DNA from: Diphasiastrum complanatum
Taxonomy: Eukaryota > Streptophyta > Lycopodiopsida > Lycopodiales > Lycopodiaceae
Assembly (NCBI GenBank): GCA_029204225.1
Contig: CM055101.1
Location: 46,239,906-46,303,905 of the forward strand
Reading direction: 5' to 3'
Length of the DNA stretch: 64,000 nt
The notes under the pieces are model-generated. The model was not told where the DNA came from. It made no database searches and saw only the letters and a list, made by a program, of their open reading frames with translations. The number at the start of each line of letters is the position of its first letter. The stretch's first letter is position 1. Below are positions 1 to 64,000 of this stretch, piece after piece. Both the position numbers and the translations under genes were made by a program.

Positions 1-144
1 CTACTTAACGTGGCATCAAGCATGCCAAGAAAACTTTTGCTAATCCTACGCATTCTAGAGACATGACAAATACATTCGCAATATGCCATGTGACTGAAGA
101 CGGTTAGCAGTGACCGTTGGTGTCACGTGACATGGGCACCAACA
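1..144 (-). repeat. Putative 3' LTR of copia element 1, cut by window edge
   Basis: On the minus strand a TGTTGG start follows a short purine-rich stretch (about 145-160) that lies just after the end of the element's RNase H reading frame. This is where a 3' LTR should begin. I found no matching 5' LTR at the other end of the element (about 4,460 onward), so the assignment rests on position and the TG start only. Confidence 0.4.
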
Positions 145-149
145 ATCCT

Positions 150-2177
150 CATCTCAATGCTCTCCGTCTTCTCTAATGATGCTCTTCATTCCCATGGCAT
201 TTCTTAAGCATACAAATCTATCCTTCGATAGAGGCTTGGTCATTATGTCAGCAGTCATCATTTTGGTGGGACAGAACTCCAGCACCATCTTCTGGCTTTG
301 TACCAAATCTTTGACAAAGTGGTGCTGGATGTCAATGCGTTTCCTTCATTTATGCAAACCTCCATTCCTGCACATGAAGATGCTGCCCTGGTTGTCGTTG
401 AAGATCTTCATCCCTTTTTGTTGAGATGCCTATCTCGTGGCATAGACTCTTGATCCAAACATACTCCCTAGCGCCATGACATATCCCCATTAATTCCACT
501 TCCATTGAGGAGACTCGCCACAGATTTTTGCTTGCTGCTTGCCCAGCTTACAACTCCTCCGCCCATCATGAAGACAAACCCACAAGTAGATTTCTTGTCA
601 TTTGTGTCACCTGCCCAGTCAGAGTCGACAAACCCCTCAACGTTTTTAAAAGGAAATCTATATTCCAACCCAAGTTCAATGGTTCCCTTTAAGTACTTCA
701 GAACTCTTTTGGCTGCTTGCCAATGATCGATGCCTGGGTTTTCCAGATACCTGCTGAGTGATCCAATTGTCATGGCTATATCTGGCCTAGTGCATACCAT
801 GGCATACATCAGTGATCCCACTAGGCTTCTATATGGATATCGGTTCATTTTTGCTCTGTCAGACTCAGTCTGTGGTGACATCTCCTTGCTCGATCTTATT
901 CCCTGTTCTTGTGGAGTTCCAATAGGATTGCAATTTTCCATCCCAAATCTTTTGAGCATATTAATGATGTACCTTTCCTGCCTTAGGTGGATAGACTTTC
1001 TGATTCTATCTCTTTCAACTTGAATTCCTAGGCAATAATGCAACTGCCCCATATCCTTGATTTCAAACTCAGTCTTCAATTGTGCCTTATAGGACTCTAG
1101 CCTTGAAATGTTGTCGCCAATCAGAATTATATTGTCCACATAAAGTGCTATGACGGTGATTTCCAAATGAGACCTTCTGACGAATATGCTCTGATCTGAG
1201 TTGCATTTTTTGAAATTTCGCTCACGAAGGTATATTTCAATTTGTTCATACCAGACCTTGGATGATTACTTTAATCCATATAGGGCTTTGTTGAGTTTGC
1301 AGACCATGCCCGACCCTTCTTCAAATCCCTCTGGTTGTTTCATATACATGTCCTCACTTAGTGTCTCGTTCAGAAATGTAGTCTTGATGTCAAGCTGATA
1401 GATCTCCATGTCATTGGCCGCTGCCCATGCAAGAATTATCCTAATCGATCCGATTCTAGAAACTGGGGCAAAAGTTTCATCAAAGTTCACGCCTTCTGTC
1501 TGCGAGCATCCTTTGGCTACTATCAGTGCCTTATATCTCTCCACATTGCCCTCTGCATCATATTTTAACTTATAAATCCACCTGTAGCCAATGGCACTCC
1601 TACCTTCTAGTATGTGTACCAGACTCCACACATTGTTCTTCTTGATCGACTCCATTTCCTCTGTCATCGCATGGAGCCACTCGTTCCAATCTCCCCTCTC
1701 TCGAGCTTCCCGATAAGTTCCTGGCTCTTCATTTGGCTCTTGACTCATGAATATCATCTCATTGAATCTTTGGGGAGCTCTCTTTGCCCTGTTTGGTCTC
1801 GCCTCAACAATTGTCTCTGAGTTCTCCCTATTGAACTTGATCTTGAGCCTTGGTTGCCCCACTGTATTAGGTTCTTCGTTCTCTTCCGCATCAAAAAATT
1901 CCTCCCCTGCGGACACCTGACCATCAATGCTCTCATCATGGGTATGATCATCCGAAGATACATTGTCTTGGGATGTATTGGAGCTCGAAATGCTAATGAC
2001 CTTTGTAGGAAACATCACACCCCCCTTGAGTCCACGATCTGCATCAGAATTGGAGGTGGGTTTTACCTCCACTGTGGGATCTTCATCAAACACAACATCC
2101 CTGGCATTGATGAACTTTTTTGTAACGGGATCAAAGAGCTTATATCCCTTAGTCCCTTCCGAATATCCTACAAACAA
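150..2177 (-). pseudogene. Copia element 1: reverse transcriptase and RNase H, broken
   Basis: This is the 3' half of a Ty1-copia polyprotein, which copies element RNA into DNA in cytoplasmic particles. From 2177 downward it reads an integrase C-terminal motif (FVGYSEGTKGYKLFDP), an acidic linker, then the RT start (YRWIYKLKYDAEGNVERYKA, ETFAPVSR). The second RT block at 1166 has the catalytic box as YVDN instead of YVDD. RNase H follows (DSDWAGDTNDKKSTCG), and a one-base shift near 510 moves the frame; the next frame continues with a DNQG box and an ADIMTKPLS tail near 180. An in-frame stop near 360 and the break between 1266 and 1166 add to the damage. The family is certain and the copy is inactive. 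Confidence 0.9.
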
Positions 2178-2231
2178 GCATTTGTTGGATTTAGGATCAA
2201 GTTTCTTTCGTTTTTCTTTGGGAATGTGTAC

Positions 2232-3276
2232 TTATGCAGTGCAGCCAAACACCCTAAAGTGATCTACTCTTGGCTTATGTCCGTACCACATCTCGTGAGG
2301 GGTTTTTCCTACCAGGGCCTTCGTTGGAGATCTGTTGATTATGTGACATGCAGTTGCCACAGCTTCTGCCCATACATACTTAGGTAGATCATTCTCCTGC
2401 AACATGCAATGCGTCATTTCCATCAGTGTTCTATTTTTTTTTTTCGCCAAGCCATTCTATTCAAGAGTGTATGGTACAGTGAATTCTCTCAAGATACCAT
2501 TCTTTAGACAGAATTCATCGAATTCTTTGTTCTTGAATTCTCCTCCATTGTCACTTCTGAGCTTCTTGACTTTCTTGTTGGTTTCACTCTCAGCTATGCT
2601 CTTGAATGCCTTGAAACTTTCAAGTGCCTGAGATTTTTGCTTCAAGGTCTAAATTCGAGTCCTCCTCGTGTGGTTGTCTGTGTATGTAACGAAGTACCTA
2701 GATCCACCGATAGATGGCACCTCCATTGGTCCACAAATGTCCGTGTGAATCAGCCCAAGTACTTCAGTGGATCTTGTTGGATGTATCTCTGGAAAACGTT
2801 CTCTATGCTGCTTTCCAAAAATGCACACATCACATTTGTCTATCCCCTCCTTGACATCGTAATCGAACCCCCTCAGCATCTCGTCATTTGCCAACGTCTG
2901 AAGACTCTTGCCAGCATCCTAGATGCCCCATCCGCCTATGCCAAAGACTATTGGTTTTGTTGGAGTCAACCGTCAGACACGCCATGGATCTTTGGTCAGC
3001 TCCTCCTTGTAGTTGATACAAACCTCCTATCCTGAATCCAATGTCAATTAGTCTGTCATCCGTCTGAATGCTGCACCCTTCTTTTTTGAACAACACATGA
3101 TATCCAGTATCTGTAAGTCTGGCTACCGACAATAGGTTCTTGGCCAAATTAGGAACATGTAGCATGTCACACATGTTCATACTCCTGTCTTTCCCAAGCC
3201 ATATGAGAACGGAGCCTCTCCCTACCGCATCAATCACGCCTTTGTCCCCCATCATGATCTCCTTACCGATGAGCAT
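2232..3276 (-). pseudogene. Copia element 1: GAG-pre-integrase and integrase, broken
   Basis: Minus-strand frames at 3276-2884, 2894-2649, 2645-2457 and 2450-2232 together cover the copia integrase. The first holds the GAG-pre-integrase region (LHVPNLAKNLLSVARL, then SLWHRRMGHLG with the zinc-binding histidines). The second has the cysteine pair CDVCIFGKQHR and the first catalytic aspartate region (HTDICGP). The third has the second aspartate (LRSDNGGEFKN). The last has the conserved start KKKNRTLMEMTHCML. The pieces lie in different frames with stops between them, so no full integrase can be made. The order gag, integrase, RT is that of Ty1-copia and not gypsy. Confidence 0.88.
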
Positions 3277-3338
3277 CTGATAGGTGATGAAGGCATCACG
3301 ATTGTCATATAGGACGTAGCTACAGAATCAAGACACCA

Positions 3339-4338
3339 TTATGCATCTGTGTCAATGATCTGTCTCTTGGCTTTCAACTGTACATCGATGACCTCGTTAG
3401 AATCAGATGATGCATCATATGACTGTGTGTCTGATAGTTCCAGGGAGTTCCAATTCTCTTTAGCCATTATAGCGAATGCATCTGTGGTCTCCTGCACTTC
3501 ATCAACTAGGTTGGCTTGATCTGGACTCCTCCTCTGCATGTCAGCTTTCTTTTTATTGCATTCACGAGCAAAGTGCCCTGGCCGATCACAGTAGTAACAC
3601 TTCTTGTCAAATTTTCCCTGGCCATCACTTGAAGTCCTCCTCTTGCTGACTCGATTGCCCACCTTCTGTAATGGGTCTTTGATTCTTGATCCCCATCTTC
3701 TTGAAGCCACTCAAGAGTGCCATTTCATCCTATGCTGGATTGACCTTCCGCCTACTTTCTTCCTGAATGAGCCTCCGAGTGATAAACTCCATGTCCAGTT
3801 TATCCTCAAACCCATCAAGCATCATGACCAATGGATCATAGCTGGATGGGAGACTGGTGATCAGATTGTATATAAGCTATTGTTTGTCAACCACTACACT
3901 GGCCGCTATTAGCTAGCTTCCAATGTCCTTGATCTCCTCCACATGGTCCCTCATCGAATCACCCTCATTCATCTTGGCGTTCGTCAGCTGCCTCTGCAAC
4001 ATCAGAATACTTGAGAAACCTTTAGCTTGAAATCTGCCATGAAGCACATCCCATACCCCCTTTGTTGTCCCCTGATCTCTTACTAATGAGATCGCGGTCT
4101 TGCCTAAGCTCAGGCACAACATCATGTGTGCCTTCGACCCTTTCGTAGTTATCAATTCGGCCTGCTGTGCGTTCTTCACCCGGCCCTCTTGATCCAGTTC
4201 AGGAGTCTCCTCGCCTGATACGACGCCCCATAGGCCCTTGTCTTTCAGCAAGATTTTCATTTTTCAACTCCACGAGCTGTAATTGTCAGCCTCTAACCGA
4301 TCAATCATCTTGCTCTCCGTCGACGCTTCTAGTGCCAT
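3339..4338 (-). pseudogene. Copia element 1: gag with zinc knuckle, broken
   Basis: Gag is the structural protein of copia particles. An ATG at 4338 on the minus strand opens a frame with the usual start (IDRLEADNYSSWS), but a TGA follows at about 4262. The frame goes on from 4260 (MKILLKDKGLWGVV) to about 3913. After frame changes, a nucleocapsid zinc knuckle of form C-x2-C-x4-H-x4-C (CYYCDRPGHFAREC) lies near 3,600-3,550. The protease that should follow the knuckle is not readable. The primer site just upstream (4443-4452) fixes this as the 5' end of the element. Confidence 0.85.
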
Positions 4339-4442
4339 CTTCTCCGATTTGTAGGAGCTTCAAATGATTGTCACTTTATGCAGATTGACCAATCGAACGA
4401 GTTTACTCGTGTCAGCAAAAAGTAGAATCAGCAATTGATACT

Positions 4443-4452
4443 GCTCTGATAC
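4443..4452 (-). other. Primer binding site of copia element 1
   Basis: On the minus strand the ten bases GTATCAGAGC match the core of the usual copia primer site, which pairs with the 3' end of initiator tRNA-Met. The site lies about 105 bases upstream of the gag ATG at 4338. The expected leading TG is CA here, which may be the end of the LTR. Confidence 0.6.
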
Positions 4453-4459
4453 TGTTCGA

Positions 4460-5090
4460 TCCAAGATAGCATGCGATCCTAGGATTCTTCCTTTACATAC
4501 GTGGGCCCATAACCATTGTTAGAATGAAACACAATGAGGAAGATGATAGCATGAAAGACAGAATCTACAAGCACTCGATTAATCAATCATAAAGCAAAAT
4601 CACACTCACATACAAAAAGCAATCTCCTGATTACCAAAAGCGTGATCATAGCCTCACGAAGCATGTACATATATATGCATGCTCATTAGGGAAAATATGG
4701 GCTCAAAATGGGCCCTTTAAAAACTTTCACTTTAGAGAGAGATTACGTAGAGAGAGAATGCAAACCGGTAACTTTTGGTCGCCGGTTTTCGAGTTTCCGG
4801 CCTTGCTCAATGTTTAGCTAGTATGGTTAACTTCAGACAATAGTTAGTTTAGCATGAGATGTAATAACTTCTCTTCATGCTCATTCTCAAATTTGGGACT
4901 AGAGCTTTAAGACTGAATATCTTGGTGTGCTCAATGCAAAAACTGAAGCGAGAGAGGCAAAACTTTTGAAATCACTGTATGCTTATAGTGAAATATGAGG
5001 TGGGACGATTTTTCAATGCGACATAAACATTACAAAAGTAAGGAATGCTAGATCTATTCATATTGATTTATTGTAGATAGATTCATTTAC
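4460..5090. other. Non-coding stretch, possible degenerate 5' LTR
   Basis: There is no reading frame with recognisable content. By position 4,460 to about 4,800 should hold the 5' LTR of copia element 1 (read on the minus strand), and an ATATATATGC stretch near 4,670 could be its TATA region. It does not visibly match the putative 3' LTR at 1-144. Confidence 0.3.
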
Positions 5091-5965
5091 ATGATTGTAG
5101 CTTTAACAACGGCAATGTTCCATTTGCATGTTGCTCTTTCGATGGAATGCATTCCAATCATTAAGAAAAATGTGAAAGTTGTAGAGAATGTTGCAGCAAT
5201 AGTTAGAGAATTGAGAATGAATAATCATATGAATATAGATTTGTGGGTGGATGGATCAATTTATCCTAATGATCCAGCTACCAATTTGTGTCCATATTTT
5301 AAGTTTGTAACTCATCTTCTCAAATATGTATGTGAAGGAAATAGCGGATTACTTGGATATTGTCAAAGGTTGCGAGATATTGGAATGCATAGCATATCTT
5401 GTCTGAATCAACAATTACAGTTTGCTAATCAACAATTGCAACGTGCAAATCAACAATTGCTTCATTATGTGCAACACACTAGTGCTGAAAACAATGCACT
5501 CAAGAATGCTATGTCAGAGTTGAATGCTACTGTTGCTACTCTCCGAGGATCAAACCAAGAAATGTTAGAATCCATGGAAAAGTTGCGATCCGAGAGTTTA
5601 AAATCTGTTGTTGATCTAAAAGTTATCAATAAGGCAATGATGAAGAGGAAAAGAAAGAGAGTACCGATGAAGAATATTGATGACCTATCTACACATAGCG
5701 GCAATCAGAAAAAAAAGAATCCGAGCATTCAAGTATGTTGTCATCTAAACTGTTTATTTGATTTGTATATGTCATTTAAGTTTGATTTGCACTTGATAAC
5801 ATGGATTACTTATTTATTAAACATAATTTGAGTTTCATATGTTTGTTGCAGATCATGTTTGGTGGCAAAGAACTATTTAACAGATTGTTCATGCATTGGA
5901 TCATCTTTAAGTCATGTTTTACCAAGAAAGTCAGCAAAGGAAATGATAAAAAATGCTCGGTTTGA
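5091..5965 (+). CDS. Hypothetical two-exon coiled-coil protein
   Basis: Not recognised. Exon 1 runs 5091-5732 and exon 2 5852-5965; the intron has GT at 5733 and a TTTGTTGCAG acceptor ending at 5851, and joins in phase 0, giving about 250 residues. The N-terminal 100 residues contain LWVDGSIYPNDPATNLCPYF and look globular. Residues about 105-185 are a coiled coil with a repeated NQQLQ unit (LNQQLQFANQQLQRANQQL) followed by heptad-like leucines. A basic cluster MMKRKRKRVP near residue 185 could be a nuclear signal. The ATG is chosen because an in-frame TGA lies 30 bases upstream, but an AG just before it could be an acceptor for an earlier exon. It sits between retroelement scraps, so it may belong to a mobile element. 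Confidence 0.45.
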
Positions 5966-6324
5966 AAAAATGAAAAATGAAGTTGTCGTCTGTTTCTTGA
6001 TGCACAGTTTAATAGAATATATATGAAATGTGTGGTGCGCAGATCAAATGCGCGTTTTTGGTGGTATCATTGTTCTTGCTTCCTCAGTACAATTGATGTC
6101 TTGTTCATGAATGATTGATGATTGGTAATCGTTAATGCCTTAATTTGGAATGCCATTTCTTAGCAATTCATAGAACATTGAATTGTTGTGGGACAAGTAG
6201 GACTACTCAGAAAGGTTATGGGCCCACATGCATGACAAGACGTTGTATGGAATCCTGCCCCATCGAAAAAGTTCTAACGAAAAGAACAGCGCGATAAGCT
6301 AAGGAGATGGAGGTGTAGAATACT

Positions 6325-6640
6325 AATGATCAGCGAGGCATCAAGAAGCTCAAAGGCGAGAGATATGGTCTCTGGAAGCGGAGAATCAAGATGGTGTTAG
6401 AAGAGAGAGGGCTATGGAGCATCGCGGAAGGAAGTGAGCTTCCTCCAGAGGCTGACCGTGAGGAAGTGGTGAATGCTAAAGCAACGAGGACATTCAGAGC
6501 TAAGGAGAGAAAGGCATTTGTCACGATCTTACCCTGGGAGAGATGCCAGCCACACAGGTACAAGATGCGAAGGATGCCAAACAGGTCTGGGATACCTTAG
6601 AGGGCATATATGTAGGATCATGTGTAAATTGGAGTTCAAA
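6325..6640 (+). pseudogene. Copia gag fragment (UBN2-like)
   Basis: The frame reads GERYGLWKRRIKMVLEERGL, the typical beginning of plant copia gag, where a W follows the start and a K/R-rich segment leads to a long ERGLW helix. It carries on with an alanine- and glutamate-rich stretch to about 6,520 and then changes frame. It is an isolated N-terminal piece with no pol on this strand. The next piece of copia, from about 6,640, is on the opposite strand. Confidence 0.6.
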
Positions 6641-7200
6641 GATTTAGTTCAGCAAGAGAGACGTAATCTAAAATTTTGTTCAGCCACATTTATGAATGTC
6701 TTCTTGTATATATCCATTAAGGAATGTTGTCTGAACGTCCATCTGGTGAATGTCTAGATCTTTTGTAGCTACGATAACCAATAGTGTTTGAACAGATTGA
6801 TGCTTTACAACTGGACTATTTAGTGTAATCTATTACCTACAATTGTTCGTAGCCTTTCACAACTAGTTGAGTGTTTTATTTGAATATAGATCCATCTAGG
6901 TTAAGCTTCAACTTGAATATCCACTTAGTGTCAATAATCTTCTCATTCGCAGGAGGGTCGACAAGACTACAAGTCTTGTTCTTCAGTAAGGAATCATACT
7001 CAACATTCGTGGCCACATTCCAGTTGTTTGTGTCTGAGTTCAAAAGGCTTCTACACCTATGGTAGATTCATCCCGAATCATGAATGCTTGAGGGATGTAT
7101 CGATAAGACTCTTGTCTAATTCGAGCAGATCTTCGAACTATCGTTGGTTGGTGACTAGGTAGCTCTCCTTCTGTGAGATTGGGATATCTTTTATAGGTGT
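6640..7200 (-). pseudogene. Copia reverse transcriptase N-terminal fragment
   Basis: Read on the minus strand, 7,050-6,880 gives the start of copia RT: EYDSLLKNKTCSLVDPPANE followed by DTKWIFKLKLNLDG. Downstream the frame decays, but a TTFLNG box (usually NAFLNG, near 6,730) and traces of the following motif are visible. The active-site YVDD region is absent. This fragment points towards the gag fragment at 6,325-6,640 instead of following it, so the two are not a simple remnant of one element. Confidence 0.7.
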
Positions 7201-9030
7201 AAAGGTATGGTTTCTTCTTTTGCTTTGTATGTTTTTGTCCAAAATCTACTTTGAAAATATTTTATAGCATTATTCTTTGTGCAGATTACGAGGGGAAATT
7301 GAAATATATTATCAAGTTGGGAAAATTAGAGTAACGTAAAAGGCTGGAAATTAGAGTGCACAACTATGACATCAATTGAACCAAGCATTGGTACAGATCA
7401 ATCAATACAACTCGAATGACTTTAGTTTTTAATCAAAAAATCATATTTCATGGACTGTTGCATTTGAAGTTCCTAAAGAGTTACATGAAATCTTGAAGTG
7501 GGTTTTTGAAAGGTGCAATATTGCTAAGATAGTGCATGCACAAAATCAAAGATATACAATGTTAGTAAATAAACAAGAATGATGTGGTATTGTACCACAA
7601 AGGCCTTGCCATGTCATAATAGCATGAATCCTAAAATTTTAGAAAATTTTAGGATTTGTTTAAAGTGTTTTCTATATTGTTGTGATAAATTATTTTGTAG
7701 TTTCAAAATTTGGATAGTAGTTTGTCGTAAGTTTTTAGCAGACATTTGCATCTTAGATGAGATCTATAATATTTGTTATTTATTTTAAAAGTCAATTTAT
7801 TATAAGTTTTATACAAAGTTGTTTTTTAGATAAAGATGTTGATTCCATTATTATACTTGTTGGCTTTTTCAAACAATGGCCAAAAGTTTGAATAAACTAA
7901 ATCATAATTAAAAAGGATATGTTACTATGACTTTGTTATATTTTAAGCATTTTAGCCCATGAGTTGTTGAAAAGCCTAGATAAATTATCTTCTTTTAGGA
8001 GAAACGTTGATTCTTTCTTTCGCACTTTTTTTCGAATTTCCTCCATGTTTTTGTATAAAATCTTCAACAGATATTTCTTGTTCACTGAAATTGCTCAGTG
8101 GATTCATTATTGTGTTTTTCGCTTCGTTTAATAGTTGATGATATTCATTTGTTTTTATGTCATTTCTCAAGTAATAAATGATGATGTTGTTTGATAGTTG
8201 TGAGTCTCGATGGACTTAACATGATGACCAAAAAAAAGAGAAATCACTTGAAGACCCATTTTTTTTACATTTATTAAATTTTTTTTAAAAGTATCCAAAT
8301 TTAAAATGCTTCAAATAAATATATTGTAATGTTAAGAAAATGTTGTATTTTGCAAGAAAATAATTTAAGTTACAAAAATTTGGTCAATAGATTTTTATAA
8401 ATAGCTTAAAACTAGCTTATATTAAATAACAATACTATTTAAAATAAAATCATTAGATACACAACCACTAAAATACCTAAAAAATATTTTTTGCTTTACT
8501 AAAACAAAAGTTATAGTTTTTTTTTTTGAATTTTAAAAGTTTTCTAAATTACAATTCTGGTATCGAAAAAAATATTTTTTAAATTATGTTAAAAATTTGA
8601 ATCAATATTTTTTAAAATTTTAAATTTTTGAAAATCTTTACTTACACCCACGTAAGTTTATTAAATATTTAAACATTAAATAAATGCAAATGAAATTACT
8701 TTACAATAATCATGATTAAATTATTTGTGATAATATTTAAATCACCCTACAAAAAATCTAAATTTTTCTTTTTTCATTTCTTATAATTTCTAACAATATT
8801 TTTTTACAAAAAATATTATAAAAACACATCTAAAATTAAAATATTGTAAACTTGACAAATCGTTACAATTTCATTTTTGGTAATAATTATCAATGTAAAA
8901 ATTTTTAAAATATTTCAGATTTTAAATTTTAAATCGTTAAAAAACAAATTTGAAAATATTAAATCAATAAAAAAGAATTCAAAACACAATACATCAAAAA
9001 TATAAACACAATTATTTTTTAAAACAAAAG
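7201..9030. other. AT-rich non-coding stretch
   Basis: Very AT-rich, most strongly from 8,220 to 9,030 with long A and T runs. The only frame of note is a 61-codon one at 8170-7985 (minus) that contains FSEQEISVEDFIQKHGG and a basic tail; it has no recognisable homology and I do not call it a gene. The richness may mark the 3' flank of the methyltransferase locus. Confidence 0.5.
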
Positions 9031-9035
9031 AGACT

Positions 9036-10265
9036 TTATAATTCCCAAAAATTATCGATGTCATTTACATCTTTTTCTTTTGCTTTTTCTTGAGTAGCCA
9101 CTGTACTATCAAGTGGCACATCTTCTACAATTTCCTCGACTACAGTTACTACATTGTAATCTTGAACCAAGACATCAGCAAATTCTCCTGTGTCGCCTAC
9201 TTTTTCGCTAGCAAGAGACTGAGATTCCTCGGACAAGGGAATTATTGTATCCTCGTTGTCCAAACTCTTTCCCACCTCAGATAATTCATCTGGCAAAATT
9301 GAAAGAGATTTCATTCTCATTTTTACAAAATCAACTAAATTAGTATCTAGATCTACTACAGCAACATGTCTACCTTTCTGAATAGCACATGCGCTCGTAG
9401 TGTCGCTATCGCTAAATAAATCTAAAACCCAATCAGCTGGGTGAGAAAAAATATCAATTAAATGATTAATTAATTGTTGTGGCTTTTGGTAGGGACAAGC
9501 CACGGAACCTGTCATTGGATTTTTTAATTTCTTTGTCACAGCTGAATACTTGAACAAGTTTCCAAAACTTGTCAATCCGGAAGTGTTATAATACAGCATC
9601 GAACGTTTGCCATCCAAAGAATAATAATTGATGGTTATGTATTCTATTTCATTGCAAAGTCGAGCTCCTCCCGAGTTCTTGACATTGGGCTTGTACTTGA
9701 CATGAAACATTACAAGTAAAATAAATCTAAAATTTTAATTTTAAAATAAAAAATTTAAAATAAAATTATGAATTAAAATACGGATTGATAATTTAGGATT
9801 AAGAACTTACCACACAGCATTCTCTAATCTCGCATTACAGAAAGTTAGTAGAGCTTTCTGTACTGATGTTGACTGCCAAGAATAATGAAAAATAACAACT
9901 CTCCAAATTGGAGAAGTTGTGACTTCAAGAAAGCCCTGCATAAAACTATGGATTTCAGTGAATTTGAAAGGAGTATCATCATTTAATGATTCCTTTATTT
10001 GACATCCATATGGTATATCGGCGATGCAGAGTGTATAGGCCTTTTTCTTAAAAATCTTAAAATTTCTCTACAATCGCCCTCCTCAATAGAGTAAAAGCAT
10101 GGTTGACCATCGACACTTTTGGGAAGGTAGGTCTCTAATGGATCCTCCTCCGCAATGGTCTCACCACGTGCCAATCTCTCCCTGACCCTTTTTTCTGCTT
10201 TTGCCTTCAGAATATGTCTCTTGAATTGCTCTGGAAGGACTTTAATTTTTTTTGTCTTCGGGAGA
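9036..10265 (-). pseudogene. Beta-class N6-adenine/N4-cytosine DNA methyltransferase-like gene, broken
   Basis: Such enzymes transfer a methyl group from S-adenosylmethionine to an amino group of adenine or cytosine in DNA. Exon a (10265-9811) follows a CTTTTTCCTTTTCAG acceptor and reads PCFYSIEEGDCREILRFL. In the next frame comes the catalytic motif IV as IADIPYG at 10020-10005, where DPPY is usual. A GTAAGT donor follows at 9810. Exon b (about 9726-9036) holds a GGARL/EYITINYYS strand region, then CPYQKPQQLINHLIDIFS and the SAM-binding motif I as VLDLFSDSDTT (9428-9393; usual DPFxGSGTT), and an acidic tail. Motif IV before motif I is the order of beta-class enzymes. Breaks: a one-base shift in an A-run near 10038, and a TGA at the a-b exon junction. 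No upstream exon is found. The family call is firm; activity is unlikely. Confidence 0.75.
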
Positions 10266-10339
10266 CTGAAAAGGAAAAAGCTATGCTTAGCATAGGAGGC
10301 AAAAAAATATAAAATAGAATAGGAGAACTGTTTCTCCAG

Positions 10340-12611
10340 ATGCTTTAAATGCAACTGCTTGGCTAAAGCATTTCATAGATGTGCACGAAAAAAAATTGCC
10401 TAATTCTTTATATTTTCACTTGCCGGATAATTTTGCAAAATTAGAAATATTTTTGATGTACAAAGAGTTTGCAAAAACAAAAAATGTTCCCTATTTGAGT
10501 TACTCATATTATCTTAGAATTTGGAAAAGAGATTTTGGATTGGTAAAGATTTCCAAAAAATCAGGAATGATGGTATGCTCCACTTGCGAGTTGTTAAAGT
10601 CTACAAAACAACTTGCAAAGACCAATGACGAAAAAGGTAAATATTAATCAAATTTGTCTTTCATTTTAATACTTTCTGTTTTGAAAAAAATTATGTTGCG
10701 GTCTTTTTGAACACCATTATGTTGCAGTCTTTTTGAACATCGTTATGGTATGATCTTTATTTTATTAAATAAGTGAATCATTGTATTTTCAGTGGATGCT
10801 GCAAAAGCTCTTCAATTGCACAGAGATCAACAAACAATTGAAAGACAAAAGTTGGCCAAGCATCGAAAGAAATGTTTGGAATGTCCACAAAAATATCTGG
10901 GACTTGTTATTGATGGCATGGATCAGAAGAAAACAATGTTGCCTCATTTTGTCAGAGTGCCCAAAAATTTGAACAAGGCAGATTTTATCCAAGTTCATCT
11001 CATTGGAGCACTTGTGTTTAATGGCACTTTGGAGTCCAAGGTCTTTTTTAATTATCCCAATGTTCAAAATGATCCAAATTTGACGATCACCATTGTACAT
11101 AAGATAATTTGCGAATTTGGTGAAAATCTTATAGAAATACTTTATATGCAGCTTGACAACACTGCTAGAAAAAATAAAAATCAAACTGTTTCGGCATACT
11201 TGTCTATGCTAGTGGAGAAATTTTTTTTCAAAAAAGTCAAAATAGGATTTTTGTTGGTAGGACATAGCCACGACCAAATTGATCAAATGTTTAGTTGCTT
11301 TTCTAAGAGGTTGAGACGCAAGAAAGCATTTTCATTACCAGTGCTTCAAAGCATTGTTGAGGAATCGTATGTGCCAAAGCCAAACGTGTCATTAATCAGA
11401 CACACATATGATTTTCGTGATTATGTTAAGGCGTCCAACGAAACAGAGCGAATATTAATGATATTAGCTTTCAGCACCAGTTTAAAATCAAATGTAACGA
11501 ATCAAGCATTATACTGTTATGGGGCAAACTATTTTCAAATTCAGTTTCGTGGCTACCTCTTGAAGGAGTTCGATTTTTGCTTAACATTCGATCGACTCAA
11601 ATCAAGCTTGTTGTGTTGTCTCCCTTGAAATCCTTGCTAGAAGAACAAAAGGCGCAAAGAGAACATCGTGAGAATGATCCATTTGTCTCATTAATTTTTT
11701 TGGAATCAAGTATTCAATCAGCTTATTATTTTTTTGATGAGTTTGATTAGCATTGGTGGATGGACTTTTTTGAAGAACAAAAAATCAGTTTGCTCAATCT
11801 CGAACATACATCAACAACTCATTAATTTCATTGGCTTCATAAATTAGGAACATCAACTACGATTGTCGAACCTTCAGATCTTCCTCAAGATAATGATTTC
11901 CTGCAGCTTGTGCAAGGTGAGGAACGCGAAATTTATGTGGGCTCAAGGAAGAATAGGCAAAGTGTAAAAGCTGCAAAAATGAAATGGCGCGGTGATTTGA
12001 ATGAAATCCAAATTGGAATCCATGTTGCACTTCTAGCTTCAGAAAACAATGAAGGACATCCATTTTGGATTGCCAAAGTACTTGGTTTTATTCAAAATAG
12101 CAATCAAACAAAAGTACTACACGTCCATTGGTTGCGCACCACTTCAACGAATGCTTTTTTGGGAAGGGACGAACTCGAAATGTTGCAAGTAGATCCAAAG
12201 GGCAAGAGAAAGAGATTGCCAAAAAATCAACCAAGAGTCGACGATTTGAATTTACAGGATGTAGATGTTTTGGCATTTAATTTTGGATTAACAATGACCA
12301 ATTATCTATGAAAGTCAACAATATCTATATTGAAAGAACGACTTGGATTACTTGAAAAACCATCATCCTCCACTCGTCATCAACAGAGAAAAGCTGATTT
12401 ACAAGGTTTTTTGTCAACATTAGACGCGAATTTTGAGGAAGACATGCCAGTTGACTCTGATGAAGAAGACGGGTCTTCCACTTCATCAACTGAAAACGAG
12501 AGTGTTGAGAATATGTCAAGTTCTGAATTGAAAGGCATCAGTGAAAATTCCTTAGAAGCATTACATATGGGTGATGCAATTTTCTACAAAACATGTAGTT
12601 TTGCATGTTAG
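10340..12611 (+). pseudogene. DUF7869-like putative DDE transposase, broken
   Basis: This resembles a large plant and protist family of transposase-like proteins (I recall it as DUF7869; the number needs checking). Exon 1 (10340-10636) follows a CTGTTTCTCCAG acceptor and has AWLKHFIDVHEKKLP and a CSTC pair. A 156-base intron joins in phase 1 to an exon starting at 10793. That exon carries candidate catalytic aspartates in GLVIDGMDQKK (10912) and MQLDNTARKN (11155), then the family signature VGHSHDQIDQMF near 11,270. The frame shifts near 11,455, continues through WLPLEGVRFLL, and meets a stop near 11,749. From 11,910 a small beta domain (PFWIAKVLGF, LHVHWL) and a serine/acid-rich tail follow, with one in-frame TGA at 12,309. 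So there is one frameshift and at least two stops. Nuclear DNA binding is expected from the family, not seen. Confidence 0.65.
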
Positions 12612-14084
12612 GCATGGAGAATGGCATAGTTATTGCTTTTCTCAATTGCATGAAGATTTCTTTTTCCTAACTTTATGGGTGATCTTCATTTTCCTACAAA
12701 GCATGCAAGTTTGCATGTTACCGGAATTCTCTTTCTTGTCCTCATAATTGTGTGGGGGATAATGTATTAACAATCAAGCTCTAAGAAGTCAACACCTCAG
12801 GTTGACACAGTCTTACTCAAGTAAATCAATTCTGACTCTTTCTGAGACTATCGGCTCTCCTTGAAGAAATGGTTTCTTTTCCATGCCAGCACCTAATGAA
12901 TGTTATTATAGAGTGACATTTCTACCTTTTAGGATCTACGTTGTTGTTGTTGTTACTTCAAGAAAACTATGTTGGTAGTCAATGTACTATTTGCTTTAGG
13001 AATGACTCACATTAATTATCATTGTAAGTAACTTGTTCACTACTCTTGTAAAAGCTTTTCTTGCTGCTGAGCCAAAAAGAGATGGCGAGGCCAAACAAGC
13101 AAAAAATCCCGATTAATGCAACCACTTGAGGTTCTAACCTCTACATATTTCATTGTCAAAAACTAGAAAAACGGAGCCATAATCAAAGACATAAGATTGT
13201 TATAGAAAACAAGGCAAGAAGATCTCCAGCAAGTCGGACCTACTGCCCCAGACCTTGACAAGATCATAGTAAAAAAGAAAAAACCACAATTTATACATTC
13301 CGTAAGGCCTTTCATATACAATTAAGCTTGCATGGATGGCTTTCTTACTTGTCCAATTGTGAAAGTTGTAGGTGGATTTGTTGTTGTTCTGGAAGCTTAT
13401 GTAGAATAAAAGCAACAACTCAAATCTAGTCATGGACTCCTTCCTGCATGCAAAAAGTGTGGATCAGATTTACTATCTTGTTTGGCCACATGCATTCTCG
13501 TCTTGAGAGATAATGGAGAGGAATTCAATGTCCTATTTCTCAAGATAAGAGAAGTCGGTGAACAATATAAGTGTATGCAAGAAGAAGACACCACCGTCTC
13601 CTTGTGAAGAATCTGAGTACGAATCCAACAAAGCCAGCAAGCAAGCTACCTCAGACGATAACAGTGTTGCAGAGTAGAGTATTGAGGCTGTGTATATGAA
13701 CGTAGAAGATAAGATTGGTCTTCAAAGCTAGATGACAGAAGAATAATCTCTATATCATCTATAGCAGTGATTCAAGTCATGATATTATATGGAAGAAGCG
13801 TTTACTGATTTCTGATCAAGGTGGGAGGGCATGACGTCATTCGCACAACAAAGGTCAATCCAAAATGAAGCTGGTCAAGGTTTATACATATGATAGCAGC
13901 CTTTGCGAAGGCATGAATGCGCCACATGTAACAGGATATTCAAGTTTCATCAAACTCTTGATGGACATAGAGAGACCACAAGAAAATGAAACTAGGATGC
14001 TTTGCAAGAACACATGCTAGCAACAAAGGAGATAGCCATGCCTATGCCCACACGCACTGTGATCAAACAAAACAAACTTACCTC
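12612..14084. other. Non-coding stretch
   Basis: I see no supported gene. The frame at 13,433-13,200 (minus) is short, low in complexity and has no motif. Two near-copies of a short text (tttctacaaaacatgtagttttgcatgtta-like, at about 12,580 and 12,690) lie just after the transposase remnant and may be part of its 3' flank. Confidence 0.4.
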
Positions 14085-14665
14085 TTGTGTTACCACCCTA
14101 GGTCGTCTCTCACCCCACTAGTGTCTTGCTACTACGAACACCAAGTCATCTTGCTACTGCAAGCACCACCAGATCGTCTCTCAACTCTCACGCTCTGTTG
14201 GCTTGAACTGGATTTCCAAATAGTTTATTTACTTTCTCTCATCATCATGCACAAATGAGACATTCATTCCTATGCAACTACTTCACATGCTTTCTACAAA
14301 ATTTGTCTCATGCAAACAATTGAGAACAATCGTGCTTTTCATGAGGCGTTGCATGCATTTGTTCCTATGCAACTCATTCACATATTTCTGATTCACATGC
14401 AAGCTACATGCTTTTTGGCAAAAGTTGTGCTTTTCATGACTTCATTGCACATCACTTCCATGCATGCATAGTAACTCAAAGGTTCATGGTGTCTCACAAA
14501 GGTGCAAACCTTACACATAAAGACCATCACAATCTTTTAGCCTTTAACTTTGACTATTTTTCAGGGACCATCACAATCTTTTAGCCTTTAACTTTGACTA
14601 TCTTTCAAAATCCATTGACCAACCTCACCACATAGTATTGCCTTTGCAAGGCAAGGCCAATAAAA
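14085..14665 (+). repeat. Dispersed repeat, copy 1
   Basis: The stretch aligns by eye, with gaps, to 61,250-61,880 in the same orientation. Shared pieces in order are the CGCTACTGCGAACACCAAGTC-like block, a TCATCATGCACAAATGAG block, CATGCAAACTACATGC-like blocks, the ACCATCACAA..TTTAGCCTT block and a final ACATAGTATTGCCTTTGCAA block. It has no reading frame with motifs. It is probably an unclassified non-autonomous element. Its ends are uncertain. Confidence 0.6.
14522..14607 (+). repeat. Tandem duplication, 44-base unit
   Basis: Two copies of a 44-base unit starting GACCATCACAATCTTTTAGC at 14522 and 14566 differ at one or two positions. The other copy of the dispersed repeat (near 61,790) has a single unit, so the duplication is private to this copy. 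Confidence 0.85.
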
Positions 14666-14744
14666 CTTTATTGTTGAATGGCATCTTGCAGCCAATTCGA
14701 AAACTCTAAAATGCATGTACTGGTACAAATGCAAAGTTTGTTTA

Positions 14745-14912
14745 TATAGCATGTGGGAAAAGGGACATAACATAAGCACTCTACAATGCTACAATGCCAC
14801 CAACGTATTCCACCAAACAAACACAAGTTATAGCATGTGGGAAAAGGGACATAACATAAGCACTCTACAATGCTACAATGCCACCAACGTATTCCACCAA
14901 ACAAACACAAGT
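14745..14912 (+). repeat. Perfect 84-base tandem duplication
   Basis: Two directly adjacent, apparently identical 84-base units begin TATAGCATGTGGGAAAAGGG at 14745 and 14829. Lack of differences suggests a recent event. Because 84 is divisible by three it is open in several frames and creates spurious repeated reading frames on both strands. Confidence 0.95.
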
Positions 14913-15616
14913 TAGATAAAGTTAAAGTCTTGTGCTAAATATTCCTCATTGTATAAATATTCACAAAATATTGACTTTGAATTGTGTCATAGTATATGTC
15001 CAACTTTCAATATATGCACCATAAATAATAGCAATACATATGTATATAGTATATACAAATAGCTATTTGTTGTTATAGAGACTATAAAAATATATATGGT
15101 TTATTTGAAAAGAAGATATTATTTTAGATGTCATTCATATATCTTTCTATGATATTTAGTTACTCAACAAAAAAAAAAATTCCGTAATGCAATAGAGATA
15201 TAGGAGGTATCATCATCAATCCCTCATATAAGTGAAAAACATGCCTAGATTACTTCTTGTATGCTCTGGTGCAACTTTTTGGATTTCTTCACATCCAATA
15301 ATCATTGGTAAGCATGCAATAGATAACAAATTCAAAAAGGCATAAATTCCATGAAATTCTTAACTTAGGGTGCCTTTTAAATTCTAACGTGAAATCATTC
15401 AAACACATGCATAAAAAAAACCAAGCCACTCAAATATCTTATCAAAATGTATCTCATTCTCATAAATCATATGGCATTAAAACTATGTAGCATGATTTGT
15501 GTTGGATTTATCCCTTCTCTCAATAGATCCCATAGTTAATCTAGATTCATTCAGGTTGCACTCCAGCACTGAGCAATAGGTCAAAAATCAGCCATAAGAA
15601 AGGGCATGAGAGAGAG

Positions 15617-15654
<38 letters not shown>

Positions 15655-16560
15655 CATTTCTCATAGCAAATAGGGTAGGAGGTGCACTGGACCTGCTCTC
15701 TTCGATAACTTTCTGAGGTCCTCAAGAGCTGTGAATCACCCACCATTAGATCTCATTCTTAATATAAGGAAAAATCAAAGCCATTCATAAGCAGCTTGTA
15801 GAGCAAGCTATGGTGGATAACCAAAAGGCCCTTCTAGTTAAAAAAAAAAAAGGTTTTTACAACTGAATAACCCAACACTTTTTGTAAAAAACAGTGCATA
15901 GATAAAGTATCATGTCATATGCATAGAACAAAGTCCATGAGAGAGAGAGAGAGAGAGTGGTGTGTGTGTGTGTTGTGTCCACGTGCATAGGTGTGTGGCA
16001 CACATGCACCATTGTTATTGCTTCTACTTGCTCTCAAAATGTCTTCATCAATCTCTCACATAGAATGTGCTCTCAGTTACATTGTTTTCTTGATGGAATG
16101 GTTAGGAAAATAATAGATAGGTGTTGGGCATGCATACATGATCCTATTTGTAATGTTTTGAAAGCATTCTTATTCTTGTTTATGATTGCTTTCAAAATGT
16201 ACTCAATCCTTTGTGGTAAAATGTACTCTCATTGCCCTTGTTTTCTTGGTGGAATGCTTAGGAAAGGACAAGGTTGGATGTGGGCTTCATTCAGATCTAC
16301 ATTGCCTCATCCATTATCCACCTTTTTCTTGTCTTAACTTTCAAAAGGACCAATAAGGCATTGATTCAGTTTAATTATAAGCCATTGAAAGGAGCATCAT
16401 AATCATTGAGTAGGTAGATTTCTTCTCTTGTTGCAAGCCCAAAATAGAAGGAAAAGAATAAGAATTGAAAGCGAGAAAACAAATAAAAGCGAGAAAAGAA
16501 ACTTAGTCTGTCCAGGAACAATCCTGTTGTTGATGAACATACATAACTAAAACTAGATGC
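14913..16560. other. Non-coding stretch with GA and CA microsatellites
   Basis: No gene is seen. Short GA/CA tracts lie at 15,609-15,654 and 15,937-15,974. Between about 16,064 and 16,290 a diverged direct repeat of about 70 bases occurs twice, each with a TTGTTTTCTTG(A/G)TGGAATG core (near 16,083 and 16,238). The 15,957 reading frame comes from these repeats and is not supported. Confidence 0.5.
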
Positions 16561-16902
16561 TTATCCTGGTAGGAATCTTAAGGAAAATAGCAAAGGTACG
16601 GCATGATTGGTGAATTCAAATAAATGATTACTTTCAAGATATGTAAGTAAAACTTTTCTATGGAAACATAACCATGTTGCAATATCCAAAACTAACAGAT
16701 AACCAGGCATCATCTCAAGTGAAGTACATAACAGGCAGACGTGCTGTATTTTTGCATAAGTAGAGCCTAGTACATGCCTTTTATAAATGATACTTAAGCA
16801 CGGGTTGAACGTACACTGTAAAATCACCCAGTGACAATGTGAACTTCTTCAGACAGCAAAAAGCTGCTATAAGAGCTCCATGGAGAATTTAGAAAAGAAA
16901 CT

Positions 16903-19900
16903 CTATCGCCGGTATCTCGTTGGCCCCCTTGGCCCATGGACATCCCTCTGAAATCTCCTTATCGGAGACCTGCTTCTTTCTCGAAGGTCTGCTCCCCAAC
17001 GAGAGCGTGGGGGTGACAAAGGGCGTCTCTCACCTCTTGGATCGTGGTCCAAGCTTTTATCTTTATGGTGATTTCCCCTTTCCCTTTCCCTAATACCGCT
17101 GCCATAAAAATCACTACTAAATGAAAACTTGTCAAACCTCTCTCGATGTATGGAAGGAGCTTTTTCAAACCTCTGTCTGTCTCTAAAACCATCCTGACCA
17201 TCATGGTACATACCTCTATCTCTATCTCGAAACTCTCTTTCTGGTGGTAAAGTCAAAAATCTATCAGGAACACGACTAGAAAGGCCATGATCAAACTCTT
17301 GTCCCCATGCATTAGGAGGAACATCAAGAAGACCATGATTGTCACCGATCCTTCGGTCAAAATGTGGGTCTCCTACAAAATCAGGTTGTACAGGCCCTTG
17401 AAAATTCCCCAAAGGACCACCAAGTCCGAGGCCAAAAGGAGCCATATCTCTTGGTTTCCGACAATTGTTGCAATGGGTTCTCCTGGAAAAGTTCAGATTT
17501 CCACATCTACAAAAAGTAAGAGAATAACAAACGTCAGAGTTGTTCATTTTGAAAAGACTACAGGCAAAATAATAAATAAGCTCCGCTGCATTTGCACAAA
17601 TATCAAAAACAAAGTAAAAATCGAAATACTTCAAGAATACCTGCAAAGTTCTGAGTAAAAGAATATTTCAGTTCCATGATTTGAGGTTCAAACTGAAATG
17701 CGTATGAAGCTTGACCAGGAGAGACTACATGTATCTAGAAAACATACTGTCAACACAATGAAACAGTTTCAAATCATAGCCCTAATTTAAGACTTACGTT
17801 GGCTCTGAACATATCCAGTCACCTTCCCTGGGTGAAACATTTGGATTATTGCGTCCATGACTGTCCTCTCCAGGTACAAAACCATCTCGACTTCCATAAC
17901 CACGTCCACCAAAGCTTCGTCCAGAATGTGGCATGTCACGTTCAAACCCAGATGAAGACTGCAAACGAGTTGGAAAACGATCTGAATATCTACCTCGACC
18001 TCTACCTCCTCTGTTGACCGCTCTACGTCCACCCTGATGTCGAAGAGTGTCTTCCTCAAATTTGGACATGAATAAATATGGTCTCCTACGACGAGGACTT
18101 AAGCTTAAATGTCCAAACTGAGACTCATTCCTACCTCCACTTTGGCCATAATCTGTTGAATCAGAAAGATAATTCAGTTAGGCAGAACAACATGATACAA
18201 AGAAAAAATTCTCATCCTCATATTACCATGAATGGTGAATTTCAATTCAAAGTTTCAATCAATTCATCAAGCAGAATTATCTAAGTGTTAAGGCATAAAA
18301 GTGCCACTTGCACCTCTTCTCAAACAGAAATCATGATGTTGGTTCATGTCCTGTGAGTATCCGGACCTTCAGAAACAAGAGGTTGGCCACAAACACTATA
18401 TACTGATTTAAAATGGTCATTAAACTGCCCACACACGAAGCAATGCCAAAAAGCACAGTCAAAAGTTCACATTCCCAAAGGTAGAATAGATTTATCATGC
18501 GGCATCTACCAGTACCAATATGTAATTGAACATAAGAACAGCAAATAGCAATTCTTGTGAAATCGCTACTTGAAAGCCCTATCACCAGGTTTTGATTGCA
18601 ATGCAAAACAAACTCCTGTGCTTTCCTCTTCCAGAGCAGAACTGATGTACTCCAGTGTAAGAAAGAATGCCAATTATTCCATTATCCAAGGAAGAATGAC
18701 ATCTTTAAAGAATTCCAATTATTCCATTATCTAAGGAAGAATGGCATCTTTAAAGAATTCCAATTATTCCATTATCTAAGGAAGAATGACGTCTTTAATT
18801 CAGAATTTCCAAAAGCTCCAACGAAGCTGTTGTCAATACTGCACCCAACACTAATGTAAAAGAAGTGCTAGTAATTTAAGCTAATGAATATTCAGGAAAT
18901 TTATCCAGAAATACAACCAAGGGCTCTGATTTTCTGAGGATATTAAATCTGACTTTCCAGTTGTGAGCTACACTGAAGATCTGCAACCTAATGTGACTGT
19001 TGATGCTAACGGTGGTCCTATATGCCAACTACTTTCACAGTTCTTTTTTGTATTTCCATGACCAAAGCCATTCCAAACCACAGATTTACAGCTCCTGAGC
19101 ATCAGAGTGTGATTACCCTCCTATATTAACATGGATGTGACAAAGATCAGGAGCCATGGTTTCAATTTTCAATGAAGTCCAACCATTCTCCCTCCTTTCC
19201 TTGATAGCTTCAAATCAAACACAGAACCTAGAGTTTCTGATTTTTCTGCATAGTTCTTTTTTACATAAATCCCACAATTCTGCCTCCTCTCCTCGATAGC
19301 TTCAAGTCAAACTCAAAACATAGAGTTTCAAATTTTTCTGTTCTCTGGTACTCAGGTGTGTGATCACGAGATTCAATTTTCTCTTCACATTCCTTGAATT
19401 CAAACTAGACAAATGAGATCTAAAGACAGTAGACCTATTAGAAAAGATAGGGTGACGTAGTCTAGTCCCCCCCGTATTACACATACTCAGAATAACAAAG
19501 AAAATCTGTACACCATCATGCCAAGTACCGTCAGTAAAGCAATAGAAGCAAACTTTCCAAAACTGACTCATAAAGTACCAACTTTAAAATGAAATTCCAC
19601 CAAGCCGATCATTTGATACATTGGTAAAGTCTTATGTAGTTTCCAAAATATGCTGATTGGCTAAGGTAACTTAAGCCCTCCAAGGGTCCACGATAGAAAG
19701 CGTTGTCCTCGTGTTCAAATTCTTTAGCTATAAGATATAACATCAAATCCTGGAGCAGCTGCAAGGACTGTGTTAAGCTGCTGTTAAAACCCAACATGGT
19801 GAGCATTGACAAGGTATTCCTGTCCAATTACTACTCTTATGTACTCCAGAGGGCCAGCATGTATCCGCATCAGTTAAAGTTGCCATTCATTGTCGCATTT

Positions 19901-22775
19901 TTCCCCTTAAAGAACATTGGCAGGCCAAAGCATAACAATAGGAGGAAATGCAACAATATTGGTGTATGTAAAAAATTTCCATTTAGCTTCTAGAAAGAAG
20001 TTTATATCAGCAATTTTTCAAGCTGATAATTACTACTTACCCATACCAGACGTGTATGGTTTTCTCAGCAACAAAATTGCTGACAACTAAAACCAGCGCA
20101 TCATACTGCAAAAGAAACAAATCTTCATGATGTCTGCCTCTCTTACAGGTAATGTGGATGCTACAACTTGAGCTGCTTAAAAGATTCAGTAGCTCATAGA
20201 GCTCGTTGCAGTGCAATCTGCAGAACTGAAAGCTTCCATATGATCTAATGCTGGAACTGGAGCTCACATACCCAACAGCAAGTTCAGGAACAAGAACTGA
20301 AACTACTGGCTCAATTTGGTTCACTGTCTTCTATATACAAAAACAAGCCCTTTTGTGATGATTTGCAAATCAAGGTTACAAACGCCATGCAGTTCTCATG
20401 AGTTCTTGTGACAAAATAGCAGAACAAGAACTGAAGAATTTCGAGCCTCTGAACATAATTGTACTGTTATAGCATAATGAGGTAAGCACACACTTGTCAT
20501 CCAAAGAAAGATGGACATATCATGCTATTCTGACAATGAGCTCAACATAGCATGACAGCAAGCCCGAGAATGATCTGGATTCTGATGTCATCCATGGCAC
20601 CACAAAGAGCACTATTGGACATTTCTTTACAAATTTCATTATGGTTCAGGGGAAAGGCTCCACACATGAGGGGTAACATCCATATACCTGATAACAACCC
20701 ATACAACATTGCACATTGAAATTTTGTAGCAATCTAGAAACTGAAATGACCATGTACCATTTGATGAATCAAACTTGTTCTTAATCTTGATCCTGTATGG
20801 CTGCAATATGAAGCCAACCTTGGAACTTTGGCATGTTCACATGTTGAAAGTCCAGCCTTTTCATGAAGTTTCTTATACTATACTCATATCTTTATTAAAG
20901 GTGATAAAATAGTTAAGCAACAAGAAGTATAACAAGGTCAAAGTTTCTGAAGCAAGATGTTACAGTGAAAGATGTCATCTGGACCTTCATGGGGTATACA
21001 CCTAGTAGTGGTTGGCTGATATAGGCTGGCATTTTGACTTCCATTCACAATCACGGCCATCCTTCAATTTGGTCCTTTACATCATCATACTTGGCATAAA
21101 GCTGTCACGATGGGATAATGAGACTGGTGAGGGATGTCTAATACAACACATCTTCACCGAGCACCTTATCTTTAGCTAATCTAAGATCACAGCCACCCTG
21201 ACTCGTACATGGAAAAAAAGTCATGATTATAAACTGTATCAATTTCATCTCAAAGTAAGAAGAAATTTAAACAAGGATCTTTCTCCGTAACATTTAAAAG
21301 ACCAAGGTTTTATTCTAACCAATGAACACGAGAGAAAGCAAACAATCCTGCAATCCTTGCCTTGATATGTTGTGCTCTTGAGCACCACTGCATGAAACAA
21401 AATGACGAGCCACTGCCTGGATTCCTTTAAGAACCCAGTCTCTGAAACTTTCCCACTTTTCCTACCTAAGTCAACACTACTGGTGAAACATTAACCCCAT
21501 GCCTGCGTTTCTTATGGAAAGAATGCAATAGTCACATTATACAGCTGTTACTTTCCATCAGCATATCTTTTCTCGTTGGTATTGTTGGGCTTCTATAAAA
21601 AAATGTCAAACCACACAAAAAAGCTCTGAGTTTCAATTAGAAGCATACTTTTCAGATCTTTTACCAATAAAACATCAACCAAAGTGCACAACGAATATAT
21701 TCCTCTGAGATTTTTTCACAATTGCACGCCAATATATTGCCCACTGGCAACATCGTCATTTGCAATAGAGGAGTCAATCTACTCCTAGCTTGCAAGCTAT
21801 GGTTCTAATTTGGAGCTAATATCTTGATCAAACATACTGATTTGTAGCTACTATCTCATTGATTTAATCTTGAAATAAATTACCAAGTTCCAACTGCACA
21901 CCGTAACCTTTCAACGACTAGCCCAGAACAAATTCACTAAGAATCTCTAAAACCATTGCACTCTAAAGACCCTGAGCACAATCAAGCGAAGGCCAACGTA
22001 TCTTTAGCCTGCCCAGCAAAAAAATTTCTGAAAATCAAGATAACAGGAAAATCAAAATGAAAACCACTTTCAAGGCTACTCTAGGACTTGAAAGGCTTCA
22101 CTCACTACAGATAAAAGGCTAATAACTACAAAACATGCAAAGAAGTCCGCAAAAGGGAAAACTCAGAAGGAACGGCATTTCTGGGATCTAAAATATGGCG
22201 GCTCTTGGATAAATCAGCGGCTGCGACAGTAAAAAGTAGATAATAGATTACACGAATGTACACATTTTGATAATACGCTTTGCACGAATCTCAAGGCACT
22301 AACTACTAGCAACATACAAACGCAAAGTCTTATCTAAAAGTAATCGTAAGCGCTAGCGCCATAACTAGCACACAACTACTTACAGACAGAAATAATATGC
22401 CTCGTTGCAGCCTGAAATGATCTACAGAAAATACACCGACACATTAAATTGAGAAAGACACGAACAATTCCAACCTGCAGTTGCATATCTTTCTTGACGC
22501 TCAGAAAACGCTCCCACGCTGCCATAATCAGGGCCTTCTTCGTCAGATGCTGGACCTGCTCGCACAATGAGGCTGTTTAGATGCACACGCACCTCCCTCT
22601 CGCCTTCACCGCGGCTCTGAACCGGTGCCATTAGGGTCTCATGAGCACGATCTTCATCCCTTTCCTGCTCCATACCACCGTATCCATCATCCCCACCACG
22701 GCCGCTCCCTCTCCGAACATCGCCATTGAAATGCGAACGATCGTCGTGGTAGAATTGGCGATGGCGCTCGCCCAT
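16903..22775 (-). CDS. RanBP2-type zinc-finger, RS/RG-rich protein (three exons)
   Basis: Exons are 22775-22475, 18152-17798 and 17506-16903 (TAG stop). The splice sites are GCAG|GTTGG to CAACAG|AT (phase 1) and CCAAC|GTAAGT to TTTTTGTAG|A (phase 2). The 1,260 coding bases give about 419 residues. Exon 1 is charged and glycine/arginine-rich. Exon 2 has a PRRRRPY cluster and a GGRGRGRYSDR segment and ends with GDWICSEP. Exon 3 starts with CGNLNFSRRTHCNNC, so joining the exons makes one W-x-C-x4-C-x10-C-x2-C RanBP2-type finger, a fold that binds single-stranded RNA in relatives such as ZRANB2 and FUS/TAF15. The C-terminus is rich in RDR, SPPRSRW and RSRSP. A nuclear RNA-binding or splicing role is inferred. 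I take the ATG at 22775; intron 1 (4,322 bases) could hide a further exon. Confidence 0.85.
18670..18800 (+). repeat. Three 45-base tandem units in intron 1
   Basis: Units starting at about 18670, 18715 and 18760 read CCAATTATTCCATTATCTAA then GGAAGAATG(A/G)C(A/G)TCTTTAA. They differ at a few positions. They lie in the long first intron of the zinc-finger gene, read in the opposite sense, and are not coding there. Confidence 0.9.
19178..19340 (+). repeat. Diverged direct repeat in intron 1
   Basis: Two related stretches (about 19,178-19,250 and 19,268-19,340) share the order CCTCCT(T/C)TCCT(T/C)GATAGCTTCAA, then TCAAAC..A..A..TAGAGTTTC and TTTTTCTG. The spacing is about 90 bases. They are intronic and have no other recognisable content. 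Confidence 0.7.
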
Positions 22776-22800
22776 TGCAACGCGATCAAACCCTCTCCAC

Positions 22801-22827
22801 AAACCCTAGACGCTCTGGAAACCCTAG
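22801..22827 (-). promoter_or_regulatory. Two telo-box motifs in the 5' leader of the zinc-finger gene
   Basis: AAACCCTAG occurs at 22801-22809 and 22819-22827 on the plus strand, 26 and 44 bases upstream of the ATG. Telo boxes (AAACCCTA) are common in leaders and promoters of plant ribosomal-protein and other growth-linked housekeeping genes. The location fits a 5' UTR or core promoter. No TATA box stands out just upstream. Confidence 0.6.
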
Positions 22828-22829
22828 TG

Positions 22830-23146
22830 ACTAAGGAAAGGGAAGAAGACCCAAACGGACTTACCCTTTGGATTTAGGGATTGTGACTTTAACTAAAGAC
22901 GGCCAAAGTTCCCGGTCCCCCTTGCCTTAAAGGCACTGCCCGGGTATTTGGCCCTAGCGCGCTGCCAACGCTCACCAACAACTGTCCACAAAAATTTTGG
23001 TGTGCCTCAAAGTTTTTGATTTTTTTTTGTTTCGAGCATGCGTTAGTGTGGGTTTTTAGGCTCTTTCAGACTTGTGAGCACAAGCAGGTGCGAGCACCAA
23101 ATTTTTGGTGGGCCTCCAAATCCGCACATGCTTATTTTTTCGATAC

Positions 23147-23147
<1 letters not shown>
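22830..23147. other. Upstream region of the zinc-finger gene
   Basis: GC-richer than its surroundings from about 22,590 to 22,990, as expected for the promoter side of a host gene, then a T-rich stretch. No gene is seen. Promoter elements beyond the telo boxes are not identified. Confidence 0.4.
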
Positions 23148-23190
<43 letters not shown>

Positions 23191-23263
23191 ACCTATAAAA
23201 ACCGCAAAATACTAATGGGAGAAAAGATGACGTGTCAATCGTAGAGGCTTGGGCAAAGGCACT

Positions 23264-23295
<32 letters not shown>

Positions 23296-23366
23296 ACCTA
23301 TAAAAACCGCAAAATACTAATGGGAGAAAAGATGACGTGTCAATCGCAAAGGCTTGGGCAAAGGCA
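23148..23366 (+). repeat. AT satellite with 105-base tandem duplication
   Basis: A (TA)n tract at about 23,148-23,187 leads into a segment TGTAACCTATAAAAACCGC..., and after a second (TA)n tract (23,263-23,291) the same segment returns at 23,292 with one or two changes (for example CGTAGAGG against CGCAAAGG). The period is 105 bases. Confidence 0.9.
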
Positions 23367-23539
23367 CTGGCCAGGTTTCTTTGACTAAAAATCTTAATTT
23401 TAAATTTAAAAAACAAAACCATGTCGTTGTAGTTGAGCTTGGGACCCAATTTTCTATGTGCAAGACTTGCTCTTGTTGGCCTTGTTGCCCTCAACAATAT
23501 GCAAGTTGTGTGTGTGTGTTGAACCTAACAATGCTAAAC

Positions 23540-23547
23540 AATATATA

Positions 23548-23581
<34 letters not shown>
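23540..23581 (+). repeat. AT dinucleotide tract
   Basis: An (AT)n run with one interruption (ATCT) near 23,549. It creates YIYIYI-type spurious reading frames on both strands. Confidence 0.9.
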
Positions 23582-23583
<2 letters not shown>

Positions 23584-23654
23584 AGTAAAGAGTGCCCGTT
23601 GTTGACGAGCAATGGAGGCCGATCTAGGTGGCGGCCGATGATTTGGATGATGGC

Positions 23655-24080
23655 CGATCTCGAGTCTTTGGAAAAATTCAAGTCCTTGAAAAGTTCGAGT
23701 CTTTTGAAAACTTCGACTTGACAGTACAAAGGGTCCTTCAATCCTTCGAAAAAATTGGAGTTGACAGTTCGATCCTTCGGAAAAATTCGAGTCTTTGGAA
23801 AAATTTGAGTCTTCGGAAAAATTCGAGTCGTCGAAAAAATTCAAGATGTTCCAAAAAACTGATCCATTGGAAAAATTTCGAGTAATTTGAAAAATTCGAG
23901 TATTGGAAAATTTGAGTCATTGAAAAAATTCAATCATATAGAAAAATTCGAGTCTTTACAAAAAATCGAGTCGGTCTCCAAAAATTCAAGTCTCCAAAAA
24001 TTCGAGTCTCCAACAAAATTCGAGTCTCCAAAAATTCGAGTTGGCCTAATTTCGAGTCTCCAAAAATTCGAGTCGGCCTA
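23655..24080 (+). repeat. Minisatellite with unit AAAAATTCGAGTC(N)n
   Basis: About 25 degenerate repeats of a 13-19 base unit whose core is AAAATTCGAGTC, separated by TTTGG, TTCGG or TCC spacers. Early units carry TTTGG spacers and late units (after about 23,960) carry CTCCA spacers, so the array has two sub-families. The long frames on both strands (FSEDSNFSKDSNF and similar) follow from the repeat and are not genes. Confidence 0.9.
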
Positions 24081-24354
24081 CAACAAATAAATTATACATC
24101 AAACTACGTTTTGATTGAAACTTACCAAAAGAAACTTCTAAATTTAAATTCGTCTAAACATTAAACTTCATAAACATGTATGATAAACACAAAAAAGTCT
24201 ATGCCAATTATAAAGTTTACACTTGAAACTGATAAACACAACTCTCTTATTTCTAATTAGTATAGTTCAATCTATTCAGTATCAAAGTTCAAAGCGTATT
24301 GGTAACTCAAATCATGATGATCACTCTTTCTCCTCCTCTTCTACTTTTTTTAGA

Positions 24355-24958
24355 AAGAAGATAAGACAAAGTTCAAGTGCTTTTATTGTGAGATAAAGGG
24401 TCATTTTGCTAATGAATGTCATAAGAAGAAAAGAGAGCAAGGTGAGAGGCAAGAAAATCTAGTAATAGAGCATAGCATTTGTGAAACTCTTGTTATGACT
24501 TCAAGTTTGCTTGCACATATAAATGGAAATGATCCTTGGTGGTGCAGCCTCATCTCACATGACAAGACATAAGGAATACTTTTGTCTTATGAGGGAGAGA
24601 GCAACATCATCTATATTGCAAATGATGGACAATGTGCCATCAAAGGCATAGGCACAATTCCTATTTCTCTTTCAACAAATAGAAAAGCTAATCTTGAAAA
24701 TGTATTGTACATACCTTCAATCACTAAGAACTTGCTTAGTATTAACAAAGGGCTTGATGTTGAGTTCATTGGAGATGCTTGTTTGATAAGTAAATGTGGA
24801 TCCTTAATTGCTCAAGGAAGGAGGCATGGGAAGCTTTTCAAACTGGATGCATGTGTGATCTCTAAGCATGAAGGATGTATGGCTAGCAAACAATTGATAA
24901 ACCAAGAAGTTTGGCATAAGAGGTTGGGCCATCCCAATTTCAAATCTTTGGAGGTAAT
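24355..24958 (+). pseudogene. Copia element 2: gag zinc knuckle to GAG-pre-integrase
   Basis: A plus-strand copia fragment. A zinc knuckle KCFYCEIKGHFANEC (24,377 on) is followed by a lysine-rich segment, a degenerate protease (a TAA interrupts near 24,569 and the DSGAS box is lost), and then LENVLYIPSITKNLLSINKG and EVWHKRLGHPN of the GAG-pre-integrase domain. It stops abruptly at 24,958 where an LTR begins. The C-terminal integrase of what may be the same element resumes at 27,424. Confidence 0.8.
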
Positions 24959-25438
24959 TGTTAAAATTGGCAAAAGCTAACGTGATCAAATCTTGTAAAT
25001 ACCATTATGACTAGTACATATCATCATTAGACATGTGTGGAGCCTGTTCTCACATGTGAAATAAATGCATTTATCATTTAGATGAGTCATATAGGTTGTA
25101 GTGGCTCATTTGGCCATAATTGACAAGAAAGCTAAATCTTGGTTTTGTGGCATTTTTTGAGTAATCTCTCTATTTGTCTTGTGTTTTTATGCATTGATTC
25201 TAGGCTTAGTGTACTTCATTCTCTGCTGGTAGTCTGTACTCTGACAGGTCCTCACACGTGTGAAACCAGCAAGTACAAGTTTTGATCATATTTGATTGTT
25301 CTTGTTAGATTTGCTGATGTAGATTTGATCAATGCTATCTAATCTTGTGTAGATTGGTAGATCAACCTAATCTAACACCCAATCACACTTGTGGATCTGA
25401 TTTGGATCCATTCTTGGTCCTTTTTGCTGTACTTTGAC
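24959..25438 (+). repeat. 5' LTR of a non-autonomous LTR element
   Basis: It begins TGTTAAAATTGGCAAAAGC, and its first 119 bases recur at 27,302 with few changes. It is followed at once by a primer site (25440-25452). It carries a CACACGTGTG palindrome at 25253-25262. The exact 3' end is uncertain because the bases before the primer site are ACTTTGACT and not CA. Confidence 0.75.
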
Positions 25439-25439
25439 T

Positions 25440-25452
25440 TGGTATCAGAGCC
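25440..25452 (+). other. Primer binding site of the non-autonomous element
   Basis: TGGTATCAGAGCC matches the standard plant initiator tRNA-Met primer site exactly over 12 bases, fixing the element's orientation as plus and the end of its 5' LTR within a few bases. Confidence 0.85.
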
Positions 25453-27301
25453 AAGTACAAGTGCATGTAAGGCATTGATCTAAACTATACCCAAATTGGC
25501 AGGTTTTTGGAAACAAGCTAATATTGAGGTAGTGAGGTTGAATGGATAGCTAGAACCATCATATTTGTACCAAATCTTGTTGTGGGCTGCAGGTGTACTT
25601 TCCACACGTGTGGGGCCATACAAGACCTGTTTTGGACAGTAAAATTCAGTTTGGTGCATTTTGAGCTTCATACACCCAATTTTGAGTCAATTTAGTGCAT
25701 TTTTCAAGCTTTCACTTGCATTGTTTCTATTCCATTGATTTGTTCTTGGTTTAGATCAATCATATAGATGGATTAAAGCTTGTTTACAGTACATTGAAGT
25801 TGATTCTCTGATTTTTTAAGTGTACATTGAAGTTGAGAGAGAAAGAGTGCTATAAACCAAAGATTAAGGAGTGATTTGCAAGGGGAGTGATTGAAATCCA
25901 TTATACCTTCATTCTAGATTTGTTCAAGAGTGAAAGGGTCGAGTCTAGAAGAATCTAAATGCTAGAAGACACTCTTGGATCAGTCCTCCAAGTGAAATCT
26001 TAGTAAATTTCTAAAGCACAAACACTCATAAAGGCAAAATCTACCTCTACAAGGTGATAAGAATTGTTGGCAAGTACTAGGAGAAAAATTTGAGATCCAA
26101 GTCACATTGTTCACCCCTACTCAAGTGTGTGAGTGTGTTTTTTGGCTTGAATTAAAGTCATAAAGGTGAGTGAGGCATATGTGTTGTGGTTGATCCAAAT
26201 TTTTCAAGAGATCCTTCCTTTGTAGAGGCCAAGAACTAGTAACTCAATTTTTGAGTTTGGTGGAAAAATTGTCTTGTTCATTGTGATCAAATCTTGCTAA
26301 GTGGCATTAGCTCTTTGTAAGCACATATCTTAGTGAGAGAGAAGCATCACATTTCTGAAAATTTGAATTTCATTCCAACTCTAAAGAGGTAGAGTCATTG
26401 GTACTTGGTGGAGTCCAATAGGGGTGAATGAATTCAATTTTTTTGAGCAATATTTTGACATTATATGTATGAAACTCAAATAAGTTCTATTCAACTTTCT
26501 TTGTGAGAGTGTGAGGGTCAAGTTGTGATCCCATTAGGAGTTTAGAATAGGGAGGAGTCCATATTTGAGTGTTCATGCATGGTTGGGATCTTTGTGAATC
26601 TCTAGATGTCTAAATTTGAAGCTTGGTGAAAAATTATTGACAAAGATTGTTATCAAACCATTTCATGTCCGTCCCAAATCTCAAGAGTGATATTCTTTGG
26701 GTCAAGAGGGATTCCAAAAGGGGTGATTGGATCTGATCTTTGTGTGTTTGGATCAAGTATACATGTCAAGTTTCTCATGCTTGCTTCTCTTATGTCATTT
26801 GGTGAATCAATTTGCTTTAGTGAGACATAATGATTTGAAATTGATTTTAGATCAATTAGAAAGCAAATGGTTATTTCATCAAATGTATGCTCTTGAGTCT
26901 TGCAAGAGCAAGAGTGAGTTGTCCACTCATAGTGTGAAAAATTGTCTTTTTTTATGTATTGAGGCAATTTGTAAACTCTTTATGAGAGTAAGTGAATCAT
27001 CCTCTAAGAAAACTTATCTCCATAATGAAGTATCTAGCCTCATTAGATCTGAGATTAGCATGGTAACCAAGCATGAAGATATTATACAAACTCTTTGTTA
27101 TTATAGCATGCATAGTCTTGCCAATGTTGATGAGGCTAAGTCTCGAGATCTTGGTAACATGATGTTGGATCTTTGTGATCCTTATGAGTCAAGGACTCTT
27201 TATTTTCTCATGGAGTTTTAGCTATTTTCAAGGAGGCAATTCAGCTGATGGAGTCAAGCTTAACATCGTCATGCTTTTATCAAGTTAGTTTTGAGGAGGA
27301 G
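25453..27301 (+). mobile_element. Internal region of the non-autonomous LTR element
   Basis: About 1.85 kb between primer site and polypurine tract (TTTTGAGGAGGAG, 27289-27301) without any gag or pol homology. Most of it is non-coding, and it holds another CACACGTGTG at 25603-25612. The only long frame is 26727-27221 (164 residues), which is not recognised. Its second half (VDEAKSRDLGNMMLDLCDPY) looks protein-like while the first half is hydrophobic and less convincing. The layout is that of a LARD-type element moved by proteins made elsewhere. Confidence 0.65.
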
Positions 27302-27420
27302 TGTTAAAATTGGCAAAAGCTAACTTGATCAAATCTTGTAAATACCATTATGACTAGTACATATCATCATTAGACATGTGTGAAGCCTGTTACCACATGT
27401 GAAATAAATGCATTTATCAT
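27302..27420 (+). repeat. Truncated 3' LTR of the non-autonomous element
   Basis: The 119 bases from TGTTAAAATTGG match the 5' LTR (24959-25077) with a handful of changes, such as TGTGTGAAGCC against TGTGTGGAGCC. Similarity ends at 27,420, where copia integrase-like sequence resumes. The remaining 360 bases of the LTR are missing. Confidence 0.85.
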
Positions 27421-27423
27421 TAT

Positions 27424-28203
27424 TTTGAAATACATGCAAATATTCCTAAGTATTTTTGGGGGGAAGCTTTAGCATGTGCTAACTACCTCTGTAACAGGTG
27501 GACAAGTACTTCTTTGGATGGTAAAACTCCTTTTGAGGTCCTTTACGGTACAAGGCCGAGTGTCAATCATTGTAGGATCTTTGATTGTACTTGTTTTGTC
27601 AACATCACTCTTGATGATAGAACTTAAAAAGATCCTTCATCAAAGAAGGGTGTGTTTGTTGGGTATAGTGAAGTAAGCAAGACTTAGAAAGTCTACATTC
27701 CTTCAACAAGAAAAGTTCTCATTTCAAGAGATGTATCTTTGAAGAAGGCAATGTACCAAAGAAAGTTGATGTTGATGAAACTAACAATCTTCATGTTGTT
27801 TCTCCTAACTTTTTTGATGGTGATGGATCTATGGATGATGATGGTGGAGATGCCTCTCGAAGTCAAGCTCCAAGAAGATCCTCAAGCCAAAGGAAAAAGC
27901 CAACAAGGCTTACATATGATTAGAAGGGTTGTGAAAAGTACAAACTTGGCTTTACTCACATGTTTTGATACATCTTCTTGTGTGGATGACGTTATGCATA
28001 TGCATGGTTGTCTTCATGAAATGGATGTCATTTATGGTTTTGGAAAACAGGTTTTGGTCAATGGTTTTGATGATCAAGAGGAAGATCAAGAGGTTGATCT
28101 TAATGAGCTTCATCAACACCAATTGGAAATTGGCAATTTGGAGCTAGTCAAGAGCATCAAAGAAGAATCAAATGGGCAAGGCACTAAGGATCTAATTTTT
28201 TAG
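27424..28203 (+). pseudogene. Copia element 2: integrase C-terminus and linker
   Basis: The frame reads IPKYFWGEALACANYLCNR, DGKTPFEVLYGTRPSVNH and KKGVFVGYSE, which is the end of a copia integrase just before RT, with a stop after LDDRT and another after SEVSKT. The acidic linker continues to 28,203 in another frame (DDQEEDQEVDLNELHQHQLE) but RT itself is absent. About 600 bases of integrase core between this and the fragment ending at 24,958 are missing. Confidence 0.75.
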
Positions 28204-28859
28204 GATATTGAAGACTCAAGTAAAGGCAAAGGAGCATCAAGGATGTCTTGTTCAAACCTACTTTACTCATCTAACTTTATGTTTGAGCTATGTTATGTCA
28301 ATGTGTGGAAATTGTCAAAATTTGGTGAATCTATGATCATCTTTTTGTATCCAATGGATCTTGAAAAAGGACTAGTGCTATCTACTAGTTACATGGAGCT
28401 GGCTTAGCATTATTGTTGTACTCTGTTACTCATGGATTTCCAAGGCTTGATGGTTCTTCATGGCAAGAAGGCAATGGAGGCTCATTCATGGTGGATTTTG
28501 ACACATACATTTCACAAGAAGTGAAATATGGAGAAGACATGCAAGAAAACATTCATCACTTTCATTTATTACATGTTTGATGCTATTTTTTTTTTTACAA
28601 AGATTTCAAAGGTGGAAACATGGAGGAATCATTCCATTCTCATTCTATGTTATTCTTCATGTACTAGTTTCATCTTAAAATGTAAAATTGATGTAAAAAA
28701 TAGTGAAACATCCAATATATGGACACTATTATCTATATCAATTATGAGGTTTATTGTTTTGTACATATTAGGATCATTGAGAGGAGATCTATCCTTAAGA
28801 TGAAAATCATTCTTAAGTTAGATCAAAGTAGTGTTGTAAAACTAGCAAGTAAAGTTGAA

Positions 28860-29105
28860 GAGGGAGTGTGAAAATTGTCAACATTTTGTTTAGGGTTAGC
28901 TGGTAAAGCAATGGCATTTTGATTATGACAAAATAGGATTGTTGGAACATATTGATTTAGACTGATATCTGAAAGAAAGTTTCTCAACCATACTGCTTCC
29001 TTTGTAGCTTGAGAGGCTGCGATATACTCTAATTCAGTGGAAGATAGAGCTATATCCAACGACAAAAGAGCAAAGTGGCTACATATTGCCAGATTTGGAC
29101 TAGTG
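28860..29105 (-). pseudogene. Copia RNase H fragment
   Basis: Minus-strand frame with IALSSTELEYIAASQATKEA and WLRNFLSDI, the last conserved part of copia RNase H, then HNQNAIAL for the usual DNQSAI box. Only about 80 residues are kept. It faces away from the plus-strand copia fragment that ends at 28,203, so it is a separate remnant. Confidence 0.8.
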
Positions 29106-29187
29106 TCAAACACATAAAGAATCAGTCAAACTCCTGGATCCACAACCTCTCTAGCGCCATCAGCTCTTCCTACAAAGTAAGACCTCG

Positions 29188-29790
29188 TTGACACGGTATA
29201 TCGAAGCTCCCTCCTATATGCGCACAAATCCTTATTACTATCCAGTAGCGAGGCGAGAACCGTTTCCTACCACCAAGGTCAAGAATAGGATATTTTGGCC
29301 CAAGCTCACAGGCGTTGATACTGGCAACTTAGTCGAAGACATGGTTACCAATTGCCGTGTATTTTACCATAAGCACCATGGCAACCCTGATCGCGACGTT
29401 AAATATTTTGAGGACGATTGCGGCCTGGTAGCATTTCTGACATAACTCAAAGGTTTTTGGGATCAAGGGCTACCCCCAATAAACCATTGTGAACGCAAGA
29501 AGACCACATCAGCGTAGCAAGGCTTTATTATCACGCTGCACTAACATCAGCCCTGCACGTTGATATGGTGGAGCTATGGAAAACCCACAACTTTCTACAA
29601 GGTATGCTCCATTATTACAAACCCATGCCCTTCCTGAACAAACTACAGTGGCAAATGATAGAGGGCATCGACACTACTGTAACAATCTACCACTCCCGAC
29701 AACAACAGTCTCGCCTACAAGAAGCACAGAAAATACAAGAAGAAAAGGCTTCGATTGGTGTGGGACCACCAATCCAATAAGGAGGCGGAT
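29188..29790 (+). pseudogene. Unrecognised frames upstream of a 3' LTR
   Basis: Two frames (29188-29445 and 29565-29780) are separated by stops and not recognised. The first has VDTGNLVEDMVTNCRVFYHK; the second has KTHNFLQGMLHYYKPMPFLN and a glutamine-rich helix (SRQQQSRLQEAQKIQEEKA). They end at a purine-rich stretch (AAGGAGGCGGATAA) next to an LTR start at 29793, so they are likely the 3' end of an LTR element's internal region. Confidence 0.35.
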
Positions 29791-29792
29791 AA

Positions 29793-30280
29793 TGTTAGCA
29801 TCTGTGCTAACACAAAAAAAATAAAAAAGAGAGAAATAAAACTCTCCACATACGAGTGTTTGTTAATAAACTTCCACCATGGCATGTGTTTGTAAGCCCA
29901 TGAATAGAAGCTTAAAAAATAATAAAATAGCTTAAACTTTTATTTAGAACTTAGACTTAGGAAACTTAAGATTAGAAATATTTTATCTTAAGTTTTTTTA
30001 AGTTAAGAAACTTTGAAGTTCTAAATCCTAAGTTGGAAATTCTAGAAAGGCTAGAAATAGATTAGTTCCATAAGTTAGTGGATACTTATGAAAGACTCTC
30101 CTTGTCACAAAAGGAGAGGTATTTGCCTTGTAAATAACACTTTTGAGATTAAGCTATCAAGTTCTCTATTTTTACAATTATCTCTCTATTTCATTTGTGA
30201 CCCTTTGGGAAGGCGCATAGCTTGAGGGAAGGTGCTCTCCAGATCAATGCTTAATCTTCAATAGATAACTTTTTAAGAGG
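29793..30280 (+). repeat. LTR with TGTTAGCATCTGTGCTAA start
   Basis: It starts TGTTAGCATCTGTGCTAACA after a polypurine-like tract. The same 18-base start occurs in reverse at 32,843. The body is AT-rich and non-coding. The 3' boundary is not fixed; another LTR family begins at 30,293. Confidence 0.55.
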
Positions 30281-30292
30281 AGTGTGAGAAAT

Positions 30293-31005
30293 GCAAAAAG
30301 GTTATCTATGTTAGTTGTAGGGGTCTTACACCTTTCTTATGTCAATCATCTTGGTGTAGGATGTTGATAGGGTCAAATTTGGCATAGATGGCAAATTGAC
30401 CAATTCAACATGTAATGCCATTATTGAGCCAAAGTAGTGTAGGAGATAAAACTCGAGCTAAATGGATAGTAGACAAGTGTAGTAATTTTGTTTGATGAAT
30501 TTCAAGAGGTTCAATAGGATTTAGAGGTGGAACCACCAATAGGATTTTAGATATGCTTGAGAATGGTCCAATAGAATCAAGAGGTGAATGGATCAATGGT
30601 CCAATAGGATTAAGAGGTGGTAAAGGTGTGGTCCAATCATGTTTGAGCATTGTGTTAGCTCGTGGATCTATAGCATCATTGTACTTCTCATTTTGATCTA
30701 AGTAATTTGGAGATCTTGTGGATTTTGAGTCTAAGTGTTTTCTTAGCATTCTCTCTCTACCCGAGAGCTATTTGTAGGATTCTCTCTCTACCCAAGGAGA
30801 GGAGCTTAATTTTACTTAGTTTTATTTTGGAACACTTCCCACACGTGTGTATGTACTTTGGAAGTGAGTTAATGCATGTAGTAGTGTGTTTTTGCCATTA
30901 AGTTCATGATTGATCTTGAATTTCAATTTAGTCTTGAACATTGTGCATCCACACACCTTAGGAGATCATAATCACATGTGGTGGACACTCCACACGTGTG
31001 AAATT
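30293..31005 (+). repeat. LTR of TGTGAGAAATG family, copy 1
   Basis: Begins TGTGAGAAATGC after TTTTAAGAGGAG (polypurine). It shares the block GGTGTAGGATGTTGATAGGG and the next 25 bases with the copies at 41,027 and 58,667, and the CTCTCTACCCGAGAGCT and CACTTCCCACA blocks with the copy at 41,027. CACACGTGTG palindromes lie at 30840-30849 and 30991-31000. The end is approximate. Confidence 0.7.
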
Positions 31006-31120
31006 CACAAATTTGGCTTTTTCCAAATGCCTTAATTTCTTAAGCAATAAATTGTTTTTCCTTTCTCATGAAATGTGTCAATAATCTTTGTGTAATCAGC
31101 CATGTGAGATGACCAAAAGG

Positions 31121-31939
31121 TTATCTGAAAAGAAAAAACAAAAACACGCAGTTCTTTGTTATGAAGTATATGTGAAATATTTGAAATAGCACTCTAGTAA
31201 AAATTAAAAGATGCTGACACCAAATTATTTTTTCGTCAAATCCATCTGCAACGATTAGTACGTCTCGATTTGAATAATTTGGTCCAACTTCAATCATTGT
31301 AATAGCTATTGTTGCTAGCAATGCGGGCTCGTTTCTTCCAAGATTTTGCTATATGTTTTTTTTTTTTGCAATTTTTATAGAACTTTTGAAGACTAATCTC
31401 GAAAAAAAAAAATTTGAAACAAGTGTTGAATTGTGGTAGTTTTGTAATAATTGTAGATGGTTGCAAAATGAGAGTGTAATTTGAGCTTTCTCCTTCACCT
31501 TTTGAATTTTTGTCAACCACCACAAAATCTCTAATTTAAACACAATAAAAGAAAAATTCAAGTCTGCATATTTGTGAAGATAATTCTTGTCAAAGAGGAG
31601 TGTGATTGTGTCATTGCCGCTTTCGTCAGTCAAATCAAATTTTAAATATTTGTCATATGTGGTTGTACTGTTCCAATTGCCATACTTCACCTAAATTTGA
31701 CCCACAAATAAATCACATCTAGTATTGGGATGCACGTCATATGTTTGAATTGCTTGATCTCGAAATAAATGCGTTTCAGTTTCAGAGGTATCTCCATAAA
31801 AATGGCATGCATTATCAAAGTCTTGGAGAAATCGGACGGGGTTAGATTCTCCATCATACTTTGGTGCATCAATACGTGGAATTCTGCATTCTAGTCGTGG
31901 AGGAGCCAGATTAGAAGATTCAACACAGTCCCGAGACAT
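31121..31939 (-). pseudogene. Retroelement gag fragment joined to an OB-fold-like segment
   Basis: On the minus strand 31939-31691 reads RIDAPKYDGESNPVRFLQDF then a GDTSETE helix, typical of the N-terminal part of a Ty3-type gag. After a stop at 31,691 the next frame gives VKYGNWNSTTTYDKYLKFDL and TDESGNDTITLLFDKNYL. Its pattern (strand, turn, DESG, strand, F-D) recalls a replication protein A OB fold; this is a weak match made by eye. Further frames to 31,290 are low-complexity. The region is broken by stops and a frameshift. Confidence 0.4.
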
Positions 31940-32790
31940 GATGCATAGTGTAGGGGAGAATACAGATGATCAAGTCAGTGTTGTACTTGGTAAAAAGATA
32001 GTTTGCTTGCAGAATGGAGAGTGTAGGACAAAACCTGGTCTTTTTGGTTGTAATAGAATCCGTTGATAGGCTCAGAAATCGTGGAGAGGCAAATAAATCG
32101 AACTGTAAGACTCGCGAATTCTGGCAAGGAGTGCTGTTTGTCAGAATATTGATTTTTTTATAGTTTTAGGAAAAAATTGTACTGTCAGAATTCGCGGGTG
32201 GGACATGGAATTTGTACTCACGAAGGACGATTTCATAGGCTAAATGGCGATTTCTAATACAGAGGGTTTACTGACAGATAGGAAATATGGAAAAAAAATA
32301 TGACTTTCTGACAGAAAACTAGCAAAATCTCTGAGATAGAATTTGCGGAGCTGTTGGAGGATTGATCTTGATTAGATCTAGCCTCAATGAAGCCAGCAAA
32401 TTCTAGGACAAAGATTTGGGTGAGAAATAAGGGATTTTGACATTATATCAAGCTGTTTTCTCAAAATCTGATCGTGGTCAAAATTCATGGAGGTGATAAA
32501 ATGAAAGATCAGGGTCTGTTAGGGCTACAGACAGATTGACGAATTCTGATATACCTGTTTGGTTTGGAAAAAAATCACTTGGGTCACTTCTTTTCAAAGA
32601 AAATGCCCAAGTTGACTTTTTTGTTGCTCCCCCCCGGCTTGATAAGTTGCTCCGCAGCTCGTGTAGGACCTAGAGAGAAGACTTGTGCTGTGGTTGGAAG
32701 ATAGAAGACAGGCAAACAAACAAACACACAACATAGAAGCGAAAAAACCAAAGGAAAAGAAGCTAGGTAAAAAAATGCTTAAAAAGTGCG
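31940..32790 (-). other. Leader of the gag fragment, non-coding
   Basis: About 850 bases between a primer-like site (32800-32791) and the gag-like frame at 31,939. I see no gene. A CT/CA-rich patch near 32,640-32,720 makes a spurious frame (LLSSNHSTSLLSRSYTSC). Confidence 0.35.
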
Positions 32791-32843
32791 AATGGCGCCA
32801 ATGTTGGAAGTAAATCTTGTTTGAATTAGCACAGATGCTAACA
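32791..32843 (-). repeat. 42-base LTR remnant with TGGCGCC primer site
   Basis: On the minus strand 32843-32802 starts TGTTAGCATCTGTGCTAA and ends CTTCCAACA. It is followed one base later by TGGCGCCATT (32800-32791), which resembles the primer site of some plant gypsy elements. It thus joins the beginning and end of an LTR in 42 bases; the same start lies at 29793 in a longer copy. It interrupts the copia RT at 32,844. Confidence 0.5.
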
Positions 32844-34473
32844 AGTGCTGGCTTAGTTTCTTTAACTAGCTTTATACAACTTGCACAAAGAATAATGTCA
32901 TCAACATAGATAAGAAGAATGACACTATTACTATCAACTAGCTTTAAATACACGGAAGGATCATAGTCACTAAGAACAAATCCTAGTGAAATAAGAAAAG
33001 TGTTGAGTCTTGAATACCATGATCTTGGTGCTTGTCCATAAAGACTTTTGAAGAGCAAGCACACTTTGGACTCATCCTTGATGAATCCTTAAGGTTGTTC
33101 CATATAAATCTCCTCCTCAAGATAACCACTTAAAAAAGCATTGGATACATCTAATTGGAACACCTTCCATTTAAAAAAACAAGCAAGAGATATAAGAATT
33201 CTTATTGTCACCATCTTTGCAACAGGTGCAAAGGTCTCCTCATAGTCAAGGCCATGGATTTGAGCAAATCCTTTGGCACATAATCTTGTCTTGAACTTGT
33301 TGATGATGCCATCATGATTGTATTGGATCCGAAATACCCACTTGCAACCAATCACATGCTTGTTGGATGGTGGATCCACAAGCTCCCAAGTATTGCTGGT
33401 GAGCAATGCATCATACTCTTGCTTCATGGCATCATACCACTCCTTCGTATTGAGTTCCTCTTGTACATTCTTTGGCTCTTCATGAGAAACAAAAAAAGCA
33501 TAATTAGTGGAATGAAGATCCACTTGCTTGCCTTTATCAACATATGAAAGCCTCTTAGGCTCAGATCTATCGCTCATAGATCTTCTTGGTGAAAAAATCC
33601 AAGGAGACTTTTTTTCAATTCTCAGCCCTATCACATCATAATTATCTTCAATAGCAATAGTTGGTGATGCATCTATAGATGTAGATGACTTGATCTCAGC
33701 CCCTTCAAAAGATGAATGTTGATCTTCAAGGAAAATAACGTCTCTGATTTCATTAACTTGAGAAGTAGAAATCACAAAGACTCTATAAGCCTTTTTTGTA
33801 GATGAGTATCCAACCATGATTCCTTTTCATGAGGTAGGATCATCCTTCTTCCTTGTTTCCAAGGGAATATGGGCAAAGCATATGCATCCAAAAACTCTAA
33901 GGTGATCAACCTTAGGCTTCTTCAAATATAAGATCTCATATGGTGATTTTCCTCCAAGAGCTATATGTGGGAGTTTATTGCAAAGATAATTTGCACAACT
34001 TATGGCTTCTCCCCAAAAGTCTTTTGGCATAATAAGATTCTTTGTAAGCTTAAATACAAAAAGAACTTTAGTAAGAGAAAGAACTTTAGAAGATGCAAGC
34101 TTTAAGGAAATATTTTCTCAATTCCTTCAATAGGATATTCATAATCATTTGCAGTGTACATTGATTTCTTGGCTCCATCATAAGGTGCAATAGAAGAGAA
34201 AGAGTCATTGGAGCTACACATATGTGAAGAGGCTCCACTATCAATATACCATAATCCATCCTTCTTGAAAGGAAATGATGAGAAACTAGAGACCATAAGA
34301 GATTCCTCTCCATCACTTGCAATAGTGTCTTCCTTCTCATTGGTGATGTTGGCTTGCTTGAGTTTATTCTTCTTCTTGAAGTAATTGGTGGCATAAGCCT
34401 TTTTTGCCACAATAAAAGCACTTGATCTTCTTCTTCTTGAGCTTAGATATAGAAGAACTTGAGGAGTCGTCGT
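32844..34473 (-). pseudogene. Copia element 3: protease, integrase end and RT (3' part)
   Basis: Minus strand, running on from 57,710-58,340 across the large insertion. From 34,473 it reads an acidic/serine stretch, a damaged knuckle (KCFYCGKKG, then a frameshift), the protease active site WYIDSGASSHMC (34,250), then a deletion of the integrase core, and the integrase end MPKDFWGEAISCANYLCNK (34,030). RT follows at 33,817-33,089 (CKWVFRIQYNHDG, ETFAPVAK, DVSNAFLSGYLEEEIYMEQP) with a stop, and then at 33,064 with an intact LIYVDDIIL box. KSLYG is followed at once by QAPRSW, lacking the usual LK. It is cut at 32,844 within RT; RNase H is missing. Confidence 0.88.
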
Positions 34474-34478
34474 CCTCC
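34474..34478. other. Target-site duplication CCTCC, left copy
   Basis: CCTCC lies directly before the LTR start at 34479 and directly after the LTR end at 57709 (57710-57714). Removing 34,479-57,709 and one CCTCC joins the two halves of the copia gag in one frame, so this is a true insertion footprint. Confidence 0.9.
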
Positions 34479-34984
34479 TGTTACTGCCCTAATGAGAGTT
34501 TGTACCATTGGGGGGCTGTCTTGGATGGAGGGGCCAGGCCTAATCTGGATAATAGTCGAGTAGGACCATGGGGTCACTCTCGCATGCGATATACGCATGT
34601 GTGTTGCATCCTAGTATGGGATAGGATGTACATGCATTGTGCTTATGCATGGGTCTTGACTATTATGTTTTAGGGGTACCTACATGCAGTGGACATGCAT
34701 GGGGGATTGGCATGACCAGTTTCCATGTGGATTCAGTGCATGGGCAGGTGGGGTTCGTTATATCTCTATATATATCCTCACCAGTGTCTATGAGGTGTGT
34801 GGCAGAGTCTATGGCCGTTATACGGCCAAACTATGAAACGCTCTTCCTGCGACTTGTCTATCTCTTGGATTGCTCGGGGGCTAAATCAAACGGTCTAGGT
34901 TTGGTTGGGACGATTTTGTTTACTGCAATCCTCTTTGGTGTTCCAGAAAGCTCTACTCGGTTGGGAGTCTTGGGAGACGTTTTA
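34479..34984 (+). repeat. Gypsy LTR L1
   Basis: 506 bases from TGTTACTGCCC to GACGTTTTA. It is followed by TTGGTATCAGAG (34985-34996), a tRNA-Met-type primer site. It shares GTCGAGTAGGACCATGGG and the rest of the text with L4 and L5. It ends in TA and not CA, as do the other copies. Confidence 0.9.
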
Positions 34985-36189
34985 TTGGTATCAGAGTAGC
35001 TAATCGAGATGTTGGAGCGGCAATGAGTAAGGGATGTGCTATGGAATCAAGGGCTCAACAATCAGTTGGTTTTCGATTGATTGGTCGTCATTCAAGTAGG
35101 TGTTCCACCTTCGGTTTGGGTGAACCAATTTAAGAAATTGTTTTTTGATTGTTTGATGGAATTGATTCGACTTTCCATGGTTTGGCATGTAATGAAATTT
35201 TCGGTCTATTGTGGTTTGTTGGTTTCCGATTTGTGAATGGTTTTTTGGTGCAATCCGTGGTTTGCAGAACACTCAGCACCCTTCACCACCATGAAGATGA
35301 ATTACTAGTCGCATGCAAACCACGGGTATAATCTAGAATAGTAAATTCATGGGTTTGCATGACATACATAGGTAGGAAAAAAAAACCTTCTATTGACTAT
35401 ATTTTAATAAGTAATGCAAACTAGATTTTTGGAACTTACTGATTGTTAGTTGAAAAGGGAAATAAGAGCAAACTGGACAGTAGAGTAATGTTTCATTATC
35501 AAGATTTACTGATGCATGTTGTTTGCAAGAGAGTACTGCTTACAGTTCTTCTTTTTGATTTGTCTGCTTTGTGTCTAAAGCTATAAAAATTGTGAATGGA
35601 AGTAGGCATGCAGAATTGTGGGAAAATAGCTATGGATGTGGATTTCATGGCAATATTTTTCCATGCATGCTACCTAGAAATGGGTAATGCTTTTTGAACC
35701 TTTATTCATTGGACAAGCTTGTGTTTGAGGCAGAAGCAACAATGAATAGAAGTAGAGAAAAGATGGGACAACAGTACATGTTGTTTCTGGGATCTCTTTT
35801 CTGCACAAAAAGCTTTGAGAATGAAGCTTGCATGCTGTTAAAAGCAGAAGAGATAGATTTGCATGCTGTGTGCTGGTCTTTCTAACAGATTGTTATAAGG
35901 AAAGCGCCCATCTAGGAGTGTAATCGGTATTGTTGTAGAAAGGCCGCGAGTAGGGCTTGGGCTTGGGCTGTTGCTGCATCAAGGGTTGGGAGGAGGAAGT
36001 TTGAGAGAGAGAGAGAGGGGGGAGGACTTGCTATGAGATGCTATGTCTTGCCCATGGCAACGAAAACTGGAGTTTTTGTTGGTTTTTGCAGTGCATGGTT
36101 TAATTCAATAAGGTTTGTTTGTCCCACTGAATATGGATATTTTTTTTTCTTTGTTAGCATTATTGGCATATTCAGTGTTGTGGGGACAA
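34985..36189 (+). other. Leader of gypsy copy A
   Basis: Begins with the primer site and runs to the start of gag. No gene is seen. It contains GGCCGCGAGTAGGGCTTGGG near 35,940, also found at 53,235, and a short GA tract with a G run at 36,004-36,025. In the other two leader copies this part of the leader carries very long CT tracts. Confidence 0.6.
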
Positions 36190-36988
36190 GAAGTTTAAGT
36201 GGTCGGCAACAGTGGAATCATGGATTAATAGGTGGAACAGTTATTTTAGTCTGCATGGAATACCTGAGGAGAAGCGAATTTCTTCGGTACCAATTTTTTT
36301 GGAAGGAAAAGCCATGTCATGGTGGCGAGACCTTGATCCTAAGCCAGTCACTTGGGATGCTTTTTGGGATGTATTCTTGAAAGCATTTATGACTGTGGAT
36401 GAAAGGGATTCGTATCAGTATTTTGTAGAGCTTAAAATGGGGTCGCGTGACTTGGACACTTACGTCCAGATTTCACGGATCTTTTGACTAAAGTGCCACA
36501 TATTTCAAAAAAGTACGCAGAGTGGCAATTTGTGAATGGGTTGCTAGCAGACTTTCAGAATGAATGCAAGCGCAATTCTTTAAACTCGTTGGAGGATGCA
36601 ATTCAGATCACACATGTGTATGATCAAACGGTGGTAGCTTCTAGGAAACGAGGGCAAGAAAAATGCTCAACAAATTTCCAACCGCGAAAAAAAGTCAAAA
36701 AAGTTTTTTCATGAACTTGAAAGTATGGCTTATCAGAAACCCAAATCAATGAAGAAATCAAAGAAAAAGTCTAAGTCATCAATTATAGATGCCTTCAAAC
36801 AGGGTCTGTGTTTCAATTGTGGCAAGGCGGGCCATATGGCTAAAGAGTGCCCGTTAAAGAACAAGTCTTCATCCAATCTTACGACAGTGGATTTGCCAGC
36901 AGGTAAAATGGAAATTGATGATACTAATAATACTTGTGAATGTCAATTCAATACATTGTCTTTTGGTCCTCACAATTTGTTTCTGTAA
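36190..36988 (+). pseudogene. Gypsy copy A: gag
   Basis: Ty3-type gag (capsid and nucleocapsid). The capsid part reads ESWINRWNSYFSLHGIPEEK and WWRDLDPKPVTWDAFWDVFL; the frame changes near 36,470 and continues from 36,484 (WQFVNGLLADFQNEC), changes again near 36,715, and ends with a nucleocapsid zinc knuckle CFNCGKAGHMAKEC at about 36,810. The beginning overlaps the leader and its ATG is not clear. Two frameshifts make it a pseudogene. Confidence 0.88.
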
Positions 36989-36989
36989 G

Positions 36990-39900
36990 GGGCAAGTTAT
37001 TAGGAAAAGATGTAAATGTATTGTTTGATTCAGGCAGTACTCATAATTTTATTAATTAAACAGGTACCTACCAAGCCAAGTGACCATCATTATATGGTTA
37101 AGCTTGCGTCAGGTGCAGATACTAAAGTTTTTGATGTAATGGTTCCGAAATTGGAGTTGGATCTTTAAGGCCATATTGAGAAGATTAATTTCCATGTTCT
37201 AAACCTGGGCCAATCGGACGTAATTTTAGGCTATGAGTGGTTCTTTAGTAAATCTAACAGTTTGCAAATTGATTTTAAGATGCATGAATTACAACTCATA
37301 AATTCTAGTGGTAAAGTAGTATCCATTTTTGGTGATGATACTGGAACTCAGTTTTTGATGATTACATCGGCGGAATTAATAAAGGAAGGTCACAATTTTG
37401 ATTGGTACTATCTTGTTTTAGAACTTTTGCTTAAGTGGAATTGTTTTTGAGTAGTAATTTCATTGTGAATGATGAAAATTAGTATGGTAATTTAGATCAT
37501 GATCATAAAGAGAAATAGTTGTTAGCAGATTTAAAGCAAAAAATTAGTAATGTTTTTCCTAGTGAACTTCCGCATGGTCTACCTCCGTCTAAGTCAGTAG
37601 ATCATAAGATAGAATTAATTTCGAGTAGTCAACCTATCTTCCAACAACCATATCGTTTAGTCTGAAGGAAGAGAAGGAAGTGACTCGGCAAATTGAGGAG
37701 TATCTTCGAATGGGTCGCATTCGACCTAGTAATTCGCCATGGGGAGTGCCAGTCCTTGTTAAGAATAAGAAAGATGGTACTTTTCGGATGTGCGTAGACT
37801 ACAAGGGGTTAAACAAAGTTACCATTAAGAATAAGTATCCTCTGCCTAGGATGGATGATCTACTTGATCGTTTGGATGGAGCTAGATATTTTACTAAAAT
37901 TGTCTTGCGAACTGGTTATCATCAGACTTGAATCCATCCAGAAGATGTGTCTAAGACGGGTTTTAGGACTAGATTTGGTCATTATGAGTTTTTCGTGTTA
38001 CCATTTGGGTTAACTAACTCTCCGGCCACTTTCTAGCAGATGATGAACGATTTATTTCGTCCGTATCTGGGAAAGTTTGTTGTAGTATTTTTAGATGATA
38101 TACTCATCTATAGTAAAACACTCAAAGAGCATAACAAGCATCTTAGGACTGTCTTGAGGATTTTGAGACAGGAGAAGCTTTATGCTAAAGAGTCGAAGTG
38201 TGAGTTCTTTAAGAAATAATTGTTGTATCTTGGTCATGTCATATCCTAGAAGGGAATTATGATTGATCGGGAAAAGATTAAAATGGTTATAGATTGGCCA
38301 ATTCCTAAAACTGTAAGAGAACTTAAATCTTTTTTGGAGTTTATGATTTTCTTCCGTAGATTCATTTTGGAGTATTCGTTGGTTGTTGCACCTCTTAACA
38401 GTGGGTTGAAGAGGATAATTACTCGAAAGAGTAGGTCAAGTCCACCTCTCATGTGGAATGAGACATTGGATGCAAGTTCTAATAAACTTAAGGAACTAAT
38501 AGTCTCAGCACCAATTTTGATCATAGCGGATCTGGCTAAACCTTTTTTGGCTAAAGTGGATGCTAGTGATTATGCGGTTGGTGCAGTTTTGTTACAAGAG
38601 GGGAGGCCAGTTGCTTTTAAGAGTAAGAAGTTGCTTGATATACACAAACCAGATATAGAACTCAAGAAAAAGAACTTTTTGCAGTTGTGCATGCGTTGAA
38701 GACGTGGAGACACTATTTTTATGGTAGTCAATTTATAGTGTGCTCTGATTACCAACCATTATAGTATTTCTGTAATCAGAAAGTCCTTAGGGGTCAAAAG
38801 GCTCGATGGGCTGAGCTGATGCAAGAATTCAACTTTGATTTGAGATATATTAAAGGATCATCAAATCATGTGGCGGATGCCTTAAATCGAATTGCTGAGG
38901 TGAATGAATTGTCATTCACTGAGATCACTACTGATTTCTATCTTTCATTTCGAGGTCTTTATGAACAAGATTCTCATTTTGGACCTATATGACAAAGGGT
39001 TCTAAATGGCTCTCAATCGAGAACTGATTTACAAGGTGATCAGTTGATTGTGAAAGATAAGAAGGTAGTGGACGATTTTTCCATTCGGGATGGGATTTTA
39101 TTCTGAAAGAGAAAAGTGTGTGTACCATGAATGGATGCATTAAAAAGAAAATTAATTTGAATGTCATGACGCATCTTGTGCTGGGCATCCAAGTATACAT
39201 CGTACTCTAGATTTGGTACGAAGGGACTTTTTTTGGCCAAAGTTGAAACCTTTCGTAGAATCTTATGTGTTGAAATGTGATGAGTGTCAACAGAATAAAG
39301 CAGAGCACTTAAAGGCTAGTGGACTGTTGCATCCATTGGATATTCCTTCTAAATGGTGGGATAGTATTCCAATGGACTTTGTAGTTGGTTTACTGAGGAC
39401 AAATAAACAGAGTGATGCAATTTGGGTATAGTTGATCGGTTAACAAAATTGGTTACGTTTATTCTGATAAAGACTGCAATTAAAGCGTCTGATTTAGCTC
39501 AAGTGTTTGTTTGGCTATATGAGTTGCCATCTACATTGTTAGTGATCACGGGTGTAAGTTTACAGGCCGATTTGGACGATAATGTTTGAAAAGCTTGAGA
39601 CGTCTTTGAGCATGGGCTCGACTGATCATCCGGAATTCGATGGTCAGACCGAGAGGACTAATCAGACAATGGAACAAATGCTTCGTGCATATGTTTTACT
39701 TAGGCAATTTTAGTAAGAAAAGTATCTTCCATTAATTGAGTCTGCTTATAATAGTAGTAAGCATTCGGCTATCGGATGTAGCCCGTTTATGCTTATGTAT
39801 AGATTTCAGCCTAGATCTCCGATAATGGTTGAAACTAAGTCGATTAAAGTTCAGAAAGTAGCGAATTTCTTGTGTGAAATGCAAGAAATGTTACAGTTAG

Positions 39901-40428
39901 CACATGAAAATGTTACAAGTGCCCAGGTTCGAGTAAGACATTTTGCTAATCTGAAAAGATGGCCTTGGGAGTTTCAAGTTGGAGATTGGGTGTATCTTAA
40001 AATTTCGAAGGATTCGAAGGTAATGCGCACTGGAAAGCATTACAAACTGTCTGCTAGGTATAGTGGACCATATAAAATCTTGAAAAAGATTGGATCTTTA
40101 GCTTACTAGTTAGAGTTATCAGAGGGAATCAAAGCTCATCCTGTGTTTTATGTGAGTTGTCTGAAGATGAGTTTACATGAGGGAGATCATGTTGATCCTG
40201 GTACTAATCTAGATTTATTTGAGGACTTTTCTGAGAGGATTCCTTTAGAACCTGAAAAGATTCTTGATACTAGATCCAAGCGATTGCAAAATCGGGATGC
40301 TATTGAGCATCTGGTTCATTGAAAAGGATATTCCGATGATAAGGATTCATGGGAACTAGAAGGTAACCTAAGAAATAGTTTCCCGGGCTTTGAGTTATGA
40401 GGACAGAACTAAAATAAGGGGGGAAGTA
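36990..40428 (+). pseudogene. Gypsy copy A: protease, RT, RNase H, integrase
   Basis: Order protease, RT, RNase H, integrase is that of Ty3-gypsy. Protease active site VLFDSGSTHNFIN at 37,018 is followed by a stop. RT starts at 37,680 ([20 protein letters not shown]), has a stop after YHQT, and carries the catalytic box [12 protein letters not shown] at about 38,085. RNase H has AKVDASDYAVGAVLLQEGRP (38,548). Integrase shows HRTLDLVRRDFFWPKLK and a CDECQQNK zinc-binding pair at 39,270, then stops. The last frame (39,789-40,109) has KVMRTGKHYKLSARYSGPYK, the C-terminal beta domain typical after gypsy integrase. At least seven stops or shifts rule out function. Confidence 0.9.
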
Positions 40429-40783
40429 TGTTACCACCCTAATCAGAGTTTGTACCATTGGGGGGCTGACTTAGACGTAGAGGCCAAGCCTAATTTGAAT
40501 AATAGCTAAGTAGGACCTTAGGCTATGCCTACATGCGGTATAGGCATGTGTGTTGCATCCTAGTATGGGATAGGATGTACATGCACTGTGTCTATGCATG
40601 GGTCTTTGCTATTATGAGTTAGGGGTACCTACATGCAGTGGACATGCATGGGAGTTAGGCATGAGTTGATAGCACGCTTAATTGTGGACTCAGTGCATGG
40701 ACAGACAGGGTGGGTGCTACTCTGTATATACCATCTCCTGTGTCCATAGGATTCATTGAGAGTCTGCGGCCGTTATGCTGTCA
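40429..40783 (+). repeat. Gypsy LTR L2, truncated
   Basis: Starts TGTTACCACCC after a purine-rich AAAATAAGGGGGGAAGTA tract and belongs to the same sub-family as L3 (both have GCTAAGTAGGA and GAGTTGATAGCAC). It ends at about 40,783 where L3 has another 140 bases, so its 3' third is lost. Confidence 0.85.
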
Positions 40784-41026
40784 TGGCGTCAGTGGCAACC
40801 AAATGGGATGATTGCCTTCCTATCCTAGCATTCGATCCAAATAAGCCGATGGTCTTAGAGCAAACCAAAGATCAGTTGTCGATTGCTCGATTGTATATGA
40901 TGGGAGGCTCTTGGGAATCCCACTTCACCTCATGGACAACTTCCAAGTGGATTGCCGGAGCCCACCGTTGTTTCCTACCGCATAATTTGGATTTCAAGAT
41001 TGCACGCCTTGACTTTATGGAGAAGG
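40784..41026 (+). other. Unrecognised open stretch
   Basis: An open frame (about 80 residues, WDDCLPILAFDPNKPMVLEQ, ARLYMMGGSWESHFTSW) fills the gap between the truncated LTR L2 and the next LTR and ends on the TGTGA of that LTR. It looks protein-like but matches no family I know; it may be the 3' end of the internal region of the element whose LTR follows. Confidence 0.3.
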
Positions 41027-41850
41027 TGTGAGAAATTGGCAAAAATCTAGCTTGGTATTTTTTATGATAGAAGTTTGTAAGTGAATCTCACATGTGTGGA
41101 GGATGTTCCCACGTGTGGAGAATCGTAAAGTAAATCAAAATGTTCGATATAGAGGTCTCATAGAATTTCATAGTCAAGCATTTAGGTGTAGGATGTTGAT
41201 AGGGTCAAATTTGGCATAGATGGCAAATTATCTATTTCCACTTGTAATGCCAATATTGAGCCAAAATAGAGCCAAACTTGTGCCAATTAGAGTGTAGACA
41301 AGTATCATGCTTTTGTTTGATGAAGCTTAAGAGGTCCAATAGGATTTAGAGGTGGAACCTTGTGAGGTCCAATAGAAAATTGAGGTGTGCTTGAATATAG
41401 TCCAATAGAATTTAGAGGTGCATGGATCAATGGTCCAATAGGATTAAGAGGTGGCAAAGTGTGATCCAATCATAGTTAAGCATAGTGGTAGCTCATGAAT
41501 CTATTAGTATCATTGTACTCCTCCTTTTGGATCTAATTGATTTTGAGATTGAGTGGATTTTGAGTGTCATTGAATTTCTAGCTTTCTCTCTCTACCCGAG
41601 AGCTCTTGATGGTTTTTCTCTCTCTACTCGAGGAGAGCAGCTTGTTTTTACTTAGAATACTTTTGGAACACTTCCCACATGTGTGAGTGAGAGTTGGAAG
41701 TGATTGAATGCATGTAGTAGTGTGTTTTTGCCATAGAATCAAAGATAGATCTTGAATCTCAATCTAGTCTTGATCTTGGTGCATCTACACACCTTAGGAG
41801 ATCACAAGTACATGTAGTGGACAATCCACACGTGTGAAATTCAACATAAG
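41027..41850 (+). repeat. LTR of TGTGAGAAATG family, copy 2
   Basis: Starts TGTGAGAAATTGGC and follows the same order of blocks as the copy at 30,293: GGTGTAGGATGTTGATAGGG, CCAATAGGATT runs, CTCTCTACCCGAGAGCTC, ACTTCCCACATGTG and a final CACACGTGTG (41827-41836). No internal region of this family follows, so it may be a solo LTR. The 3' end is approximate. Confidence 0.75.
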
Positions 41851-42440
41851 GTGCAGTATCATTTAATTAAGATTCGGCACAAAGCCAATAAAAGTCCCCA
41901 ATAACTGCATATTGCAGGTGTCATAAGTGAGAGGGATTTGGCACCCTGTGTGTGTAAGTCCAACTCGATAACCACATAGTTATTTAATTGATTAGTTAAA
42001 AGTCAATAAAAGGACTTTAGGCCTTTTTGTGGGACTTTTAATGTCGCAGGGCCTAAATGTCAAGTTAGTGAATAAAGTTGGGTTTCCCTCCAATTTTGAT
42101 GGTTCCCACACTTTTTTAAATTTGAATAAAAAGAGAGGCAAGACTGGACCAATAGGGTTCAGAGGCCAAGGTCCTCCTCTCTACTATAAAAAGGGACCAA
42201 CTCGAGTTGCTCATGATGTTCATTTCCTCATTTCAATAAAGCAGATTGGTTCTCTTTAGAAATGGATTGATGAATGTCCTTGCTCTTCCTCTCTTCTCCT
42301 CCATTTCTCATGCTTTCTTTGGATTTTGCTAATTGTTGGATTTGATCATTATTGGGATTGCTATTTCTTATGCTTTTTGTGAGAGAGAAAGGGAGAGAGA
42401 GAAGAGTAAGTTTCTATCATTGTTGTGGTTTTAGGGTTAA
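41851..42440 (+). repeat. Unclassified LTR-like piece with TATA box and AATAAA
   Basis: A CTATAAAAAGGG TATA box at about 42,184 is followed 45-60 bases later by CAATAAAGC. That spacing of promoter and polyadenylation signals is typical of an LTR's U3-R-U5. I found no second copy in the window, so boundaries are open. Confidence 0.4.
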
Positions 42441-43053
42441 TGAAAGTAGGGTTAATGGATGTAGTGTTAATGCTTAGTGTTAATGGATGTAGTGTTAGGT
42501 CCTCCATTCATGTTGAAATATGAACTATACTATCGCTCTCATGGGAACGAACCTACGCATGACAACTAACTCCGTCTCTTTGATGCTAGATTGACTAGAT
42601 CTTGGATTCAGGTTAGGCAAGGAAAGAAACCCACTACACTTATCAGAAATCAAATCAAAAATAACTTAGTTAGGCCATTAACTAGTCTATTTACCTCTCG
42701 TATATCTGGAGCCCCGGATTGCATGATGTACCACTCTAAGAAGTCCTGTATATTGTGGATGGAGAACCATCCACAACTGTGTCCATCATCTTGCTGAGCT
42801 GACTTCAATCACAAAACATATAATGGTTAGTTGTGCACTCTGAAAAAAAAACTAATCAAATTACTTATCAGATACTTGATGAGAAATACTTACTTCTACA
42901 TCAACAATCTCCAAGTGGCTATTTATAGTGGCCCCATCCGGCCTTGGCAAAAATTGCAACATTTTGTTGTACATCACATTCATTTCGGCATGGGTAGAGC
43001 TCAAGGAATTCATCTTTAAACAGATGGGATTAATGATCTCATCTGAATCTTTC
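42441..43053. other. Non-coding stretch
   Basis: No gene or recognisable element. Short repeated phrases (GTTAATGGATGTAGTGTTA near 42,450-42,500) are seen. It abuts the truncated 5' end of gypsy copy B. Confidence 0.4.
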
Positions 43054-45365
43054 CTAAGGGAGATTACATTAGGATATGAGTGGTCCTTGAGTAAATTTGA
43101 TAGTTTGCAAATCAATTTAAAAAAGAATACAGTTTATGGATTCTAGTGGTAAAGTGGTATCCATTTTTGGTGATGATACTGAAACTCATTTTCCGATGGT
43201 TACATCGACGGAATTAATAAAGGAAGCTCACAATTTTGATTGTTGCTATCTTGTTTTAAAATCTTGCTTAAGTGGAATTGTTTCTGAGTCTTCGAATGAG
43301 AATGATAGTACTAAATTAATTATTGATGGTAATTTCATTGTGAATGATGAAAGTCAATATGCTAATTTAGATCATGATCATAAAGAGAAACAATTGTTAG
43401 TAGATTTAAAGCAAGAATTTAGTGATGTTTTTCCTAGTGAACTTCCAGATGGTCTACCTCCATCTAGATTAGTAGATCATAAGATAGAATTAATTCCGGG
43501 TAGTCAACCTATCTTCCGACAACCGTATCGGTTTGGTTTGAAGGAAGAGGAGGAAGTGACTTAGCAAATTGAGGAGTATCTCCGAATGGGTCACATTTGA
43601 CCTAGTAAGTCGCATGGGGAGCGCCGGTCCTTCTTAAAGATAAGAAAGACGATACTTTCCAGATGTGCATAGACTGCAAGGAGTTGAATAAAGTTACCAT
43701 TAAGAATAAGTATCCTCTATCTAGGATGGACGATCTGGTTGATCGTTTGGATGGAGCTAGATATTTTACTAAAATTGGCTTGCGAACTGGTTATCATCAG
43801 ATTCAAATTCATCCAGAAGGTGTGTCTAAGATGGGTTTTAGGACTAGATTTGGTCAGTATGAATTTTTGGTGTTACCGTTTGGATTAACTAACGCTCCGG
43901 CCACTTTCCAGCAGATGATGAACGATTTATTTTGTCCGGATCTGGGAAAGTTTGTTGTAGTGTTTTTAGATGATATACTCATCTATAGTAAAACACTCAA
44001 AGAGCATAAGAAGCATCTTAGGACTATCTTGAGGATTTTGAGACAAGAGAAGCTTTATGCTAAAGAGTCGAAGTGTGAGTTCTTTAAGAAATAGCTATTG
44101 TATCTTGGTCATGTCATATCCTAGAAGGGAATTATGATTGATCGAAAAAAGATTAAAATGGTTATGGATTGGCCAATTCCTAAAAATGTACGAGAACTTA
44201 AATCTTTTTTGGGGTTTATGGTTTTCTTTTGTAGATTCATTTTGGATTATTCGATGATTGCTGCACCTCTTAACAGTGAGTTGAAGGGGGTAATTACTCG
44301 AAAGGGTAGGTCGAGTCCACTTCTATGTGTGGAATGAGACAATTGATACAAGTTCTAATAAACTTAAGGAACTAATAGTCTTCGCACCAATTTTGATCAT
44401 AGCGGATCTGGGTAAATTTTTTTTGGTTAAAGTGGATGCTAGTGATTATGCGGTTGGTGCAGTTCTGTTACAAGAGGGGAGGCCAGTTGCTTTTAAGAGT
44501 AAGAAGTTGTCTAATACACAAACCAGATATACAACTTAGGAGAAAGTACTTTTTGCAGTTGTGCATGCGTTGAAGATTTGGTGACACTATTTATATGATA
44601 GTCAATTTATAGTGTGCTCTAATTACCAACCATTAAAGTATTTCTGTAATCAGAAAGTCGTTAGGGGCCGAAAGGCTCGATGGGCTGAGCTGATGCAAGA
44701 ATTCAACTTTGATTTGAGATATATTAAAGGATCGTCAAATCAAGTGGTGGATGCCTTAAGTCGAATTGCTGAGGTGAATGAATTGTCGTTCACTGAATCA
44801 CTACTGATTTCTATCTTTCATTTGGAGGTCTTTATGAATAAGATTCTTATTTTGGACCTATATGGCAAAGGGTTCTAAATGGCTCTCAATCGAGAACCGA
44901 TTTACAAGGTGATCAGTTGATTGTGAAAGATAAAAAGGTAGTGGACGATTTTTCCATTCGGAATGGGATTTTGTTCCGAAGGGAAAAAGTGTGTGCACCA
45001 TGAATGGATGCATTAAAAAAGAAAATTTTATTTGAATGTCATGACGCACCTTGTGCTGGGCATCTAGGTATACATCGTACTCTAGATTTGGTACAAAGAG
45101 ACTTTTTTTTGCCAAAGTTGAAACCTTTCGTATAACCTTATGTATTGAAATGTGAACAGTGCCAGCAGAATAAAGCAGAGCGCTTAAAGGTTGGTGGACT
45201 GTTGCTTCCATTGGATATTCCTTCTAAATGGTGGGATAGTATTTCAATGGACTTTGTAGTTGGTTTACCGAGGACGAATAACAAAATGATATAATTTGGG
45301 CCATAGTTGATCGGTTAACAAAATTGGCTACGTTTATTCTAATAAAGACTATAGTTAACTTCTGA
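43054..45365 (+). pseudogene. Gypsy copy B: protease to integrase, truncated at both ends
   Basis: Starts within the protease region (GYEWSLSKFDSLQINL), then a long linker (43,136-43,564), a stop in TQIEEY, RT (43,663-44,094, with [12 protein letters not shown]), a stop, RNase H (KVDASDYAVGAVLLQEGRPV) and integrase zinc-binding region (LVQRDFF, CEQCQQNK at 45,150). It ends at about 45,365, in the integrase core. Gag and LTRs are absent. Its 3' end meets copy C tail to tail. Confidence 0.88.
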
Positions 45366-45369
45366 TTTT

Positions 45370-48350
45370 TTTCTTTAATGCATCCATTCTTGGTACACAC
45401 ACCTTTCCCCTTCGAAACAAAATCCCATTCCGTATGGAAAAATCATCCACTACCTTTTTATCTTTCACAAACAACTAATCACCTTGCAAATCAGTTACTG
45501 ATTGAGAGCCATTTAGAACCATTTGTCATATAGGTCCAAAATGAGAATCTTGTTCATAAAGACCCCGAAATGAAAGATAGAAATCAGTAGTGATTTCTGT
45601 GAAAGACAACTCATTCACTTTTGCAATTTAACTTAAGGCATTTGCCACTTAATTTAATGATCCTTTAATATATCTCAAATCAAAGTCAAATTCTTGCATC
45701 AGCTCAGCCCATCGAGCCTTTCGACCCCTAAGGACTTTCTGATTACAGAAATACTTTAATGGTTGGTGATTTGAGCACACTATAAATTGACTGCCATATA
45801 AATAGTGTCTCCACGTCTTCAATGCATGCACAACCGCAAACAGTTCTTTTTCTTGAGTTGTATATCTAGTTTGTGTATCAGACAACTTCTTACTCTCAAA
45901 AGCAACTGGCCTTCCCTCTTGTAACAGAACAGCACCAACAACCGCATAATCACTAGCATCCACTTTAGCCAAAAAAAGGTTTGTCCAAATCTGCTATGAT
46001 CAAAATTGGTGCTGAGACAATTAGTTCCTTAAGTTTATTAAATCTTGAATCCAATGTCTCATTCCACACTAGAGGTAGACTCGGCCTAACCTTTCGAGTA
46101 ATTATCCCCTTCAATGCACTGTTGAGAGGTGTAGCAATCATTTAATAATCCAAAATGAATCTACGGAAGAAAACTGTAAACTCCAAAAAAGATTTAAGTT
46201 CTCTTACAGTTTTAGGAATTGGCCAATCCAGAACCGTTTTAATCTTTTTTCGATAAATCATAATTCCCTTCCAAGATATGACATGACCAAGATATAACAT
46301 TCCTTTCTTAAAGAACTCACACTTCGACTCTTTAGCATAAGCTTCTCCTATCTCAAAATCCTCAAGACAGTTCTAAGATGCTTCTTATGCTCTTTGAGTA
46401 TTTTACTATAGATGAGTATATCATCTAAAAACACTACAACAAACTTTACCAGATACGGACGAAATAAATCGTTCATCATCTGCTGGAAAGTGGTCGGAGC
46501 ATTAGTTAACCCAAACAGTACCACCAGAAATTCATAATGACCAAATCTAGTCCTAAAACCCATCTTAGACACATCTTCTGGATGAATTCGAATCTGATGA
46601 TAACCAGTTCGCAAATCAATTTTAGTAAAATGTCTAGCTCCAAATCCTCCATCCTAGGTAGAGGATACTTATTCTTAATGGTAATTTTAGTCAACCCCTT
46701 GTAGTCTATGCACATCCGGAAAGTACCGTCTTTCTTATCCTTAAGAAGGACTGACTCTTCCCATGGCAACTTACTAGGTCGAATGTAACCCATTCAAAGA
46801 TACTCCTCAATTTGCCTAGTCACTTCCTCCTCTTCCTTCAAACTAAACCAATACGGATGTCGAAAGATAAGTTGACTACCAGGAATTAATTCTATCTTAT
46901 GATCTACTAACCTAGACGGAGGTAGACCATGCGGAAGTTCACTAGGAAAAACATCACTAAATTCTTGCTTTAAATCTGCTAACAACTGTTTCTCTTCATG
47001 ATCATGTTCTAAATTAGCATACTGACTTTCATCATTCATAATGAGATTATTATCAATAATCAATTTAGTACTATTATTCTCATTCGAAGACTCAGAAACA
47101 ATTCCACTTAAACAAGATTTTAAAACAAGATAGTAATAATCAAAATTGTGAGCCTCTTTTATTAATTCCGCCGATGTAACCATCGAAAAATGAGTTCCAG
47201 TATCATCACCAAAAATGGATACCACTTTACCACTAGAATCCATAAATTGCATGTTTTTTAAAATCAATTTGCAAACTATCATATTTACTAAAGAACCACT
47301 CATATCCTAAAATTAGGTCCGATTGGCCCAGGTTTAGAACATGAAAATTAACTTTTGCAACATGGCCTTGAAGATCTAGTTCCAATTTTGGAACCATTAC
47401 ATCAAAAACTTCAGTATCTGCACCTGATGCAAGCTTAACTACATATTTGTGGTCACTTGGCTTGGTAGGTAGCTGGAGTTTATGCACAAGTCGAGAATTA
47501 ATAAAATTATGAGTATTGCCTGAATCAAACAATACATTCACATCTTTCCCTAACAACTTGCCTCTTACATGAAACAAATTGTGAGGACCAAAAGATAATG
47601 TACTGAATTGACATTCACAAGTACAATTGGCAACATCAATTTCCATTTTACCTGCTGGCAAATCAACTGTCGTAAGATTGGATGAAGACTTGTTGTTTAA
47701 CGAGCACTCTTTAGCCATATGGCCCGCCTTGCCACAATTGAAACACAGCCCTTGTTTGAAGGCATCTTTGACTGATGACTTAAACTTTTTTTTTTTAATT
47801 TCTTCACTAATTTGGGTTTCTAATAAGCCATGCCCTCAAGTTCATCAAAAAACTTTTTTGACGTTTTTCGCGGTCGGAAATTTGTTGGGCTTGTTTCTTG
47901 CTCCCATTTCCAAGAAGCTACCACCATCTGATCGTACACCCGTGCAATCTGAATGGCATCCTCCAACGAGTTCAAAGAATTGTGCTTGACATTCATTCTG
48001 AAAGTCCGCTGGCAACCCATTCACAAATTGCCACTCTACGTACTTTTTTGAAAATTGCGGCACTTTAGTCAAAAGATCCATGATCTCTTGGACATAAGTG
48101 TCCAAGTCACGCGACCCCATTTTAAGCTCTACGAAATGCCGATACGAATCCCTTTCATCCACAGTCATAAATGATTTCAAGAATACATCCCAAAAAGCAT
48201 CCCAAGTGACTGGCTTAGGATCAAGATCTCACCACCACGACATGGCTTTTCCTTCCAAAACAATCAGTACCAAAGAAATTTGCTTCTCCTTAGACACTCC
48301 ATGCAGACCTGAATAACTGTTCCACCTGTTAATCTATGATTCCACTGCTG
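45370..48350 (-). pseudogene. Gypsy copy C: gag to integrase, minus strand
   Basis: From 48,340 downward: gag (FMTVDERDSYRHFVELKMGS, QEIMDLLTKVPQFSKKYVEW), knuckle region (GHMAKEC near 47,710), protease (VLFDSGNTHNFINSRLVHKL), linker, RT (46,793-46,348 with [12 protein letters not shown]), RNase H (45,972-45,649) and the beginning of integrase, ending at about 45,370. The protease and linker frame (47,718-47,233 and 47,303-46,794) is long and clean, so this copy is less decayed than A and B. It has no LTR of its own at the gag end. Confidence 0.88.
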
Positions 48351-48359
48351 CCAGCTGCT

Positions 48360-48404
48360 TAAACTTTGAGTTCTGATGACAGAACTAAAAAAAGGTGGGA
48401 AGTA
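48360..48404 (+). other. Orphan gypsy 3' end with polypurine tract
   Basis: GAGTTCTGATGACAGAACTA and an A/G-rich run precede LTR L3. It is the same text that precedes L2 and L5 at the end of pol (GAGTTCTGAGGACAGAACTA). Here it is joined directly to the gag end of copy C, which is a recombination junction. Confidence 0.7.
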
Positions 48405-48920
48405 TGTTACGGCCCTATTAGGAGTTTGAACCACTGGGGGGCTGTCTTAGACGTAGGGGCCAGACCTAATTTGGATAATAGCTAAGTAGGATCTTAGGCT
48501 ATGCTTGCATGCGGTATAGGCATGTGTGTTGTATCCTAGTATGGGATAGGATGTACATGCACTGTGTCTATGCATGGGTCATTGCTATTATGAGTTAGGG
48601 GTACTTACATGCAGTGGACATGCATGAGAGTTAGTCATGAGTTGATAGCACACTTACATGTGGATTCAGTGCATGGTCAAGCATGAGGAGAGCTACTCTC
48701 TATACTATACTCTCTCCTGTGTCCATTAGAATCATTGAGAGTCTACGGCCGTTATGATGTCAAATTCGTAAGCGCTTACTATCATTGTGATTGCCATACT
48801 CCCTAGTGCTCGGGGGCTAGATCGGACGGTCTAGGTTTGGTTGGGTCAGTTTCGTCCACTGCACTACCTTATTGTGTTCTTGGAGCTCAATCATGATTGG
48901 AGGTCTTGGGGGACATTTTA
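48405..48920 (+). repeat. Gypsy LTR L3
   Basis: Complete: TGTTACGGCCC to GACATTTTA, 516 bases, followed by TTGGTATAAGAGC (48921-48933), a slightly changed primer site. It is of the L2 sub-family. Only 76 bases of leader follow before LTR L4 in the opposite direction. Confidence 0.9.
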
Positions 48921-48996
48921 TTGGTATAAGAGCATCCAATCGGAGCTTGTGAGAAGCTCGGTGTGGACCAAAGCATAGTGGAATTAAGCACACTCG

Positions 48997-49514
48997 TAAA
49001 ACGTCCCCCAGGGCTCCCAACTGAGATAGAGCATCCTAGAACACCAAAGGGAGGATTGCAGTAGACGAAACCGTCCGAACCAAACCTAGACCATCCGATC
49101 TAGCCCCCGAGCAATCTAGGAGATAGTCAAGTTGCAGGAAGAGCGCTTCACAGTCTGACAGCATAAGGCCACAAGCTCTACAATGATCTTCATAGACACG
49201 AGGGAGAGTATATATAGAGATATAGCCAACCCCACCTGCCCATGCACCGAATTCACATGGAAGCACTCTAACTGATCATGCCAATCTCCCATGCATGTCC
49301 ACTGCATCTAGATACCCCTAACCCATAATAGTCAAGACCCATGCATAAGCACAATGCATGTACATCCTATCTCATACTAGGATGCAACACACATACCTAT
49401 ACCGCATGCAGGTGTGACCCCTTGGTCCTTCTCAACCATTATCCAGATTAGACCTGGCCCCTACGTCCAAGACAACAGCCCCTAATGGTACAAACCCCCA
49501 TTAGGGTCGTAACA
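48997..49514 (-). repeat. Gypsy LTR L4, minus orientation
   Basis: On the minus strand it runs TGTTACGACCC (49514) to GACGTTTTA (48997), 518 bases, of the L1/L5 sub-family. It is the 3' LTR of copy D. A polypurine-type tract (read on plus as CTTCCCCCCTTATTTTAG) precedes it. Confidence 0.9.
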
Positions 49515-50905
49515 TACTTCCCCCCTTATTTTAGTTTTGTCCTCGGAACTCAAAGTCCGGGAAACTCTTCTTTAGATTACATTCTAGTTCCCAAGAATCC
49601 TCATTATCAGAATGTCCTTTCCATCAAACCAGATGCTCAATAACATCCCGATTATGCAATCACTTGGATCTTGCATCAAGAATCCTTTTAGGCTCTAAAA
49701 GAATCCTTTTAGATAAGTCTTCAAATGAATCTAGACTTTTACCAAAACCAAGGTAATCCCTCACATGTAAAATCATCACTAGACGACTAACATGGAACAT
49801 GGGATGAATCTTGATCCCCTCTGGTAACTCTAAGTGGCAAACTAAAGATCCAATCTTTTTCAAGATTTCTTATGGTCTATTATAACGAGCAGACAAATTG
49901 TAATGTCACTCAATATGCATTACTTTAGAATCCTTCGGAATTCTAAGATACACCCAATCCCCCAACTTGAAACCTCTGATGCGATCCTTTCAGATTAACA
50001 AAATGTCTTACCCGCTCCTGGGCACTTAGAACACGCAGGCATCCCAAAGGGAGCCGGGAACCACGACTTAGCTTCCCAGCCTTCAACCGTCCAAAAAAAT
50101 CAACCACGACATAACAAATGCTCCACAAAAAATCCTTTCCACTAGGAAAGTCTCGGATTTATGCGAATCTACTCTTAAAAAATTGTAGTCTCCTAATTCT
50201 TTACTCTAGACATGGCTCAACATGTCACTTCAAAGACAAGGTTCCATCTAAAACACATCTAGATCCAATATACTTAGGTTCTGATCTAGAATAACTTAAG
50301 ACTAATTAACCTCATTACTGAAGCCATGGACTTTGGGTTCCACCAATTATCCAACTCCAATTGAGTTTCCAAGATCATTTTATTTTCAAATAAAAATAAT
50401 TAGAACCAAAAGTTCCTACATATCTTATGTAAATCACCCATTATCTGAGTCACAAAATAACTCATAAGGGCTGTGACTACAATTGATACAAGTTATCTAC
50501 AATATCAACAGATAGAGATATCTTGCAGGCTCGTCCAACAACTCAGACGCTTACACTATAGTCTTTACCAGAATAAATGTAACCAATTTGGTTAACTGGT
50601 TAATTGTGATCCAAATTGCACCATTCTTGTTTATTTGTTCACGGTAAACCAACTACAAAATCCATCAAAATACTATCCCACCACTTAGTAGGATTATCTA
50701 ATGGATGCAACAGCCCACTAGCCTACACGCATTCTGCAACTCTACTGGCACTGTTATCAGTTCAACACATTTGATTCTATGAAAGGCATTAACTTGGCCA
50801 AAAGAAAATCCTCCGTACCAAACCTATGCACCAAGAGAGAAATTGTCATAAGACACTTCTCAACAATATGTCTATGTTTCTTGACTAGTTTATGCAAATG
50901 AGTTT
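49515..50905 (-). pseudogene. Gypsy copy D: end of pol, minus strand
   Basis: Contains the integrase C-terminal beta region (KKIGSLVCHLELPEGIKIHP, MFHVSRLVMILH) at 49,863-49,660, and further up a diverged integrase (DRLTK-like region near 50,580 and the WWDSI-like region near 50,690). A 400-base non-coding insert lies inside integrase (about 50,140-50,560), which copy E also has. Copies D and E share this insert and their outer limit (50,905 against 55,540). Confidence 0.75.
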
Positions 50906-52439
<1,534 letters not shown>

Positions 52440-52760
52440 CTTGGGGTTCTATTGGCAGTCATGGCCGATATGGAACCACACTTGTTTGGTGTTGACATGT
52501 CGTCACCAGGCCGAAGGATAGGAAGTCCTGAAATTAAGCCGTCGACGTTGCTAGTGATTATGAGAAAACATTGCTCTAAATATGTTAGAGCAATGGGTAG
52601 TAGTGTGACCAAATTAAGTTTCTATTATCTAGGTACGATTCGAAGTGGTTGACTCATTTGCACTTCCAGCCAAAAGTTTTCTTGTCGACAAGAAGTTCAA
52701 GCAACCAGTGGCATTGAAGTCATGGATTAACCGATGGAACAATTTATATTTTTGATTTCC
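52440..52760 (+). pseudogene. Gypsy gag N-terminal fragment 1
   Basis: Starts with an ATG at 52,460 (MADMEPHLFGVDMSSPGRRI) and runs on through SPEIKPSTLLVIMRK; after a stop, frame changes lead to a SWINRWNN-like box near 52,720 that matches gag of copy A. The region is a diverged copy of 53,650-53,970. Confidence 0.6.
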
Positions 52761-52843
52761 ATCATTCTTTACAATTTTTAAGTCTGTTAGTTTGATGGGA
52801 TATTAGGGAGAGACCTAAAATCCTTTGCGGTGACCATAAAGAT

Positions 52844-53640
<797 letters not shown>

Positions 53641-54080
53641 TCTAAGGATGGTTTCCCGAGACTTTTGATTCAGGATTTATTGGCAGTTATGGCCAATACA
53701 TAACCACAATTGTTGGTGATATCTTGTCACCAGTTCAAAATGATCCTGAGAAAAAAATGTCATCATTGTTGGAGATTATGAGCAAGGCATTGCTCGAAAT
53801 CCTCTAGAGCAATGAAGTGGGACAAACAAACTAAGTTTCTATTAACTCAACATGATGCACCGTTGTCAACTCAATTGCACTTCCAACTAGAAGTTTTTTT
53901 GGTGAACAAGAAGTTTGAGCAGCTAGTGGCAATGTGTCATGGAAAATGGGTGGAACAATTATTTTGGGCTTGCTCATTCCTCCTAAGAGAAAAAAAACCT
54001 TTTTTAATTGATTTCCACTCGTTCTTTCCAATTTCTAAATCTGTCGGCTTAATTGGGTGTTTGGATGTGACCTAAAGTCC
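53641..54080 (+). pseudogene. Gypsy gag N-terminal fragment 2
   Basis: A diverged copy of 52,440-52,760: ATGGCCAATAC..CCACA, a TTGTTGGAGATTATGAG box, then LTQHDAPLSTQLHFQLEVFL and KKFEQLVAMCHGKWVEQLF, the start of capsid. It decays after 54,000. Stops lie in several places. Confidence 0.55.
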
Positions 54081-55540
54081 TTGTTAGTGGCCAAAAGGAT
54101 TTAGAATAGGGTGAAAGAGGATACGAGTTGAAATTTAGTAAATCCTAGAAACTTGGCATAGTACCGATATTTGTGACTTAGAAGTGATTTAAATTATTTT
54201 TCTTAAATCTTGAGATTTGGAGGAGATCACAGAAGATCTAGGGTATTTCAATTAAATCAATTGATTTTTGGAATGATTGATTGGAAAGTGGATGGTCATC
54301 TTGGAGGAAGAACTTGTGGTATGGGACGCAGGCAATTCCAAAGAGATGATTTGAAACTAACTGATCAGTGTGACCATAATTAAGTCATATGACTTGAATG
54401 ATGCCAATTGTTATGGGTCACATGAGGGTCTTTTGTCAGGATTTTGAGATATTGGTCATGACCCCTTTATGGATATCTCAAATCACAAAATAGGGAACCC
54501 TAAGTGCTATCTTTTTCTCTGTGAATATATTTGAAAATTTCTTTGTGAATCTAACAACCCGAGTTCATGTGATTCCTTAGAAGGTATGATATCTACCTGA
54601 GTTCCTTGGATGATAGTGCATGAAAAATTAAATGATTTCCCATAGACTAACAATGGTATTCATGGATAATTGGAAATAATTAGTTGATCCATGTGCAAAT
54701 CCTTTTCTGATCTATTCAAGTTGCTTTTCCATGAGGATTAATGGTTTCTATAATCAGAGAATAATACCTATGGATAAGTTGTTATGCTGGTATGTTGGGT
54801 CATTAACTGTCTTGGAGTCGGTTGATGCAACATTTGCTATCAACTTTTACGGTTCAGTGGAATCTTCTGTAAGACTTCTCCTAGACTGTATCTGGTGTGA
54901 TATGACTTTTATTGGAAGCTTGTGAAGTTTCTTGTTAAAAGGGGGAGAAGTAGTTGATAGAAAGTTGCCTAGGTGAAACATCTGTAGTATTGATTCTAGA
55001 TTGGATCCGTAATGTGTATGGATGAAGGACTTGGGTTAGAATTAGAATTGATAGAATATAATGGATACTGTTGGGATCTTCTAAGGATTGTTAAGAAATC
55101 CAGTTAGAAGATGTATTGGAAATTTTTTAGAAGCAATTCTTGTTTGAATAGGAAGTCACTAATTATGAAACAGACAGGTTGATATTTGGTGATCCTATTA
55201 CAAGAAAGGGTTGTTTAGGTGGTTCCTTGTTGGTTTGATCAACTTGAGTTAGTGAGAACTAAGAGTTGATGCAAAGAAAAAAAAATTTGTCTAATGATAT
55301 ATTATTTTAGGGAAAAAAATCTCTGATAAAGATTTTGGTTTCCTATTCTGTGAAAAAAAAAAGCACTCTTGGAGAGATATTCTCTCTCATAATAATTGGG
55401 TTACAAGATTCTCAGTTAGACATCTAATATATACATATTAGGTATGATCTGTGGAGATATGCTATGTATCGATTCATAGTTGGATCATGTGTTTTTTGCA
55501 CAATTTATTAATCTTGTGGATTCACTATGAGATCAGTGGA
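54081..55540. other. Non-coding stretch between gypsy pieces
   Basis: AT-rich, with no supported gene. The 64-residue frame at 54,731 has no motif. It forms part of the loop between the inverted copies D and E. Confidence 0.45.
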
Positions 55541-57208
55541 CTGAGTTTATTTGCATGCATAAACTAGTCAAAAAACATGGACATATTAATGAGAATGTCT
55601 TATGACAATTTCTCTCATGGTGCATAGATTTGGTATGGAGGATTTTCTTTTGGCCAAAGTTAATGCCTTTCGTAGAATCTTATGTGTTGAACTGATAACA
55701 GTGCCAGTGGAGTTGCGGAATGCATGTAGGCTGGTGGCTGTTGCATCCATTAGATAATCCTACTAAATGGTGAGATAGTATCTTGATGGATTTTGTAGTT
55801 GGTTTACCGTGAACAAATAAACAAGAATGGTGCAATTTGGGTCATAGTTAACCGATTAGCCAAATTGGTTATGTTTATTCCGGTAAAGACTATAGTGTAA
55901 GCGTCTAAGTTGTTGGACGAGTCTACAAGATATCTTTATTTCTTGATATTGTAGATAACTTGTATCGATTTTAGTCACAGCTATTATGAGTTATTTTGTG
56001 ACTCAGGTAATGGGTGACTTACATACGATATGTAAGAACTTTTGGTTCTAATTATTTTTGTTTGAAAATAAAGTTATCTTGGAAACTTAGTTGGAATTGG
56101 ATGATTGGTGGAACCAAAAGCCCAGGGCTTCAGTATTGAGGTTAATTAATCTTAAGTTACTCTAAATCATAACTTAAGTATATTGGGATCTAGATGTATT
56201 CTAGATGGAACCAGGTCTTTGAAGTGACATGTTGAGCCATGTCTAGAGTGAAGAATTAGGAGACTACAATTCTTTATTGACATTGTAAGGAGAGTAGATT
56301 CACATAAATTCGGAACTTTCCTAGTGGAAAGGATTTTTTTGTGGAGCAGCTCTTATGTCAGTAAGAATAGTTGCATTCATGTTCTTTTATTTTCAAATAT
56401 AGAATAAGAATCCGGTGAATAATGATGACGAATCATAGTTCAGGTTCCAGTCTATATTTTACTTTCAAGAGAGGGTAACGTGAGTGGTGAAAAGGTTGGA
56501 TGTTTTGGCATCCATCAGTCTCCTTATGGCAATCTCATTGGATCAGTTATCTTCCATTGATTGAGTTTGCTTAAGCATTCGGCTATTGGATATAGTCCAT
56601 TTATGCTTATGTATGGATTTCAACCTAGATCTCTGATAATGGTTGAAACTGAGTCGATTAAAGTTTAGAAAGTAGTGGATTTTTTGTGTGAAATGAAAGA
56701 AATGTTACAGTTAGCACGTGAAAGTATTCTAAGTGCCCAGGATCACCTCATGGGTTTCAAGTTGGGGATTGGGTGTATCTTAAAATTACGAAGGATTCTA
56801 AGGTAATGCGCACTAAGAAGCATTACAAACTGTCTACTAGGTACAGTGAACCGTATAAAATTTTGAAAAAGATTGGACTTTTAGCTTACCAATTAGAGTT
56901 ACCAGAGGGAACCAAGCCTCATATCGTGTTTCATGTAAGTCGTCTGAAGATGAGTCTACATGAGGGAGATCATGTTGGTTCTGGTACTAATCTAGATTCA
57001 TTTGAGGACTTATCTGAGAGGATTCCTTTAGAACCTGAAAAGATTCTTGATACAAGATCCAAGCGATTGCGAAATCGGGATGTTACTGAGAATCTGGTTT
57101 GTAAAAGATATTCTGATGATGAGGATTCATGGTAACTAGAAGGTAATCTAAAGAAGAGTTTTTCGGACTTTGAGTTCTGAGGACAGAACTAAGATAAGGG
57201 GGGAAATA
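55541..57208 (+). pseudogene. Gypsy copy E: end of pol
   Basis: Shares the 50,905-49,515 text of copy D in the opposite orientation. A diverged integrase core (FVESYVLN..., then TKWWDSI-like text) is followed by a non-coding insert (about 55,900-56,340), more integrase, and the C-terminal beta domain in a clean frame at 56,773-57,135 (KVMRTKKHYKLSTRYSEPYK, LPEGTKPHIVFHVSRLKMSL). It ends with the AGAACTAAGATAAGGGGGGAAATA polypurine region and LTR L5. Confidence 0.85.
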
Positions 57209-57709
57209 TGTTACGACCCTCATGGGAGTCTGTACCATTGGGAGGTTGTCTTGGACATAAAGACCAGACCTAATTTGGATAATAGTCGAGTAGGACCATG
57301 GGTCCCTCCTGCATGTGGTATAGGCATGTGTGTTGCATCCTAGTATGGTATAGGATGTACATGCACTGTGCTTATGCATGGGTCTTGACTATTATGGGTT
57401 AGGGATACCTACATGCAGTGGACATGCATGGGGGATTGGCATGATCAGTTTCCATGTGGATTCAGTGCAGGGGCAGGTGGGGTTGGCTATACCTCTATAT
57501 ATATCTTCACCAGTGTCTATGAGGTGTGTGTTGTGGCCATTATGCTGCCAGACTGTGATGCACTCTTCCTACGACTTGCTTATCTCCTAGATTGCTCGGG
57601 GGCTAGATCAAACGGTCTAGGTTTGGTTGGGACGGTTTCATCTACTGCAATCCTCTCTTTGGTGTTCCAAGAAGCTCTATCTCGGTTGGGAGTCCTGGGG
57701 GACGTTTTA
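57209..57709 (+). repeat. Gypsy LTR L5
   Basis: 501 bases, TGTTACGACCC to GACGTTTTA, very close to L1. CCTCC follows directly and equals the CCTCC before L1. It is the right end of the composite block. Confidence 0.92.
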
Positions 57710-58340
57710 CCTCCTCATCTTTGTCTTTGGCTTTGGCTTTGTACTTGCTTGAGGATTGTTGATATTGGCTCTTGCTCCTCCCTTTGTACTTGTCCTTGAC
57801 AAATAAAGCTTTTCCATCATTATGATTGAGTGAAAGCTTGTGCACCCTCAAGAGTTTGTACTCTTGTCTTGATTCTTCATAAATAAGCACACTTTGAAGG
57901 GCCTCCAAGCTTGGTAGCTCCTCCTTAATGGCATAGGATTGGACAAGGTTGTCAAATTCATTTCTCAAGCCATTGAGAATGACTTGGACTAGCTCACTTT
58001 GATTGTTGATTTCTAAGACTAAGGAGCCTAGAGGTTTTCTTAACCTCATAGATAGTCTTGCGACAATTCCAAGCTTCTTTGGTTGTAGTGCAAGTACCTA
58101 TCTCCCTCAATATCTCATTAGAGACATTCATCTTAATGTAGTGGAGAGCCATCCTAGCTCCCTTCTTGTATTTTTGAACCTCTTAAAGAACTTGAGGTTC
58201 TTCTTCAAGTCCAAGAACAATGTCCATCACATCTTGCAAGATGGACTCCATTCTCAACTTCCATATAGAATAACTGGAAGTGGACAATCTCTCACTTGGT
58301 TCCAACAAGAATGAACCTATTGAGGCCATCTAAAGTGAAA
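57710..58340 (-). pseudogene. Copia element 3: gag (5' part)
   Basis: Minus strand. The ATG is near 58,330 (MASIGSFLLEPSERLSTSSY, then SIWKLRMESILQDV), the frame changes near 58,190, and from 58,049 it reads ILNGLRNEFDNLVQSYAIKE and a lysine-rich segment to KAKDKDEE at 57,714. The reading frame would continue in phase at 34,473 if the composite block were removed. It is the classical UBN2-type copia gag. The final residues RPPGLPTEIELL in the longer open frame are read from the LTR and are not part of it. Confidence 0.85.
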
Positions 58341-58544
58341 TGATCTCAAATGATGCTACACACTCACACTAGGATCCAATAATGATGTGCTATCACCTCC
58401 TATGCAAGGTCTGGCAACAAACTGTGAGATGATTCTCACTAGCTATTCAAATCTCTTCAAAACTAGATCTATTTCACATCAAATGATGGAGTATGGGCAA
58501 AGTTAGGATCTTACACTCTTAGCACGTGTGATGTACACTAAGTG

Positions 58545-58667
58545 GAATTGGACAATTTGCCATCTATGCCAAATTTGACCCTATCAACATCCTACACCAA
58601 GATGCTTGACATAAAAAGGTGTAATACCCCTACAACTAACATAGATAACCTTTTTTCATTTCTCACA
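58545..58667 (-). repeat. LTR fragment of TGTGAGAAATG family, copy 3
   Basis: On the minus strand 58667 starts TGTGAGAAATG and the next 115 bases match the copy at 30,293 closely (GGTTATCTATGTTAGTTGTA, GGTGTAGGATGTTGATAGGG). Similarity fades at 58,550. It lies upstream of the gag of copia element 3 and is probably its 5' LTR, which would assign the whole LTR family to copia. Confidence 0.7.
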
Positions 58668-58680
58668 AAATCCACCACAA

Positions 58681-59250
58681 TTGTGCCTGTTAGACCAAAC
58701 AATCATTTGTGATGTTCCAAAAGGACCGATCACTGAAAATTTGGAGAAAGTTTTCGAAACACATGCTAGGACAAAGGCAATCAGGAATGAGGTACTTTTA
58801 AGATTCTTTTTTATTTTCATAATTAATATCGTTGTCTATGACACAAAGAATAAAAAACTCACAATTGGATTCTGGATTGAGCTTTTAGATTGAAAGAACA
58901 TTGTTGGCGACTGGAATCGATCAAAGTTTATACAAGATCGTATGTTCAATATGCGAAATCTCAAACTTTGTAAACAAAGAAAGCTCAACATATTTTTGCC
59001 TCTGTAAAAGAAACAACCGCTCCAAAAGTTGGGAATTTGCAAGCAAAGGTTGGCAAATTAGATGGGTTGTCATTCTAAAGGCTACATTGATTGATTCAAT
59101 TTTGGATCTAGGAATGCCATTTATATGGTACTTAGGAGCAGATAGAAAAAGAATACATTCAAAACTTATGCAGGTGAACGTTAAAAAAAAAATTTGGACG
59201 AATGCTAGCAGCATGATCTTTGGTTTTGATAGATTGAAGACAGTAGCAAA
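58681..59250 (+). pseudogene. Hypothetical coiled-coil remnant
   Basis: Not recognised. An open frame with ICDVPKGPITENLEKVFETH and ARTKAIRNE ends at a possible GT donor (58,790). About 100 bases later, after a TTTTAG acceptor, a second frame gives WRLESIKVYTRSYVQYAKSQ, a stop, then TKKAQHIFASVKETTA and VGNLQAKVGKLDG. The second part has heptad spacing. One stop interrupts it. It may be a decayed member of the same kind of locus as 5,091-5,965, but I see no direct similarity. Confidence 0.3.
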
Positions 59251-60070
59251 ATAGAAGAGACGATATTAATTGGTTCTAGTAAATCAAAGCAAATACCAAA
59301 TCAGACACGGTTATCATTACAGTTGATTCAATTTTTAAGATTTTGTTACTTCTTAGCTTGAGAAGCATAGTATTTTATCTTTTACAAATACAATGACCAA
59401 CAATATTGGCATAGAAGGCTATGGACGAAGAGACTATATAGACCCAAAATTTTATTTTATTTATCAAGTCAACCATGACATTTTCAGTATCTTTTCATTT
59501 CTATTGAATCATCACATTACATTGAAGAAGCTTCAATCAAATGTCCTTTTCGGTGAGTTTAAGAGAAAATGACCATAACGCTATGATTTGAAAAAAACAC
59601 TACAAAAATGATCCAATTTTTAAAATTAAATTCGAGCAAATCACATCATTTGATACATACATAAAACTTGTCATCAACAACGACAATCAATTCCCAATAC
59701 AATGTGATAGCTTCTGTTTGTTTTGGTTTTCAAAATGCATGAATTACAAGTTAGTAGTATATCATTGTGACACTGATTCACAAACAAAAGTTCAAGAAAT
59801 TGTCAAAAAAACTGATCTATCAAAAGGAATCATAAAATTTGCAAACTTCATTTTGGATGTTAGTTATTTCAAACGGTCTAATTCTAAAACCTCATTATAC
59901 TTATTATCTAACTTTTTTGTTTTTCAAATCTTTCATCACAGCTTTGATTTTTATGCTGCCAAATGACATTGAATTTTATGGCTACACTTCAACCAATAAA
60001 TGCAACATAAATCCAATTGTGTCTATACTATAAAATTCCCAAGATTAGAGACCAGATTCGTGGCATATAT

Positions 60071-60117
<47 letters not shown>

Positions 60118-61209
60118 ACTTATTGCTTGGCTAGTTTTGTCCATAATTGATACAATAATGTTGCTATAACTCTTCTTTATTATATGACTATTGTATCCTA
60201 CTCATATTTTTGTCTTTATGTGTACATGATCTTTTGGTGGACAAGTACAAGGTTAAGAGCTTTTTCCTCTATCTTTTAGCTTTAATAATTTTGACCTCTC
60301 CATTTGAATGAGTGTATCTTTTCTAACAAAGCTCAAGCTAAAACGAGTTTATTAGGAATTTTCTACTACAAAAGAAAGATCTACGAATTTGTAGTTCATA
60401 GTGCTCTCACATGATGCATGAATAAAGAGTTTTTAAATCTCATATGCAGTAAAGAAAGATGATCTTCAAGAAAAGGTTGGAGTCTTAGCAAAACCATATT
60501 TTGAGAGACTCGATAATGGTTTCAAGTCAATTTAAATCACATATGAACTTTGATCTTTGTAGGATACTAGAATTTCTTATTCGAACTCTAGAGAAAGCTT
60601 CCCTTCTAGTTTCTGCTAGTTTTGGCTGGGTACAGCAGCAGAAACTGAAACTCAGGGTTCAACTTCGATGACTCTCAGTTCTGATATTAAGCTCTCTTGG
60701 TATCTTAGAAGTCAAGTCCTAAAATGTAGACAACAAAAGAACATTCCATTTGGATTAGTGGAAGCAACCGCTGCGAAGGTCTACAGCGATTCAATACCCC
60801 CTCCAATTTTGAACTGCATGTGCTGTGGTGTGGAGAGGAGGCAACTCAAACTAGTATATTCGACCTTCAAAGCCATAGTTTACATGCACTAATTCACTTC
60901 AATGGCTATGGTCATCTCTTATCTCTAAATATACGAGAAAAAGGATCTAAGCTTGCTATAAGAGGGACTTAATGGACCTCTGGGATCGGCTATGCTTTTT
61001 CGCAAGGAATCATGCTAATAGGATATTTTGTGTAATTTTTAAGCTTACCATCTCAGAAATTGTGGAAATTCTTGATCCAATCAAAATTTAGCTGATACGA
61101 TTGAGCATCCAACTTGTCAGAGAAATTTGGCATGAGGAGGGGCTACTCGAACAAATTTGTGTCTGTCCATGAAAAGACAAACGAAAATTCTCGTGATAGA
61201 GAGAAAAAC
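59251..61209. other. Non-coding stretch with AT tract
   Basis: No supported gene. An (AT)n tract lies at 60,073-60,115. The frames at 59,718-59,966 (VQEIVKKTDLSKGIIKFANF) and 60,668-60,892 look partly protein-like but have no recognisable family and no splice context, so I leave them out. Confidence 0.4.
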
Positions 61210-61890
61210 AACACAGAAAACTATTCGCGTAGATAAATAGAATTACCTCCTCCGTCGCTCACCCCAGGTCGGCTCTCCCCCCACCATTGTCTCGCTACTG
61301 CGAACACCAAGTCGTCTCTCACCCTCTGCTGCTGGCTTCAAAATTCAAATTCATTAGATGAGTAGCACTCCGTTGCAGAAGGGAAGATCCTGCTCAGAAG
61401 ATTTTGCTCTGAAAAGGTGCGTGCAGATTCGAGCTCCCTGAACTTGATTTCCAGATATTCTCTTACCTCCTAACTGCTTTTCAGCTGTTGATTGCTATTT
61501 TGAACGCTCATCATGCACAAATGAGGCATTGCATGCATTTGTTCTTATGCAACTAGTTCTTCATGTTTTTCTGATTCTCATGCAAACTACATGCTCTTTG
61601 GCAAAAAATTTCTCATGCAAACAACCAAAGAATGATCATGCTTTTCATGCTTTTTGGCAAAAAATTTCTCATGCAAACAACCGAAGAATGATCATGCTTT
61701 TCATGGCTAGATTGCACATCACTCTACTTTTCCCCATGCATGCATGCAATTTGAGGCCTCTTACAAAGGTGCAAACCTTAAAGGCAAAGACCATCACAAC
61801 CATTTAGCCTTAGCGATGACTTTTTTTCAAACTCCATTGGACTACCTCAACACATAGTATTGCCTTTGCAATGCAAGTCCAACAAATTAT
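61210..61890 (+). repeat. Dispersed repeat, copy 2
   Basis: Collinear with 14,085-14,665 (see that entry for shared blocks). It includes its own private tandem duplication: two 56-base units with CTTTGGCAAAAAATTTCTC at about 61,580 and 61,636. It ends beside the hairpin element at 61,894. Confidence 0.6.
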
Positions 61891-61893
61891 GTA

Positions 61894-61999
61894 CTAGGTA
61901 ATGGCCATTGGGAGGGACGTTACCATAAATAATCTGGGACCCAACAACGAGTGGACCGGATTATTTATGGTAATGGCCCTCCCAATGGCCATTACCTAG
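61894..61999. repeat. 106-base inverted-repeat (foldback) element
   Basis: Arms 61894-61934 and 61959-61999 are reverse complements over about 41 bases with two or three mismatches (left CTAGGTAATGGCCATTGGGA; right CAATGGCCATTACCTAG), around a 24-base spacer. It would form a strong hairpin in DNA or RNA. It could be a very short MITE; I see no convincing target-site duplication. It is not a terminator of a known gene. Confidence 0.85.
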
Positions 62000-62011
62000 A
62001 GTAATTGAGGT

Positions 62012-62524
62012 TTGCTAGATTTTTTTACGCTCAGTGACTCCATCTTTGAAGATTCTTACTTAACGTGGTTACTCTTTCACAACAATAGCAGAGCGTGAGA
62101 TTGTTAGAGACAAGAAGGAAAAGTTGGCTTATGTTGTTCTTGATTTTGAGCAGGAACTAGAGAAATCAAAGAACGGCTCCTCAATTGAGAAAAGTTGTGA
62201 GCAGATGGACAGGTTATTACGATCGGTGCAGAACGGTTCAGGTGTGCTGAAGTACTCTTCCAGCCATCTCTAATTCGTATGGAAGCTACAGGGATCCACG
62301 AGACCACCTACAATTCCATAATGAAGTGTGATGTTGATATCCGAAAGGATTTGTATGGCAATATTGTTCTTAGTGGAGGGAGCACGTTCCCTGGAATTGC
62401 AGATCTGATGAGCAAGGAGATAACTGCGCTAGCTCCAAGCAGCATGAAGATTAATGTCGTTGCACCTCCTCAAAGAAAGTATAGCGTTTGGATTGGAGTT
62501 TCCATCCTTGCATCATTGAGTACC
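62012..62524 (+). pseudogene. Actin gene fragment, truncated and frameshifted
   Basis: Matches the middle of plant actin, from the DLTDSL region to ILASLST (roughly residues 180-350), all within what is normally one exon. It reads [36 protein letters not shown], then after a frameshift near 62,200 the [20 protein letters not shown] strand, and [20 protein letters not shown]. Defects: a TAA near 62,063 (just before RGYSF), the frameshift, loss of one codon in the SGGSTMFPG loop (here SGGSTFPG), and an end at a CT tract before FQQMWI. Both flanks lack actin sequence. Actin function is impossible. Confidence 0.92.
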
Positions 62525-63218
62525 TCTCTCTCTCTCTCTTGTAAAAATTACAGCAAATAAGGATCCTAAAACACTTGAAATGATGAGGGAAACAATAGAT
62601 TATGATTTCATAAGATTAGCACAAGTTGAACCATCAAAATCCATCAAAAATCTATGCTTGAACCTCACTAAATGGCCCAAATCCTTGAAGAAGGCGTCAC
62701 ACGTGTGAAAGTACGGCCTCCCACAGTCTGAGTACTGTACACCAGACCTACATTCAATCCTATAATCATTAGTAATCACAAGTACTCAAACAATTATGAA
62801 CATAGAGAGCAATTGCACCATTATGAGAGAAAAAACATGAAATTGCTTGATTGATTTTGGTGAGATATCATCACTTATATATACATGATCCATCACGGTT
62901 TTGGGCAGGTATGAGTAGCCCTAAACCTATCCCTAATGCTAATTTTGGTGGATCTTTCATCCCTACTAAGTTAGGGTTGGAATCTTGGAGATCCCTCAAC
63001 AATGCAAAAATTACCAAAAATAGCTCCTATTTTTTCTCCCTTGTATCTAAGCATAATTTGGACTCATTCCAAAGGTTCTAACACTTAGGTCTACTTGAGA
63101 ACATCCTTATGAATGGAATCCTATGCTATTTGGCACGTGTGACAAGCCACATCATGACTATCTAACTATTTACAAGTCATATGACCAAAACTAGTCAAGC
63201 TAGAATTGTGAATTTTTA
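62525..63218 (-). repeat. 3' LTR of copia element 4
   Basis: On the minus strand the pol frame ends at 63236, a polypurine tract follows (read as TAGTGAGGAGGAG), and TGTTAAAAATTC begins the LTR at about 63,218. A TATATATAA box on minus near 62,875 is a good LTR promoter candidate, and CACACGTGTG lies at 62698-62707. The far end is not defined; it must lie before the actin fragment ending at 62,524. Confidence 0.65.
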
Positions 63219-63235
63219 ACACTCCTCCTCACTAT

Positions 63236-64000
63236 CTAGCTTGGTTCAATCATTGCTTTACTAATCACTCCAAGTGATGATCTGAACTTCATAAAAGGTG
63301 TCTTTTGAAGTGGTTTAGTAAGTAGATCAGCTACACATTCATTGCTTGGAACATGCTCCAAAGCAATCTCCTTGGCTTGCACCATTTCTCTCACAAAGTG
63401 ATGGCATATCTCAATGTGCTTAGATCTTGCATGGAAGATTGGGTTAGATGCAAGGTGTTGGGCTGATATATTGTCATTGTAGATGATTGGTGCCTCCTCT
63501 GAATCCATGATCTTTAGTTCCACCAATAATCTCTTGATCCAAAGTACCTCCTTTGTAGTAGTTGTCAAAGCTTTGTACTCGACCTCGGTTGAAGATAGAG
63601 ATATAGTTTCTTGCTTTTTTGAAAGCCATGAAACCACACCTTCTCCTATGAAAGTTGAATAGGCACTTGTTGATTTCCTATCCCTCTTGTCCCCTGCAAA
63701 ATCTGAATCACTAAATGCATGAAGGTTAATCACATCTCCTCTATATAGAATCCCAAAATCCAATGTACTTGAGATGTATCTTAGAATCCTCTTAGCCTTT
63801 TTCCAATGGATATTCAATGGCTTTTGCATGGATTGGCTCAACCTACATACACTAAAGCTAAGATCTGGTCTAGTTATAGTGATCCACATTAAGGAACCTA
63901 TAAGTTGCCTAAACAAAGTGATGTCCATGAAGGATCTTTCATCATCTTCATTTGGCACTTTTACATCTTGCTCCACTGGTGTGTCAACACTTTTGCATAC
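63236..64000 (-). CDS. Copia element 4: RT end and RNase H, intact frame, partial
   Basis: An uninterrupted minus-strand frame of about 255 codons that is open to the right edge. It reads the last part of RT (RQLIGSLMWITITRPDLSFS, RILRYISSTLDFGILYRG), then RNase H with DSDFAGDKRDRKSTS, SLSSTEVEYKAL, NDNISAQHLASNPIFHARSK and HIEICHHFVREM, and the typical tail VADLLTKPLQKTPFMKFRSS ending 18 residues later at 63236. Catalytic acidic residues of RNase H appear in place. The clean frame together with a good polypurine tract and LTR suggests a younger element than all others here. The YVDD box lies beyond the window. Confidence 0.92.
   Translation of the reverse strand, partial: VCKSVDTPVEQDVKVPNEDDERSFMDITLFRQLIGSLMWITITRPDLSFSVCRLSQSMQKPLNIHWKKAKRILRYISSTLDFGILYRGDVINLHAFSDSDFAGDKRDRKSTSAYSTFIGEGVVSWLSKKQETISLSSTEVEYKALTTTTKEVLWIKRLLVELKIMDSEEAPIIYNDNISAQHLASNPIFHARSKHIEICHHFVREMVQAKEIALEHVPSNECVADLLTKPLQKTPFMKFRSSLGVISKAMIEPS

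Follow-up and report, generated by a model that had tools for sequence, protein, structure and literature searches.

A gene for a bacterial-type DNA methylase and a DUF7869 gene lie side by side on opposite strands within a 64,000-nucleotide stretch of the Diphasiastrum complanatum genome (the window), which raises the question of whether the two are chance neighbors or parts of one mobile element. The first-pass annotation had placed both between 9036 and 12611 and had proposed a DNA transposon carrying its own methylase. Both genes are present there, though the element is larger, extending from 8218 to 12558, and its genes contain introns. The reading preferred here, with a probability of roughly 0.85, is that of a terminal inverted repeat (TIR) DNA transposon with an integral methylase gene, of which the window holds a broken copy. 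The following features were assigned:

8218 to 12558, no strand: remnant of a composite transposon, bounded by homology edges shared with other copies
8218 to 8228, plus strand: left terminal inverted repeat, AACATGATGAC, identical to the terminus of other copies
9036 to 9695, minus strand: last methylase exon, with motifs X and I to III (motif I decayed to DSD) and the stop codon; PF01555, E 1.8e-11
9696 to 9810, minus strand: methylase intron, donor TG/GTAAGT, acceptor TCAAG; frame off by one base across the acceptor
9811 to 10265, minus strand: methylase exon carrying GDC and DIPYG (motif IV), within the joined PF01555 match; frameshift near 10045, 3′ splice site at 10266
10325 to 10326, no strand: internal deletion junction; about 4.2–4.5 kb missing relative to copies L029 and L019
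10340 to 10636, plus strand: exon before the DUF7869 domain, preceded by a 3′ splice site at 10339 and followed by a phase-consistent intron; the 5′ part of the gene is deleted
10637 to 10792, plus strand: DUF7869-gene intron, phase-consistent
10793 to 12558, plus strand: DUF7869 (putative transposase) coding exon, decayed and truncated at its 3′ end; PF25273, E 4.6e-45

The methylase coding region (9039–10265, minus strand, with its intron) belongs to the beta-class amino-methyltransferases (PF01555). The minus-strand open reading frame at 9036–9710 scores 44.9 bits against a curated cut-off of 26.7, and the joined exons cover profile positions 3–217 of 221 with 51.8 bits; the motif IV segment on its own gives no PF01555 score. 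Motif IV (DIPYG, 10005–10019) precedes motif I (DLFSDSDTT, 9396–9422) in the joined protein, so that the beta class, the permuted order and the motif positions given by the first-pass annotation all hold. The joined protein can be aligned with the PDB sequences of CcrM, RsrI and MboIIA, with which it shares the order of motif IV then I and the PF01555 fold. In contrast to these enzymes, the window methylase has DIPYG rather than DPPY, introns and an acidic C-terminal tail, and the methylase of the element has probable extra N-terminal exons. The latter are seen in copies L017, L019 and L029 at about 6500–8200 in oriented coordinates; a ParB-like reading of them, made by eye, is unsupported by Pfam or PHROGs.

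Catalytic motif IV is defined as D/S/N-P-P-Y/F and motif I as FxGxG. Motif IV reads DIPY in the window copy, L019 and L029, while both motif I glycines (GSG) are found in 20 of the 40 copies, from a set of 41, in which a script found the motif; L055, the sole copy in which the script did not locate it, also has both. In the window, DSD is two G-to-A changes away from the motif I codons GGT and GGC found in other copies; judged by these codons, it is a decay product of the family GSG. As described in PMC8885841, SPPY occurs in most N4C enzymes and DPPY in bacterial N6A enzymes. Since motif IV starts with Asp, N6-adenine appears likelier than N4-cytosine as the target.

The DUF7869 gene occupies 10340–12558 on the plus strand and also contains an intron. 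Its profile match (10792–11628, plus strand; 154 bits, cut-off 26) bears out the DUF7869-like remnant claimed for the strand opposite the methylase. Exons equivalent to 10340–10636 occur in L015, L024, L030, L019 and L029. The downstream exon has a frameshift near 11452 and in-frame stops at 11748, 11823 and 12309, and in L017 a 301-codon open segment spans the region of these stops. Conserved blocks containing Asp were recognized by eye; sequence comparison with the PDB returned no relative of DUF7869, only two weak matches (E 0.11–0.12) to an unrelated enzyme. DUF7869 is probably the transposase, which would be of the RNase-H/DDD type.

Comparison with other copies defines the state of the one in the window. 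Its left homology edge falls at 8210–8218 in 14 of 20 loci and its right homology limit at 12557/12558, after which the right end of the element is gone. Each gene begins here with a 3′ splice site, the distance between the two being 74 bp, and has no in-frame start codon upstream. In alignment, window position 10326 corresponds to L019 position 5947 and window position 10325 to L019 position 10416, and the two remnants stand side by side because of the internal deletion at this junction. As the alignments indicate, the 5′ truncation of both genes is this internal deletion of the element, and the window copy is dead. When TIRs and target site duplications (TSDs) were sought within the window alone, 32 candidate pairs came up, compared with an average of 35 over 40 shuffles, no excess being expected because the copy lacks its right end. 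Many nested retrotransposon fragments surround the feature.

Recurrent pairing, and inverted repeats and target duplications around pairs, were looked for across the 1.745-Gb genome of the window itself, as the first-pass annotation had suggested. All 150 scored genomic candidates for the methylase are matches (3394 candidates at first look), as are all 139 for DUF7869 (4536 at first look). These listed matches include 13 pairs separated by no more than 6 kb, the window's own among them, and all 13 are head-to-head; about 0.14 pairs are expected by chance within 6 kb (0.48 for 20 kb). The independent pairs number fewer than 13 because two on contig C17 (L019 and L025) are one duplicated insertion, and two further C17 pairs with identical scores are probably another duplicate. 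DUF7869 is present in 10 of 20 methylase loci, and in the other 10 the examined stretch or the homology stopped first.

Aligned copies give a full-length element of about 9.1 kb, in which a leftward multi-exon methylase gene is followed by a divergent rightward DUF7869 gene. The imperfect 11-bp TIRs have one to two mismatches (AACATGATGAC...GTCATYGTGTT), the right ends of copies reading GTCATCGTGTT or GTCATTGTGTT. These repeats are short. A common right end is found in L016, L019, L021, L024, L025 and L029. The 4-bp TSD is perfect in four of the five independent insertions in which both ends were read (GATT in L016, AGTT in L019 and its duplicate L025, TATT in L024, GGAA in L029), and three of four bases agree in the fifth (TACT/CACT, L021). 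The 31-bp right end occurs at 816 genomic sites, compared with none for the control. Seven of 100 listed exact right-end sites are within 12 kb of a methylase (56 listed places on the same contigs), each on the expected side and strand. Against DUF7869, the listed right-end sites give 12 matches at 11 of 57 listed places, 11 on the expected side and all 12 on the expected strand. Common ends with a TIR and TSD identify a TIR DNA transposon, and the two genes are almost certainly parts of one high-copy nuclear composite element. The proposal of a DNA transposon with its own methylase is thus supported by the uniform head-to-head pairs, the sharp shared ends and the 4-bp TSDs.

Sola elements are described with a 4-bp TSD, TIRs of 11–1124 bp and a size of 2–9 kb, and are known from a moss (PMC10741241). 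Compared by description only, the element is alike in having a 4-bp TSD, a short TIR of at least 11 bp and a size near this range, whereas it has a methylase gene that is absent from that description of Sola. Ginger, in the same description, has TIRs of 40–270 bp starting TG...CA (PMC10741241) and was set aside, as the element ends in AACA...TGTT with 11 bp. Mobile elements bearing bacterial-type amino-methylases are represented by those DIRS elements that encode a Dam-like adenine methylase (PMC5890265), although these are tyrosine-recombinase retrotransposons, whereas the present element is a DNA transposon with TIRs and TSDs whose enzyme belongs to PF01555. LINE, DIRS and Gypsy elements of Symbiodinium and Klebsormidium have captured C5 DNMTs, with purifying selection reported for those of Klebsormidium (PMC5890265). 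These too are transposons that gained a DNA methylase, but their enzymes are of the C5 type and sit in retroelements, unlike an amino-methylase in a DNA transposon. The bdelloid rotifer N4CMT and the Marchantia 4mC methyltransferase are likewise amino-methylases of bacterial origin in a eukaryotic nucleus, yet are described as host enzymes rather than transposon genes (PMC8885841). N4CMT carries an SPPY motif and a chromodomain (PMC8885841); identity with it was rejected given the DIPY motif here and no chromodomain profile match in the segments scanned.

Selection on the methylase was assessed by dN/dS in 820 pairs of 41 copies chosen by protein similarity. The median falls from 0.97 at dS<0.1 to 0.30 in middle pairs and 0.15 at dS>0.6. 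For the divergent pairs the wrong-frame controls are 0.77 and 1.32, in a contrast that sets L051, L052 and L053 against 38 others and is essentially one lineage split. For middle pairs the contrast is weaker (0.54 and 0.94). For recent pairs its direction is reversed (0.36 and 0.55), meaning that the ratios are affected by base composition and by sorting the pairs into dS bins, and that the 0.97 is no clean measure of neutrality. Among 21 close copies, shared variants have an N/S of 0.63 compared with 0.69 for singletons, indicating little constraint. The methylase has probably been maintained by selection along the lineage of active copies; this claim draws on the pairwise deep-split dN/dS, not on the shared-variant count, and is held less firmly because the recent-pair control is not centered on 1.

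If the two genes were chance neighbors, a methylase pseudogene would have been joined to an unrelated DUF7869 transposon remnant by nested insertion, as the abundant nested retrotransposon fragments nearby, the 5′ truncation of both genes at the junction and the lack of an above-chance TIR pair in the window might suggest. The truncation is instead an internal deletion, all 13 pairs within 6 kb are head-to-head, and shared termini with TSDs enclose both genes; this recurrence inside common ends rules out chance pairing, which is left with a very small probability. Bacterial contamination or very recent bacterial transfer, to which the bacterial-type enzyme fold could point, is more improbable still and is refuted by spliceosomal-type introns, high copy number on chromosome-size contigs and the remoteness of the best phage matches (31–36% identity over 28–39% of the query), and there are no plasmid matches. 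Viral contigs were searched with two protein scans and a pattern scan, and bacterial genomes with one scan for the methylase; each of these reaches close relatives only, and none gave a confirmed match.

Two further explanations accept the composite transposon and concern the role of its methylase. A captured gene copied along as cargo, with no part in the life cycle of the element, would accord with the stop codons borne by many genomic copies, the dN/dS of about 0.97 among recent copies, the motif I glycine lost in half of the sampled copies and the weak constraint in shared variants. The deep-split ratio, set against the wrong-frame values for the same pairs, argues for constraint and makes mere cargo unlikely. 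Somewhat less improbable, though doubtful, is that the methylase acts on a target outside the element, either the host genome broadly or RNA, with the element gaining indirectly; a Marchantia amino-methylase of bacterial origin works genome-wide in sperm 4mC (PMC8885841).

Under the preferred reading of an integral methylase gene, the enzyme would be an ancient acquisition of bacterial or phage-like origin and would serve the element by methylating element DNA, a mark that would help transposition or counter host 5-methylcytosine (5mC) silencing. That such self-methylation evades silencing or regulates transposition is a tentative proposal, given slightly less than even odds. The purpose suggested by the first-pass annotation, marking of the ends or escape from silencing, is likewise conjectural. 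With the same reserve, the family may be a land-plant cut-and-paste transposon whose integral, selectively kept amino-methyltransferase (6mA or 4mC) marks the element's DNA with a modification other than 5mC, licensing transposition or resisting 5mC silencing.

Methylase-bearing transposons are already known among retroelements (PMC5890265). For a high-copy DNA transposon that resides in plant nuclear DNA and carries a bacterial-type amino-methylase under past constraint, no report was found in the open-licence literature. DUF7869, a "domain of unknown function," becomes a likely transposase family. The element may be a source of some adenine-methylation signals in plant genomes. Carrying such an enzyme could be a transposon's way of marking or shielding its DNA, and the element provides a natural setting for testing whether 6mA or 4mC can protect mobile DNA against the 5mC silencing of plants.

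The methylase gene and the adjoining DUF7869 gene lie within one high-copy element with two genes, terminal inverted repeats (TIR) and target-site duplications (TSD). The first-pass annotation had read the pair as possible remains of a DNA transposon carrying its own methylase, with joint mobility as conjecture; a single element is now seen to enclose both genes. The ends were compared in 20 methylase copies, each with a 10-kb stretch turned to the window's orientation. Homology begins at window 8210-8218 in 14 copies and later in six. Plus-strand DUF7869 pieces occur in six of the 20 stretches and in all six of the copies that were lengthened by 4 kb. DUF7869 is thus seen at 10 of 20 methylase loci; the remaining 10 run out of fetched sequence or of homology before that point. 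The most complete copies measure 9108 bp (L019), 9084 bp (L025) and 8794 bp (L029); both ends with internal losses are found in L016 (4499 bp), L021 (6223 bp) and L024 (5967 bp). Copies start AACATGATGAC and finish GTCATCGTGTT or GTCATTGTGTT, and the search for terminal inverted repeats and target duplications that the annotation had proposed returned shared ends, a TIR and the following TSDs.

4-bp flanking duplications of element copies in the window's genome
L016: GATT
L019 and L025 (one insertion): AGTT
L024: TATT
L029: GGAA
L021: TACT/CACT

The right-end 31-mer, with up to 3 mismatches, occurs 400 + 416 times in the window's genome (reversed control, 0). The 100 listed exact sites, all on contigs C1-C8, were checked for proximity to the places listed there, 56 for the methylase and 57 for DUF7869: one lay within 12 kb of 7/56 and 11/57 places, respectively, and the remaining places had no listed exact site nearby. 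The side was as expected in 7/7 methylase and 11/12 DUF7869 matches, and the strand in 19/19. In L017, a second, degraded methylase-exon fragment (3054-3283, oriented) lies immediately left of the element, which suggests nested or tandem insertions.

In the window, profile searches match PF01555 to the minus-strand ORF 9036-9710 (E 1.8e-11) and PF25273 (DUF7869) to the plus-strand ORF 10792-11628 (E 4.6e-45), confirming both families as neighbours on opposite strands, and the two claimed motifs were located as follows.

Features of the two genes in the window
9396-9422, minus strand: methylase motif I, DLFSDSDTT
10005-10019, minus strand: methylase motif IV, DIPYG
9696-9810, minus strand: methylase intron, strong donor
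10266, minus strand: methylase 3' splice site
10637-10792, plus strand: DUF7869-gene intron, phase-consistent

Joined over the intron and a frameshift, the methylase spans 3-217 of the 221 PF01555 positions and can be aligned with CcrM and RsrI; the motif IV segment by itself gives no PF01555 match. Its DIPY is closer to the DPPY of adenine enzymes than to the SPPY of most N4C enzymes, as these motif forms are given in passages of PMC8885841. Both genes begin at a 3' splice site, 74 bp apart, and neither has an in-frame start codon upstream in the window. The DUF7869 gene holds three in-frame stops and a frameshift at ~11452, placed by frame comparison with other copies.

Window 8216-10326 aligns with L019 3846-5947, and window 10325-12557 with L019 10416-12649, a loss of ~4.5 kb against L019 and ~4.2 kb against L029. 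Judged from this alignment on both sides of the junction, the close head-to-head layout is the scar of a deletion within one element. The last ~310 bp, including the right end, were not found within the window. In more complete copies the genes stand several kb apart, and the further minus-strand open segments between them are probably upstream methylase exons. Conserved open segments upstream of the catalytic part occupy ~6500-8200 (oriented, minus strand) in L017, L019 and L029, with example stretches ...HFFVLGGIHSLQARKQL...EEAKLLAWDHNIDQDYRMKMTVIQRIRFFHKEYMR; a ParB-like reading of such segments by eye found no significant profile match.

The contig that holds the window is chromosome-size and belongs to an assembly of 1.745 Gb. 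First-look candidates there number 3394 for the methylase exon, of which all 150 scored match at 70-100% identity, many without an internal stop, and 4536 for the DUF7869 exon, of which all 139 scored match. Adjacency, which the annotation had proposed to count, was counted in this genome: among the 150 methylase and 139 DUF7869 places listed, 13 pairs including the window's lie within 6 kb, all head-to-head, against ~0.14 expected at random (scaled from 0.48 per 20 kb). Of two wider pairs, the one at 10.9 kb is also head-to-head, unlike that at 15.3 kb. Fewer than 13 are independent, since two pairs on contig C17 are a single duplicated insertion (L019, L025; identical flanks) and two more there, with identical DUF7869 scores, are probably another duplicate. 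A DUF7869 profile search gave at least 150 matches in this genome and was positive in 0/14 control genomes. Many of these matches fall outside the 139 scored places and begin at profile position 4, which suggests additional DUF7869 families.

Other sequences were noted in the window outside the element. The open frame 5067-5828 (plus strand) encodes a coiled-coil-looking protein with no Pfam family above cut-off; L019 and L025 carry segments 28-33% similar to it on the left flank of the element. Copia-type fragments lie nearby at 468-4260 (by eye) and 6319-7067 (weak gag match, 6319-6597; RVT_2 matches, 6683-7067). Nested Ty3/gypsy-like copies (by eye) lie in 34000-57700 in direct (offset 5.87 kb) and inverted (arms up to 552 nt) arrangement, and two long CT-rich simple-repeat tracts ~1.2 kb apart lie at 51494-53170. 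In the minus-strand ORF 16903-17646, which has an Arg-rich tail, a RanBP2-like zinc finger is discernible by eye; the ORF is possibly a host RNA-binding gene.

The 4-bp TSD, 11-bp TIR and ~9-kb length fit Sola as described in passages of PMC10741241. Sola is defined by transposase similarity and this likeness is one of description, so the element is not assigned to Sola. Ginger is excluded by the ends. Passages of PMC5890265 describe DIRS retroelements with Dam-like enzymes and C5 enzymes in LINE, DIRS and Gypsy elements; among open-licence papers, no report was found of a high-copy DNA transposon in a plant nucleus whose bacterial-type amino-methylase shows signs of past constraint.

The best phage matches share 31-36% identity over 28-39% of the methylase exon, and plasmids gave no match. 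Pattern-based scans, reaching close relatives only, found no confirmed relative in bacterial genomes (methylase only) or viral contigs. The introns, together with the high copy number and the divergence, point to an old acquisition, whose source would be bacterial or phage-like.

Many copies encode motif I with AGC-GGT-AGC-GGC, from which the window copy departs at two positions, each a G-to-A change in CCG context on the opposite strand, a pattern that deamination at methylated CHG sites would be expected to leave. Across 41 copies of the last methylase exon (820 pairs), dN/dS falls with rising dS from 0.97 (dS<0.1) through 0.60, 0.43, 0.34 and 0.25 to 0.15 (dS>0.6, 114 pairs). All 114 include L051, L052 or L053, the latter two sharing an unusual motif I, so the deep contrast is one deep split. 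Wrong-frame controls gave 0.77 and 1.32 for these pairs, and 0.54 and 0.94 (0.30 in frame) at dS 0.3-0.6. DUF7869 (109 of 120 pairs usable, 106 in printed bins) follows a like trend: the ratio is 0.83 at dS<0.1, then 0.67 and 0.45, and the one pair that falls in the deep bin gives 0.105.

That the methylase is a passenger of the element would agree with the shared variants of 21 closely related copies, whose ratio of 0.63 against 0.69 for singletons speaks against constraint. Protein similarity guided the choice of copies, and the 20 later additions were taken because they lacked stops, which biases the set towards conserved proteins. L051 and L019 nevertheless differ by ~82 synonymous and 66 nonsynonymous changes in 215 codons, an excess that we see no way for sampling bias alone to yield. 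Past constraint on the methylase is supported by the one deep contrast in dN/dS. Recent pairs give 0.97 in frame and 0.36 and 0.55 out of frame, by which binning on in-frame dS and base composition are seen to shift the ratios; these values lower the probability given to retention of the methylase by selection, to about 0.8, and slightly raise that of the passenger reading, which is still considered unlikely.

For some bacterial transposons, Dam regulates transposase binding. In the lycophyte element, DUF7869 would be the putative transposase and the methylase would mark element DNA; such a mark may benefit the element through regulated transposase binding or, alternatively, through interference with 5mC silencing.
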